A stretch of 64,000 nt of DNA from assembly GCA_000697665.1 (NCBI GenBank), contig KL197716.1:554782-618781 (forward strand), given 5' to 3'. Below are positions 1-64,000 of this stretch, piece after piece. Position 1 is the first letter of the stretch. Each line of letters opens with the position of its first letter. The stretch comes from Jaapia argillacea MUCL 33604 (taxonomy: Eukaryota; Basidiomycota; Agaricomycetes; Jaapiales; Jaapiaceae). A program made the translations under genes and the position numbers. A model generated the notes under the pieces. It saw only the letters and a list, made by a program, of their open reading frames with translations, was not told where the DNA came from and made no database searches.

Positions 1-548
1 AGCGAGTACCGATTGCTCCCCGGACCTGTCAGCGTCTTCTTGGACGAAAGCTACGTTTCCAAGACATCCATCCAAGATGTCAATACGGGAGACACCTTCG
101 AGTGTCCTCTCGGCACAGACACCTCTCTTCGAATCTCCCACATTCGTATCCCCCGCACGGTTCGCGAGACAGCCAGCGCCTTCGCGGAACAATTTAAATC
201 GACCACATACACTGTGACCACCACCATCCGCAACAAACACCGTTTCGCCATCTCAGAGCTAGTCGTCAGGGACATTATACCTCTCGTTGATGATAGAGAG
301 TGAAGGTGATTCTGAGGAAGCCTCAAGGCTTGGCGGAAGCGAAAGAGGACCAGGTGGTCAGGGTGAAGGACAAGGATGAGGATGAGGAGTGTAACATTAG
401 GTGGTCGAAGATCGTTGATAAGAAGGGTGGGGAGAAGGAGGGGAAGTATGAGTGGTTGTGTAAGCTTGGAGCCAATGAAGAGATAAACTTGGTGACCGAG
501 TACGAGATCAAGTGTCCTGCTGATGTCAACTGGGTCGAGTCGTGGTAG
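1..548 (+). CDS. DUF4139 domain protein, C-terminal part (5' end outside window)
   Basis: The window opens in frame inside this gene. Bases 1-300 encode the core of a DUF4139 domain (mucoidy-inhibitor-A-like family, function poorly known): a 'LLPGPVSVFLD' start, a conserved hydroxyl-rich strand region and the 'VVRDIIP' motif. The reading frame then changes: the rest (RVKVILRKP to the stop at 546-548) lies in another frame beginning at about base 297. The two halves align as one continuous DUF4139 tail, so a net one-base loss near 292-298 is the simplest reading, either a true frameshift or an assembly error. An intron is unlikely, because the only GT-AG span across the junction is about 35 nt and would delete the conserved motif. 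It converges on BIOF, whose stop lies 230 bp away. Family call fairly sure; gene integrity unsure. Confidence 0.7.
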
Positions 549-777
549 GGGAAATCCCTCGCTTCATCATCCCATGTACCTGTAATAACAGTTGTATGTC
601 GTGTACGTTGAATGAGATCACAGCAACCATCGTCCTTTTGTGGTGACCTAGTCTTGAGAGAACAGTTGTACTACAGCAACCACGCATGGTATGAGGTTCA
701 GAAGGGGAGGCAACGAACGACAGGATATCGACCCCGTAGATACTTCTCTGTTCTCTGCTCCAACAACAGGGACGATG

Positions 778-2304
778 CTACAGCTTCGATTCTAACAAGA
801 CTAGTCTCTCCGTTGGAACTGCGAGCGATACAAGACCGTTCCCGACCCCATCATCTGGCATTCCAACCCCAAGCTTCGCGGTGCTCTGCTGCTCCTTCTT
901 CATCCAAGCTCCAGCCCACTGCACCACACCGTCAACCAACTTCTCAATATCATCTCTTCCGTTCCCCGAATGTAAACATATTCGGACACGTTCCTTGCCT
1001 TTGGGCACGGTCGGCCATGTGATAGGACGGACATTCAGATCCATATTTTGGAGATGAGATGCGAGAGCATGAGGATGGGGAGTCAAGAGGGGGATTATCG
1101 GCGGTACGAGGGTGATGGTTGATGTAGCTGATGGTGATGGTGATGGTGATGATGGCGAAGGTGGGGATGACGGGGCTAGGAGGTGGCAAGGAAGGGCCAC
1201 GAGAGATGGGGGCGTGTGGGATAGGCGGTGGGTCAGATGCTTGAGGAAGTACGCTGATATAGATAGCAAATCAGACGAAAGCTGTTCACGAGTCAGATTA
1301 CGAGAAGGGTAGGTCGACATGGCTGCACTTACCTGTTGCGCTCTACCGTTTTCTAAGAAATCGAATGAACAATTGACGGCCACAATGTTGGCAAAACTGA
1401 GGGACGTAGTATAGATTAAAGGCCGAGCGTAATTGATAAGATAGTCGCGAATAAGTTTGTGTGTTAACACCACAGCTAAACCGTCACTTAGCCCTTTGGG
1501 ATCCCTAGAACTATTAGAGTAAGTGAAATCGTACTCACCCCCAGTTCCAGCCAGCGCTTTTCCAAACGTACACAACCGCGCCAGAACTCGATCGTGGCCT
1601 TGAAGCCCGAAATGAGCCACGAGTCCTTTTCCTTGGGGTCCGTATATCCCTGTTGCGTGCGCTTCGTCTACGATGAGGAATGCATTGCCTTTGGGGAATA
1701 TCTTCTCGAGAAGTGCGACGATCTCGGGTAGGGGAGCAAAGGTCCCATCCATCGAATACAAGCTCTCCACTGCAACGAAAACTGTGTTCAACCCCTTCTT
1801 CAGCCCAGGCCTCTCCTTCGATAACCCCTCCAGCAGCCCATGGAGCGAAGACAAGTCGTTATGTGAAAATGAGAACCTTGAATCTTGAGATACCCGCGAT
1901 CGCTTCATCCCATCATGAACGGATGCATGGATGTACTCGTCGAAAATGAGGACATCACCCGTCTGAGGTACGCATTCGAAGAGCCCGACGTTGGCGTCAA
2001 AACCGGAGTTGAATAACAGTGCAGCCTCCACTCCAAAAAAAACCTTCAGTCTTTCCTCCAATTCATGATGGGCAAGTCCATTGACGAGAAGTCGAGAGCC
2101 ACCTGAACCGAGGATCTGCGGTGCCGATGATAATTTTGGGAGGAAATGGTCTCGAAGGGCGGGTGAAGACGATAACGAGAGGTAGTCGTTTGAGGAAAAG
2201 TCGATCCAAGCCGACTGTGAGGTCGGGGAGGGAAGTTTACGGAGGATCCGTCTATCTTCTCGAGACTTTAGGGTCGCGTTGAGCTTTGATTTCAGGGCAG
2301 ACAT
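778..2304 (-). CDS. BIOF: 8-amino-7-oxononanoate (KAPA) synthase, peroxisomal
   Basis: Class-II PLP enzyme of the alpha-oxoamine synthase family that joins pimeloyl thioester and alanine in biotin synthesis. Visible motifs: FSSNDYLSL near residue 36, a glycine loop GSGGSRL near 67, VDEAHATG near 212 and the PLP-lysine motif FGKALAG near 249. Exons on the minus strand: 2304-1539, 1475-1333, 1281-778 (470 aa). Both introns (63 and 51 nt) are multiples of three without in-frame stops, so the unspliced ORF also reads through to 508 aa; splicing restores the family pattern TGAVVLTHKL. The last three residues are SKL, a canonical type-1 peroxisomal signal; peroxisomal KAPA synthase is known in Aspergillus and plants. 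A Ser/Pro-rich insert near the C-terminus corresponds to a GATGGT microsatellite at about 1117-1150. BIO3-BIO1 lies 26 kb downstream. Confidence 0.92.
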   Translation of the reverse strand: MSALKSKLNATLKSREDRRILRKLPSPTSQSAWIDFSSNDYLSLSSSPALRDHFLPKLSSAPQILGSGGSRLLVNGLAHHELEERLKVFFGVEAALLFNSGFDANVGLFECVPQTGDVLIFDEYIHASVHDGMKRSRVSQDSRFSFSHNDLSSLHGLLEGLSKERPGLKKGLNTVFVAVESLYSMDGTFAPLPEIVALLEKIFPKGNAFLIVDEAHATGIYGPQGKGLVAHFGLQGHDRVLARLCTFGKALAGTGGEYDFTYSNSSRDPKGLSDGLAVVLTHKLIRDYLINYARPLIYTTSLSFANIVAVNCSFDFLENGRAQQVSAAMSTYPSRNLTREQLSSDLLSISAYFLKHLTHRLSHTPPSLVALPCHLLAPSSPPSPSSPSPSPSATSTITLVPPIIPLLTPHPHALASHLQNMDLNVRPITWPTVPKGKERVRICLHSGNGRDDIEKLVDGVVQWAGAWMKKEQQSTAKLGVGMPDDGVGNGLVSLAVPTERLVLLESKL

Positions 2305-3459
2305 CGAAGGCTTGGGGCCAGGAGCAGAGCCGTCGAAGAACTGTACAGTATTTACAAAGAAGCGAGGAATTGGCGATGAGGAAGTCTATCGCAACATCGA
2401 TATCTATGTCTGTGATGTAGCTACATTCCGGGGTCAAATTTTCCTTTGTCGTTTTCTGGGTGTAACATCACCCCACTGGTCTTGGTCCTTGGCCATTCTC
2501 GGAGAACGAGCGATACAGTGGAATAGTTGGGGGATCGGGGATAAATCGGGTCTGGGATTCATCCGACTCCGTTCCCCCTCGCAATGATCATTCCAAGATG
2601 TGTCGCCTGGGCGGCAAAGGAAGAGGCAGATCGGCGCGGAAAGAGTTCCAGAAGCTTGACAACATGATACGTAGCAAGAATATGTAGTACTTCCATGACA
2701 CGATCTTGTCCCCGTGCAGAACACAGATCACCTGCACATCCTTACCTGGCACGCAATGTCGACCCTGATGGGATGAATGCAAGGGCACTGGAAATTTCGT
2801 TGACCGGAAACGATGCGTACTGACGGCGGACCACTCACTGAATAATAATAAGTTCTCGCGACCCAAGCGGGGTGTGAGAATCATCCGTTCGGCGCATCAT
2901 CGGACCCATCCAGCGATGGGGGATATTTTTTGAGGCTAGATTGACACTTGGCAGGGAACACTTCCGCTTTCTTGAGGAGCACCGACAAGTCCAGGAAGGG
3001 ACATGTAAGCACGGTAGGATGCATGCTATCCGTCAAAGTAAAAACGGCCTCCGGTAAAACTGTCAGGTAACGCAGAGTCTTTTGAACGACCCAGATACTG
3101 AATAGAGTAAGTAGGGTTGACAAGTGGGATCCGATGCTCGGTATCTCAAGGCAGTGATGGTGGAGAAAAATATAGACGAAGCCGGATAGGCAGGGGACGT
3201 AGTACCAGAGGGTGGCACGCCTGCCTGTGATTGAGCACCGATTGAGAGTCTAGGAGTTGACCCAGGAGAGTGCAGCAGAAGAAGGTACATGAATTTGTTG
3301 AGGAATTTGACTGTTGGCTGGGTTGAAGGAGGATTACTGCCTGGCAATACCGTAAAGTTGACCTCGAAGTTTTGTTGTGAGGGTGGTGGGAGAGACGTTG
3401 TGTGGGAAACTTTGTGTATCAATCGTGCGTGCGGTGAAGCCACTTGCCTTGATACCACC
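2305..3459. other. Intergenic region between divergent BIOF and F-box gene
   Basis: Holds the 5' regions of both neighbours. On the minus strand, 2881-3290 stays open for about 130 codons and encodes hydrophobic stretches (LWYYVPCLSGFVY, LLTLFSIWVVQ), but it lacks a good ATG and I cannot extend it upstream through a sensible splice. It may be a gene fragment or chance. No other supported feature. Confidence 0.4.
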
Positions 3460-4963
3460 ATGCCCCCATCTGGTATGTTCATTTCTCGATACCGACTACG
3501 TCTAATTCCACCCTGATAATTTCTCAGAGGATGGCAAGAGACCACTTCCTGAGGCTTTGTTACGCGTTTTGAGAACGGGTCGCACCCCTTGCGTCGAGGA
3601 TGCCGCTTCCGTAAAAGACCTGCTAGGAGACCAGTTAGAAGATCCAACAGTATTCGAGGCGTACCAATCCCTATTCGCTCCCATCCGCAGGCTCCCTCCC
3701 GAGGTTTTATCCTCCATATTCCTCTGGGCTACATATCTCCGGGGTATGAAGAACCGCCTTGTCTTCACTCATGTTTGTCACTCATGGAGGCTCGATGCCT
3801 TGGACACTCCGAGATTATGGTCATACATCTTTGTGGACCCGACAACAGCCGCCATACCAAGCACGGATCTAGTTGAGGCACACCTCCATCGATCAAATTC
3901 TCATTCACTATTCATCTCCATTACCGCAGCTGGAGAGAGCTATGAGGCGTACATTTCCTCGCTGCTCCCTCTCCTTAGCCAATATTCCAATCGTTGGCAC
4001 GCTGTTATGCTTAACTTCCCGATCCCCCTTCTTCGACACCTTGCTCCTCAAGGCTCGGCCACATTGAAGCGCTTGAAAAGATTCCATGTAGTGGACACGA
4101 TTTTAGGAGATAGCTCTGATGTCGTTCAAGCGCTCTCTTTCCTAGCCGACGCCCCGATGCTTGCTGATTTCCAGTTTGTAACAGTGAAGAGGGTTGCAGG
4201 GATGTTCAAACTTCCGTGGGCGCAGATGACCCGGTTGCACTTGATCGGACTTGCCATCTCCCCTTCACAATGCTTCGACATCCTGCGACAATGTATTCCA
4301 CTCGTTGACTTCCGAATTTCGGTCCTCGAGGATAGTCCCTTCCATCCGTCCTCCTTGGGTCACGCTGTACTTCCCCATCTCACGACACTGGGCATTTCAT
4401 TCTCAGCACCCTTCTGGGAGTTGATGGGATCGATCACATTGCCCAAACTGCGTTGCTTGTATATTTCACACATAGGGGACACACGTGTCACTTGGCCTGA
4501 ACCTCACTTTTCCATCTTCACCCATCGCTCAGCCGTTCACCTAGAACGAATCACATTTTCCAACATCAGTGTTCCAAGTGACGAGATGATTCGAGCATTC
4601 AGAAACATGCCAGCCCTCCTCCATTGCGAGATCCCGTGCCCCTCCGACAGCATCGATCCACTCCTGCGCTCCATGACCTGTTCTGGACAAAACAACCAGC
4701 AGGACTATGTTTGCCCAAAGCTAGAATCGCTCACCATTGGTGGCGTTACCTTCTCATGTGATGCGTTGGTCGCTATGGTTGAATCGAGATATCCAATGGG
4801 AGTTGCAAGGGAGTTGAACACCGAGGGGCGGGTGGGGGGTTGGCCCCAGAGATCTGATATTCGCCTCCGAAAGCTGCAGATCGGAGCTCGTGGTTCTATA
4901 GCAGACGAGATTAGACGACGACTTGCTCGTTGCTGTGGCTGGGGATTGGCAATATCCACATAG
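3460..4963 (+). CDS. F-box-like protein with degenerate leucine-rich repeats
   Basis: Exons 3460-3472 and 3528-4963 (482 aa); the 55-nt intron has a GTATGT donor and joins MPPS to EDGKRP in phase. The F-box-like segment is near residues 60-105 (LPPEVLSSIFLW, then VCHSWRLDALDTPRLWS). The rest consists of LRR-like strands typical of the large basidiomycete F-box family, ending with a segment like GVTFSCDALVAMVESR. F-box proteins usually tether substrates to SCF ubiquitin ligases through Skp1; the substrate is unknown. It is a paralog of the gene at 23787-25343: same short first exon plus one long exon, and matching C-terminal segment. Start chosen because it gives a short basic/polar N-terminus like the paralog's. 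Confidence 0.85.
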
Positions 4964-7900
4964 GACTGACGGGGTTGTGCTATGTACTCAGTTCATTTTC
5001 ATTCTTGCGAAATATGCTTGGTGAGCCAAATGATACCTCAATCGTTCCGTTTGGCCTTAATATTAGTTCTCTCTGAAGCTGAAGTTTGACCCAAGGTCGA
5101 TGCTTGACGAATGACCATTATTACTGACGTGATGACTAGTCGTTGGTCGTTATTGTAGTAATCTCCCTCGATATGCCTCCAGGCCTTAGCGACCCTGAAT
5201 AATTGGGAGGCACACAGACCTCCACAGACGGAAGCAGAAACGGTGAGCTCAGTCAAGCGACGGCAAATTAACCTCGCTTACAGTAAACATCGAACAGCCA
5301 ATGTCGTCGTGATGCTTCGTCGCTGATTGTATTTCCTCACATTGTGCCTGAGCCATGTCTCAATGTTGATGTTTGGCGACCTGCAAGATTGGGACTCCTG
5401 GGAGTGCACTCAATTTCTGGAGCAGAACGCAGTTCTCATGGCGGGGTGTCGAGGCCTTTTGGGATGCCAACGTTCGCCTGCCAGCCTGTGGGAGCTCAGT
5501 TCTCAGGCACAGGGAACCTTCACGATGAACGAAGACCCATCCATTACTTACTTGGATGCGACGGATATGGGCGCATCAGCGAAGGAGACCGAGGATTGGG
5601 CGATGTCCACTTTTCTTAGCACCTTCGGTCAACCCTCGGTATCCTCCCCTGACCGGTCTGACCAACAACTAGAAGTCCTGTGGTCAAAAGATCACCTTCG
5701 TAGGTCTTGATTTCGTTCAATCCAACCTTCTTGGCAACTTCTCTCGTACCCCTGGCCACTGGACCAACTGGAAGGGGAAAGAAGGGGAAATATTCCTTCC
5801 AAGTACTTTCTCGACTGCGGAACAATATTAATTGAATCCGCGGCCTGAGATGGATTGGTGGTTCGCCACAGTCCTCTCCCTCTATCCGTTCACCATCTGG
5901 AGCTTTTTGGGCCTCATTACTGTATCCCTCTTGCTCGAGTGTCGCCTATTCAATCTTGAAGATGCCGACACTTTGAGCTTCGGTTTCTCCAATTCTACGA
6001 TAGCTCGTCTGATCGTGGGTCATATTTCTGTACATACGACGAAGCCATGGGCCACGGAGTGTCGGTCAGCTCGGCCGATTGGTCCCTATGCTCTACACCC
6101 CTCTCCCGCGTGCACCCGTTGACGTCTCGGACATTGATACGGTCTGATGCCATTCAATTTCGATGTTGCGTGCTTCACCCACAAGCTGCCTCGTCGTAAT
6201 ATCCACACAATGGGATAGATGTACTGCTATGCTCATAGCAGAATGACGAATGATTGTGAGGACCACGTTCGTCCCGATTTCCGGTGTGTCCCTCTCCTCA
6301 CGCAATATCTGCTTTTCTTCTATCATTCTATCTCGCTTTGGATCTCTAACTGACGATATTTCGAGTGATAACAATCCTGTTCCATGCTGTCGCATCGACC
6401 GTTGTTATTGGAAGCCGGTCCGATCTCTTTTGTTGCTCATCTGTGCGTCTTCTGTCTCCGGTCGAGCCCTCCCTTTACAACCAGCTCACCGTCACCCTAC
6501 ATATTCGTGCTCTGAGCTGAAGGACTGATACCGTTGTTGCCATTACGACTCGGACCGTTCCTTGGACTAGTCTAACTCTGTCTCTCAATGATTGCGGATG
6601 TTGCATAGCTTATGCTCGAGATCCGAAGACGCACTACCCTAATGTGGGTATCACAGTCCTCACTCCTGGAATCGATGGTGACACGTGCCTTGGCCACTTG
6701 ATTGATCTTCCCCGAAACCATCAAGCACAACTGTGCACCCTCTCGCAATATATTCTCGTTTACCCTCGCGCTACGAACCGATAGCAGTTTCTGATAGTGA
6801 CACGGCAAGCTCCACCATCCTCAGTTTCGGTACATATCTGCTCTGTTACTCTGCGCTCCGCGCTCTGCCCGCTCCATTGGAGTGAAGACACCTATCTTGG
6901 GCTAGCATCAATTACGATAATGATCCCGATGGACTGTGCAATTCTGAGCAAGACTTTACACCCATGTCGACAAAGAGTACACCACGTTCTGCTCGGTCAC
7001 TCCCTTTAGTGTGGGCGACCTCAGGTCGCCAACTAGTATGTCACTTCAACGTCAACCCGACGCTACCCCAGAAAACGTTGGACATCACATGCTCACAGGG
7101 CCTCCACAACCCCACCCACCCTACATTCTTCGCCGCATGACCGAATGGAACCAAGCGCCCACATTGCACGTTTAATGCATGGTCGAATGAACATGGTTTG
7201 GCAGTGGTGTGGTTCCCTCATCCTGCTGTCGATCGAGGTTACTTTCGGGTAAACGTCGTTCGCCCCCGCATGTTCCCCAAGTAGTCATCAGCTGCTTGGT
7301 AAGTAAATGTTGGTTTGTCTTGGAAGTTGACCATGTCGCTCTCCATCCCATAGCAAGATCACATCTGTGGATGTGATCTGGCCTAAAGGGCTGTGGAGAT
7401 GCCCGCTGTCGTATCTCTCGCCTTATCCTCCGCAAACCCCGCGAGCCTTCTATGCCGAGCATGCCTTTTGAGCCAAATCCAATCTCCCTGCAAAAGTATC
7501 GCCCCATTGCGCTCCATCATTCTTCATGAAAGGGTCGTATAGGCCTTGAACGCAGGTCCGAGTTCGCGCTTTCTACCCCGAACTTTCTGTGAAAACGATG
7601 TCATGGTACTCCGATCACCCCGTATACGTGTCTAGACCAGAGCTTTGCACCCTGGGTGAGCGACTCGGACGATCCCAACAGCAGGGCGGGGTGGTGGAAC
7701 GCTCTGTATCGAGCAACTGAGCTTGATGAGCGTCTATAGACACCTGAGTGCCGTGTACGTGATGGTGTTCGCTACTTCTTCAGTCCCGTCAAAAGTTCCC
7801 TCGGTTCAAGGATAGACCTCTTCTTCGTCTTGCATCTTGATATACATACCGCCGGTGTCAGTATCATTTGTTATTTCAATATTCCTACCCTTGAAATGAC

Positions 7901-8782
7901 GCCAGGGGCGGCAACCACATCCACACCCTCGAAGGCTCGACGAGACTTGGGATACCGAATCAACAATTTGTGGGCTGCAGCCGCAATGGACGGCAAGACA
8001 CGAGGTCCTCCCGCCTAATTGTGAGAGCCTCTGCGATTATTATGAGATATGAATCTGAATCCTCCCAAGGACCGTAACAAAAAGACGTACTTGTTATGTA
8101 TAACCGCTCAGGGAGCTCAAGATCTGGGCAGATTCGAATCTGATTCAGGTGTACCATATTGGGACAAGGTCTGGGAATTGGGTTATTGGAAGAGATGCCA
8201 ACAGGGCCCATCGCTTCGACGCACTGCCGGGGGAGCTTGATGATGTTGTTTACGGAATGTTGGTCAGGTCGCCGTCACCTTCCCAAATATATCCGATGCG
8301 AGAACAAGCAAGGGAGCGAATACAAAAGTTGTCTCGGTCTGTGAGACAGAGGTAAAAGTACAAAGCTGACATTTATGAGACTAGTGTTCGCCATTCAGGT
8401 GGTAACAACGCGGTCCAGGTTTCCTATCAAGGATTTGTAGTAGCCCACGTGTATCGCAGAAGTTGTGGGCGCCATAGGCGACGGAAGTAAAAGAAGAGAT
8501 CTCTTCTGCATAGTCGCGAGCGCCCGATTCACCGAAAGGCGCGGTCAACGGCAATTAATTTACTTTCAAAAATTGATCTGGATTCTGTTGCAACGTGCCA
8601 TGGGAAGAAGGTACGTACCAACAAACACCTTTTCGATACTGAACTTCCTCTTTTTCTTACACCTGTCGGTCCAATAGGCTTCGCCACCTCCGAGATCTGA
8701 TGGCCACGAACGGAAAGGTTCGTCTCACTTTTTCCTACTTATACCAGCACGGACCATTTGGTAAACCTCCTACTGACTTACC
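4964..8782. other. Gene-poor 3.8-kb region
   Basis: All six frames are broken into short pieces. I found no chain of splice-compatible exons with a recognisable domain, no long direct or inverted repeats and no retroelement or transposase motif. The longest ORF (5327-5710, plus, 127 aa) matches no family I know. Base composition does not look very different from neighbouring genes, so decayed genes or long UTRs/non-coding RNA are possible. Unassigned. Confidence 0.6.
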
Positions 8783-10631
8783 ATGGGTTACCCCGCACAG
8801 GCCGCATCTATCGCATCCAAGCCAACCTTAACCATCGACTTCGTTGTCATTGGCGGTGGCATTGCTGGACTATGCTGTGCATACGCGCTCACACGAATAG
8901 GCCATCGCGTTGTGGTCCTTGAGCAGGACAACGGCCTTGATCAGGTACGTCGTGAGACGCTGATTCCTTCGTGCTTTTTGTTCATCGCTGCGTAGACCAA
9001 GGTTTCGGGCGGATGTCGACTACCGCCAAACATGTCCAAGATCCTATTCCATTGGGGTTTGGAACAGAAGGTCAGAGATATCGCAGTCACCTCGGGTGCG
9101 ACCTTCCTGAAGATTTGTGAGCCGCCCATTAGTTTTCGTGAAGTTCCTCAACTTACTCTTTTCTCCTCAAGATGAAACTGGATACATGCTTGGGACGCAT
9201 GAGTGGGACGAGGAAGTTTTGAGGGAGACTGGCGGCGAGTTCGTCTTCTGTCATGTGGGTTCATCATCCCATCACCGCTCAATTTCACACGAGATTGACT
9301 TGGGCGCTTAGCATGTCGATTTGCGGCGGATGATGCGAGAACTGGCAGAGAAGGCGGGAGCGACTATTCGTTATAACACCAAAGTTTCCTTTGTGGATCC
9401 CGAGTCGCGATCTGTCCGGCTTTCGACAGGAGAGACCGTTTACGGCGATGTACTTATCGGTGCTGATGGCCCCAGAGGTCTGTGTAGACGAGTGGTCACT
9501 GGGTCGAGTGATCTCGGGCCCCGTACAGGGCTCAGTCTTTACAGGTGAGTTTTTTACGTGTCATTATGAGGCTTTTATTGACATTCTGAATTCAGTGCGA
9601 TGGTGTCGGGAGAACGGATGCGACAAGATCCGGAATTGGCATACTTCCTCCAACAGAAACACGTAAGGTGCTACTTAATCTCCACTCATCTGTCCTTAAA
9701 CTCTTTCCAGTATACACAAGCCGTTTGGTTCGGCAACGGCATGTGCTCAATCTCTTACCCTGTGGTGAGTCTCGTTTTAGTGCTCCTTTTCTCCTACAGC
9801 CAGGCTGACATGATATCGTAGGGCGGCGCAGCTACGGATAAGAATTTCGCAATGATGATTTGGGCGCCGGACGAGGATGGCGACGACGCTACTTGGGGTG
9901 AGCAAGCTCCGGCGGGCCGAATCCAGAACTTCATGGGAACATGCGAACCACGGTGCGTCGACCACTAATTCTTTATCCGGCTTTCCTTATTCTGACCTTA
10001 TTGCACATAGGTTACGGAAACTGGCCAAGATCGCTCCTCCACCGTCGCGACTACCGGTGTACGACGTTCCGGACTTGGAGGACTGGGTGCATGACGATGG
10101 TCCCTTACTACTAGTCGGCGAGGCCGCACACACACTGCTTGTAAGTATACTACCCTGTCATCCCAGACTCCAATTTAGTAAACATCATCACCACAGCCTG
10201 GTTCGATCCAAGGAAGCAGCATGGCATTGGAAGATGCCGCCGTACTGGCGAAACTCTTTTCCCACTTACGGAGTGAAGACCAAATCGAGAGTTTCCTATA
10301 CGCGTTCCAAGATCTACGACAAAAACGTTGTGCGACGGTCCGAGCACAAGAAATGGCCAATTTGCATTTTATGACGATGCCACCTTGTGCGATGCAGGAA
10401 GCTCGAGATCGGGGGATGAGGGCCAAGTATGATGCTGGTCTCAATGTTTTGACTGCTTCCGACGGCGAGACTTCGGCGACTTGGGAGGAGATCAAGGAGC
10501 TCTTTGGTTACGACGCAGAGGATGAGGCTGATAACTGGTGGGTGGAGTGGGGGCTGCTACGGGAGCGAGCCAAGGAGCGGACCATGGATTTCGAGATGAA
10601 CATTCAGGTCGCTGAAATGGTGATAAACTGA
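8783..10631 (+). CDS. FAD-dependent monooxygenase (salicylate hydroxylase-like)
   Basis: Nine exons: 8783-8944, 8996-9116, 9172-9254, 9312-9544, 9596-9662, 9711-9764, 9822-9952, 10011-10140, 10197-10631 (471 aa). Group A flavoprotein hydroxylase: Rossmann FAD motif VVIGGGIAGLCCA near residue 23, then an acidic VLEQD, the second FAD motif ending GADGPRG near 200, and the third FAD motif as GEAAHTLLPGSIQGSSMALEDA near 320. The usual GD of that last motif is GE here. Such enzymes hydroxylate aromatic substrates using NAD(P)H and O2; the substrate here cannot be read from sequence. No signal peptide or membrane segment seen. Converges with GUP1, leaving 349 bp. Confidence 0.88.
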
Positions 10632-10980
10632 TCCATCTCCTCTCATGGATTCTCGGCTTATGAACCCCTCACGTTTATATTTTACTCCTCAATCTTCACG
10701 TTACGCAGATTGTCTTATGATTGCTATGGTAAATAGTCGCACTTATCGACCACTATGCATATATGTATTTGGTCGACACTCATTTTCGAGGTGGATTCGC
10801 GCGGCAGTAGATCACTCATTCTCAGATTCCAACACTCCTTCTCATTGATACCAGGGATATGTCCTCAAAACACCATGTACTAGATACACTGTCGATTAAC
10901 AGCGACGATAGATACCCTGACGCATTTCCTCTTCCCTGCTTATGGTCTGAGGTTATGATCGGAAAAATTGACTGCTTGAC
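10632..10980. other. Intergenic region between convergent genes
   Basis: Shared 3' region of the FAD monooxygenase and GUP1. AT-rich; nothing else recognised. Confidence 0.5.
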
Positions 10981-13379
10981 TCACCGGTACTCGAACATGA
11001 CTTGCACTGCAATAAATATGCATATGCATGCCGCGCCAAAGAAGCGAAGCCCTACCATAACATTTGAGACGAAGGACGGTTGTGAAGAAAGCACAAGCTC
11101 ACCTTCCCAAGTCTGAAGTAACTGGGTGATCATATACGACATCCCATCTAGCCCAACCACAAATCCGACTAAGTTGGCAGTCAACATCATCAAACCATTG
11201 AATATCGCCCCAAAGGCGCAAATATGTCTATACCACCATTCTCCGCCATACTGAATACCCGAGGAAATGGAGGTTAGTAATCGTCGTAGGACGCTAGTAA
11301 TTGCGATCATGCCTTGGACGAAGGGAGGAGATAACTGGCAACCAACTCAGGGAGGACGAAGAGGCTGACAAGCCATCCCCAGGCCAAAAGCCGGAAAGAA
11401 AGGTCATGCCAGAGGGCAACGAATGAGAAGACGAGGATGGTCGTGAAGGCGACGTTCTTTGTTCCTCCCAGCGGAATGTAGATGTAGCTGCGAAAGTAAG
11501 GCGGCATGATCAAGACCAGTGCGCGCGTGGAGAGGTGACATTCAGGGCTAACCGTACAATCCAAAGATTATAACTACGATGCCAGCTTCTCCAAAACCCG
11601 AAGGTCGAGTAATTGTTGGCCATACAGCGGATCATGTTCTCAGGAGGATCGATACCATCTGCGAGAGCCCACAACCGGAAAAATCGCCATGGTAAGAGTA
11701 GCTAATCGACGAGATATGAATAAGTCATTCAGACGCAATCAGAAGGAACCCCATACCTTCAACCAGACGATCATCAAGTTCCATAATCCAACCATACTCA
11801 GTTCGGCAGGCGTATCCCCAACCCACGCCTTCGTGTCCTTGATGGCAACAACATACATAAAGTGCAGGATGAACTCCATTGTGAGGAGACAAAACAGGAA
11901 CCGCATTAGGTATGATGTTACTGTACTTCGCGAGATTGAAGTCGGACGACGGATCTGGGAAGAACGAAGCTAAGATCCATGTCAAAAGGCTAGATCCAAA
12001 AGTCGACTCGCCTGCCAGATGAAATCGTTGAAGGTGATGATCGGACCCGCGATGTACAGCGGGGGATACAGGACGTAAGCAATATAGTTCTTATAGGAAT
12101 ATATCTCGAGGGGATGAGGGGTCGAGGTCCGTTGTTTGAAGTCCAGCTCAGATCCACTCTGCAGCGTTAAGATAAAATCAAACACGAGAATGGTAGAGTG
12201 AAAGGAGGGTATTAACCTCAGTAGGTTTCTCCCGGATACAGGCCCAGAAATAATCCATATTGAAGGATATGAGTCGAAGCATGGTGATGTTAAAACTGAC
12301 ATGCCATCGCGGGTACACGCCGCTGATACTGTCCTAGCACGTACAATTGAGTTGGGACGAGTCAAATGGGCAAGACAAGTGTACATACCAAAACCTCCAG
12401 CGACGTATGCAGACTAGCAAACTTGTATCCAGAATTCCATTCATTGGCAAACAGAACGCCCATATTAACCACCCAAGTCAATAATGGAGCTAATTTGGGA
12501 TGACTTTGGCCGAAAGATTTGGCAATCGCGTAGTTGATCGATAGAATTATGAGGACTTTGATTATACTCGTTCCATGCAAAGCCAGTAGCATAACGATGG
12601 AAAAGGTTAGTAGGAAGGGTATACGGTGGAGAGCGGTATCGATGGTGGAAGTATGCTGGGATAAGGAGGGTGATGATCGCTGGCTTGAGAAGCGGCCATA
12701 GATGGACTTGGCAATGAAGAAAGCAGAGACTAGAAGACTGAGAGCGGGGATATTGTTACGGAATGAGCGATATTGTGTATCACTGTTGTCCTATTGAGCG
12801 AGTCGAACATTAGCTATAGCTGGGACTCGAGCAGCAAGGCAATAGTGGGGAACTCTTATTAAACCTTAAAATGGACAGTGACTGAAATAAATGGCAGGAA
12901 TGTATTCGACCCGTGCCCACGGCATACTTGAACAAATATAGAAGGGAGATAGTCGCAGAATTGGGGATTCCCATAGTGTTTTAAAACAGTCAGTCAAACT
13001 ACTCACCACTCGTCTGCCAAATAACCAACCGCTCGACAGCCGGTGACTGAAGAGGGGATAATTTGGATGTGACTCTATATGATCGTCAAGAGAGTGCTAC
13101 TCATTACAGTGTAGTATTCTGCGCACCTGAACTCAGAGAAATTGGTATCCAAATCATAATAGGGACGACAATCAAGAAAGCCAGCTCATAGAAGGCAAAC
13201 TCGGGAGTCTTCCATCGTGCGGGTGGTCTTGTCTCCGGGGAGCGCGCTGCGCGAGAGGACGAAGGTATCTCAATAGTCATAGATATGATACCATGTGGCT
13301 TCCTGGGACTAGGAGAATCCAGTTCAAAAGGAGAGACAGCGTTCAGGTCGGAGGGCATGTTTAAGACTGTGTCTGGCAT
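10981..13379 (-). CDS. GUP1: MBOAT O-acyltransferase, glycerol uptake protein 1 homolog
   Basis: Ten exons (minus): 13379-13127, 13074-13007, 12790-12389, 12333-12217, 12158-12012, 11954-11757, 11701-11553, 11487-11313, 11250-11103, 11051-10981 (575 aa, close to yeast Gup1). Multi-pass ER membrane protein; family members remodel the lipid of GPI anchors. Recognised family segments: [32 protein letters not shown], the MBOAT core [12 protein letters not shown], the catalytic-His region FVALWHDL, then [11 protein letters not shown] and QVMFEYR at the end. Two introns (12011-11955, 57 nt; 11312-11251, 62 nt) fit only with GC donors (GCGAGT and GCATGA). The 216-nt second intron is long for this window. 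Divergent from CKB1. Confidence 0.9.
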
Positions 13380-13691
13380 GAATCAATCGGTAGGTGCAAT
13401 GTAGGGATTGTTGGGCCGAAACTTCTAGGTTCCCGACATAGATTTGTCCGAGAGATGTACCAGAAAGCCCAGCAGGAAACGATGAGAAGAAATTCTTGGT
13501 TTCGAAGATAAGTAACTGGCTGCGAAACTTCGTAAGTTCCTTGGTGCACAGAAGGATGTGGCGTGGGAGTTGTTTCCCAACAACAGGCTTGCGCGGTTGT
13601 GGCGAGCTCTGCAATTGACTGCCTTGTGCAGAGAACCTTGCAAGTCAGTTTTGCCAGGGGACGGGCAATTTACAATCTATATCAGCTAACG
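13380..13691. promoter_or_regulatory. Shared intergenic promoter region, GUP1 / CKB1
   Basis: 312 bp separate the start codons of divergent GUP1 and CKB1, so both core promoters and 5' UTRs must lie here or upstream within the neighbouring gene. No specific binding site was identified; this is inference from layout. Confidence 0.4.
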
Positions 13692-14819
13692 ATGCTGCGA
13701 CGCACAGTGGAAGAACTTTCCACAGGATCAGATTCGGATTATTCCAAGTGAGTGCTGACTTGCGATCCTTCCGTGTGATGAGTTGGCTGAAACGCTGCAG
13801 CTCGGTAATGGTTGCGAGGTCAATGCTTTGGCGATTATGACTATCTGACACCCGCCTGTATCTTTTAGTGGATATCATGGTTCCTTTCATCCAAAGGAAA
13901 TGAGTACTTTTGCGAAGTCGAGGAGGACTACATCCTCGATCGATTTAACCTCACAGGCTTGAACACCGAAGTCGCAAACTACTCTCAGGCTCTGGATCTG
14001 ATCACGGACAACTTGGGTGCGCCTCCTTTCCTATTGTCTTGCACCGCACCGGTCTAATTCCGTAGCTAGACGACGAAATTCAAGATGAACTACGCGGTTC
14101 ACTCGATGTACAGGCACGACTACTATATGGGCTGATTCATGCGAGATGGATCGTCACAGCTCGGGGTCTCGCCAAGATGGTAACCCGTCCGGCCTCTGAT
14201 AGTTTACTTTCACACTGACGCTCATTTCGTAGCTCGAGAAATACAAGAAAGCAGATTTCGGCCGATGTCCACGAGTCCTCTGCCAATCTCAACCCCTCCT
14301 CCCAGTCGGTCTCACCGACATCCCCTACGAAAAATCAGTCAAACTCTACTGCGCCCGCTGCGAAGACATCTATTCTCCCAAATCCTCCCGTCATGGCTCG
14401 ATCGACGGAGCCTACTTCGGCACATCCTTCCCTCATCTCTTATTCCTTGTATACCCCCATTTAATCCCACCGAAAAGTGGCCCGCCAGATGTCAGTGCTG
14501 CAAGCGGTAGTACAAGTACGAGTGGTGGGAGGGAAGAAGGAGGGAAGAGGGTTGCTGGCAGGAGAGCGAGAGAGGAGGTTGATGTGGGTGTTGCGGAGGG
14601 CGTTGGGGAGGGTGCAAGTACTGCAGCCGCTGCTATGAAGGCAGATAGGTACCGGCCGAAGATATTTGGATTCCATGTTCATGAAATTGCGAAATTGCAG
14701 AGATGGCAAGAGGCAGTGAGAGACAAGTAAGTCATCCGTTAGCCAGTTTTCATCTCTGATCCCGACACCCACTTTCTTTTGGTAGGCAGGTCGTCAAACT
14801 GGAGGAGATTGATGTATGA
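13692..14819 (+). CDS. CKB1: Casein kinase 2 regulatory beta subunit
   Basis: Regulatory subunit of the CK2 tetramer; it dimerises through a zinc finger and docks catalytic alpha subunits. Exons: 13692-13747, 13801-13804, 13869-14016, 14070-14179, 14233-14726, 14786-14819 (281 aa). Diagnostic segments: acidic N-terminus, [27 protein letters not shown], then the C-x4-C (CPRVLC) and C-x2-C (CARC) zinc ligands and [16 protein letters not shown]. The second exon, CTCG, is 4 nt: without it the first exon ends in the wrong phase; with it the flanking introns are 53 and 64 nt and the joined codons read NS before WISWF. Exon 4 uses the second of two overlapping acceptors (TAGCTAG). A low-complexity Gly/Ser/Ala linker precedes the C-terminal KIFGFHVH. 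Confidence 0.9.
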
Positions 14820-15006
14820 TAATGTAGACCGTCAGTAATGTGTATTCTTTCATGTGGGATTGGTTGGGTTTCATTCTCTCGGAACACGCACTTTTCCTCA
14901 TCTTATTCTTGAAACTGTCATGGCGAGTCCCAGACTGACTTTACAAGGAGTGGTATCATACAAAAACAATGGATATACAAACACTTCTCCCCCAACTGTA
15001 TCACCT

Positions 15007-17050
<2,044 letters not shown>

Positions 17051-17970
17051 TGTGCGTGGTCAAGTGGTCAAGGTTGGAGGAGATTGTAAGAGAATATGCA
17101 GGGTAGTAGGGGGGATGGGGTGATAATTCGCCACCCCGCCTTCATGGCCTGTCATATACCCGTCGGCATCTGATCCCGCATCTCTAATAAGCGGTCAATG
17201 TACGCGAAATGTGCATCAAACATCGGGAAGGTAGATCATTGGCCGAAGAAGGCTCACGGAGATGACAGAAGTCGGCCACTGCATCCTTGCAAGGTGAAAT
17301 AAACGACCTGTTTTGGCTAACACGTTGCCTGCAACGCTCGATTACGACGATTGGCAGAAGAGATTTATGTTCTGCCTAGAAGATAAGCGGGAGCGTAGTT
17401 GTTCCTGACCGGCAGTAAGCCCAGGGGATTGTCAAATGATCAGCTAGTGGATCAGGTTCTGATGTCTTCAGCGGACGCTTGTCGACAGATATTCACCCGT
17501 TTGTGGGTCCGGACATAATCTCATGTACCTGAGGAGAACGATCAAGCATCGCCAGTATAGGTTACTATTTTAAGGTCTGCTAGAGGAGACTACATCGCCA
17601 GGCAAGAATTCAATGAGATTGCCGTCAACTGAGACGAGATAGTAGCTGACTCTGAGTCGGAGGGGATATGTACATAGATAGGTGGACGACGGTCAAAGTA
17701 GGTGTTCTTATTCGCACACACACGAGCCTCGAAGTTCCTCCACGAGACAGTGATGCTGGGAAGTATTCATCATATCCACCGAGTGAAAGGAGTGTATAGC
17801 TGACATCGACATCAACATGTTTCAATTGAATCAATCAAAGGAACCTACACTCACAAAAGACGATAGAGTCCCTCAAAGTCCGAGCAGGAAAGGGTCGCTC
17901 AAAGCCGGAACGGTCCACACGCATACAACATCAAACAGCAAAGGGTGGGGATTCTGATTCTCATGAACGG
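17051..17970. other. Intergenic region
   Basis: Upstream of the aldehyde dehydrogenase and downstream of the hydrolase. Only short ORFs without recognisable content; no repeats seen. Confidence 0.5.
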
Positions 17971-19320
17971 TCATAAAAGGACGTATATCTCCAAGAACTC
18001 TATCTCAGCCCTCATAAGCTCTTCATACGAACTCTGTCCTTTAAACACATCAAAGTGACCTATAAATCAAAAACGACGATCAAATTCACCCTCAGCACCA
18101 GACAACACCATATGCGAGTCCGACTTACCACCAGGAATAACCAAGTACTCGCATTTCTGAGCTTTAGCAGGTAAGCGACCGATATCAACTATCGGAATCT
18201 GGACATCATCCTCAGCGGCGATGATGAGGATTGGACAAGCGACGTTCGATATCTTATTTTCTGGTTTATAAGGGAGGATTTCGAAAGCGCTGGAAGCTGA
18301 TATCTATTACGCGTCTGAGATGAAGTATGAAAAAAGCCTTGAAAAAAAAGGGAACTGACCTCGTTAGGATAGATGCTGTGAGGAAACGAGACAGAGAAAG
18401 TGAGATCAAAGGCAAGGCCAGCGGATTAAACTGATATTCGCACCTCCTATCAGGGAACTGTTCCATCAAGGTTTGATACGTTCCAGGGCCAACCATCATA
18501 CCCACTTTTCCGGGCAGAGCGGTGCCAGGAATATAGATGGGTTTCAGTCTCAATGCTTGTTTGATCCAATCCAGTATTCCAAGTAATCCGCCCTTGACTA
18601 GACCGGAGGTCATGACGACGTTGGTAGGAAGGGATGGGTGTGGACATTGGGCGATCACTGCGAGGATGTTGAGTTCTGGCTGTCAGCGTCCACAAGCCGT
18701 CAGCACCTCTTGTAGGGAAGAGAGGTTGAAATGCGTACTTCACTTGCTATAGTGATAGCATGTCCTCCTGGGTAGGAACTGTGAGGCGACGATTGAGACG
18801 GAAAGGTAGAATGGGGTCGACGAACCTGAAAAACTGTAACCCCACAAAATGACACGGTTAGGGTCAATCTGTGCCTGTTGTCTGCAATACTTGACGACAG
18901 TTCGATAATCCTCCAGTTGTTCCTTCACCACTATGCAATGCCGAGGAGACCCATCTATAAACAAGCAATAATGTCATTCAAAAGCCATGAAAATAGAACG
19001 GCAGAAGGCAGGGATACCAGAAGCGCCCCAGCGACGGTAATCGAAAACGACACAAGCATGTCCCAACGCAGCAAATGTTTCGGCATACGGAGCAAGGCTC
19101 ATGAGTTTGTTGCAACTTAACCCATGCGCCCTTTGGAATCTTTAATTTTAGTACCAGACAAAGGTATTCTTAAACTCAGGGGAACTTACATGACGATGAC
19201 GGGACAAGGCTTCGCCCCTTTAGTTGGGATGTACTGCCAAGCATCCAGATTCCAGCCTGGAGTTGCCGAGGGAATCTTGACCGTTGTCAAATCGAACAAG
19301 TCATTTAGATTGGGATCCAT
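17971..19320 (-). CDS. Alpha/beta hydrolase
   Basis: Eight exons (minus): 19320-19190, 19130-19018, 18954-18826, 18767-18744, 18675-18444, 18375-18360, 18303-18129, 18059-17971 (302 aa). A complete catalytic triad is visible: Ser in GYSFSG near residue 120, Asp in AAEDD, His in PGGHFDVF. An HGLSCNKL oxyanion-type motif and FDYRRWGASDG follow the first exon. Family members in fungi include esterases and polyketide thiohydrolases; the substrate is unknown. Exon 6 is only 16 nt (codes IYPNE). The start at 19320 is the first in-frame ATG; upstream sequence stays open back to about 19430 and encodes a hydrophobic stretch (YLLSGLVIATL), so a longer N-terminus from a further exon is possible. The exon-4 donor (GTGAAG) was chosen over GTACGC because only it keeps phase. 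Confidence 0.82.
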
Positions 19321-20455
19321 CAGGTTCAGTTCAGGGATGGGGAGGTTGAAGTTGAAAAACGCGCTCAGAGTGGCGATAACGAGGCCGCTGAGGAGGTAAT
19401 TGCGCCCTTTACCACGTGAAGCCGCAGGCTAAGTTCGAACAGAGCTAAGTTATCGTCATTCGCTGAGATGCAGTGTGACAAAACTTGAGGTGTGATTGGG
19501 CGTTCCAACTGAGTAAAGTTTGTAGTTTTGGGACAAGCGACGACGACGAGCCTGAGAGCTCCAATGCCACAAATTCGGGCGCGACTGCCACAAGCAACAG
19601 CGCGTCCTCCAACTCTGACCCCTCTCTTACACTTGTTACGGCATCTCTCATACACAGATTTCATAGACAAGCAACGTTCTGTACATGGACCCCTCTCTAC
19701 TGTATCGTCTGGCGGTGCCCTGATACCAGGACATGATGCCTGCTCTCTTCTATCACTCGTCCGGTTTTTCCATTCCAATTCTACGAACCGGAACCTTCCA
19801 GCAGGCTGCTCCTTTGATTGAAGCCGCGTAATCCGGCCATCCGATCATTTTCGGAGGCCTCCTGTCGAAAGAGGTGTCAAGGGCTGAACGGAGAGACAGG
19901 GAACGCGGTGGACGAACCCACAGTTCTTCCTGTAGTCGCGACACTATGATTGCATCGAGTTCAGTTGCCTCCACACGAACAGGGATCTGGAGCACGAGTT
20001 CCCAGGCCCCTACCACCTCAGCCTGAATCAACTTGATTTTCACTCAAGATATCTCCAACTCCCAGGGCTGATATTTGCAGGAGAGTATTCGAGTGGTGTG
20101 CGTGCTCGCTCTGAGGTATTTGAGAGGGGTCGCAGCGGAGGAATGTAAGGGATTCATTCACCTCGAGCACCCCCGATCCGAAATAGGAACTAATGTTTCC
20201 TGTTTCAGTGCCGAGTAGGAAAAGAAACAATGCCGATGCGTTCAGGACCTCCTGAAGGGCGCAGGTCGTTCAACATATCTAAGAATAAGTTTTTACCCTC
20301 ATCCTCAACGTTGGGCTTTACGATGCCGCCTGCCGAGCTCCTCCCCGTTGCTGGTTTTAAAGCCAAGCGCTTTTCGATATTCTACCATCAACATCCCCCA
20401 CTTCCATCGACACTCACTCACTACACACTCCTACAAACCTCTTGACGATATCCTC
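19321..20455. other. Intergenic region between divergent hydrolase and deacetylase
   Basis: Contains a possible 5' extension of the hydrolase (19321-19430). A minus-strand ORF at 19753-20043 and another at 20018-20230 look partly protein-like, but I could not join them into a gene with a known domain. Otherwise empty. Confidence 0.4.
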
Positions 20456-22130
20456 ATGCGTTTTACGAGCTTTGCTGTTGTCTGCGCGGCGGTCACTGCT
20501 GTCTGTGCCGCTCCCTCTCTTCAGCCAACGAAACGCCAGACTGCCGCTGCTACCGTTTACTCGAGCTGTGTAACAGTGCGTTCTCCTTTTTTCCTTCTTT
20601 CAACCCAAGGGATCCTGACGTCCATTTCAGCCTAATACCGTCGCGTTGACTTTCGACGATGGTGTTTACATTTACGAGAAGAGTGGGTCGCTGTCCGTCT
20701 GGCTCCCTATTTCCCCAGGAGTAATCTCGTTTTCCAGACATCTCCGATATGCTAGTTCAGAACCAGATCAAGGGAACCTTCTTCGTGTCAGTCTTTTCTT
20801 CGTCTGTCTTATATCCACCAATCTGACGACATCGTTCGTTTAGGAACGGCAATAACTGTGAGTTCGCTCTAGAGTCGCGTTCCTCGAGATCCTCATTCGA
20901 ACTTGGGAATCAGGGGCGTGTATATACGACACAGATATGGTGGCCAATATCCAAAATACCTTCGCTGGTGAGTTCTGCAAGTTACATTGCCATTGGAAAC
21001 GACGATTGACTTCTTCCTTTACGCCTATTAGCTGGTCATCAAGTAGCGGCTCACACTTGGTCACATCCGGATTTGACCACGGTAAGTTCCTGCCATTCAG
21101 TCCCGTTGCTTCGAAGCTAACAGCGTCTCCCTGAAGCTCACCGAAGATGACAGTACGTGTTACTCTGATGCTTTTCAGTCATGTCAGAACTCAACGCGAT
21201 CCATTCTCAGTTACCAGCGAGTTCGAACAGTAAGTTTTGGATTTGCCTACTCGATTTAATTGTGTTCATTTGCCGACTTCGTCCCTCAGGATAGAAAGTA
21301 ATTATTCCATGTGCTTTATTCCACGATACAGGCTCTAACATAACACAGCCGCCTTGAACAAGATTCTCGGTATCCAACCCGCTATGATGCGTCCAGTACG
21401 TCCTTTTCTTTAGCATATCCCAGCCAATATCTGAGCACTTCCTCCCACTCAGCCCTACGGCAATTACAATCCCACTGTACAGTCGGTTGCTGCCGCCCGA
21501 AACCAAACCGGTAAGTTATCTATACTTCCTACTTCTCCCATACAATTCTCAATGTCGCTTTTCAAGTCATCGTCTGGGACTTCGAGTACGTATCCGTCCT
21601 CATGCAAGACACTTTCCTCGTCTGATTTCGATCCGTGTTTGCAGCGATGGCGATTCTGAGGGTGCTACCGTTGCCGCTTCGGAGGCAGCTTACGACGCGA
21701 TCATCGCCAAGAAGCCTAGCACCATCATGTCGCTCAACCACGAAACGTACCAGACTACCGCGTGCGTATTTCCTACCTTCTAGACGCCTTTGCTTCTCGA
21801 TATCGATCCATTTCTTCCTCATTATAGTCAAGACGTCCTACCTTACGCCATCGCCGCACTGAAAAAGGCTGGATACACGTTTGCTACTGTTTCTGAATGC
21901 CTTGGGATCCCCGCCTACCAATGTGAGCTCTATTCCTTCTTTTGACTTGCCATGTATCTGACCTCCCGTACGTTCAGGGACCACATCGCCCGGTACTCCC
22001 GACGTGAGCAGTTCCCCTTGTACCTCATCATTTCGCCCCCTCACATCATCTGTTCTTACAGGCATCTTGGACATGCGCCAACTCCACCCAGCCCGGCCCC
22101 GGCCGCCGAGAAGTCTACCACCGTCGCTGA
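20456..22130 (+). CDS. Secreted polysaccharide (chitin) deacetylase, CE4 family
   Basis: Sixteen exons: 20456-20575, 20631-20682, 20738-20786, 20844-20857, 20914-20967, 21032-21081, 21137-21152, 21211-21229, 21290-21297, 21349-21395, 21453-21510, 21567-21585, 21645-21761, 21828-21922, 21978-22003, 22062-22130 (270 aa). Begins with a signal peptide (hydrophobic, ending near CAAPS). CE4 motifs in order: TFDDG, HTWSHPDL, RPPYG, WDFDDGD and LNHE, so the metal ligands Asp-His-His and the catalytic residues look intact. It should remove acetyl groups from cell-wall chitin or chitin oligomers outside the cell. Introns (862 nt) exceed coding sequence (813 nt); exons of 8, 14, 16, 19 and 19 nt occur, and all fifteen introns are 51-66 nt. 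Ends TPDASWTC like other fungal members. Confidence 0.9.
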
Positions 22131-22909
22131 TTTTGCCTCACTTCAAAAGTTGTTTCATTTGATAACCACACAGACTTGTTACCACAACGTTTCTTACGCA
22201 CACTCCCTATCTATGTTCTATGATGCTTTCGCTCTTTGCTTTGTCGTTCTTTGTTTGTTAGTATGTTCATATCCCGTTGGGAAGACGAGTTCTTCTTGAT
22301 TAGATGATGGATTGGACTGTTCAAGGACTTTGTTGATTGGTGGAAGGATTCTTGTTTGTAGTAGATGGCATTTGCTTAGGCACCGCCCACGAATCCAGAG
22401 ACGTTTGATTTCATGTGTTTGATCGTCTGGCAACGAAGCGTTCGACTTGGGACTTCCTCTTTGTTTTGAGTTGAACTCATGTCCCTCGTTTCCAAGAAAC
22501 CGTTCATACTGCCTTCCGGCTACGTTTGATGACTGCGACGTGTCAAGGCGAGAGTTTCCACACAGAGAAGTCGGTTCGATTGAATGGTATTAACGCATAT
22601 AGTCTATTTGGGCCGAAGAGCTATGATTACATTCATCACCCATCTAAAGTTGATGATAGTTCACTGGCGGGGACCTCCATCGGACAACCATCAGATTCAC
22701 CAATTGAATCGGGGACTCTCGCCATATCAAAATGCACCATTCTTCCTATGCTTGATCCCAGGCGGGAGGTTAGACTCCGTTCAGGGGAAATGAGGTATTG
22801 AAGCCACCTGGTCGAACGCTAGAATCCCATCGCGTAGCCCTATGCCCGCGGGATGGGCGCAACCAGATCGGTCCCAAGAGTAGATGATACGATGACGATC
22901 CTGCAGATG
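22131..22909. other. Intergenic region between convergent genes
   Basis: 3' regions of the deacetylase and POP5. Short ORFs only (longest 22526-22801, plus); nothing recognised. Confidence 0.5.
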
Positions 22910-23611
22910 TCAATCTTGCAGAGCTTCGATTTCACGAGTGCTCGTGTTGAGGAACTGTTCATAACTATCCTGCGAGGCAGCTACGACTCCATTCGTCAAT
23001 CAGGATCATGCGGTTTGGGATATATCTCACCTGCTTGCTTAACACTCGCTCGGTATCGAGCGACTACCACTCGATTATGTTCAATAGCGGCTAGTTGAGT
23101 GTGCTTGATGGTGCCTAGACGTCCGAGTTCTCAATAGGAGCACGAGGAAACAAGCGAGGAAAACCGTCACCAGAAATGTGCACTACGTTGGGTATCACTT
23201 TCCGACCCTCAATGGCATCCAAGAGTGTAACGGCACCCCAAGCGATTCGATGCTGATCCCTACCAACTCGGATGATGCAAATATTGGTCATCGGAGAATA
23301 ATATTTCACTGATGATTGATTAGGACGGCGAAGGATAGTAGGTTGTTAGTTGTTGAGAGACACAGTAAAGCGACGAAGGACGAACCTGTGAGACTGAATC
23401 CAACCGCACCCCACCCTGTATCACCAAAGTTGCTCACTACACTCTCCTTGAGAGCAGAATAGATTTGCCTGCTTGTGAGCGGTTCAGGTTCGCGGGAGGG
23501 CACAATTTGAGCACTCGGGATGAACTCGACGAGGAGCCAACGATTCTAAGAAGGTATTTTGAGCGGGTTTGACGAACGCTAGGCTAAGATCCTCACTTTG
23601 AATCTAACCAT
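22910..23611 (-). CDS. POP5: RNase P / RNase MRP subunit Pop5
   Basis: Exons (minus): 23611-23597, 23545-23386, 23308-23171, 23114-23031, 22980-22910 (155 aa). Rpp14/Pop5 family: opens MVRFKNRWLLVEF, then SVVSNFGDTGWGAVG, a central NICIIRVGRD strand, HISGTIKHTQ and EHNRVVVARYR. Pop5 is a protein subunit shared by nuclear RNase P (tRNA 5' maturation) and RNase MRP (rRNA processing). The first exon is only five codons, so the initiation codon is easily missed. Divergent from the second F-box gene, with 175 bp between start codons. Confidence 0.92.
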
Positions 23612-23786
23612 GGTGTCGGTTTTACGACTCGCTCATCGCCAGGAACGGGAGGGAAGAGCAAGTGGAATCGCTCAGAAGTGGCGTTGACCGCAAGTCGAGC
23701 GCCAAAATTGGTGACAAAATCTGTCTACTTCTTTCTTATATCTCGCCATTCCTTCCAAAACCCCTGGCCGTCACGAACCTGTATAT

Positions 23787-25343
23787 ATGCCTCCGAGACG
23801 TCGACGCCCAAAGAAAAAACGCAGCATGTATGTAAGATGATTTTGGCCTTGTAGACTCGGAATGTGACAGCAAGTCTCAAACTTTTTCTTGTCCAGAGAT
23901 CGACCCTCCACGCCCGATCCGGGCCTACCTCCAACGGCAAGCGCCTGTGATGACGGTGGTCAATACCCTCGAGCTGCCATCGGCGTGGGTCGCCCTGCTT
24001 TGAAGGCCCCCATAGAGAAGATACCGACAGAGGTGTTGGTAGAAGTCTTTCTCCATACATGGGAGACTTCTAAGGGACCCTCAAGGATGCAAATCGCGGT
24101 CCTCCTCTCCCAAGTTTCCTGGCAGTGGAGGAGAATTTCCCTTGACTTGCATGTCATCTGGTCGTACATATCTGTTCGTTACAGTTACGCTGAGACCCCC
24201 CTCGTACCCAGCACCCAGCTTTTGAAAGCCTTCCTTCACCGATCACAACAATTACCCCTCACTCTCAAAGTCACAGCCGTTGATAATGGCTTCAAATGGC
24301 TAGACGTCAGCTGTTCTACCCGCACCATGTCGGCGATCATACCGCATGCTGGTAGATGGCAATCTATCACCTTCAACATGCCCATCAAGCACTTGGAGCC
24401 TCTTGCTCGAATACCTCTCCATGGACTTCCACTATTGGAGACTTTTTTTGCGTTTCGCCCTAAAGCTATGGAACGTGGCAATCTTTTCACCAGATTTGGG
24501 GCCTTATCCTCCGCTCCTCGTCTCCGCCGCATCGGTTTCGAGTTCATGGGGCTGGTTCATATGCCGCTAGAATTACCCTGGGCGCAGCTGACCGATGTCA
24601 TCCTGGAGGGATTCCACATGAAGGAGGAGTACTATTACACCTACCATGACTTCTTCACAGTCCTTCAACGTTGCCCGAAGCTTACCTACTATCGCCAGAT
24701 GCTCCAAAGCGCGGACGAATACACACGCACTGCCCCACTTTTCCATCCTGCCCTTACAAGTTTGGTTCTTAATAGTGTCATCTCGTATGACACAATCTTC
24801 AACCACGTCACACTACCAAACCTGAAATCATTGGATCTCTTCGGACACAAACTCCAATGGTCAAGTCGACCGTTTATCCAGTTTTTGTCCCATTCTCAGT
24901 GCACAATTACGAGCCTCACACTCGCCGCTTTCATCATCTCCGATCGTGAAATCGCATGCCTTTTACAATATTTGGTATCGCTCGAGGAGTTGACCCTCCT
25001 ATTCAAAACCCCAGAACTGGATATCGATCGACTCCTCTATGATTTGACTTTTGATTCTTCCACATCGAGTCGACCATTGTGTCCAAATCTACAATCGCTC
25101 GAGGTTCGTGGCGTCGAGTTCTCCGAGGATGCGCTTGTGGGCATGGTCCATTCACGATGCCTTTCTCGGGGACCTAAGGAGGACGAAGGGCTGCTCAGAG
25201 TTGCTCCCCTGCAGAACCTCGCCATCTGCGAAACGTCCATGGAGGCCAGCGTCATGGAGAGTCTCATTTCTTGTTGCGGGGAGGGTCTATGCCTCACATT
25301 CATCAAAGATCGTACCCCTTGGCGCGAAGAAGGTTTTGAATGA
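23787..25343 (+). CDS. F-box-like protein, paralog of the gene at 3460-4963
   Basis: Exons 23787-23827 and 23897-25343 (495 aa). Exon 1 encodes a strongly basic N-terminus, MPPRRRRPKKKRS, that resembles a nuclear localisation signal; the first gene lacks this. The F-box-like segment (IPTEVLVEVFLH) is near residue 55, followed by a WSYISV strand and degenerate LRR repeats. The C-terminal part contains GVEFSEDALVGMVHSRC, matching the GVTFSCDALVAMVESR region of the first paralog. Presumed SCF substrate receptor, target unknown. The phase-2 GTATGT donor in exon 1 is required to keep the frame. Confidence 0.85.
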
Positions 25344-25654
25344 TTTATAATGAGAGCGGCTTCGGTACTACCCCACCTTCATATGCCATTGCGTTGCACT
25401 AATCGCGAACTGTTTGCAGGTCGTCGCCTCCAGAACTCGGAGCATTGGCGACTTTCAATCGGAATAGTCGAATGTGCAATGCTTTACAAATGGGTGCATG
25501 TGCGGGAAGCACTCATCCGACAAATTGCGACCCTCTACGGGTAACTCATAACAGAGGTCGTGAAGAGGCGAGTACAGACCAGTACTCTGAACACAAGAGA
25601 AACTATCTATATGTCCCAGCTACCATCGTAAAAGATTCTCTAAAACCTTTCCAC
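25344..25654. other. Intergenic region between convergent genes
   Basis: 311 bp between the F-box gene and aquaporin 3' ends. Short ORFs only. Confidence 0.5.
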
Positions 25655-26803
25655 TCAGACTCGAGTGTCATTGTCCACCATGGCGTTGCGGGATGTCGAG
25701 CTGGGTGATCCTCCAATTCGACCTGACAAAATGCGAGCTATGGGATCTGCGGGCGATTTGGAGATTTCTGTCGTATCTTGACCGGGGTTGACCGTCCAAT
25801 ATTTGTAGCTGACGGAATGGAGACGATGAATATGTAAGCTGAGAGGTGCGAGGGAAACGACGAACTGTTTCAACACGGAATATATGCCTACTCCTAGCAG
25901 CGAGCCAAGGAATGGCCCAACCCAATACTGAACAAGTGAAGTGTCGTTGAGATAGGCCTTTCGATCGACTAGGATGACACTCACAATCCAATGTCCATGA
26001 TATGGGAATCCAGTCACCACTGCAGGTCCAAATGAGCGAGCTGTGTTCATGGCTGCGCCCGTATAATAGACAGCGAACCTGTCGATCGGGAGTCGCGTCA
26101 GCCACCTCAAACTTTCAGAGGGTCATCAACTCACAGGTGGCCCGCAAAAAGCGTAAGACCTATTCCGATCTATTGTAAAAGGAATGTGAGCCACAAAACA
26201 CACGAGAACTTCGTGAACTTACCGGAGCCAGGGGAGTAGTAGAATGCTTCTCTGCGGCTAACATGAGGACAGCGAGCACGAGTGCAGATGTGATGAACAT
26301 TTCGATGAAGACTCCTTGCGCCTTGTTGACCCCATTTTGCAAGACCGTGCTGCGAGTAAAAGTTCAGTGGTGAAATGATAACTGCACGAATCAGTGACGA
26401 CTTACTTCGACGCGAGCGGTCCTGGCGTGAGAGCATACACGAGTCCAGCCGCTGCGATGCCTCCCAATAACTGAGCAATACAATACAACACAAACCGAAC
26501 AGGCCCGATGACTCCGACAAGTAATAGTGCAAGACTTATGTTGGGGTTGAACAACCCTCCCGTTACACGAAAGAAGAGCCATGCCGCGACTGTAAGGCTG
26601 AACCCCATAGAGAGTGCGATGTACATGATACGTTCGACGTTAGAGGAGTCGGCGCTGCTGAACGTCTCGGCGGAAGCTGCTTGGATGCCACCTAGAGCGA
26701 GCAAGAGAAAGAATGTCGTCCCGATGAACTCGAGAAAGGCGCCACGTAGATCTGAAGACAGGTTGGCAAACAAGCCCGGTGACGGTTGAGGGGATTTCGA
26801 CAT
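25655..26803 (-). CDS. Aquaporin (MIP family) with altered NPA motifs
   Basis: Exons (minus): 26803-26406, 26349-26223, 26169-26135, 26078-25985, 25927-25866, 25808-25655 (289 aa). Six hydrophobic segments and the MIP signature loops are clear: [12 protein letters not shown] in the first half and [12 protein letters not shown] in the second. The usual NPA motifs therefore read NPN and NTA, keeping both pore asparagines. A water channel is most likely, since the loop after the second motif (TARSFGP) resembles fungal orthodox aquaporins rather than aquaglyceroporins. The C-terminal tail is long, hydrophilic and Ser-rich. Start chosen at MSKSPQ; an in-frame codon 27 bases upstream is less favoured. 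Confidence 0.9.
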
Positions 26804-27189
26804 TTCTAGAAGGTATAAGGCAGAGAGCACGATCCAGATAAACGGCCCATTGTTTAGTTTTATAGGAATGGGAAGACGTCAGCCGTGGATGTGCGGAGTC
26901 TGACCAGGTCAGCCTCCCGATCACGATACCCGCGGTTAGTCTGAATTATAATCTTCCATCAGACTCACAAGCAGAAGGAAAGCCGCAATCGAGAACATAC
27001 CTCACAAGTATTCACCTAGTGTCCTGGGGTGGCAGAAGCTATTGGAGAAACATGATCTACGGAGCGGAGGTTCACTCTTGCCAAAATAGAAGTCTATCCT
27101 CTCATTGAATGATGGTGCTAAGCAACCCACGGATACAACGACGAGGCGGGATGCACCCAGGTGGCCGCACGTCGCCTGCACAAGGGTGC
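26804..27189. other. Intergenic region
   Basis: Between the NUDIX 3' end and the aquaporin 5' end, both on the minus strand. Must contain the aquaporin promoter; no defined element seen. Confidence 0.45.
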
Positions 27190-28236
27190 TCATACAATAA
27201 CGGGAGTGCCAGGGTTCGAAGGTAACACCTTCTTACTCTCCACCTCTCGTAGCACGCGATAGAGGCCAGCGAACCCCTGTATTTGTCCTTCGGCGTACCT
27301 CTCGTACACTGGTTTTCGCCCATATGCGATTTCCGCAGCTGTGGTCTACGAGACGGCACGTTCAATGACGATGCGAAGACAAAATTGCTGAACATACCAG
27401 TATTTCGGCAGTAAGTCCCTTGACGGGGGACGCCGTACTGCGGAAACGATGCATCCTGTACGACGCTCCGCCCAGAAACTCATATTGCGCATCCGACGTA
27501 CTCTGTTGCTTTGTGAATGCTCCGCAACACAATGAGTGATAACACGTACATGAAGGTCCGTTTCATAGGGCCACAGTTCGCCACCCTTCGGTACGAGTAT
27601 TTCTTTGTCCACAAGAGATGGATCTAGGAGAGCCTCTAATGGATGGTCGAAGATTCCATCGACTTCCGATGGGTTTGCCTTTAAACCGTCCAGAATACTG
27701 TTATCGGTCAACAGAGCTATTACTGGTGTAACAAACAGTTTGTACGAGGAAAGGAAGGGCCGGAGAAGACAAATGTTGTAGATTTGCGGGCTGTCCAAAG
27801 GAAGAGCTACCTCCTCATGTGCTTCGCGGTACTGGATGCTAACATTCAACGCGGATTCGACTGACAGAAATACGAGCAAACTCACAGCCGTTTCGAGAAT
27901 ATCTTGGTCCAGAGGATCAACCTTCCCTCCAGGTAACGCGGTTTGGCCAGGGTGAGACCGCAGGAGTTTCGATCGGGTCGTGAGCAGCACTCTCAGTCGC
28001 CCAGCTCGTTCGAAGAGTAGGATCAGGACAGCGGCAAGTTTGTTGACAGGGTATGAGGTCCTGTAGATCGTGAAAGGTGGATGATTCGTTGGCTTAGCTT
28101 ATCATCACAAAATATACAAACCAACGGACAAATCGGCTGGTTCGCGTTCATGTCGATGCAGTTGCTCGATACATAGCCTTGATTGGGGTGAAAGTTGGTC
28201 AAGTGGGACCGAGGACAAATCAAATATTGCGTCCAT
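27190..28236 (-). CDS. NUDIX hydrolase, coenzyme A diphosphatase-like
   Basis: Exons (minus): 28236-28118, 28060-27886, 27831-27550, 27502-27398, 27345-27190 (278 aa). NUDIX box visible as GGKVDP followed by AYREAHEE, preceded by the LRSHPGQTALPGG segment typical of Nudt7/Pcd1 CoA pyrophosphatases, which cleave CoA and its derivatives. No peroxisomal PTS1 at the C-terminus, unlike several family members. In-frame ATGs upstream of 28236 (28254, 28368) could lengthen the N-terminus. The third intron is short, 47 nt. Divergent from BIO3-BIO1. Confidence 0.85.
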
Positions 28237-28483
28237 CTTGATTGAATGCACCATAGTGATACTGAGTTCGAGAAAGCAAATATGCGAATATTCAGAAGAA
28301 CGAAACAGATGATTGAGGTGGAATCGAACGGCAGTTTCGGCCGAGCAAGATTTGTTGCTGTGTTCCAAAGCCTTGTGATTTCAACAACGGTAAACAACCG
28401 CTCGCTTAGATTTGCCATTCGTTTTCCGCTTTCCATACAAAAATATTCAAGGGCAGGCTGCCGATGCCCGAAGCTCCCCGACG
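28237..28483. promoter_or_regulatory. Shared intergenic promoter region, NUDIX gene / BIO3-BIO1
   Basis: 247 bp separate the chosen start codons of these divergent genes. Inferred from layout only; no factor site identified. Confidence 0.35.
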
Positions 28484-31074
28484 ATGTCTTTGTTATTCAA
28501 AAATCTTCGAATACACCAAGTTTTCGGGGCGAACACAGATGTCGGCAAGACTATCTTCACCACTGCCCTCGTTAGGGCATCAGCTTCCATACAAGATGCA
28601 GTGTTTTACCTGAAGCCTGTCAGCACGGGACCTATGCAGGATGCTGATGACGAGTGAGTAAAGTTTCTCGGGAGTTGCTTTATCTAACTCACAGGATGTC
28701 CGTAGACATATCAAACAATTCGCTGGAAAGCACAGAGGAAAAGTTCAAGCCAGTTGTCTTTTCCGCTACTCGGATCCAGTGAGCCCTCATCTCGCCGCTC
28801 GACTCGATGCGCAGCGAAAGGGCCAAGAGGTGAGTTATCCCAACTCGAATCTGTTCTGGGTAACTCACATTTCAACATCGTGAAGGTTTCTGTTCCCTCC
28901 GACCAGAGTTTTGTCAATTCAGTCGCCAAGCATGTTCAGTCTTGCGCATCACGTCTCTCCTCGTATGCACACATGTATGTGGAGACAGCTGGAGGTAAGG
29001 TGTAGATTCGATTGTAAGATAGACCTGCTCTTTGTCCCCGGTCGTCGGTTCCTGACTGCATTGTTCGTCAGGAATCCATAGCCCAACCCTATCCGGCACA
29101 ACACAAGTCGACAGCTATCGACCCTTGTTTCTTCCCACGATCCTCATCGGCGACTCAAAGCTCGGTGGAATCTCCTCGACTATCTCGTCATATGAGTCAC
29201 TCTTGCTTCGTGGATATATCGTGGATTGCATTATGTTGTTCAGAGATGAATACTATCGCAACTGGGAATACCTCATTCCCTACTTCGCCGAAAAGGGCAT
29301 CCATGTGGCGACTGTTGACCCTCCTCCACCGCGGCTGGATGACGTCCGACATAATTGGGCGAGCACGGAAAATTATTATGACACAATCGTCCCTTCCTCC
29401 AGAGATGGCAGCATATTCGACACCGTCACCCACCTCGATACCTGCCACACTCGGAGATTGGACGATCTCCATTCAATGCCTCGCCGAACCCTGGAATCCA
29501 TCTGGTGGCCATTCGTCCAACACGGCCTTGTCAAAGAGGAAAAAGACGTCGCTGTCATAGACAGCGCTTCTGGCGACTTTTTCAGCATCTACAAAGGTCA
29601 TTCGATGCAACCGGAATCCATCCCCTCTTCGCCCTCGACCGACTCGATGCTGGAGCTTCAATTCGACGGTTCAGCATCTTGGTGGACACAAACGTTAGGT
29701 CACTCGAATGCCTCCCTCGCCCTAGCAGCTGCAAAAGCAGCTGGTCGCTACGGTCACGTTATGTTTCCCCGAGCCACTCACCTCCCCGCTCTACACCTTG
29801 CCGAACGTCTTGTTCACCACGGACCTGGCAAAGGGTGGGCCACACGTGCTTATTTTTCCGACGACGGCTCGACTGCGATGGAAGTTGCCATCAAAATGGC
29901 CTTGCGAGCTTATTCGGTCCGGAATGGTGGACGACTTGATTCGGCCATGAGAAAGAATCTCGGAATCTTAGGGTTAAAGGGAAGTTATCATGGGGACACT
30001 ATTGGTGCTATGGACGCTTGCGAGGAGGGTGTGTATACATGCGAATGGCATGACGCGAAGGGATATTGGTTCGATCCGCCGAGCATTGGTATTCGGAACG
30101 GCGAGGTCCATATCACTCTTCCTTCGGCCGTTGCTGCAGAGACAACCTCCGGGTCAGAGGATATCCAAGCTCAGTCATTGTCGTGGGCCTACAATGTCGC
30201 CGAGCGGTTGAAGACGCCTCTTGCAGATGTTTACCGAACGTTCATTCGACGCACACTCCAAAGATTACGTGAAAGTGGCCAGCCACCTCTTGCAGCACTT
30301 ATCATCGAACCTCTCGTGATGGGTGCTGGTGGTATGATATTTGTCGACCCCCTTTTCCAGCGTGTCATTATTGATGTCGCTCGGGAGGACTCGACCGCCG
30401 ATCGTCCAAATCATTCCGCCGAATGGTCAGGACTTCCTGTAATCTTCGATGAGGTCTTCGTTGGGCTATACCGTCTCGGCATGGAGAGTTGTGGACCGCT
30501 TCTCGGTGTCAACCCAGACATCTCCGTCAACGCCAAGATCCTCACCGGCGGCGTCGTCCCCTTGGCGGTCACTCTAGCATCCGACTCCATCTTCCAGGCA
30601 TTCCTGAGCGAGAACAAGACGGAAGCTCTGTTGCATGGACATAGCTACACCGCTCACGCTGTAGGATGCGAAGTGGCTAACGAAACCCTTCGAATCGTGG
30701 AATCGATAAAGCAAAGTGATGATTGGAACGTGGCTCGTCAGGCTTGGGACGCTTCATGTACCTCTGAAGATCCAGCAGCGATATGGAGCCTTTGGGAGCC
30801 GGAATTTGTTCATCGCCTTTCTACGCAACCTTCGGTGAAAGAAGTCATGAGCCTCGGGACTGTGCTTGTTATCAAATTTGAGGATGGACGCGGTAGGTTT
30901 TCTCCCAGTCTTCAGCTGGATGACATTGAAAGTTTTCTTCAGGATATACTTCAGATGCTGCCGAGCGACTGCTCCTACCTATCAAGGACTGTATTCCTCG
31001 CGGCGCCGATGGTGCTCAAAACCAACCCTTCGGCATCCATTTCAGAACTTTGGGAAACGTCGCCTATTTCATGA
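28484..31074 (+). CDS. BIO3-BIO1: Bifunctional dethiobiotin synthetase / DAPA aminotransferase
   Basis: Exons 28484-28653, 28706-28829, 28886-28994, 29072-31074 (801 aa). The N-terminal dethiobiotin synthetase part carries the P-loop GANTDVGKT near residue 15, YLKPVSTG, a VETAGG motif and DSKLGGISSTIS. The C-terminal part is a fold-type-I PLP transaminase: GSTAMEVAIKMA, YHGDTIGAMD, FDEVFVGLYR and the PLP lysine in NAKILTGG near residue 623. The fusion performs two consecutive biotin steps: KAPA to DAPA, then DAPA to dethiobiotin. The same fusion is known in plants and many fungi. Start chosen at MSLLFKN; an upstream in-frame ATG is less favoured. No obvious targeting peptide. Confidence 0.93.
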
Positions 31075-31250
31075 CCAGTCTAAATACATCGTTGGAGACT
31101 GTACGAAGGATCCAGGATCGCCTGTCGGAAGCTTTGGGGCCCTCGTAGAGGAGTAATTCTATCGTCGAGATGCTACAGTAGATACGAATACAATGAACGA
31201 TCGAAAACATACAGGCGTGGAACCGCGTGTCTGTGCATAGTATGAAAGAC

Positions 31251-34200
31251 CTACGCCCTCCAGTATTGCGCCAAGTCATGGATCCTATCGAGCACCGCCG
31301 TAAAGTACGACGTCTCGTTCAACAACGCCTCAAAATGCTTGATAGCCTCCTCTTCCGTCAAGTCCAATCTGAATTTCTCCATAATCTGCTCGTGAACGTC
31401 TCGATGCTTAATATCGGGGATGTTTGCATCGACCATCAACGCCACCAAATTCAGTATGAGGTTTGCACTCTTTCTGAGGATGGTAAAGGCTGTGAAGCAA
31501 AAGTTCTTGAATCGGGCGTAATGGGTGGATTGAGCGCCCCCCATAGCGTCTACCATTTCTTTGCAGACCTTTACTGGAGGTGGGAAAGGTTTCGGGTCGC
31601 GGCCGAGTATGTAACCAAAGTCGACTGGTGAAACTGTCAGTGAGGCGTGCAATGAAGGACGAAGAAGGAAAGGTACCATGGAAGAAATGACCATCAGGAG
31701 CCAACAACAGGTTGTCAAGATGTCGATCACCAACTCCAAGGATATACGTGACGACGCAATATCCGGCTACACAACCAGACATCAGCTCAACCAAACCAAC
31801 CAAACCCAAGTTCACCGATCGAACTCACCACAACTCCTAACAAACGTATCCACCACACCTGGTTCGACTCCATAAGTCCCCACACTCCCCTCATCCGGAT
31901 AATTCGCTCTCAAATAATTCAACAACGCCCCATGTTCACTAACGATCGCCGCAATAGTCTTACTAGGGATAAACTGCGCCATACCCTGCGAAGGACCAGT
32001 AGCCAACACATCATAAGGACTCAACTTCAAATCCAAATTCTCCTTCCTCAACAACCGATCCATCAACGTAAACAACTGGATCACCAATTGGTCTTGTCTC
32101 ATATCATCTCCATCTTTGAAGATGATGGGATATTCAGAACCGTCGGAGCATTGAAAGTAGAGAAGCATGGGGAAGAGGTTGGATTTGAATACGGAGGATT
32201 TTTCGGGGATGATGCCCGTTACTTGGATACGAGCGTTGAGGGGGAGAGGTAAAGGTGGGATGGAAGTTAGGTTGTTCTTGGTATCAGCGAGGAACGAACG
32301 GAGTTTTTCGATCTTTTTTGGGCGGGGGTCTTTAGATTGACGTAGTTCTTTGGCGCGTTTTGCGAGACTCGAAACAAGCTCCGCTTGACGTCGCATCAAC
32401 TCTCTTCGATTTGGTCCGTCCTCTGACTGCATAGAGCGATTGGTTAGTGAATGTTCTTGCATAGAATAACGAAACACCTACATCTTGGATACTCCGATAA
32501 AACTTGAACACCAACCTCCCATACATCTTCGCCATAACACTATCCTCCAACGCAACCTCCACCATCAAATACCAATTAAACCTACCACAATCCTTTAGCA
32601 CCAGAACCATCTCTCAATCAAAGGGAAAAAAACACCAACCTGTTACCAAGGACCTCATTCTTGACGGCTCTAGCAATCAAGAAATCCGCCAAGCCCGAAT
32701 CATCTTGCGATGCGGCAGATGCGGCAGATACTGAACGTGAAGAACGTTGATCTGACGCTGCCGATTCGAATTTGAGAGCTTGGACGAGTTGGAGGAGGTA
32801 GAGCATTAGTTCCTATTGGATGTCAGGGTCAGTGTATGCGTGAAGAAAGGTGAATAATATGAGGTGTGATGTGAACGTGAAGAGAACGCGGAGGAAAGGC
32901 GATCAGGGAGAGAATATGTACGATGTGCGAACAGGCGGAGAGACGAAAAAATGACGAGGCAGGACAACACCAAAAAAACCCAATCAAAACTCACATCATC
33001 AGGAGCCCTACTCAACTGCCTAACAGCAAAAGCCCTAACCCTCGAATCAACAGTCCCAGGACCTAACAACTCCAACGCATCATCCGTTCCAATACCCTTC
33101 CCATCCCCATCTCCTTGCCCAATCCCATTCGAACCACCACCACCACCCCCACCACCAACCCACATCGGTAACAACTCCTCGACGGCTTGCTTAACCTCTC
33201 CCGGATCTCTCCATGTCACACTCTTCAGGAATTTGGTCAGGCCGCGAGGGAACCTGGTTAGGTAAAACCTGAATTTCCAGACTAGGTCCTTCTCTTCTGA
33301 TGTTAGGGGAAGTGAAGGCGGGTAGGAGAGGATTTGCTGGTGGACGTCCCCGAACGATCATGTCGCGCAAAAATAAAACGAGAATCGAACTAGTGAGCAT
33401 AAACAGAGAAGGACGATGGAAGAAACAACGCACAGCTAAATCATCCCTAATCTTCGCATTCGGTTTCAATTCCCTATCATACGGACTACTCCTATGACTC
33501 CTAACCAACCTTCTATGTTTATCTTCCACCGGGTTCTCCCTATCAATCTCCGGGTCTACCAAAGTGAACAAATGGGAAGTGTCTAAGGGGGGTTGGAGAG
33601 GTGGGTTTGAGGTGGTGGTGGGAGGGAGGGGGGGGAGGGGGGTGTGGGGGTGTGAGGGTTCCTATGGAGAGGGGGTTAGAGGGTTAGAAGGTGAGTGGGC
33701 GGGAGTGAGGCAGGGAGGAGGGACATACGGGTTCGGAGAAGATTACTGGAAAGTCGAATCGTGGGACGTCGATGTAGAGGTAGAGGTTATCCGATTTCTC
33801 CGTTTCTTGCTGGTGAGGGAGTCAAGAAGAGGATACCAAGGCGAGTGAGGCGAAGTCAGAAATGAACACATCAAGTCAGTCCAACGTTCCTTTCAAAACA
33901 CCACCACACCAAAGCGAGAGAATACGTACAGCATGTATCTCCTCCATCCTCCTAAACGCCAGATTATCCAACCACTCACTCTTTGGTAAATCTCCTCTTT
34001 CGTATTTCTTCACCATCTATATTCGTCAGAGATATCATTGAGATTTGGACAAGATGGATGAGAGGGAAGAGAAGAGGGAAGAAGACAGGCGGGAGGATAT
34101 GGGAAGCTGGGAGTCAACGGAGAAGAAGAAATAAGAGCATATAGTCGGTATACCAGCGCATATACTCGGGATACTAGCGCATATACCGGGATACCAACGC

Positions 34201-35561
34201 ATATAGTCAAAACACAGTGCTCCAATACCCCGGCCTCTCTGTCCACTCTCCCCAACAAACACGTATACATCAAAGGTTACAAGCGAACAACCAATACGCG
34301 TCAAACTCCCCAAACACAAACTCCACAGTCCACGAATCACAGCACCACAAACGCAACACGAAACCAGAATCAGAACCAAACCCAAACTCACCTTCTCCAA
34401 CCTCCCCATCTCATCCCTCCCCCCACTCCCCGCCTCACTCAATTTACTAGGCGTAGTAGTATCAAGGGACGGGTCAGCTTCTACGCCCGGCCATAGATGT
34501 AAACGATGTTTGCCTCTTCGGAGTGTCCTGTTTGATCAAATAAGTTAGAGATAACGCGTACTTGGAGACAGGCATGACAGAAGGGTGGTGAAGTTGAAGG
34601 GGCGGGAAGGGGAAAGGAATATTACGATGCGAAGGAAAGGAACTAAATTAAAACCAACTCACCATTTCTTCCCAAAAACCCTCCAGGTGGTACCACCTAC
34701 CGGAACCGTCTCCCTCGGACCAGCCGAATCATACACCGTAAACGTTATTTGGGAAGACAGTGGCAAGTCGCAATATCTGATCGGTAGAGAAATATATTCG
34801 TTCCAACTGTGAGGGCAGGGGTCGAGAGTGAGGATCTTTATTCAACAGAGATGAAGGGAAGAGATGAAGGGACAAGACGCACGTATAACCATTCTTGAAA
34901 GCTTTGAATGAAGTGCGGAAGGGAATCGTGAGAGGCTTGTTATCTGCTACTAGTTGGCAGGTGACGTAGAGGTCTGAGAGGGCTCTAGAGTTGAGGTTTG
35001 TTAGTTTGGGGATAGAAGGTGGGGGAAGGGGGAAGGGGAGGAGTGTGGGTCAGGTTTCGGGTGAATGGGTTTCCGGTGTGTAACCAACACAGATGTAACC
35101 GCAGGTTCAAACGCAAATGATATGCACAGGATGACCTCAGAAGGCAACCCCGGCCAAACGTCGACCACGAAAAGCACACCACCCACCAAATGGATCAGAG
35201 TTACGAACAGACACTTACTGAGATTGGACGCCATGAAAGCGGAGTTCTGGATGTGCGAGGAGTTCGGTGAATGATTTCTTGGGGCGGGTACCTGAGAGTT
35301 CGGATCTGTGTGCCGATTCGAGGGTGATGAGAACCAGGGAGGGGCGATCGAAGCGACGAGGTTAGGGTTGAGGTGCGAGTAGAGTGCGTGTTCATGCGTA
35401 GGGCGAGGATCACCGGGAAGAGTACAAAGAAGGCGCATCAAGGGAGGTTAAGATCCCGAGACGAAAGGTCAATGAAAAGAGACGCACATCCGAAAAGTAA
35501 CTGGCAACTTTAGATCACTAAGCTTCGCAAAAGTGAAATCATCTCTGTTATCCTTATCCAT
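31251..35561 (-). CDS. VPS34: Phosphatidylinositol 3-kinase, class III
   Basis: Fourteen exons (minus): 35561-35488, 35305-35219, 34984-34883, 34806-34663, 34527-34392, 34016-33930, 33809-33729, 33661-33434, 33336-32995, 32812-32640, 32581-32482, 32426-31829, 31766-31677, 31624-31251 (871 aa, usual length). Makes PI3P for endosomal sorting and autophagy. N-terminal C2 region ([19 protein letters not shown]), helical domain ([21 protein letters not shown]), then kinase domain from about residue 570: [22 protein letters not shown] and metal motif [12 protein letters not shown] (commonly HIDFG). The C-terminus [11 protein letters not shown] to AQYWRA is typical. An eight-glycine run near residue 375 and a proline-rich stretch in exon 8 are lineage-specific inserts. 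Several introns are unusually long (182, 234, 135, 375, 182 nt). Confidence 0.92.
34135..34208. repeat. Imperfect 21-bp tandem repeat in a VPS34 intron
   Basis: About 3.5 units built around GCGCATATA followed by a C/T-GGGATAC-type half. It lies in the 375-nt fifth intron of VPS34, the longest in that gene, so the repeat has probably helped lengthen it. Confidence 0.75.
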
Positions 35562-36314
35562 AGACTGCTCCTTCCGCTTCCGGATTGGGGTTGGGTGGTG
35601 CGATTCAGGTCGAAGAAGGGATAGAGGACGAGTGGAGACCAGGGTCGTTCAGAGGGGATATGGCCACAAGCCAAGAGAGCAGGGCAAGTGTCAAAGGAAG
35701 ATGACAGCACAGAGATGTATAGGATAGGCTCAGAATCGTCAAAGGAGAGTCTTCCAGAAGCGGGGTGGAACGCCAGACGCGCACGTCCGAGGTCGGTGCG
35801 GATGATTGGGCGTGTTGGATTACGGCATCTTCCATATATGGACGAGACCGACGCGTTTGATCGACGTCGATCACTGCTGCTTGCTCGTCGTCGCTGACAA
35901 CGACAACTGCCGTATCATCGTACTGCAACGAAATCCACGTAGATTTTCGTACATTGCGGCTCATATGAGAATATGGATGTCCTTGACATTAACTTACCGA
36001 CTTTCACCAAATCATCGGAGAACACGGTATAAACCATCATCTTGGGCGGAGAAGCATAACGACTCATGGGTCGGTCGGTAAGTAAGTGGCGTCGTAGTTC
36101 GTGCCACCATCCACTCCGAGAATCCTAGCAAGCCATCATTCGCCTGACTCAGAACAAGCTCACACTCTTACGACGAGGAAACGAACTTATCATACAACAA
36201 ACATCGTATCAAACTAGTACACATATACATCAGCAGTGATTATCCCTCCAAAAATGCTGTGCGACCACCCATAAACCGCACCAACGCAGGATCCCAATCC
36301 TACGAGAACCCACT
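35562..36314. other. Intergenic region
   Basis: Upstream of VPS34 and downstream of the first amine oxidase. A minus-strand ORF (35605-35964, 119 aa) has no recognisable domain and is probably chance. Confidence 0.5.
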
Positions 36315-38421
36315 TCATTGTCCCATAGGTTTCTCGGGATACTGGCCCAATGCAACCTGCTGCTCAACAAGTTTCAAATCCAATTCCTCACAACGTCCCC
36401 ACTCCTTCTCCAGCACAGTTTTAATAAAGTCCTTCCGTCCTTCCGCCTTCAACTGTAGGCATACATCAATCCAAAATCCACGTGAGCTGCTGGAGTCAAG
36501 GTACTCACTATTTGGACGACGGCTCTGTAGGCAGAGTTCAAAGCTCCAAGCAACCAACTGTATTTTGAGAGGGCGAATTGATTATGCTGTTCTTTGACGC
36601 AGGGAGTGGGACTTACGCGTGATGGACGCTAGTGGCTTCTCCAGCCCAATGTACAACTCCACCAAACGGTTTCGTAACCTCCGTATACACCCCCGAGAAC
36701 TGGCCGGGGCCAAACAATGCAAACGCCCCTTCAAACCCAAACAACATGATCACCGTTCCGAACACCATAAAAAGTGAGGGGGACTAACCGGCGACTTTTG
36801 GCTCGTGGTACCAATTAAAAGCATGATGAGCAACCACCATCTCCTGCAACAACTTCCAATCTTTAACGCCATGCATGACAGCCAAATCCTTCAAAATCCC
36901 CTCTATCAACCTATCCTCATCGCCCTCATCCTCCCCAAGCTCTTCACCTTTCACGACCTCCTTACCCACAAGCGACCCAAGCCTCAAAGCGTCCTGCGCC
37001 CAAGTATAACTAACAATAATCGTCGCCCCCTCTTCCTTCCCGATCCCATACGAAGGATAAACCACAGTTCGCGTAGGCCTATCCGTCGATGAAACGCCAC
37101 CAACTTGGTTGTAAGGCGGTTGTTCCCACCAACGAGTCTTGAATTGTATAGCAACTTTAGCTGCATCATCGTAGTGGAGTGCGCGAATAGCAGATTGGAG
37201 TCGGTAAGGGAAATGACATTGGGTTGTATCGACCATGCGGAGGGAACCGAATGGGAGGGTTGAGATGACGTGTTTGTAAGTGTGGGTTCCGTCTTTGGTC
37301 TGGACGTTGACGAGCTCGGCGGGTCCCTTGGGGTTTGCAGGGTCCCAAACAGGTTCGATTGCTGTTACTCGTTTCTTTAGGTGGACTTTGCTTGGGTTGA
37401 GTTTCTTGTACATCCCTTCTGCAATTCTTTCGGCGCCTCCTCTGTGGAACGATGAGAACGTCAGATCATCGAGAACAACTCATCTGTGATAAGGAACTTA
37501 CTGGATGCAGTACCACTCTATGGGAGGATCACAGGGCTTCAAAGGATAACTAAAATCGAGCGAATCCATGATGCTCTCCGCAAACGCGCAATCATACAAG
37601 CTCGTCGCAGAGCTGAACAACTCTAACTGACTGACCACCTACACAAAAGCAATCCCTAAGACCTTTCGTATACAAAAAATCGACAGGAACTCACATCATC
37701 AGGATATCCAGGACCAGGAAAGTCGGACGTCATGTACTCCCGAGTAGTATACTTGTCATACTTCATAAGCTCCGCCCAACCCTTCTTGAAATCGTCGGCC
37801 AAGGGGATTTTGAAACGATTGAATACGTTATCAGTCATTGCTCCAGGTCCACCAGGAAGGAGAATTCCCGTATTGAATGGATCTGGGTTACCGGCTTTAT
37901 AGGCTTCGTCCAGTTCGTCGTTGGTGAGGGCTTTGTTGTTGAAGAAATTGATGTTATTGCCTTTGGACATGACGTACGTGATTGGTTTCAAGTCGAGATG
38001 TTTTGGACCGATTAGGTCAAAGACGATCTTCATGAAAGGAATGTCGGGGAACCTCATGGCTCCAACATCCTGGACGTGAACAAGTACGTCAGCATCAAAA
38101 GATAGATAAATAATGTGATACATAACTCACATAGTAATCGTTTTCAAGACCATGTTTGAAATGATGGGTGAGCAACCTACCTCCGACGCGCTTGTCCGCC
38201 TCGAGGATTTCGTAGTCGAATCCATGGGGCCTAAGAGATTCAAGTAGCATAGCAGCGAATAGTCCAGCCGCGCCGGCACCCACGATGCCGATTTTGATAG
38301 CACCGTGCATGGGACCAGGTCTGGGTTGGATCAGGGGTAAGTCCACACCCCATTGAGCGCGGAGTTGCTCTTGGTGAGTTTGAAGGATATGCTTGCCGTA
38401 GAGGTCGCGAATGGATGTCAT
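36315..38421 (-). CDS. Flavin amine oxidase (L-amino-acid-oxidase-like), copy 1
   Basis: Exons (minus): 38421-38131, 38069-37695, 37638-37502, 37441-36789, 36728-36617, 36557-36509, 36452-36315 (584 aa). FAD-binding motif KIGIVGAGAAGLFAAMLL with ILEADKRVGGRL near residues 45-85, DVGAMRFPDIPF, and the C-terminal FAD-contact region HWAGEATSVHHAWLLGALNSAYRAV. The family oxidatively deaminates amines or L-amino acids, giving H2O2, ammonia and an aldehyde or keto acid; the exact substrate is unknown. No signal peptide or C-terminal PTS1. A close paralog at 41855-43934 shares intron positions and phases. Confidence 0.88.
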
Positions 38422-39009
38422 ATTGTGTGTTAGGATGCAGGAAGTTGGGGGTCGATGAGGAATGGTCGTGGGTGTTGAATGCTAGGCCGTCTTTATACGT
38501 TCGAAAGCTTCGCGATGAGGTCTTGCGGAAGGTTTGGAGCCCCAAGCATACACGCCAGTGGGTTTGCACCAATGTTCGCGGCGATGGAAAAAAACGCGAT
38601 AGTCCACCAGCTCCAAGCATCTGAGCACATCGGTGCTGGTGTAACGCCGACGAGGACCTTGATTTCGCTAACTAGCGTGTGCTTGGAGTCCATTTAGAAG
38701 GCGAAGGTGAAGTGGCCCCCTATTTCAAGATACAAGCGCCTGCATTCCGAGGGGTTCGGAAGCGAGCAAGAGGTGGCTATCGCGGGAGCAAGGGAGCACC
38801 GACATGGGTTTGTACATTTCGGGTAGATAATGGGTGGTGGCGTCTCTGAAGTTGGGCAGTGTAGAAGGTTCAGAAGTCCACTGCTACGCAGCATGAGATC
38901 ATTAGAATTCGGCAGTGAATGCATCGTGACCCTCTTCTACTCGCCACCTTAACGACTCCGTATCGATATATGCTTCAAATGCTCCATTCCGCAGAAACGA
39001 GTACTCCAG
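38422..39009. other. Intergenic region
   Basis: Promoter side of amine oxidase copy 1. Short ORFs only; nothing recognised. Confidence 0.5.
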
Positions 39010-39855
39010 TTAGACGTCGATGACGTCGAGGGGTTCAAGTACACAGATATTGCAGATGTGGCCATTAGGCCGCCGTGGCGGGTAAGCGAATAACACAGAA
39101 GAGTTGTACGCTGCGAGTTCGAATGACATCAGGATGTGTTATGAAAACCAAGAAATATGCCCACCTAGTACTTGTGCTGATATCCACCAACGATGAGGCG
39201 ACTGCATCGTAGTTCAACTGGATTGTGATTCGGGAGTCGGGGAGCACAGGAAGGAGAAACACAGGAGAAGTCACGCGCGTGGCATCTAGTGTGATGTCGT
39301 GACAAACGTTGTTCCCACCAAAACCGCCAACAGACCAGACCGCTGGCATTTTTGCCCCTTATCTCGAATTCCAGGCAACTGGGCATCATTGAGAAACCCT
39401 CAATGCTCTTTCACTGGATCTTCATTCCTTCCCATTTTACATGGGCAAGGCGATGCATTCAAAAACCCATTTTCCGCACTTCCAGTCATAATCTCAACTC
39501 GGTTGTTAATGCCCAGTGCCGCATCTCTTGAGCTACCATCCCTACCATGAATATTTCCCTTTGAGGTGAAGCCATATGTTAACCAATATCTCTCAGGTGA
39601 ATCGTCATTTGTCAAATTCCTTGTCCAGGGCCATCTTTGCAGAAAGCAGAGCTCGTGTTTACCAGCTTCTTATCACAGTGTGCTTAGCATGACCTCGGGG
39701 TGACGTACTGAATCTCAATTCTCTCCCATGAGATTGAAGGCAAAGTCTATTCTTAGCCCCAGTGCACATCCTCTCTGGTTCACAACGGCTTCGTCTTCCT
39801 CAATTCTGAATGCAGCTCCTTCAAGTTCGAGCAAGGGAGCGATGATCCAATCCAT
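39010..39855 (-). CDS. Uncharacterised protein, gene model incomplete
   Basis: Three 3' exons fit together in phase: 39668-39441, 39357-39172 and 39110-39010, the last ending at a stop after LEPLDVIDV. They encode about 170 residues with strands such as WSVGGFGGNN, DATRVTSPVFLL and ITIQLNYDAV, suggesting a small beta-rich domain; I recognise no family. The 5' end is problematic. A convincing ORF starts at 39855 (MDWIIAPLLELEG) but meets a stop about 46 codons on, while the phase needed to join exon 39668 comes from another frame (start 39769) with a 40-nt intron. Either the gene has a frameshift, an assembly error is present, or I have mis-chosen the first splice. It lies between the amine oxidase copy 1 and ACR3. 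Confidence 0.4.
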
Positions 39856-40103
39856 AATCTATGCATCTTCATCTTAACGAGGCCCTCCATCAAACTCTTC
39901 AACATCGCCGATTTGGTTCAGAAGTTGCTATCCCCACGATTGTCTCAGGTGAGACTAGGGTTAGGATTACTTCCTTTTTAGGAATTTGAAGATGAATTTG
40001 ACGAAAATCAAAATCGACCGCGCTCAAAAGGTGACCAGGACTCATATTCATATCTCTCACCTCCTTTCCCTGTCCCATCATCCCATCGTCCCCTTCTATT
40101 ACA

Positions 40104-41647
40104 ATGGAGTCAAATATTGTTGCGAATCCCTCTGAGGACTCACCAATTACTACCCCCAGTGTCCCTGGTGATAGTCATGAGCCACCAGCACCTTTAGTTG
40201 CTACAAGTGAGCTCGCTAATCGACTCGTCACTCCTGCGCGTCCGGCGCTGACATATAACCCAACTTCAGCTTTGCTCAAGAAGCTGAGCATTCTAGATAG
40301 GCTCCTCACGCCCGCCATTCTCATAGCCATGATTCTTGGCATCCTCATCGGAGTCTACGCACCAAACGTCCAAAAATCATTCGATACAGCTACTTTCAAT
40401 GCTGTCTCAGTCCGTGAGTACCCTTGATATATCCATACCCACGATCACTCATGTCGAGGATGTTCTTTCATCGTCACAGCGATCGCAATTGGACTAATAA
40501 TCATGATGTACCCCGTCCTCACCAAAGTACAATACGAACGCCTCCCCCTCATCCTCTCTTCCCGCGGAATCTGGCTTCACATCTCCCTTTCCCTCTTCCT
40601 CAACTGGATAATCGGACCTTTCATAATGTTAGGTGTAGCGTGGGCCACCCTACCAGACCTCCCCACATATCGCGCAGGCGTCATCCTCGTCGGCCTCGCG
40701 AGATGTATCGCAATGGTCATGATCTGGAACCAACTCGCCAAAGGAGATGCCAACTATTGTGCTATTTTGGTGGTTATCAACTCGGTCCTGCAGATCGTTC
40801 TTTATAGCCCGTATGCGGTTTTGTTCATCAATATCTTGGGGGGTCAGAGCCAGAGTTCCAATATCCATGTTTCGTATCGGGAAGTCGCTATATCTGTCCT
40901 CATAGTGAGTCTCACGCTCGGTCTACCCCTCCGCTCATTTTGTTGACGAGTATATCATCAACTAGTACCTTGGTATACCCCTCCTCGCAGGTATCATAAC
41001 CCGCTTTACCACAATCCTCCTGTTCGGCCGTAACTTCTTCGAAAACCGTTTCCTCCCGATCATCTCCCCCTTCGCCCTCCTCGGTCTCCTTTACACAATC
41101 ATAGTCATGTTCGCCTACCAAGGCCACCACATCGTCCACAACCTCCGACCCGTTTTCCGAGTATTCGTCCCCATGATTTTGTACTTTGCCATCATGTGGA
41201 CTATGGCCTTTAGCTTGGCTTATTGGCTCAATAGGAAAGAGGCAAAGACGAGGAAGTTCAATAGGGTAGGTGGGAAAAGTCCGAGGGTTTGGGGGTACGA
41301 GATGGCTGTTGTGCAGAGTTTCACTGCGGGGAGTAATAACTTCGTAAGTTCAACGATTCAGTCTTCTGGACCTAGCTTTAACTTCGACCATGTCTACCTG
41401 ATAGGAGCTAGCCATTGCTGTCGCCATTGCAGTATACGGTGTAGGTTCTGACCAGGCCCTCGCAGCAACGATCGGCCCCCTCATCGAAGTTCCAGTATTG
41501 TTGGCTTTAACATGGGTTGCTCTGTTCTTGGAGAAGAAGTTAATTTGGGATGAGGAAGGCGAGGGAGATGTGGAAGGACAGTCAAAGAATATAACTAGCG
41601 GGGCGACTCCGAACGGAAGAGAGAGCGAGGAGAGCGAGAAGAGATGA
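40104..41647 (+). CDS. ACR3: Arsenite efflux transporter, ACR3 family
   Basis: Exons 40104-40413, 40480-40904, 40966-41343, 41405-41647 (451 aa). About ten hydrophobic segments in the plasma membrane. Family landmarks: [31 protein letters not shown] with the conserved essential cysteine, [28 protein letters not shown] and a final [13 protein letters not shown] helix. It exports As(III) using the proton gradient. The N-terminal 60 residues and the C-terminal tail are hydrophilic and variable. It is the only plus-strand gene between 36.3 and 50 kb and lies between two amine oxidase paralogs. No arsenate reductase is adjacent. Confidence 0.92.
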
Positions 41648-41854
41648 CCTACGTATCGATTCGGTCTCAGATTAGGCATGACTCGACGCCCCAGGCGTAG
41701 CCCACCGACTTTTGCTGTATATGAGGACTGGAGTATTACCTTGACGCACATGACGAAGGCTGGATGACGTGCTTTGTGGTCCCGTGCATACGATACGAGG
41801 TTACATCGTGGTCAAATCGTGGTACAGCGAGAATACATGGGCAATCGATACATC

Positions 41855-43934
41855 TCACAAGTCACGGATGTTTCGACCCATCGTCATCTTCCTGCGCTGC
41901 CCCAATGCAACTTGTTGCTCAATCAGGTCGAAAGGGAGTTCGTCAATTCCCGGGAACTTCTTCTGAAGGATGGGAATAAGATCCGTTTTGCCCTCATGAG
42001 TGAGCTGCGTTGAAACCTTTAGTGGTGGAGTCACCATAGTGCAGGAGAAATACATACAATCTCGGTGACAGCTCTGTAGGCGCTGTTCAAAGCCCCGACG
42101 ACCCAACTATGGTCATGGTTGTTGAAATTCAGGTATTCCGATAAGACTAGGGTGAACTCACGCATGATGAACACTGGTGGCTTCTCCAGCCCAGTGGATG
42201 ACACCCCCAGAGGGCTGGGTGACTTCGGTATAAATGCCAGAAAATTGGCTAGGACCGAAGAGGGCGAAAGCACCTTGATGAAACACATAAGCTGCAGCGC
42301 AAATGACCAATGTATGACAGACGTACCAGCTGCATTAGGTTCAGAGTACCAATGGTACGCATGATACTTGTCGACCAATTTAGGAAGGTACGTATAATCG
42401 GTGATGCCATGCATGTCCGCAAGATCCTTAAGAATAACGTCGAGTAATCGGGCCTCGTCAGGCAAGTGGACGGTTTGTTGTCTGTCGATGAAGGAACCAA
42501 AGCGCAGGGCATCCTGCGACCACGTGTAACTCACGATGATACTAGCACCATCGTTACCGCCAATACCATACGAAGGATAGACCACCGTGCGAGTGGGCCT
42601 ATCAGTAGAAGAGACGCCTCCCTTCTGACTACCGTAGGCAGGGAGTTCCCACCACCGGGTAGTGAACTTGATGGCGAATTTGGCAGCGTCATCATAACGC
42701 AGTGCACGGATCGCAGTTTGCAGGTCCCAAGAAAACCCGCATTTCGATGTGTCCACCATGCGGAGACAGCCGAATGGGAGAGTTGAGATGACGTGATCGT
42801 AGGTGTAGGTTGTAGTGCCAATCGGCGTCGTCGTGATTAAGTTGACTGAGGTGGCCGGACCACTCGGAGACGAGTTGATTGGTTCGATGGCAGTGACCCG
42901 TTGTCCCATTATAAACTTGGTTTTATCCAATGTCGCCTCCATGGTAGTAGCTATCTGTTGAACTCCTCCTCTATACGCACGTGAAGATGTGAGGCGCATT
43001 GCGCCAAAATTTTACAAAGAAACTTACTGGAGACAAAACCATGGAGGTGAGGGGTCGGCGTAGTCAAAATCAAGTGAATCCATGACGCTCTCCGAAAATG
43101 CGCGATCGTAGAGTCCAGTTGCTGACTCAAAGAGTTCCAGCTGATTGATTACCTAGATATGGTGTGAATTAGCCAGTATCCTGTTCGAGATGGGACGAGG
43201 CTCACTCGTTGGGTGTATCCAGGGCCGTTGGGTGCGGAAGACATATATTCACGAGTGCTGTATTGATCGACGGCCATCAGAGCATCCCAACCCTTTTCCC
43301 AATCATCCTTCAGCTGCTGCTTGAACGTCCCCAACGCGTTGTCGGCCATCACGTCGGGTCCTCCGGGGAGATCGACGCCCGTGTTGAAAGGGTCAGGGTT
43401 GCCTGCGGCGTACGCATTCGAAAGGGCTTCATTCGTCAGAACGATGCCATTGAAGAAGTTGAGGTTGAAAGGTTGGGATAGGTAATAAGGGATCATCTTC
43501 AGTCCCAGGATGTTCTGGATCAAATTGAATGTGGGGGACATGAAAGGAATCTGCGGAAATCGCATCGCTCCGATATCCTGTCGCACGAAAAGGCAGCAAA
43601 TTAGCACAAAACTTTCAATGACTATCGGTCAACGAAGCAAACCCACATAGTAGTCATTCGCCCCTCCACCGGGGAAGTTGTAGGTGTACAACCTCCCTCC
43701 AACTCGCCGCGATGAAGCCTCGATGATCTGGTAATCGAAACCATACTGTGAGAGGTAATCGAGCATCATCGCAGAATACAATCCGGCTACGCCAGCACCG
43801 ATGATGCCGACTTTAACGACCGCATTAACTTCACGTTCGCGGTGTCGAACGGTGGGCAACGTCCGGTTTCCCTCCCGAAGCTTCGCGTGGTGAAGCTTTA
43901 TGATGTGTTGAGCATACTGGTCACGGATGGACAT
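41855..43934 (-). CDS. Flavin amine oxidase (L-amino-acid-oxidase-like), copy 2
   Basis: Exons (minus): 43934-43647, 43577-43206, 43152-43028, 42969-42326, 42273-42162, 42106-42058, 42004-41855 (579 aa). Same architecture as copy 1: VGIIGAGVAGLYSAMML, IEASSRRVGGRL, DIGAMRFPQIPF, GGVSSTDRPTRTVVYPSYGIG and HWAGEATSVHHAWVVGALNSAYRAV. All six intron phases (0,0,2,1,2,0) agree with copy 1, and exons 5 and 6 have identical lengths (112 and 49 nt). The start was set by alignment with copy 1 (MSIRDQYAQH versus MTSIRDLYGKH); an in-frame ATG at 43991 would add 19 residues. The last acceptor was chosen so LTHEGKTDL aligns with LKAEGRKDF. Confidence 0.88.
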
Positions 43935-44822
43935 CCTAGAGGAGAACGAAGTCAAATCGGATGCGACTGAGGACCGAAGCTCTGACGACACAAATCACTT
44001 TATACGTTGGACATATCTTGCCCGTAAGGAGCCAAGAAAACGCCGTTCGATCTGAAGACTGAACTTTGTCTAAGTGCGGATACGACGGATTTGTTCACTG
44101 CGTGCAGCTGACTGCTGGCAAACAGAGTTGGAAAGATAAGGGAGCCGCAATCGCGACTGGCTGTGCCTGAAACCACGGGGCCTGTGGTGTGCTCGCACGA
44201 GTACCAAAATTTGTCCCTGGATCCTACAGCCGGCACAGGAGGCGAGAGGGGATGATCATTCGTTTGCGGATAGGACGGTGATATGTCAGGGTACTATTGG
44301 TACAAGGTGCCATTCAGGGCGGTAAGTCTAGCCTGAGCATTGAGTCGTATGGGTCATCAGCCGCAGATGAAGGACGTCTCCGAAATGATGAAGCAGTAGT
44401 CCAGGACAGGAACACGTACAAGACAACAAGAACCCGACCAGCTGCTGGATTTCACCATGAGTACTAACTCAACATGATGCAGAACCCTTCTTTCCACCTT
44501 GCTTCTTCCTATCAAATCGCTGGTAAGGTCAGGCGCTTACCAGCGAGAACTCCTGAGTCGAGAAAACAGAATCTGTGTTTATGTGGACGAAGGGACAACC
44601 AGCTTTGGTTGGAAGGAATTCACAGTTCAAACTCAGAAAGGTGTGGGAAGATTGAACTTGGAAGTCGACCGTTTGCCAATGGCGTAACACCAGTATCTTC
44701 ACGAAATCAATGAAACAACATTCGATGAGCGAACAGACGTAGGAATATATAGCAAGCGGGCCCGCAGCTCATCACTGGGATCGCCCAACAAGCGCGACGG
44801 TAATCCTATCGATCGGGAGACC
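43935..44822. other. Intergenic region
   Basis: Between amine oxidase copy 2 and the ALDH3-like gene. A plus-strand stretch at 44499-44687 reads as plausible protein (RICVYVDEGTTSFGWKEF) but I could not build a gene around it. Otherwise empty. Confidence 0.4.
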
Positions 44823-46818
44823 TCAAACCTCTGGGATGGGAACGTTCACTCCGTTAGCAAAGAACTCGTACGCCTCCTTTGAGTAGGGAGGATAACGACC
44901 CTGAAAGAACCCTTCAGCCCTAAAAATTCGCAGTGGGAATCATCAGCGATATTCGGCAAGGATGCAGTACCGAGCTAGGCGGCTCACGCAAGGGGGATGT
45001 TGACGAAGCTTCGGAGATGAGTGAAGGTATCGAAAGATGCCTTCCCGTAGTATCCTCCATCTGAGCACGGGGAATCATTCATCAGTATCCTAGGTTTATG
45101 GGATGTCGGCTAAAAGCGACTTACAACCCGATTCACCCTTTCCACCAAAGGGCATTTCGTGAACTAAAAGGAACAAATTCATTTCAGTACAGATGAGTGA
45201 TACGATCATAAGCGCGGCGGGCCTAACCTGCCAATTGCATGAATGTGTCATTCATGACCAAGCTGCCACTCTCCGATTGATTCAAGACTGGAAGAAATCG
45301 CAGTCAGCGAGTGGTACGGTGATCGAAAGAGCACGAGGACAGACATTTCTCCTTGGTCCCCTCATTCTCGGAAAAGAGGTAAACAACAAGGGGGACGCCA
45401 GCCCGTCTAGCGAATACACATTCAGCACCGGCGGAATTCTGTCAAGGTCATCAAACTCACTGCTCGTGTATGATCCGTAAAGCCTCTTCTACGTCGTCAA
45501 CGGGGACGATAGGGAGGATAGGACCAAAGATCTCACTGTAATCCACAAATTATCCGCATCAGTGGGTCTTCGACAATTATGCAGACGAAACTCACTCTTC
45601 CATCAACGAATCATTCAACCCAACATCCCTCACGATAGTAGGTTCAATCTTCCTATCACCTTCCGCCCTGCCACCCAACACAACATGCCCCTTCGTACGA
45701 GTGACCAATTCCAAAACGCGATCTCGGTGAGCAGCATTCACCATATTTCCAAGATCAGATGACTTGGCAAAGGGCCCCTCGGGCCAGAACGACTCGTACG
45801 CTTTGACCAAGGCGGCGATGAGTTTGTCTTGACCGTGACGAGGAACCAAGACATAATCAGGTGCAACGCAGACCTATCAAAAGGCGGAGTGAGCGATTAT
45901 GGAAACGAAACAAGATACACAAGGCGAACATACCTGACCAGTGTTCAACTGCCTTCCCCATAAGATCCTCTTCGCCGCAATATCGATATCCGTATTATCG
46001 ACATCCACAAACACAGGACTCTTCCCACCCAACTCCAAAGTAAAGGGAGTAATGAACTTAGCAGCTGCAGCGGCCACGATCCTACCAACTCGAATTCCAC
46101 CTGTGAAGAACAGGTGATTCCACTTGAGTTTCAGAATTTGGGTGGTTTCTTCGACTGCACCATTGACGATAGCGTAAGAAGCGGGGTCGAGGTACTTGGG
46201 GAAGAGCTCTGCGAGCAACTGGGCGGTGACTGGGGCGAGCTCTGAGGGCTTAACAACTGCAGTACAACCGGCTGCGATGGCACCGATTAAGGCTGTCAAA
46301 CTTAGCGTGTACGGGTAGTTCCAAGGACTAGGCAACACAACAGACAATGAGAGGGATGATGCGAGTGATAAAGCCACAGACTCACGCGATGATACAAACA
46401 ACACCCTTCGGTGTCTTGTAAACCGTCGTATCCCATGATGCCCTCCAAGCTTCGGCAACTTCAGGTTTATCAGGAGTGGCCCATTCCTCAAGCTTATCAG
46501 CTGCTGATATAGAAGCGCCAACTATCATCGATATTTCAGCCATGGTGGTTTCGAGTCTGGGTTTCGCAAGGTCGGTATAAAGGGCGTCTTCGAGCGCTTT
46601 GTGGTTCTCTTGGCAAAGTCGGGCGAGCTGGAGAAGCTGTTTGCGACGGTATGGCAATGGGCGAGTAACACCCGAGTGGAATGTCCTGAGGAGCCTGGCG
46701 TGGATCTGGATGGGACGAAATATACATCAATGTCAGCATCCGGGCCTTTCGAAGGTCGAGATCGCCCACTCGCCTCGTCAATCTCGCTGATGGAAGTGTA
46801 CTTGAGTGTGCTGGTCAT
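44823..46818 (-). CDS. Aldehyde dehydrogenase, ALDH3 (fatty aldehyde) type
   Basis: Ten exons (minus): 46818-46774, 46705-46386, 46327-45934, 45873-45596, 45535-45461, 45406-45345, 45287-45228, 45163-45125, 45060-44988, 44919-44823 (480 aa). ALDH3 landmarks: TFHSGVTRPLPYRR, PWNYPYTLSL, GAVEETTQIL, LFFTGG, LELGGKSP, nucleophile Cys in NTGQVCVAPDYVLV, EIFGPILPIV, MPFGGKGESG and SFDTFTHLRS. Yeast Hfd1 relatives oxidise long-chain aldehydes; such enzymes often have a C-terminal membrane helix, which is not evident here. The first intron (46773-46706) fits only with a GC donor (GAG then GCGAGT). It lies beside two amine oxidases whose aldehyde products it might use, which is inference. Confidence 0.88.
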
Positions 46819-48407
46819 AGTGAGAAGCGGGAAATTGGGGTGCCTGTGGAACTGAGTGGATATACAAAGCCGATATTGTGAATAAAAACTGGACGCACCT
46901 GGATAGTGTTTATATACAAGCTTGATGATGGCTGCTTACTGAAATGATGAGCAATTCGTTTGAATTGCGGCCGTAGCTTTTCAGGCCATCAAACCTTTCG
47001 AGCCTTTCTTATTGATGCGATGCAGGTTTGTCAGACCGAGGGGTACCCGACACTGTTCGTTCACGGAGCGGGGTGGTGACCGAGGGAAATACCATCACCG
47101 CACGTCTCCATTGGCCATGCAATGCCAAGACCGAGTCTGACCACGATTTCGCGTTTGGTGTGGTTAGGGTCGAGGCTCGGGCATGTATCCCCGACGAGGG
47201 GAGTCACTGAAGAAGTGTCCCCTCATTCGCGACGAAACAATTTGTCAGTTCCTTGTAGTTGGACTGGATATCCTTTCGGACACTGAGGAAACAGGGTGGT
47301 GTCGCGAGAACAATGGAGCAAAGCCATCCACAACCTCAACGAAAACAACGTCCGGAACACATCCACGAGAGCGCATCTCAAGACGCGAAGGCAAGAATCT
47401 GATTTCAATCCCCGGGAAGCCTATCCCCAAAAACATCCAGGAATGCCCGAGCGAACGAGGTGAAAATGATTGATCTGAATAAACAGTAGGAAGGAGATCG
47501 ACTCGGAAGGATGGATCCGACGAGACGAAATTTTTCGACGTGACGAATGAGGCTCATAAGGCCATGAAATGAGTCATGACATAGACGTGATGGTGAAGGG
47601 CCGTTCGAAGTGGTCGGAGGCGGTGAAGTAAAGCCAGTCTCATAGGAGACGGCTGCGTATGAGTTAAGAGATAGACTGGGATGGAGTATGGAAGGTGACA
47701 CACTTCCTTCGGGTATGAATGGTTGGGAACACGACGACTGGAAGTCATCCCATTCTCCTCCAGAGGTTGTTGACCTGAGATATCTCATATCGAGCGTGGA
47801 AGACACGCTTCTCGCCCACCAGTACATTTTCTTGGATCCACTCCAAACAAGTTCAGCTTCCACAGTAGAGTGGATGGGTATTGTCCCGAATATTGTGAGT
47901 TCAGTAGCGACCCAGGGCAGATATTGTTGATGGAAGCATAACGAAGTTCACACGAAGCCGGCGGCGAGCAGACTGAAGGGTCTCTCAAGTGGAGTCAGGA
48001 AGCAAGGTCAAGGTATCTTGGTTGAACGATTGAGCTGAGGAAAACCATTTCATGAATGTCCAACCCCAAGTATCGAGGACGTAAACGTGCCCATAAGCCG
48101 GTGAGTCTTCAAGCCTCAAACTTCAAGGCGAACTAGAAGTGGTGTCGATGGTAGCTGAGAAGATATTCGACGAACAAAAGTGCACGAAATGCAGTGGTGA
48201 CTAGACAGTTGTCCTTTATGTAATTACGTCTTCCTTGGAACTACCTCTCCGTGGACTGATATCATGATTCTTACTCTCCGATGGAATCCGTCTCGTAGCA
48301 AATGGGTATCGCCAAAGGTGCACGACCGTGCTTTTGTAATTTCACTTCCCAACATGACACGCCAATCAAGACAACACGACAACTAAATGATGTACACCAA
48401 GCCCAAA
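46819..48407. other. Intergenic region, 1.6 kb
   Basis: Between the ALDH3-like gene 5' end and the ILV5 3' end. The longest ORF (47405-47863, minus, 152 aa) has no known domain and an atypical Ser-rich composition. No repeats seen. Unassigned. Confidence 0.45.
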
Positions 48408-49984
48408 TCACGCCTTGTAATCCGGCCTTAACGAACGCACAACCTTGCCTACAATCCAACATCAGCGAACCATTCCAGCTATCCGAAGCCCCAAGAAGAG
48501 GTGAAAGGCATGAACGCGACTCACCAGCCCGCCAAATCTCCTGCTCATCAATCTCCTTCAACTCCTTCGCCAAATCCTCCCGGTAAGTCGAACGTCCATT
48601 GAACTCAAGTGAGTTCTTGGTCTCGGTGCCATTCTTCACGCTCTCATAGAGTTGCTCGAAGATTGGGGTATTGGCCTTTTCGAAGATGGGCGCCCAGTCG
48701 AGAGCACCACGACGAGCGGTTGTGGAGCAGGCGTTGTACATGTAGTCCATGCTATTGTTTATGTTAGGTTAACTAGATGAGGAACAGAAACGACATAGAA
48801 CGTACCCTTTCTCGCCGATCAAGGGATAGAGGGATTGGGTGGCTTCCTCGACGGTCTCGTTGAAAGCTTCCGAGGGTGAGTGGCCATTGGCGCGGAGGAC
48901 TTTGTATTGAGCAAGGAACATTCCCTCTGAAAAACGGCGCAATCAGCACTGAGAAAGAAATGGATAATGAGCCTGAAGCTTACGGATACCACCCATCAAC
49001 TATAAAAACGAGCAAGAACTTAATATCAAAAGCGCGACTTGAAGTGGGAATCACTTACCACACCACGCTCACCATACAAATCCGAGTAGACCTCCTTCTG
49101 GAACGTCGTCTCGTACATGTAACCCGATCCAACACCAACGCCAATGGCAGTCGCTTTCTCCAACGCCTTTCCAGTCACATCCTGGAACACAGCGATACTC
49201 GAATTGATACCCCTTCCCTCCTTGAACAAAGTTCGGACAGTGCGTCCTGAACCCTTAGGAGCAACGAGGATGACATCAACATCGGCAGGAGGGATGACGT
49301 GGGTGAGGTCCTTGTAAACGACGGAGAAACCGTGGGAGAAGTAGAGAGTTTTGCCCTTGGTGATGAGGGGAGCAATGGTGGGCCAGGTCTGAGATTGGGC
49401 GGCGTCGGAAAGGAGGTTCATGATGACGGTACCCCTGCCGATGGCTTCTTCGATAGGGAACAGAGTCTCTCCAGGTACCTATGAATAATTGAGTCAAGGC
49501 GCCCAAAGATGTGCTCGAGTGTGACGAACCCATCCGTCCTCTTGAGCTTGCCTCCAGCTCTCACCATCCTTGCGTACACCAACAATGACGTTGAGTCCAT
49601 TGTCACGAGCGTTCAGGCCCTGTCCGTGACCTTGTGAACCATAACCAATGATGGCCAAGGTATCATTTTTGAGGTAGTCCTGGAGCTTAGCCAAAGGCCA
49701 GTCGCTTCGCTCGTAAACAGTCTCCTCGGTACCAGCAAAGTTGAGAGTCTTGACTCCCCGAGCAGTCTACCAACCATATGTCAATACGCATTCCTTGTTT
49801 GCGAGAAAACAAATTTGCCAACCTCAACAGTCGATCTCCGTGCCGACCCAGCAACAGCAGAGCGAGCCAAAAGGGAGTACGACGCGGTCTGTGCCGGTTT
49901 GGCGACGATCTTGGCCGCCGCACGGGGTGCACGACGAGCTGTTGACCGTAAAGCCTGGGCAGAACGAGCGGCGAGGGAGGACAT
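48408..49984 (-). CDS. ILV5: Mitochondrial ketol-acid reductoisomerase
   Basis: Seven exons (minus): 49984-49823, 49766-49530, 49478-49059, 48999-48984, 48926-48806, 48751-48525, 48448-48408 (407 aa). Catalyses the second common step of valine and isoleucine synthesis (acetolactate to dihydroxyisovalerate, NADPH and Mg2+). The N-terminus is Arg/Ala/Ser-rich without acids, a mitochondrial presequence. Rossmann motif [18 protein letters not shown] near residue 90, then [11 protein letters not shown], the catalytic-domain metal motif [11 protein letters not shown] and the ending [11 protein letters not shown]. Exon 4 is 16 nt (LMGGI). Sequence after the presequence closely follows yeast and other fungal Ilv5. 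Confidence 0.95.
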
Positions 49985-51322
49985 GGTGGTGTTGGAGGAA
50001 AAAGTTACGTTTGCAGGGATTGAGTCAACGCCAACTTAAAGAGGTCGAAAAAGATTTCGGCCGAAATAGGCGTATTGCCGAAACTCCGGTCGCACATGAG
50101 GATGCTTCCGAATTGCAAAGTTGAGGTGGCGGTTTGCTGTTGGTTTGCTGGCAGCATACTTACGACTAACGAACGTGTAGCACCTGTCGATGTTGGGTGT
50201 ATGTAAACACGAAGGAGGGTACAACAACGGTGCAGTAGAACTACTGGCAATGAGGACGAGGACGATAGATATGCGAAATCCGAGGGCAACTCAGAATATT
50301 CCTCCCGATTTTCTAGGTCCGTCCGTGACGACGAATGAGGGTTGTCGACGTTGGATAGTGTCCGAAGTTGGTTCCAATGCGGGTCACAGAGCATGGACAA
50401 GGCCCGTAGACTCGACAATGTTGGATGATGTTGTGCACGATCGAGCGTTGAGGAAGTCGCCCGTCCGATCTAACATATACCATCTGAGCACAGGGTGCAT
50501 GGGCGTTTTCCATGTCGAGACTCCATGCAAGGCCACCTGCGAAACATTAGATAATGGGGTGAAGACCTTACTTTGGGTTCAAAGATGACGGTAATGATTG
50601 GCAAAGGCTACCCTTAGACGGACATTTGGGGGGCGGGCCCGGGCGAATTCTGTTGTGTCGAGATAAACACAGAAGTAAACGGACTTCGACAATTGTATTC
50701 CTGCGGCGGGGGTGATTTAGGGTGATGGCAACGACGGGTTCGGTTGTGGCGGCCTGAAAGGTTGTAGCATCCATGACAAAACATACAATCGAATCATGGA
50801 GCGAATGGCCTAGTCACTGTCGCTCAGTTACGGGATCACCGCGCGGGAAAGAGAAGCGCCTACTGAATGAAATGTTCGTCCCCCTTTTCCCCAACTTGCT
50901 CCAGCACTGACGAGAGGCACCCAGAAGGTGAACTCAAGATAGCTCATAACATATGCAGAACTTTGGGTGACGGCAACATAGAGCAGTCGAGAAACAGAGT
51001 GGTGCGATGTCTTGGCAATAAAGCAGAGGTTGATGGTCCAAATGTTTCCCCAAAATCGTCGTTTGACTCCTAGATATTGCAGGGCGCTAGAAGGCGGAAA
51101 ACAAACGGAAAGACGGACAGACGTTGGCAGCGAAACCCTGCTAAAGTGGACAGATGGTGGAGGTCGAGAGTAGAGATGCAGCATCAGCTGACCCTTCCAA
51201 ATGGCCTGGATTGTCACGTCGGTCACAACCAAACGTGACATTTCATCCAGCCATAATGTCGGTGGGTCGCGGAAGGGAGATCTTGTTTGTCCTGTGTCTG
51301 CCCTCCATCTCTACCATCAACC
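49985..51322. other. Intergenic region between divergent ILV5 and dioxygenase gene
   Basis: 1.3 kb holding both 5' regions. Two minus-strand ORFs (50005-50418, 50828-51241) of about 137 aa lack recognisable content. No repeat or RNA gene seen. Confidence 0.5.
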
Positions 51323-53397
51323 ATGCACCGTTTCTATCTGCTTTCTACCGTTAGAAAGGGCATGCCCACTCGGGCGCTCAGTCGCACAAACGCGACCAGG
51401 GCTTACACCGTATCTGTCAGTACCACTTCCATATCCATCGACCCATTCTAAAGGCTAACTGTCCCCGCTTCGAATTATGTGATTGGATGGGCGATCTTCA
51501 AGAACACGTACTCGGCCCAAGTCCGAAGGGGTTTCTCTACCACTCAATTCGCTCGTTCAGCAACCGTCAGTGCAGCCTTGAAGCCATCGCAATCATCGTC
51601 TGTCTTGGAACATGCGGCCGAAGCGGCCGATGCTGCTGCTGATGCGAAGAACCTTCCCGTAGTCAGTATGGATGATCGGGAGGTTGCGATCGGCTGGGAG
51701 GATTCTCGTACATGGTCCAGATAGTACGTACCATTCTTCCTGCCTGAGGAACGTTTCTGACTATGGGTAATACGTGTCTTCAGCCATCACATCTGGCTTA
51801 GAGATCATTGTAGATGTCCAAATTGCTACCACCAAATCACCAAGCAGCGCTTGGTGAATACATTCGAGGTAGCTACCAAGTTTCCAGCTGCTACTGTATT
51901 GGGATTGCTGACGTTGCACAGATACCAATTGATATCAAGCCAACAAAAGTACAAGCTGTTTCCGAGGGTTTGGAAGTGACCTGTAGGTTTCAATAATCCC
52001 CCTGTTGTTCCATAACTGACGTACCTATCTGTAGGGCCGTCATCCCCATCCCACATCGTCGTTTACCCATGGTCTTGGCTGAAGGAACATTCTTACAACC
52101 CCCCAGTCCACAAAAAGCCTCCCACTTCTGAGTAAGGTCTTTCTATGCGACATTCCAACTTACCGCTTCTCACGACAATTTCCAGGAAAGTCCTTTGGGG
52201 CTCGAAGATCGCCCAGGATCCTCCATCCGTGACTTACGAAGAAGTTATGGCAAAAGACAACGAGGGCTTATACAAGTGGCTCTATAAAATTGTAAACCTT
52301 CTCTCGTATCTTCAGAGAGCTCCGAGACGGTGTGTTGAATTCGAATCATTCGTCAGGATCGGTTCGGATTCTGCTTCGTCACCGGTGTCCCGACTACGGC
52401 TGAGGCCACAGAAGAACTATCCACTCGCATTGGGTTTATTCGGGAGACCCAATGTACGCCTGTCACCGTTCTATTTCCCCCTTCCGTCAGCTCATTATAA
52501 TATTCTACAGACGGAAAATTCTGGGACTTTACTTCGGATTTGGCGAAAGGTGATACGGCCTACACTACCCTCGCCCTCGGTGCCCACACCGACAACACCT
52601 ACTTCGTTAGTCTGCTTCCGCTTCTTTCATACTCCCCTCATCTCAACTCATCTTCAGACCGACCCTTGTGGGATCCAACTCTTCCACCTGCTCTCCCATA
52701 CGGAAGGCACAGGCGGCGCAACTCTCCTCGTCGATGGTTTCTACGTAGCTTCCATCCTCAAAGAACTCCACCCAAAGATCTACTCTCTCCTCTCTCGTGT
52801 GCCCGTCCCCGCACACGCGGCAGGAGAGCCTTCCGCCTTGTACCGTCCCACTCCCCTCTTGGGATACCCAGTACTCGGTCATGAGAGGGGATCTGGAGAA
52901 TTGGCTCAGGTGAGGTGGAACAATGATGATAGGAGCGTGATGACTTCGTATGGTGGCGAAGATGTGGAGGAATGGTAAGTGGTTGGATCTTTGATGTCCG
53001 TGTATCAGTGAGAAATCAACCGAGTGGATCTTTTCCTATCAAGGTATCATGCAATCAGGACTTGGAACAAGCTCTTAACCAGTCCCGATTCCGAGTACTG
53101 GGTCCAGTTGACACCCGGTACCGCCGTAGGCAAGTCCCGCTTCTTCTCGTTCCGCTCCATCCTTCACAAATCTAACGAACTGGCTTCGACATTGTAGCCG
53201 TCAACAACCACCGCGTCCTGCATGGCCGCTCTGGATTCGACGGCAAACGTAGAATGTGTGGAGCATACATCGGCGTCGACGAGTTCCGCTCCAAACTAGA
53301 CACGCTCGCTGAGAAATTCACGCCGGACTCCGTCACTCAGCAAACCTCTTCCTACGCAACTGTTAACGGGCGCAGCATTTGGAGCTCTGCGCTTTAG
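51323..53397 (+). CDS. Trimethyllysine dioxygenase-like (carnitine synthesis)
   Basis: Eleven exons: 51323-51409, 51503-51723, 51784-51868, 51922-51982, 52035-52131, 52186-52291, 52357-52453, 52511-52605, 52658-52974, 53044-53129, 53198-53397 (483 aa). Fe(II)/2-oxoglutarate oxygenase of the BBOX/TMLH group: N-terminal Zn module WLRDHCRCPNC near residue 110, iron ligands in GAHTDNTYF and VLHGR, and a GKRRMCGAY segment that binds 2-oxoglutarate. The group hydroxylates N6-trimethyllysine or gamma-butyrobetaine; LSHTEGTGGATLLVDGF favours the former. The basic N-terminus (RKGMPTRALSRTNATR) suggests mitochondrial import. The intron 53130-53197 fits as GC-AG with a perfect AG-GCAAGT donor. The first exon and its 93-nt intron are the least certain part. 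Confidence 0.85.
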
Positions 53398-53690
53398 AGC
53401 TTTTCGACAATCTTTTCGATTCTGAGGAACTGAACTATGAAATGCTGCAACAATTTGTTATCGGGGGGAATCTATCAATCTCGGGGCAGTAAATAACGTT
53501 GTATCATCATCATCACTAACAATCATTTGGATCTTTTTGCTCAATCACAATCATCATGGTATTTTGGATTGTATTCTTGACGCTGTCGTGGTGTATGGTC
53601 ACGGTTCGTTCTAGCGATACAGAAGGCGATGAGAATATATATCCAAGAGGGTACGCTCTGTACAAGGACTTCCTTTTCAATCGTCCCCAG

Positions 53691-55929
53691 CTATTGCTCG
53701 GCTTGTATAGACTTCAGGACGTATCCCTCTAATCCACCACAAGTCCACAACTCCTGCACACTCGGCCCAACCAACCCAACCTGATACACCTTCTCCTCAC
53801 CATTCGGCAAAGTAACCAAAACCTTCCCATCCTCCATACCAACGCTAATCCCCAACCCCTTATTCACCGTTAACTCACCCTCCAACCCACCAGCGCCCCC
53901 CTGACCATTCAAAGCATACTCCTTCGTAAGATCGGCAACGAGTTCGGGGCACTCAACGCATACCAATCCGTTATTGATGGCGTTTCGCTTGAATATGTCA
54001 CCAAAGGAACCTGCGATCACGAGCGGGACGCCAGCTGATTTGAGAGCTGTTGCTGCTTGCTCACGTGATGAGCCAGTGCCGAAGTTATAACCCGATACTA
54101 GTATGACACCCCTCTTTTCCGAGTTGGCAGAGGAAGGTTGGTTTTGAACGAGAGTGGAGACGAGGGCGGCAAATGAGGGATCGTAATTCTCCATAACGAC
54201 TTGTGCTTGGCGTTCAAGTGTAATGTCATCTTGGTAAGTGTATTTTCCGGGATAGATTCCGTCGGTATTGAGGTTATCCTGAGGCGCGAAAAGGAGGGGA
54301 CCAGAGAACGCCGACGGAAAACCGTCGAGGACGGGTTCCTTGGTCGACGCAGAAGCAACAGTCTCCGCAGATCCAGATGCTGTGACCTCCACAGAGAAGA
54401 ATGTTGGTGCACCGGGAGGAGGTAAAGATGCAGCGTCCAGTGAGTCAGGTCCAGAGATGTATCCCTTGATCGCACTAGCAGCCACAACAGCGGGACTAGC
54501 CAAATAAGCCTGTGCTTTCGGATGTCCCATCCTCCCTTTATAGTTCCTATTCGTCGCACTGATCCCCGTTTCACCCTCTTCCAACAATCCCGTCCCAAGG
54601 CCAATACAAGGCCCACAACCGGCCGGTAAAACCTTTGCACCGCCCGCGATCAAGGTCTCCCAATCACCATTCTGCTCTGCTTCCTGTTGGACTTCAGAGC
54701 TGGCTGCTGCGATGTAGAACTGAACGCCTGGAGCGACTTTATTGCCTTTGATGACGGAGGCTGCTGCTGCGATATCGGAGGCGCGAGAGTTTGTGCAGCT
54801 TACGAGGTAGGCTTTTTGGATTGCGATTTGGGATGATTGGAGAGTGGGGAGGGGAGTGGAGATTTTGACGCTATTGGGTCCGGAGACGTGGGGTACTAGG
54901 GTCGAGAGATCGAAGACGAGATGGGAGGAATAGTAGGCTGTGGCATCGGATGCTATAGGGTAGGTACGGAGGTCGTCAAGTCGTTTGCGGTTGATACGAG
55001 GGTGATCGGGTGGAGGTGGGATACCAGTTGAGGAAGTAGAGAATGTCCGAAGGTCGAGCTTGTTAACTGCCCGATCGTACCATTTTAACAGAGTCTCGTC
55101 CACTGGGAAGACTCCGACTAAAGCACCCCATTCCGTCGTCATGTTGGAGATCGTAAGTCGATCATCAACACTCAAAGCCGACACTCCTTCTCCCGTAAAC
55201 TCGATAGCGGCATTTAAAACCTCATCCTTGTTGAACGACCCACAAAGGGCAACGATCACATCCTTCCCAGTGACGCCCGGCGCCAACTTCCCTCGCAGCT
55301 CAACCTTGACCATTCGAGGCACCTGCCACCAAGTCTTTCCAGTCGCCCATAACGCAGCAGCGTCTGTTCGAACGATAGGTGTCCCTACACATCCTACTCC
55401 TCCGTACATGTTACTGTGGCTGTCGCTTGCGACAGTAAGCGTGTGAGGGAAGGCATAACCTTCCTCGACGAGAATCTGGTGTCCGATACCTCGCCCTGCT
55501 GGGAAGAAATCGATGCCATGGGTTCGTCCAAAGGCCTCAATCGTAGCGTACTTAGAAAGGTTCTTGGAGGATTTGTTTTGGACATCGTGGTCGAGTGTGA
55601 AAACTGGCTGCCGTGGATTGTGTATCTTTGTCGCGCCAATGGATTTGAATCTAACCAAATGTCTTAGTCACTGGATGACGCTGTACAGAATTTCAAAAGA
55701 CTCACTTGGATATCACAGGTCCAGTGTTGTCGTGGGTCATAACGTGCTCAGGCCGTATCATGACATAGTCTCCAGCCTTCACCACCTTTCCCGCTGGAAG
55801 ATCGACGGCATATTTTTGCACGACCTTTTCAATGATGGTTTGAGGTATCCGAGGCACTTCAGAGACTGTAGCAAACGACCTTGAGGAGCCATATCCAAGC
55901 CTGAGCCAAGGCGTAACCGACAGGCGCAT
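53691..55929 (-). CDS. LYS4: Mitochondrial homoaconitase
   Basis: Exons (minus): 55929-55706 and 55650-53691 (727 aa). Hydrates homoaconitate in the fungal alpha-aminoadipate lysine pathway. The basic N-terminus ([12 protein letters not shown]...RSFA) is a mitochondrial presequence. Aconitase-superfamily features: [38 protein letters not shown], the 4Fe-4S cysteines in [10 protein letters not shown] and [18 protein letters not shown], and the swivel-domain [17 protein letters not shown]. The length and EIVQK-type N-terminal start match homoaconitases rather than 3-isopropylmalate dehydratase, which would also be fused differently. Its promoter lies in a 127-bp gap shared with the DUF7704 gene. 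Confidence 0.94.
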
Positions 55930-56056
55930 TTTTGCTGGTCGAGGACGAGAAAGAGCTGTCGGCTTTCTTCGGATCGTGACACGCGTGATGCGTAACGCTT
56001 TCCTTGCCTGCTGTTGGCCTACTGCTCGACTTTGCTCTGTACTTCTACCGTCAACG
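55930..56056. promoter_or_regulatory. Short divergent promoter region, LYS4 / DUF7704 gene
   Basis: Only 127 bp separate the chosen start codons. Inferred from layout. The sequence upstream of 56057 is also open in the DUF7704 frame back to 55976, so the true start could be earlier. Confidence 0.35.
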
Positions 56057-56602
56057 ATGGCGAGTGCCTCAGCGCCTGTTATTCCTTTCCTCCCTTATCG
56101 CCTTTTCTTTCTCTACCTGGAACCCATTTCTGCGCTCGCAGGAGCATACTACGCTGCCGCCAAACCTGCCGAATATCTTCAAGATCTCGATCCCACCGAC
56201 ACGGTCTCCAATGTATATCTTTCCACACAGACGAAAATGTCTCTATATCAACTAGCGAACCTCTACCTCCTCTTCGCTCTATCCGAACATCTCGTTCTAT
56301 CCTCCGCGACTTCCCTCAGAACCTGGAAGCGCTTACTTTTCTGCTTCCTCATCGCCGACTTTGGCCACCTCGCGACTATGATGTGGACTGATCAGGGCAC
56401 AGAAATATTCTGGAACTGGGAGGAGTGGAATGCCATGGCATGGGGAAGTATCGGATTGGTTTACATGGGCGCTTCATTGAGGATGGCGTTTTTGTTGGGT
56501 GTTGGTATGAATGAGCCATCGGAGGGAAAACACTATGCTGGGGAGTGGAATGTGAAGAAAAACGCTGATTGGTACACCCTTCCTTGGATCTCACACACTT
56601 AG
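56057..56602 (+). CDS. DUF7704 family four-helix membrane protein
   Basis: Single exon, 181 aa from the chosen ATG. Family pattern: [25 protein letters not shown], then [30 protein letters not shown], and a last helix after [27 protein letters not shown]. Four hydrophobic segments are visible. Function unknown; DUF7704 proteins are common and often multicopy in basidiomycetes and ascomycetes. An in-frame ATG at 55988 would add 23 residues, but family members normally start close to the YRLFFLY segment. Confidence 0.85.
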
Positions 56603-57138
56603 CCAAAGGACTATGGCTCTCTCTATGGAACTGTTGCTTGATCGATTGGCTCTGTTTTTCACGGTCTCCCTCCTGATGTCTGATCTATGGGCTTCAAGTT
56701 TACTTGTACGACCACTGGACGCTCAATCTGTACTTTTGACCGTATCCTTTCACCTCGCGTGAGTTTGGGGCTTTTTTGGCTAGTCGATCCGCTGTCCTAC
56801 TACGCTTTCCCCATCTGCTTTGTTTCAGTCGAATCTTTGCTTCGCTGTATTCTCAGTCCAAAGTGTACCACCCCTGATTACTGTATGGCCATGTGTATCT
56901 TCGAAGATTCATTCATTTGTTCAATTTTGCCGTACGTTTCTTGGATGCTTACTCTTCTCGTCTGTCAAGAGAATTCGACAATCAGACTTTACGATATCGC
57001 ACAAGGGAGTAGATGTTGTAAACGGTAGGTATCGAGAGCAAGCCGAAAGCAAAATACAAAGCAGTGTGTACGAGTCGTTCCACGAGTATCCTAGTCAGAA
57101 CTCCACAACATAAATGCCATCGCTCTTTCTACGTGGTG
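56603..57138. other. Intergenic region between convergent genes
   Basis: 3' side of the DUF7704 and kinase genes. A plus-strand ORF at 56687-57028 (113 aa, Cys-rich) has no recognised domain. Confidence 0.45.
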
Positions 57139-58451
57139 CTATGGAAGAGGGACCGCTGGTACCCTCCGCAAGATGAACGATATCCGTCGCCACCAATGAG
57201 CAATAGTCCGAAAGAATCCAAAGAAGGCGATGTCGTCGTTCTTGATGACTCGAGAACGAAGCTTCCAGCTGCTCAGCGATTTACGAACCGAACCGAACCG
57301 AACCACAACCTCGTCTATCGTGGGACGCTGGGTGGGATCCTCCAGCATCATATCGGTCACGAGGGGTTGCATGAAATCGAAACCTTTACTGGACTAGTTG
57401 AAATGGAATGATGAATCTCTGGCTAAGGGGTGACATGAATGAAACGGAGTACCTGAATGAAGTCCTCTCGAATCATGTTACCCAGATAGTAGATATCGGT
57501 GTGAAAGGGGTTACATTTGTAGTTTGTTCGTTGCATATTGGCAGGAGTGAACTCTGGAGGTGAATCATCCCCTCCCACAATAATCGGTTCCATAGATGGA
57601 TCGTCCCCGGGTTGGTATCGCCGAGATATCCCAAAATCAATGAGATAATACTTGGGTGGTCGCTGTGTGCGTGTAAAGTACTTGGCGTGGTGATTATAGT
57701 CGTATGAGAGGCCTATGTCGGCGGGATGGAACGAGTTTGGATACATTGCTCTTGGATCCATCATGATGTTCATCCCATTACAATCTCTGAAGGAGGTCAG
57801 GTAAAATGTGAGTGAGTAGTGTATGTCACTTACCTATGCGCGACTAGGTTTGTGTGCATGAATTGTATACCCTGAGGAGGAATCAATCACAGCGACAGAT
57901 GCCACGTTGACGGGCAAAACACACCTCGAAAATCTGTTGGAAACAGGAGATCGCTTCGCCAAATGTGTCAAAGCGAGGGTTATTGAACCGTCTTGCGAAA
58001 GGCATGACAAGAATCACCAAGTCCTCCTCATCTGGGACTTGCAACACCTCGTATAGCGGCACACAGTGGTTTTTTGGATCGCTGGCCAGGGGTTCGGAGG
58101 TAAGGAATTGGATTATTTCCACTTCGTATGGGTGATCTCTCTTGGAAAGCTTCTTCAGCGCCACCATTGTGCCATCCGACGTGCGTGTCGCATCGATGAT
58201 CTGCCGGAACTTCAAGATGGCTCAGCTGGGCTGCTGCAACACCTAGACCAAAGCATACTCACCGGAAATTCTCGACCATCCTCACAGATGAACCAAAGCT
58301 TCTTATTCCCCCTCCATGAAGGTATCCATTCAGGATTATAGCGAGGTCGGAGGCCATAACCACGGCTTTGCAACCAGACATAGTGGTCCCTCCAGAACTC
58401 CTCGTAAGGAAGTAGGCGCGCCCCTTCATCGTTGTCGAGTTGAAGAGCCAT
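57139..58451 (-). CDS. Protein-kinase-fold protein, basidiomycete type
   Basis: Five exons (minus): 58451-58263, 58209-57925, 57871-57834, 57786-57453, 57393-57139 (366 aa). An N-terminal segment (about 70 residues, WRDHYVWLQSRGYGLRPRY) precedes the kinase fold. Seen: VAIK-type lysine in TMVALKKL, a hinge LVILVMPF, HRD loop split over two exons as HRDCNGMN, and metal motif LIDFGIS. The glycine loop is weak. Catalytic residues K, D, N and DFG are present, so activity is possible. This resembles the large lineage-specific kinase families of Agaricomycetes; substrates are unknown. The C-terminal tail is basic. The last acceptor (TAG before TCCAGT) is the one that keeps phase. Confidence 0.85.
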
Positions 58452-58910
58452 TTGCGACTAGAGTATTGCAAGTGAATGAATGTGAAGATCGACAGAGTCA
58501 GTGGTCATAGCCTCGGAGTTTCGAAAGCTGGCTGGATGGAGAACAATTGGCGGGTTGAGCTCCGCGCGTTTTGTCCGTTTTGAGAAGTTTGATGGGATGT
58601 TGATCGTTCAAATTACTCGATCAATTGCGAGACAAAGAAGTCTGGCACAAATATGGACCCATCTCTCACTCGATAACATTTACAACCAATTCTTTCCTCG
58701 CACGCAGAACGATGACAAGGAAACCAGGTTCCCATCTGTCGATACTTTTATATTGTGATGCCTGAACAGAGAACAAGGAGTTGATCCGCGCGTATCTATG
58801 CAGGCCTGGGGAAGGATATAACCATCCTGACTTTCCATTATCCATCGTCGAGGCTGGCTCTCACCCTTCTATCATTTTCTACTTTCACCTACTGAGGTTT
58901 CTCCGTCATC
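58452..58910. other. Intergenic region between divergent kinase and unknown gene
   Basis: Both 5' regions. Open in one frame at 58781-58966 (61 aa) without recognisable content. Confidence 0.45.
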
Positions 58911-59859
58911 ATGGTCACTTATTTTCTATTCAAGTCCCAACTACAGCAAGCGGAGGTTCATCTTAATAACGGCGTAACGATAATCAGAACCCATGAAGCC
59001 ATTATCCACGAAAGAGATCTGGCAGAGTTAGTCAAGACTCACAATAAGTAAGTGCTGTGCCCCGGCTTCCGACCAGTGACGGGGCTGATCGAGCTTTAGG
59101 CTCTCAGCAAGACAGTTATCCTACACGGACACGGTCCTATCTTTATCGACCATGTTCATGGGGATGTTTCGCGTGCCTGTCCATGTCACTCAATGTCAGG
59201 AGTTTGAAATCCAAGCTCATGTAAGCAGTCTTGCCTCTGCGCCACGAAGCTGTGGATAACGTCGTCTCGGCTCATTCTCCAGCGTGTCAGTCGCTTTGCG
59301 ATGACCGATGCTATCGAGGCACCGGACAACGAAAAATCTGGACAAATTGGTAAATCGTTCTCAAATTGTCACCATATACGTTGTCTCACCTCCCGTCTTC
59401 AAACAGATGTGGATCTGCAAACGGGTCCTGGTGAGACCGGCGCCGCCAATTTACCCAGGCAGCCGAGTAACTCTACCATGCAGAGTGATTATAGCAACCC
59501 TGGCAGCACCAATAGCGTGCGGGGTTGGAGGACAGATGGAGGGATCACTATCTTCCAATCCCCGAGCACGCAGGCTCTTCTCGAAGTTCTCCGACAGCAG
59601 GGCGTTAATGTGAATCTTCGAATATCGAGTGTCCTCCCGGCATCAGAGCATGCGCAGTAAGCTCCAAACCCCTTCTCTTCCCCCCCCCCCCCTTGTTAAC
59701 ATTGAATCTCTTAGGGATGGACAAGATGCAGAGTCGTTCATGACCCATTTCACTCGGATCGCATCAACAACTGGCTCTAATTCCTCGTCGGATGACGTCC
59801 TTATCGCCGTTCAACCCCACAGTTCACTATCAAGTTCAGATTCAGTGCCGATGCAATAA
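58911..59859 (+). CDS. Uncharacterised protein
   Basis: Five exons join in phase: 58911-59047, 59100-59220, 59283-59349, 59407-59656, 59715-59859 (239 aa). I recognise no domain. The first 45 residues are hydrophilic and mixed (MVTYFLFKSQLQQAEV), residues 45-110 contain MFMGMFRVPVHV, and the last 120 are Ser/Gln/Asn-rich and probably disordered, with one ordered-looking segment TQALLEVLRQQGVNVNL. The third intron (59350-59406, 57 nt) has no in-frame stop, so it may also be retained as coding. The 5' end is uncertain; more exons could lie upstream. Support comes from consistent GT-AG signals and phases only. Confidence 0.5.
59680..59692. repeat. 13-nt poly-C tract in an intron
   Basis: Run of 13 C in the polypyrimidine region of the last intron of the uncharacterised gene. 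Such runs are mutable and error-prone in sequencing, so its length should be treated with care. Confidence 0.8.
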
Positions 59860-60165
59860 CATCTGCACCCTCGTCACTTAACTAGGATTATTTGACATAC
59901 AGGACATATCCACTCTCTGCGAGAGGCTGGATAGTTCGCCTCCTCTCCTTAGTATATACTACTATACGCCCTGTCGTTTTATTACACCTTTTTACTTCGA
60001 ACGTTTTCCAAATGCGATACCGTGTTTCAAGCAGCTTTGGGGAGACAACAGAAATTCATGGCGTGAACGCCGCTCGGTACACGGAAAGAATATAAGTATA
60101 TATATCGTGGACACAACACGACCGATGAACAAGCACCGCCAAGATATACTCATGCGAGAAGGATC

Positions 60166-60555
60166 GGGAGAGGAGGACCCTGGATTATAGTGGGAGGGGT
60201 AGGGTACCCGTCCCGGTAAGAATCCTCCTCCAAACGGCGGGAGGTAGGGTTCAGTCCCGGTACAAGTGTCCCCAAATGGCAGACAACTTGGATAGTCGTC
60301 CAGGTAGAGTACCGGGGATCCGGAAAATTTTGGCGACGGACCAGCGAGAGACCAAAAAAACACGGCCTTTTGCCACCGACGGACAGGTCGGATATGGGAA
60401 TCCCGGTAAAACGGGTCACGGAAGCCCCAGAAACTTGGATATGATCCATGTAAATTCGGCATGATTTACTCCGGAAACCGTACAGTAGACGCATTGGGAG
60501 GTCCCCCACGTCCATATCCGACCTACCCATCTATAATCCAGGGTCCTGGGAGAGG
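60166..60555. mobile_element. Short non-autonomous DNA transposon (MITE), hAT-like
   Basis: A 374-bp element at 60174-60547 has perfect 17-bp terminal inverted repeats (left AGGACCCTGGATTATAG at 60174-60190; its reverse complement at 60531-60547), with weaker similarity continuing inward. It is flanked by an exact 8-bp duplication, GGGAGAGG, at 60166-60173 and 60548-60555. Inside is a further inverted match (AGGTCGGATATGG near 60387 against 60509-60526). There is no transposase ORF. Eight-bp target duplications point to hAT, though a few other superfamilies also make them. Perfect TIRs and duplications suggest recent insertion. It sits between the 3' ends of two convergent genes. Confidence 0.8.
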
Positions 60556-60707
60556 TGTATAGTATTGGTTCCAAATTCGACTATCAACCAACAAAGCGTT
60601 ACGGGCAAGAGCGGAGCACCTAGATTTGAATCACCTGCAGCTTTACATCAACAACAACAGTCGAAAATCCAGGAGAAACCAGAAATTCACCCATCCTGCT
60701 TCGCTCC

Positions 60708-63028
60708 TCACTTCCCCTGTATCCGCACAAATGGCGGCCTCCGAACACCATACTCCGCCGCATCCGGTTTGACAAACATGTCCGTCGCCGTGGCATTCTT
60801 CACCTTGTGTCTGCGTAAATCGAATAGTTAGATTCGATTACCAGATTAATATGGGTGGGGGTCCATTCCACTTACCTCTCATCCAGATGGAGAGATAACT
60901 CAGCCCTAGTCGACAAGACTTTGAGACATCGGGTGCAGCCCCAAGCCATGTTCCAGGTCTTCATGACATATTTTAACGCTTTTTCGGATTCTTCTTCGTT
61001 ACGAGATTTGGCGGTGTCCGGTTCGTTCAGCACTGACCAGTTTTCCAACTTTACAGGAGGGTAGTGTCCGAGATGATGATTGACCTGATAAGGGCATTAA
61101 TAAAACATCGACGAAAGAACCGAAATTGAGTCGCTCACCGCCGACCGCCAATCCATGACCTTCCTGCCTCTCTTCGACTCACATGCTCCACAGGAAAGCC
61201 TGGGGTCCATGGTGTCCATCTCGCTAGCTGTCATCGTCAAAGGAGAAGAGCCGCATAGGGATACTAGGTGGCTAGCGATATTGGAAGCTGTGATGTCAAA
61301 GGTCGTGCCTTCGCGCAACGTCCACGAGGAGTCCTTGCAACAACAACCATGTCCCAGAATACGGGGATAAGAAATTGGTGTGCGACATTGACCACAGCAA
61401 AAATACGTGGTGGCCAGGGTCAATGTGTCTTCTCCAACGGCGGTGTCCTCATCGCCACCTTTATTAGGCATCAAGGACAACACTGCAACTTTGTTCGCCT
61501 GGAGCCAAGTCTGTGAGATTTCCGGTAAGCGTAAAGCGAGTTCGGCAAAGTCATCCCGGGCGACCATATCTTCATCGGGTCGTTCAACGATCTCTTTGAC
61601 TTCAGGCAGGACGAGAAGGTCGTCGATACGAGGGAGGATATCAGTCGGAGGACGGGTAAGCGCGAATTCGAGAAGTATTTTCTCGACGATTCTCCACCTC
61701 TGTTCGAAGACGTAGAAATGCTCGCGCTCTAAGCGTTTTTTCTTGAAGTTTTGCATGAACTCGATCAACTTCGGTTCGATGTTGGCCCAAACTAGGCGCA
61801 TATAATCAGGTTAGAGTTAGGGAGATCGGGAAACGGCTTACTTCGAGGAGTGAGCTCTCTAGCCTGCCAAGCGGATCTGTTACGATGGAGAGTCCACTTG
61901 CTCCACATATCCATCTCTTTCAGTTCTTCCTCCCAGCCGAGCTCTTTGAGTCTTTCCCGGACTCTGTTGAAATGAGGTGAATGGGAGGTATGAACGGTAA
62001 GCGGGGGTACGTACTCTGACATCCTCCTCTTACGGATTGCTTCAAGGACGTGGAATCGGTCAGATTCCGTTTTGTTCATCCACTTCTGACATTGCTGAGC
62101 ATGCTAATTGAATGGTTAACAACTGGTACTGAACCCTGGGTAATAAGAAAACCCTACGTCAATGGTTGAGGCCAACCGCTGTGAATGACGCAAAAGGTAC
62201 ATTGCTCTGCCGTCACTAGGTATGGCGTTGTATCCATCGATGAATTTCCCTATGGCTTGGCGACTATAGATACGTTCTTTCCCTCCTAGAGAGAGGTATT
62301 CTCAGCAACACTGGTCCAAGTCGAGCCTGGAGAAACAAAAATACTGACTTGCGTGCGGCGTGGAATGGTGAGTGACCTCGATGGAGGGAAGAAGTTTCAC
62401 CAGGAGGTCGGAAACATCCCGACTGAAATCGTCTCCATAAGTAAAGCTGGATAGAAGGGTAACGTGAGGAAGGTGTGGACCGTTAGCCAGGAGAAACTTA
62501 CTGTGTCGGGCGACATTCCATGCAACATCTGACATAGTGTACCCAAAAAACATTCTGTACCTTCTTAATGCCACAATACTTGCTCGAAGATCAGAGTTGC
62601 TAGATAGAGCAAGGAGACGGGGCCGAAAACTCACATGACAGTAGGGATGGTACAAAAGGTGGGCGAACTGAGCCTCATTCATACCTGACGGGCATTCCGG
62701 CAAGTTCTCGACGTTGGCATGGGCAATTTTCCAGATCCAAGACGAACTACGTCGCATGAGTTCGTCACGAATGGCTTTGGACGTCCAACACAAATGAAGC
62801 AGATCTCGGAGCTGAAGGCATCTGAATATCTACCTCCCCCAAAACAAAAAATCAGGGCTCTTAAAACGCGGGGACGAGGACATTACGCACCATGAAATTT
62901 ATTTCGAGAGGCATATCAAGAAGGATGCTTAATCTCCCTTTGCGACGCGTCTTCACTGAGCCCCGAGTCGTCTCGGTGACAGAAACAACTTTGTTGGAAG
63001 CTCGACGTTTCTTGCGTGGTGGCACCAT
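60708..63028 (-). CDS. F-box protein with C-terminal C2H2 zinc finger
   Basis: Ten exons (minus): 63028-62891, 62829-62635, 62578-62502, 62446-62349, 62285-62158, 62103-62015, 61963-61842, 61791-61139, 61084-60876, 60810-60708 (603 aa). A basic N-terminus (PPRKKRRASNK) is followed by an F-box around residues 38-85: ILLDMPLEINFMIF, LLHLCWTSKAIRDELM, SSSWIWKIA. Next comes a Cys-rich stretch (HPYCHYCGIKK, RCCMECRPT) typical of a common Agaricomycete F-box family, then a helical region. The C-terminus has CTRCLKVLSTRAELSLHLDERH, spacing C-x2-C-x12-H-x4-H. Presumed SCF adaptor acting in the nucleus; target unknown. It is a different F-box subfamily from the two LRR-type genes. Confidence 0.85.
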
Positions 63029-64000
63029 CTCCGTATCCGAACGGTGAGATGCCCGATGAGGAACGGGGAGCGAGCCAGCGAGAGCGAGGGATCTTGGATG
63101 AATGCGCCAAGACGAATTAGCTATGGGTTGGGCACGGAAAGCAGATGCGCAGGCGGTATTTTGGTCAGCTTTTATCAGGACGAAATCATTTCATATAATT
63201 TTGAAATCACGATGAGGGGTTGATGAGGGATATGCAGGATACATGATGTATCCTACGTATCCACCACTGAGGATACATTGACGAAGGACGAAAGGGGAAA
63301 GAATTTGCAAATCGCGAGTGATTCTTCCTGTATCACCTTCAAATCACCTGCGCACTATCGTGGCCCCACTTGTGAACCACGCGCGACATGTGCACCATCG
63401 ACTTGTAGCTTGCTCCCGCCCTCGGGAGGTCTTCCAAAAATTCACAGAGACGCTTAAATACACAAAAAATATATTCCTGAAGTCCGTTTGTTAATGGGCA
63501 GTGTGGTTGCGGAATAGGGGATGGAAAAGCATGAAAATGGGGAGCTGTGGCTGAAGAGCCCCTATCAGATCCCATAGATCCTGAAACTCTACTGTCTCCT
63601 GCTTTCATGATTCAGGTATATACCCAAAATCAATACTCCAGGATATTTCTCCGACGACTTTTAACCAGTGGAAGGTGTGGGTTCAGATACCCTCCACAAT
63701 GCCCTGCCAATTCTGCGTGACATTTCGTGACGTTTTGCCCGCCATTGTCACGAATTGTCACTCGCGGCGGAATGGTTCACAACTCGCGCCCAGCCACATT
63801 TGCGTGGTCGTCGTCTCGGTCGATGCCCGACGCTTGCTGTCGTTCATCATAAAATCGGAAAAAATCAGATTGTATTAGATGAGAGGTTCCTCCGTTCAAC
63901 CAAAAATTTTCAGAGGAACAGTTGTGTTTGCTATTGCTCTACATGCCAAATGGTGAAACGTGATTCACATGTGGGGGAACGATAGTATCCCTCGCAGGAT
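63029..64000. other. Intergenic region at the right edge
   Basis: Upstream of the F-box/C2H2 gene to the window end. AT-richer near 63180-63300. Short ORFs only; no supported gene, repeat or RNA. Confidence 0.5.

Follow-up and report, generated by a model that had tools for sequence, protein, structure and literature searches.

A predicted four-nucleotide internal exon in a CK2 regulatory-subunit gene of the basidiomycete Jaapia argillacea

Very short exons have been described in fungi and in plants. The CYP621A P450 genes of Fusarium contain an exon of 1 nt that has RNA support (PMC12940212). The gene models of Phlebia radiata include exons down to 2 nt, and the first exon of its GAPDH gene consists of the start codon only (PMC6540522). 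Exons down to 6 bp are found in P450 genes of Phanerochaete chrysosporium (PMC1184071). In Arabidopsis, APC11 has a single-nucleotide exon, for which the authors suggest intron definition and step-wise removal (PMC4674806). A microexon of Xlr2 in Trichoderma virens has been reported as a switch (PMC11121469), and in Ganoderma very short exons were recovered worse by long reads than by short reads (PMC11590231). A literature search that combined casein kinase II, CKB1 and microexon found no report, a result of limited coverage and little weight. Searches of the literature for CK2-beta peptides gave a single paper, on by-products of plant seeds.

Here, we examine a candidate exon of four nucleotides, CTCG, in a 64,000-nt stretch of the J. 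argillacea MUCL 33604 genome (43.7 Mb in 95 contigs). This whole stretch is called the window (G000:C8:554782-618781), and positions refer to it unless another sequence is named. With CTCG included, direct reading of the + strand gene at 13692-14819 yields a CK2 regulatory subunit (CK2-beta) of 281 aa. The protein matches PF01214 (E 8e-70; 234.8 bits, the cut-off being 27; positions 1-181 of the 182 in the profile) and six distinct CK2-beta sequences in the PDB (E 5.4e-72). Its CPRVLC and CARC align with CPRVYC and CPKC of a PDB chain, a CPxxxC...CxxC pattern that we take to be the four-cysteine zinc ribbon of CK2-beta. The gene is presumably closer in type to budding-yeast Ckb2 than to Ckb1, so the name CKB1, under which it was first described, is a loose one. 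The features of the gene are collected in Table 1. No repeats were found around the CTCG site. Upstream, a divergent gene was modelled on the - strand (11982-13358); its start lies about 330 bases from the CK2-beta start codon, and the two genes may share a promoter region.

Table 1. Modelled features of the CK2-beta gene and the competing 10-nt exon (window positions).
Feature	Position	Strand	Remarks
Exon 1	13692-13747	+	56 nt; ATG at 13692; 18 residues and two bases of the next codon; ends AA; direct reading
Intron 1	13748-13800	+	53 nt; donor GTGAGT, acceptor CAG; branch-point candidate GCTGAAA
Predicted 4-nt exon CTCG	13801-13804	+	would provide the third base of the N19 codon and all of the S20 codon
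Intron 2	13805-13868	+	64 nt; donor GTAATG (weak), acceptor TTTTAG (strong); branch-point candidate TCTGACA
WISWF exon, CK2-beta N-terminal part	13869-14016	+	begins TGG ATA TCA TGG TTC; PF01214 and PDB matches
CK2-beta exon	14070-14179	+	gene model
CK2-beta exon, CPRVLC...CARC and C-terminal insert	14233-14726	+	gene model, PDB alignment
Last CK2-beta exon with stop codon	14786-14819	+	gene model
Rival 10-nt exon CTCGGTAATG	13801-13810	+	donor GTTGCG; frame-restoring

The proposal starts from the reading frame. According to the preliminary description, exon 1 ends in phase 2 at GTGAGT (13748) and the WISWF exon needs phase 0, and direct reading bears out both points. Because exon 1 leaves two bases over and WISWF starts a codon, the frame problem is real, provided that exon 1 is real. 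Joining 13747 directly to 13869 shifts the frame and leads to a stop after 49 codons. Moreover, no earlier acceptor can simply lengthen the WISWF exon, since the triplet directly before TGG at 13869 is TAG. The frame of exon 1 is the best of three by coding score (+1.2 versus -0.5 and -1.4), a weak signal on 56 nt. Given exon 1 as modelled, CTCG restores the frame of the conserved CK2-beta, as had been claimed, and yields the 281-aa protein where its omission yields the 49-codon stop. The coordinates first given for the exon, for the CAG acceptor ending at 13800, for the GTAATG donor and for introns of 53 and 64 nt are all correct, and the four bases have the AG and GT borders and the tiny size of a microexon.

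CTCG is one of four middle exons of at most 60 nt that restore the frame with introns of at least 28 nt: 13801-13804, 13801-13810, 13783-13804, and 13783-13810, with lengths of 4, 10, 22, and 28 nt. The two longer ones need an intron of 35 nt (13748-13782); a length of 38 nt, originally stated for the 22-nt alternative, has to be corrected. CTCG stands as the frame solution in that it scores highest in both settings described below, but the 10-nt exon, which restores the frame equally well, had been overlooked. Several other arrangements were rejected. Stepwise removal of all 121 nt as a nested (twin) intron breaks the frame, given exon 1. With GT at 13752 as an alternative exon 1 donor the frame is kept, but a stop is read before it (AAG TGA), and the donor GTGGAA at 13707 yields MLRRT-WISWF at a score 6.4 nats worse.

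To score these structures, a semi-Markov gene finder was trained on the window plus 200 kb of contig C1 (25,596 bases being N). Splice matrices were estimated only from introns between exons of at least 45 nt, so that tiny exons were kept out of training. The training set held the CK2-beta introns 14017-14069 and 14180-14232, and both introns flanking CTCG were left out of it. Two branch-point settings were used, a narrower, strict one (motif at least 10 nt from the 3' splice site; 395 introns) and a wider, lenient one (408 introns). The reference set of 408 came from a rerun with looser thresholds and the wider branch-point window, which was adopted after the narrower run, whose window shut out motifs close to the 3' splice site and for that reason placed the CAG acceptor only at the 0.8th percentile; this widening favours CTCG. 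The gene finder is crude, and on another locus (L008) it fused the genome's other CK2-beta gene with the neighbouring genes.

The outer splice sites of the putative intron pair are good and the inner ones are poor. The donor GTGAGT lies at the 92nd percentile of the 395 introns and scores at or above 374 of the 408 reference donors; the acceptor TTTTAG at 13869 is at or above 273 of the 408 reference acceptors. GTAATG at 13805, with a score of -1.2, falls below every one of the 408 reference donors and is used in none of the 395 introns, and the CAG acceptor of 13801 equals or exceeds no more than 17 of 408 under the wider setting (0.8th percentile of 395 under the narrower). The preliminary description was right in calling the GTGAGT donor clear but passed over this weakness of the inner sites. 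In intron 1, the best branch-point match begins at 13754, which is probably too close to the donor. GCTGAAA is the match that can be used; its A lies 11 nt before the 3' splice site, and for this distance the reference introns have a 1st percentile of 10 nt and a 5th percentile of 12 nt. The A of TCTGACA in intron 2 is 21 nt away. On splice and length scores, with no intron prior, inclusion of CTCG beats skipping by only 0.8 nats, and it loses by 4.5 nats once the cost of an extra intron is counted.

When any exon size is allowed, the gene finder picks exactly the CTCG structure as its Viterbi choice, and no other coding structure tried outscores it in the model of its own genome. The expectation that gene finders will miss this exon thus holds for those with a minimum exon length, but a simple model without such a minimum does find it. 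Under the wider setting, the total score was 15.9 with CTCG and 14.8 with the 10-nt exon, and structures in which every exon is longer than 10 nt reached at most 11.6; under the narrower setting, CTCG scored 13.4 and the best model free of tiny exons 11.6. The lead over the best model without tiny exons is 4.4 nats (wider) or 1.8 nats (narrower). Among 6922 structures enumerated upstream of 13869 in the wider setting, the weight was 0.69 for CTCG, 0.21 for the 10-nt exon, and 0.001 for the 22/28-nt exons; among 7448 in the narrower setting, the corresponding weights were 0.33, 0.10, and 0.006. Structures that use neither the acceptor of 13783 nor that of 13801 took 0.09 (wider) and 0.55 (narrower), including 0.05 and 0.31 for a first exon that consists of a bare ATG at 13808-13810. 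CTCG ranks first in both settings, with a narrower-window lead over the bare ATG exon of only 0.06 nats. The true weight should lie between the two settings, because reference introns do use branch points 10-12 nt away, but rarely. Pfam bits barely separate the candidate N-termini (4 nt, 229.8; 10 nt, 228.8; no microexon, 229.1; one-base error, 229.4).

Taking all evidence together, we lean slightly towards the view that CTCG truly is an internal exon of this CK2-beta gene. No better interpretation is available, and tiny exons are a kind of phenomenon that is already known. The alternatives differ in which part of the model they give up. Exon 1 itself may be wrong, and 13869 may be joined in phase 0 by another first exon, by several 5' exons in a row, or by the bare ATG, so that nothing between 13748 and 13868 would have to serve as an exon in between. 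The shortness and weak coding score of exon 1 and the weights of these structures, above all in the narrower setting, speak for this explanation, and Phlebia radiata GAPDH provides a reported precedent for an ATG-only first exon (PMC6540522). The bare ATG exon, however, needs the donor GTTGCG, which with a score of -2.4 is below all 408 references, and would leave no acidic N-terminus and nothing at all before WISWF. The next first-exon candidates lie 1.8 (narrower) or 4.4 nats (wider) under CTCG, and the best of those with a real N-terminus give a basic, non-conserved one (RIRFGLFQ). We consider an error in exon 1 unlikely, though it is the alternative to be taken most seriously.

If exon 1 is right, the tiny exon could instead extend to 13810 (CTCGGTAATG) and give ...DYSNSVMWISWF. 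Such a 10-nt exon restores the frame without a stop, leaves introns of 53 and 58 nt, and is locally only 0.45 nats under CTCG, but it depends on the same GTTGCG donor, weaker than GTAATG, places Met instead of Ser before WISWF, and loses 1 bit in Pfam; we judge it somewhat less likely again than a misjudged exon 1. A one-base assembly error near the exon 1 donor would allow exon 1 to join 13869 through a single intron of about 121 nt. Both outer sites are strong, introns of 100-140 nt exist (1.5% of 395), and the Pfam bits of this N-terminus are equal to those of CTCG within 0.4. Nevertheless, this explanation requires an event absent from the data; no sign of an error was seen, and CAA followed by GTGAGT is already a donor at the 92nd percentile. 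We regard an error as improbable. Least credible by far is a middle exon of 22 or 28 nt starting at 13783. It too would restore the frame, but its donors are equally weak, its weight is minimal in either setting, and its 35-nt intron compares with a shortest reference intron of 42 nt among 408, in a model that allowed introns down to 28 nt and whose length prior was trained with a 40-nt floor.

Frame rescue by chance was assessed with 4000 simulated introns of 121 nt in which the 6 bases at the start and the 25 at the end were the real ones. Some frame-restoring exon of at most 60 nt occurred in 47% of them. A rescue scoring at least as high as CTCG was present in 13.7%, such an exon of at most 10 nt in 8.5%, and one of exactly 4 nt in 2.2%. 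When the interior bases were shuffled instead (4000 trials), 25% offered a rescue as good as CTCG and 16% one of at most 10 nt. At these rates, the splice signals alone are not beyond chance. The CTCG site should thus not be regarded as compelling on its splice signals; its support, moderate overall, comes from the frame, the acidic N-terminus, and precedent in the genome.

The frame of exon 1 gives an acidic, Ser/Asp-rich N-terminus, with an 11-residue acidic stretch, before WISWF. Among the 6918 structures that lack this exon 1 (wider window), a net acidity of at least 3 over the last 17 residues occurs in 94, and a Ser end in 1930. Ser directly before WISWF is also found in the PDB CK2-beta chains shown and in a eukaryotic homologue from another contig (L010), whose N-terminal sequence, SSGEDSCGESLEDTEQSWISWF, is acidic and runs unbroken through the CTCG site. 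Budding-yeast Ckb2 presumably has EYVDMW at the matching place, with the same spacing as DYSNSW of the window gene.

A family search of the J. argillacea genome itself found one further CK2-beta locus, on C1. This second gene has a long acidic N-terminus, with Thr rather than Ser before WISWF, and an intron that, as read here, falls within the tenth codon ahead of WISWF. Because its intron position differs, it offers no second copy of the CTCG site. It runs from position 1965 of L008 on the + strand (G000:C1) and, besides the different N-terminal intron position, has an acidic stretch towards its C-terminus. Scans of viral_contigs and genome_contigs with short peptide patterns, which can miss relatives, found no relative with a comparable intron, and with six and then two such patterns no fungal relatives. 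The viral_contigs scans yielded no relative at all, and the sole one from the genome_contigs scans was L010, which is too distant to help. This eukaryotic CK2-beta gene (L010:3001-3599) lies in a contig whose title names a Euryarchaeota MAG and is probably a contamination.

Precedent within the genome was sought among the other predicted internal exons of at most 15 nt. There are 10 of these among 461, CTCG being one, and the other nine lie in eight genes. Pfam searches covered six of the eight, namely all but those whose tiny exon has 2 or 15 nt, and proteins with and without the tiny exon were compared for the CLPTM1, ARF, and polysaccharide deacetylase genes. The tiny exon is inside the Pfam domain match in these three and in an MFS gene. 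The CLPTM1 gene has a 4-nt exon, GACT (L023:6104-6107, + strand; G000:C1:1126104-1126107), which leads from phase 2 to phase 0 between introns of 54 nt. Over about 100 residues around it, the protein scores 193.8 Pfam bits, and the best structure in which all exons exceed 15 nt scores 181.2. In the ARF gene, an 11-nt exon (L030:3075-3085, - strand; G000:C1:1193075-1193085) raises the Pfam score to 270 bits from 250.7 without it, and residues 1-179 of the protein align unbroken to the solved ARF chain 5uf8_A. The deacetylase (window 20456-22130, + strand) has an 8-nt exon at 21290-21297, with 105.5 Pfam bits versus 88.8 without it and a gene-model score about level with the best rival (33.9 versus 33.7). 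Its gene was modelled with 16 exons, the tiny ones being 8, 14, 16, 19, and 19 nt long.

These homology-supported exons of 4, 8, and 11 nt show that the genome uses tiny exons in conserved genes, and because they occur in the same genome, the CTCG proposal is realistic. The advantage of inclusion over skipping without an intron prior is +12.9 nats for CLPTM1, +15.5 for ARF, and +5.8 for the deacetylase, and with the intron cost it is +7.6, +10.2, and +0.5; CTCG, at +0.8 and -4.5, is the worst defined of the four. GACT resembles it in being 4 nt long, in leading from phase 2 to phase 0, and in supplying one base and one codon. Unlike CTCG, however, GACT has strong inner splice sites (5.8 and 4.2 versus 1.6 and -1.2) and lies inside a conserved domain, and it is the better-supported 4-nt exon. 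As for the remaining candidates, a gene at 17971-19320 on the - strand (8-nt exon) had no Pfam match, and the 9-nt exon of a GNAT gene falls outside the protein searched in Pfam. The latter exon (95.1 versus 94.4) and the 2-nt exon (217.2 versus 216.8 for its rival) have near-level gene-model scores and are not claimed.

Introns of 45-75 nt are expected to be recognised by intron definition, under which tiny exons are tolerated. Of the 395 reference introns, 86% are in this range, the size for intron definition, and the earlier statement that an exon as small as CTCG strains exon definition was therefore overstated. CTCG would complete the Asn19 codon with its last base and encode Ser20, the residue immediately in front of WISWF. 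The introns of 53 and 64 nt would each be recognised by intron definition, and their removal would be sequential, as suggested for the Arabidopsis exon (PMC4674806), because GTAATG and CAG are only four bases apart and simultaneous binding of U1 to the former and of 3'-splice-site factors to the latter is hardly possible. Given strong outer and weak inner sites, the outer pair probably competes with the inner one; in some transcripts CTCG is then probably skipped, which would shift the frame, end translation after 49 codons, and lead to degradation. It is conceivable, but quite doubtful, that CTCG is an on/off switch whose inclusion rate sets the amount of the CK2 regulatory subunit, with skipping as a 49-codon dead end for decay. 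If CTCG is real, finders with a minimum exon length would mis-annotate the gene, either losing its N-terminus or reading it in a shifted frame. The site would then also offer a clean natural substrate for studying how intron-defined splicing handles sites that are too close for joint binding.

Among known systems, one that CTCG resembles is the exon of Fusarium CYP621A. Both cases are fungal, join incompatible phases beside a conserved motif, and were found by manual frame logic, whereas only the Fusarium case has 24 genes, an intronless homologue as a length marker, an identical AGGGT context, and SRA reads (PMC12940212). Xlr2 is likewise a fungal microexon whose inclusion or skipping alters the product; its inclusion is reported to be regulated, while regulation of CTCG is only a possibility (PMC11121469). 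The APC11 exon of Arabidopsis, like the proposed CTCG exon, is a constitutive one that restores the frame and has a length that is not a multiple of three, but it comes from a plant, is 1 nt long, and was shown by cDNA and reporter constructs (PMC4674806). The reports on Phlebia and Phanerochaete, as far as their excerpts go, are general statements on other basidiomycete genes and hold no CK2-beta case; with the gene described here these fungi share short introns and very short exons (PMC6540522, PMC1184071).
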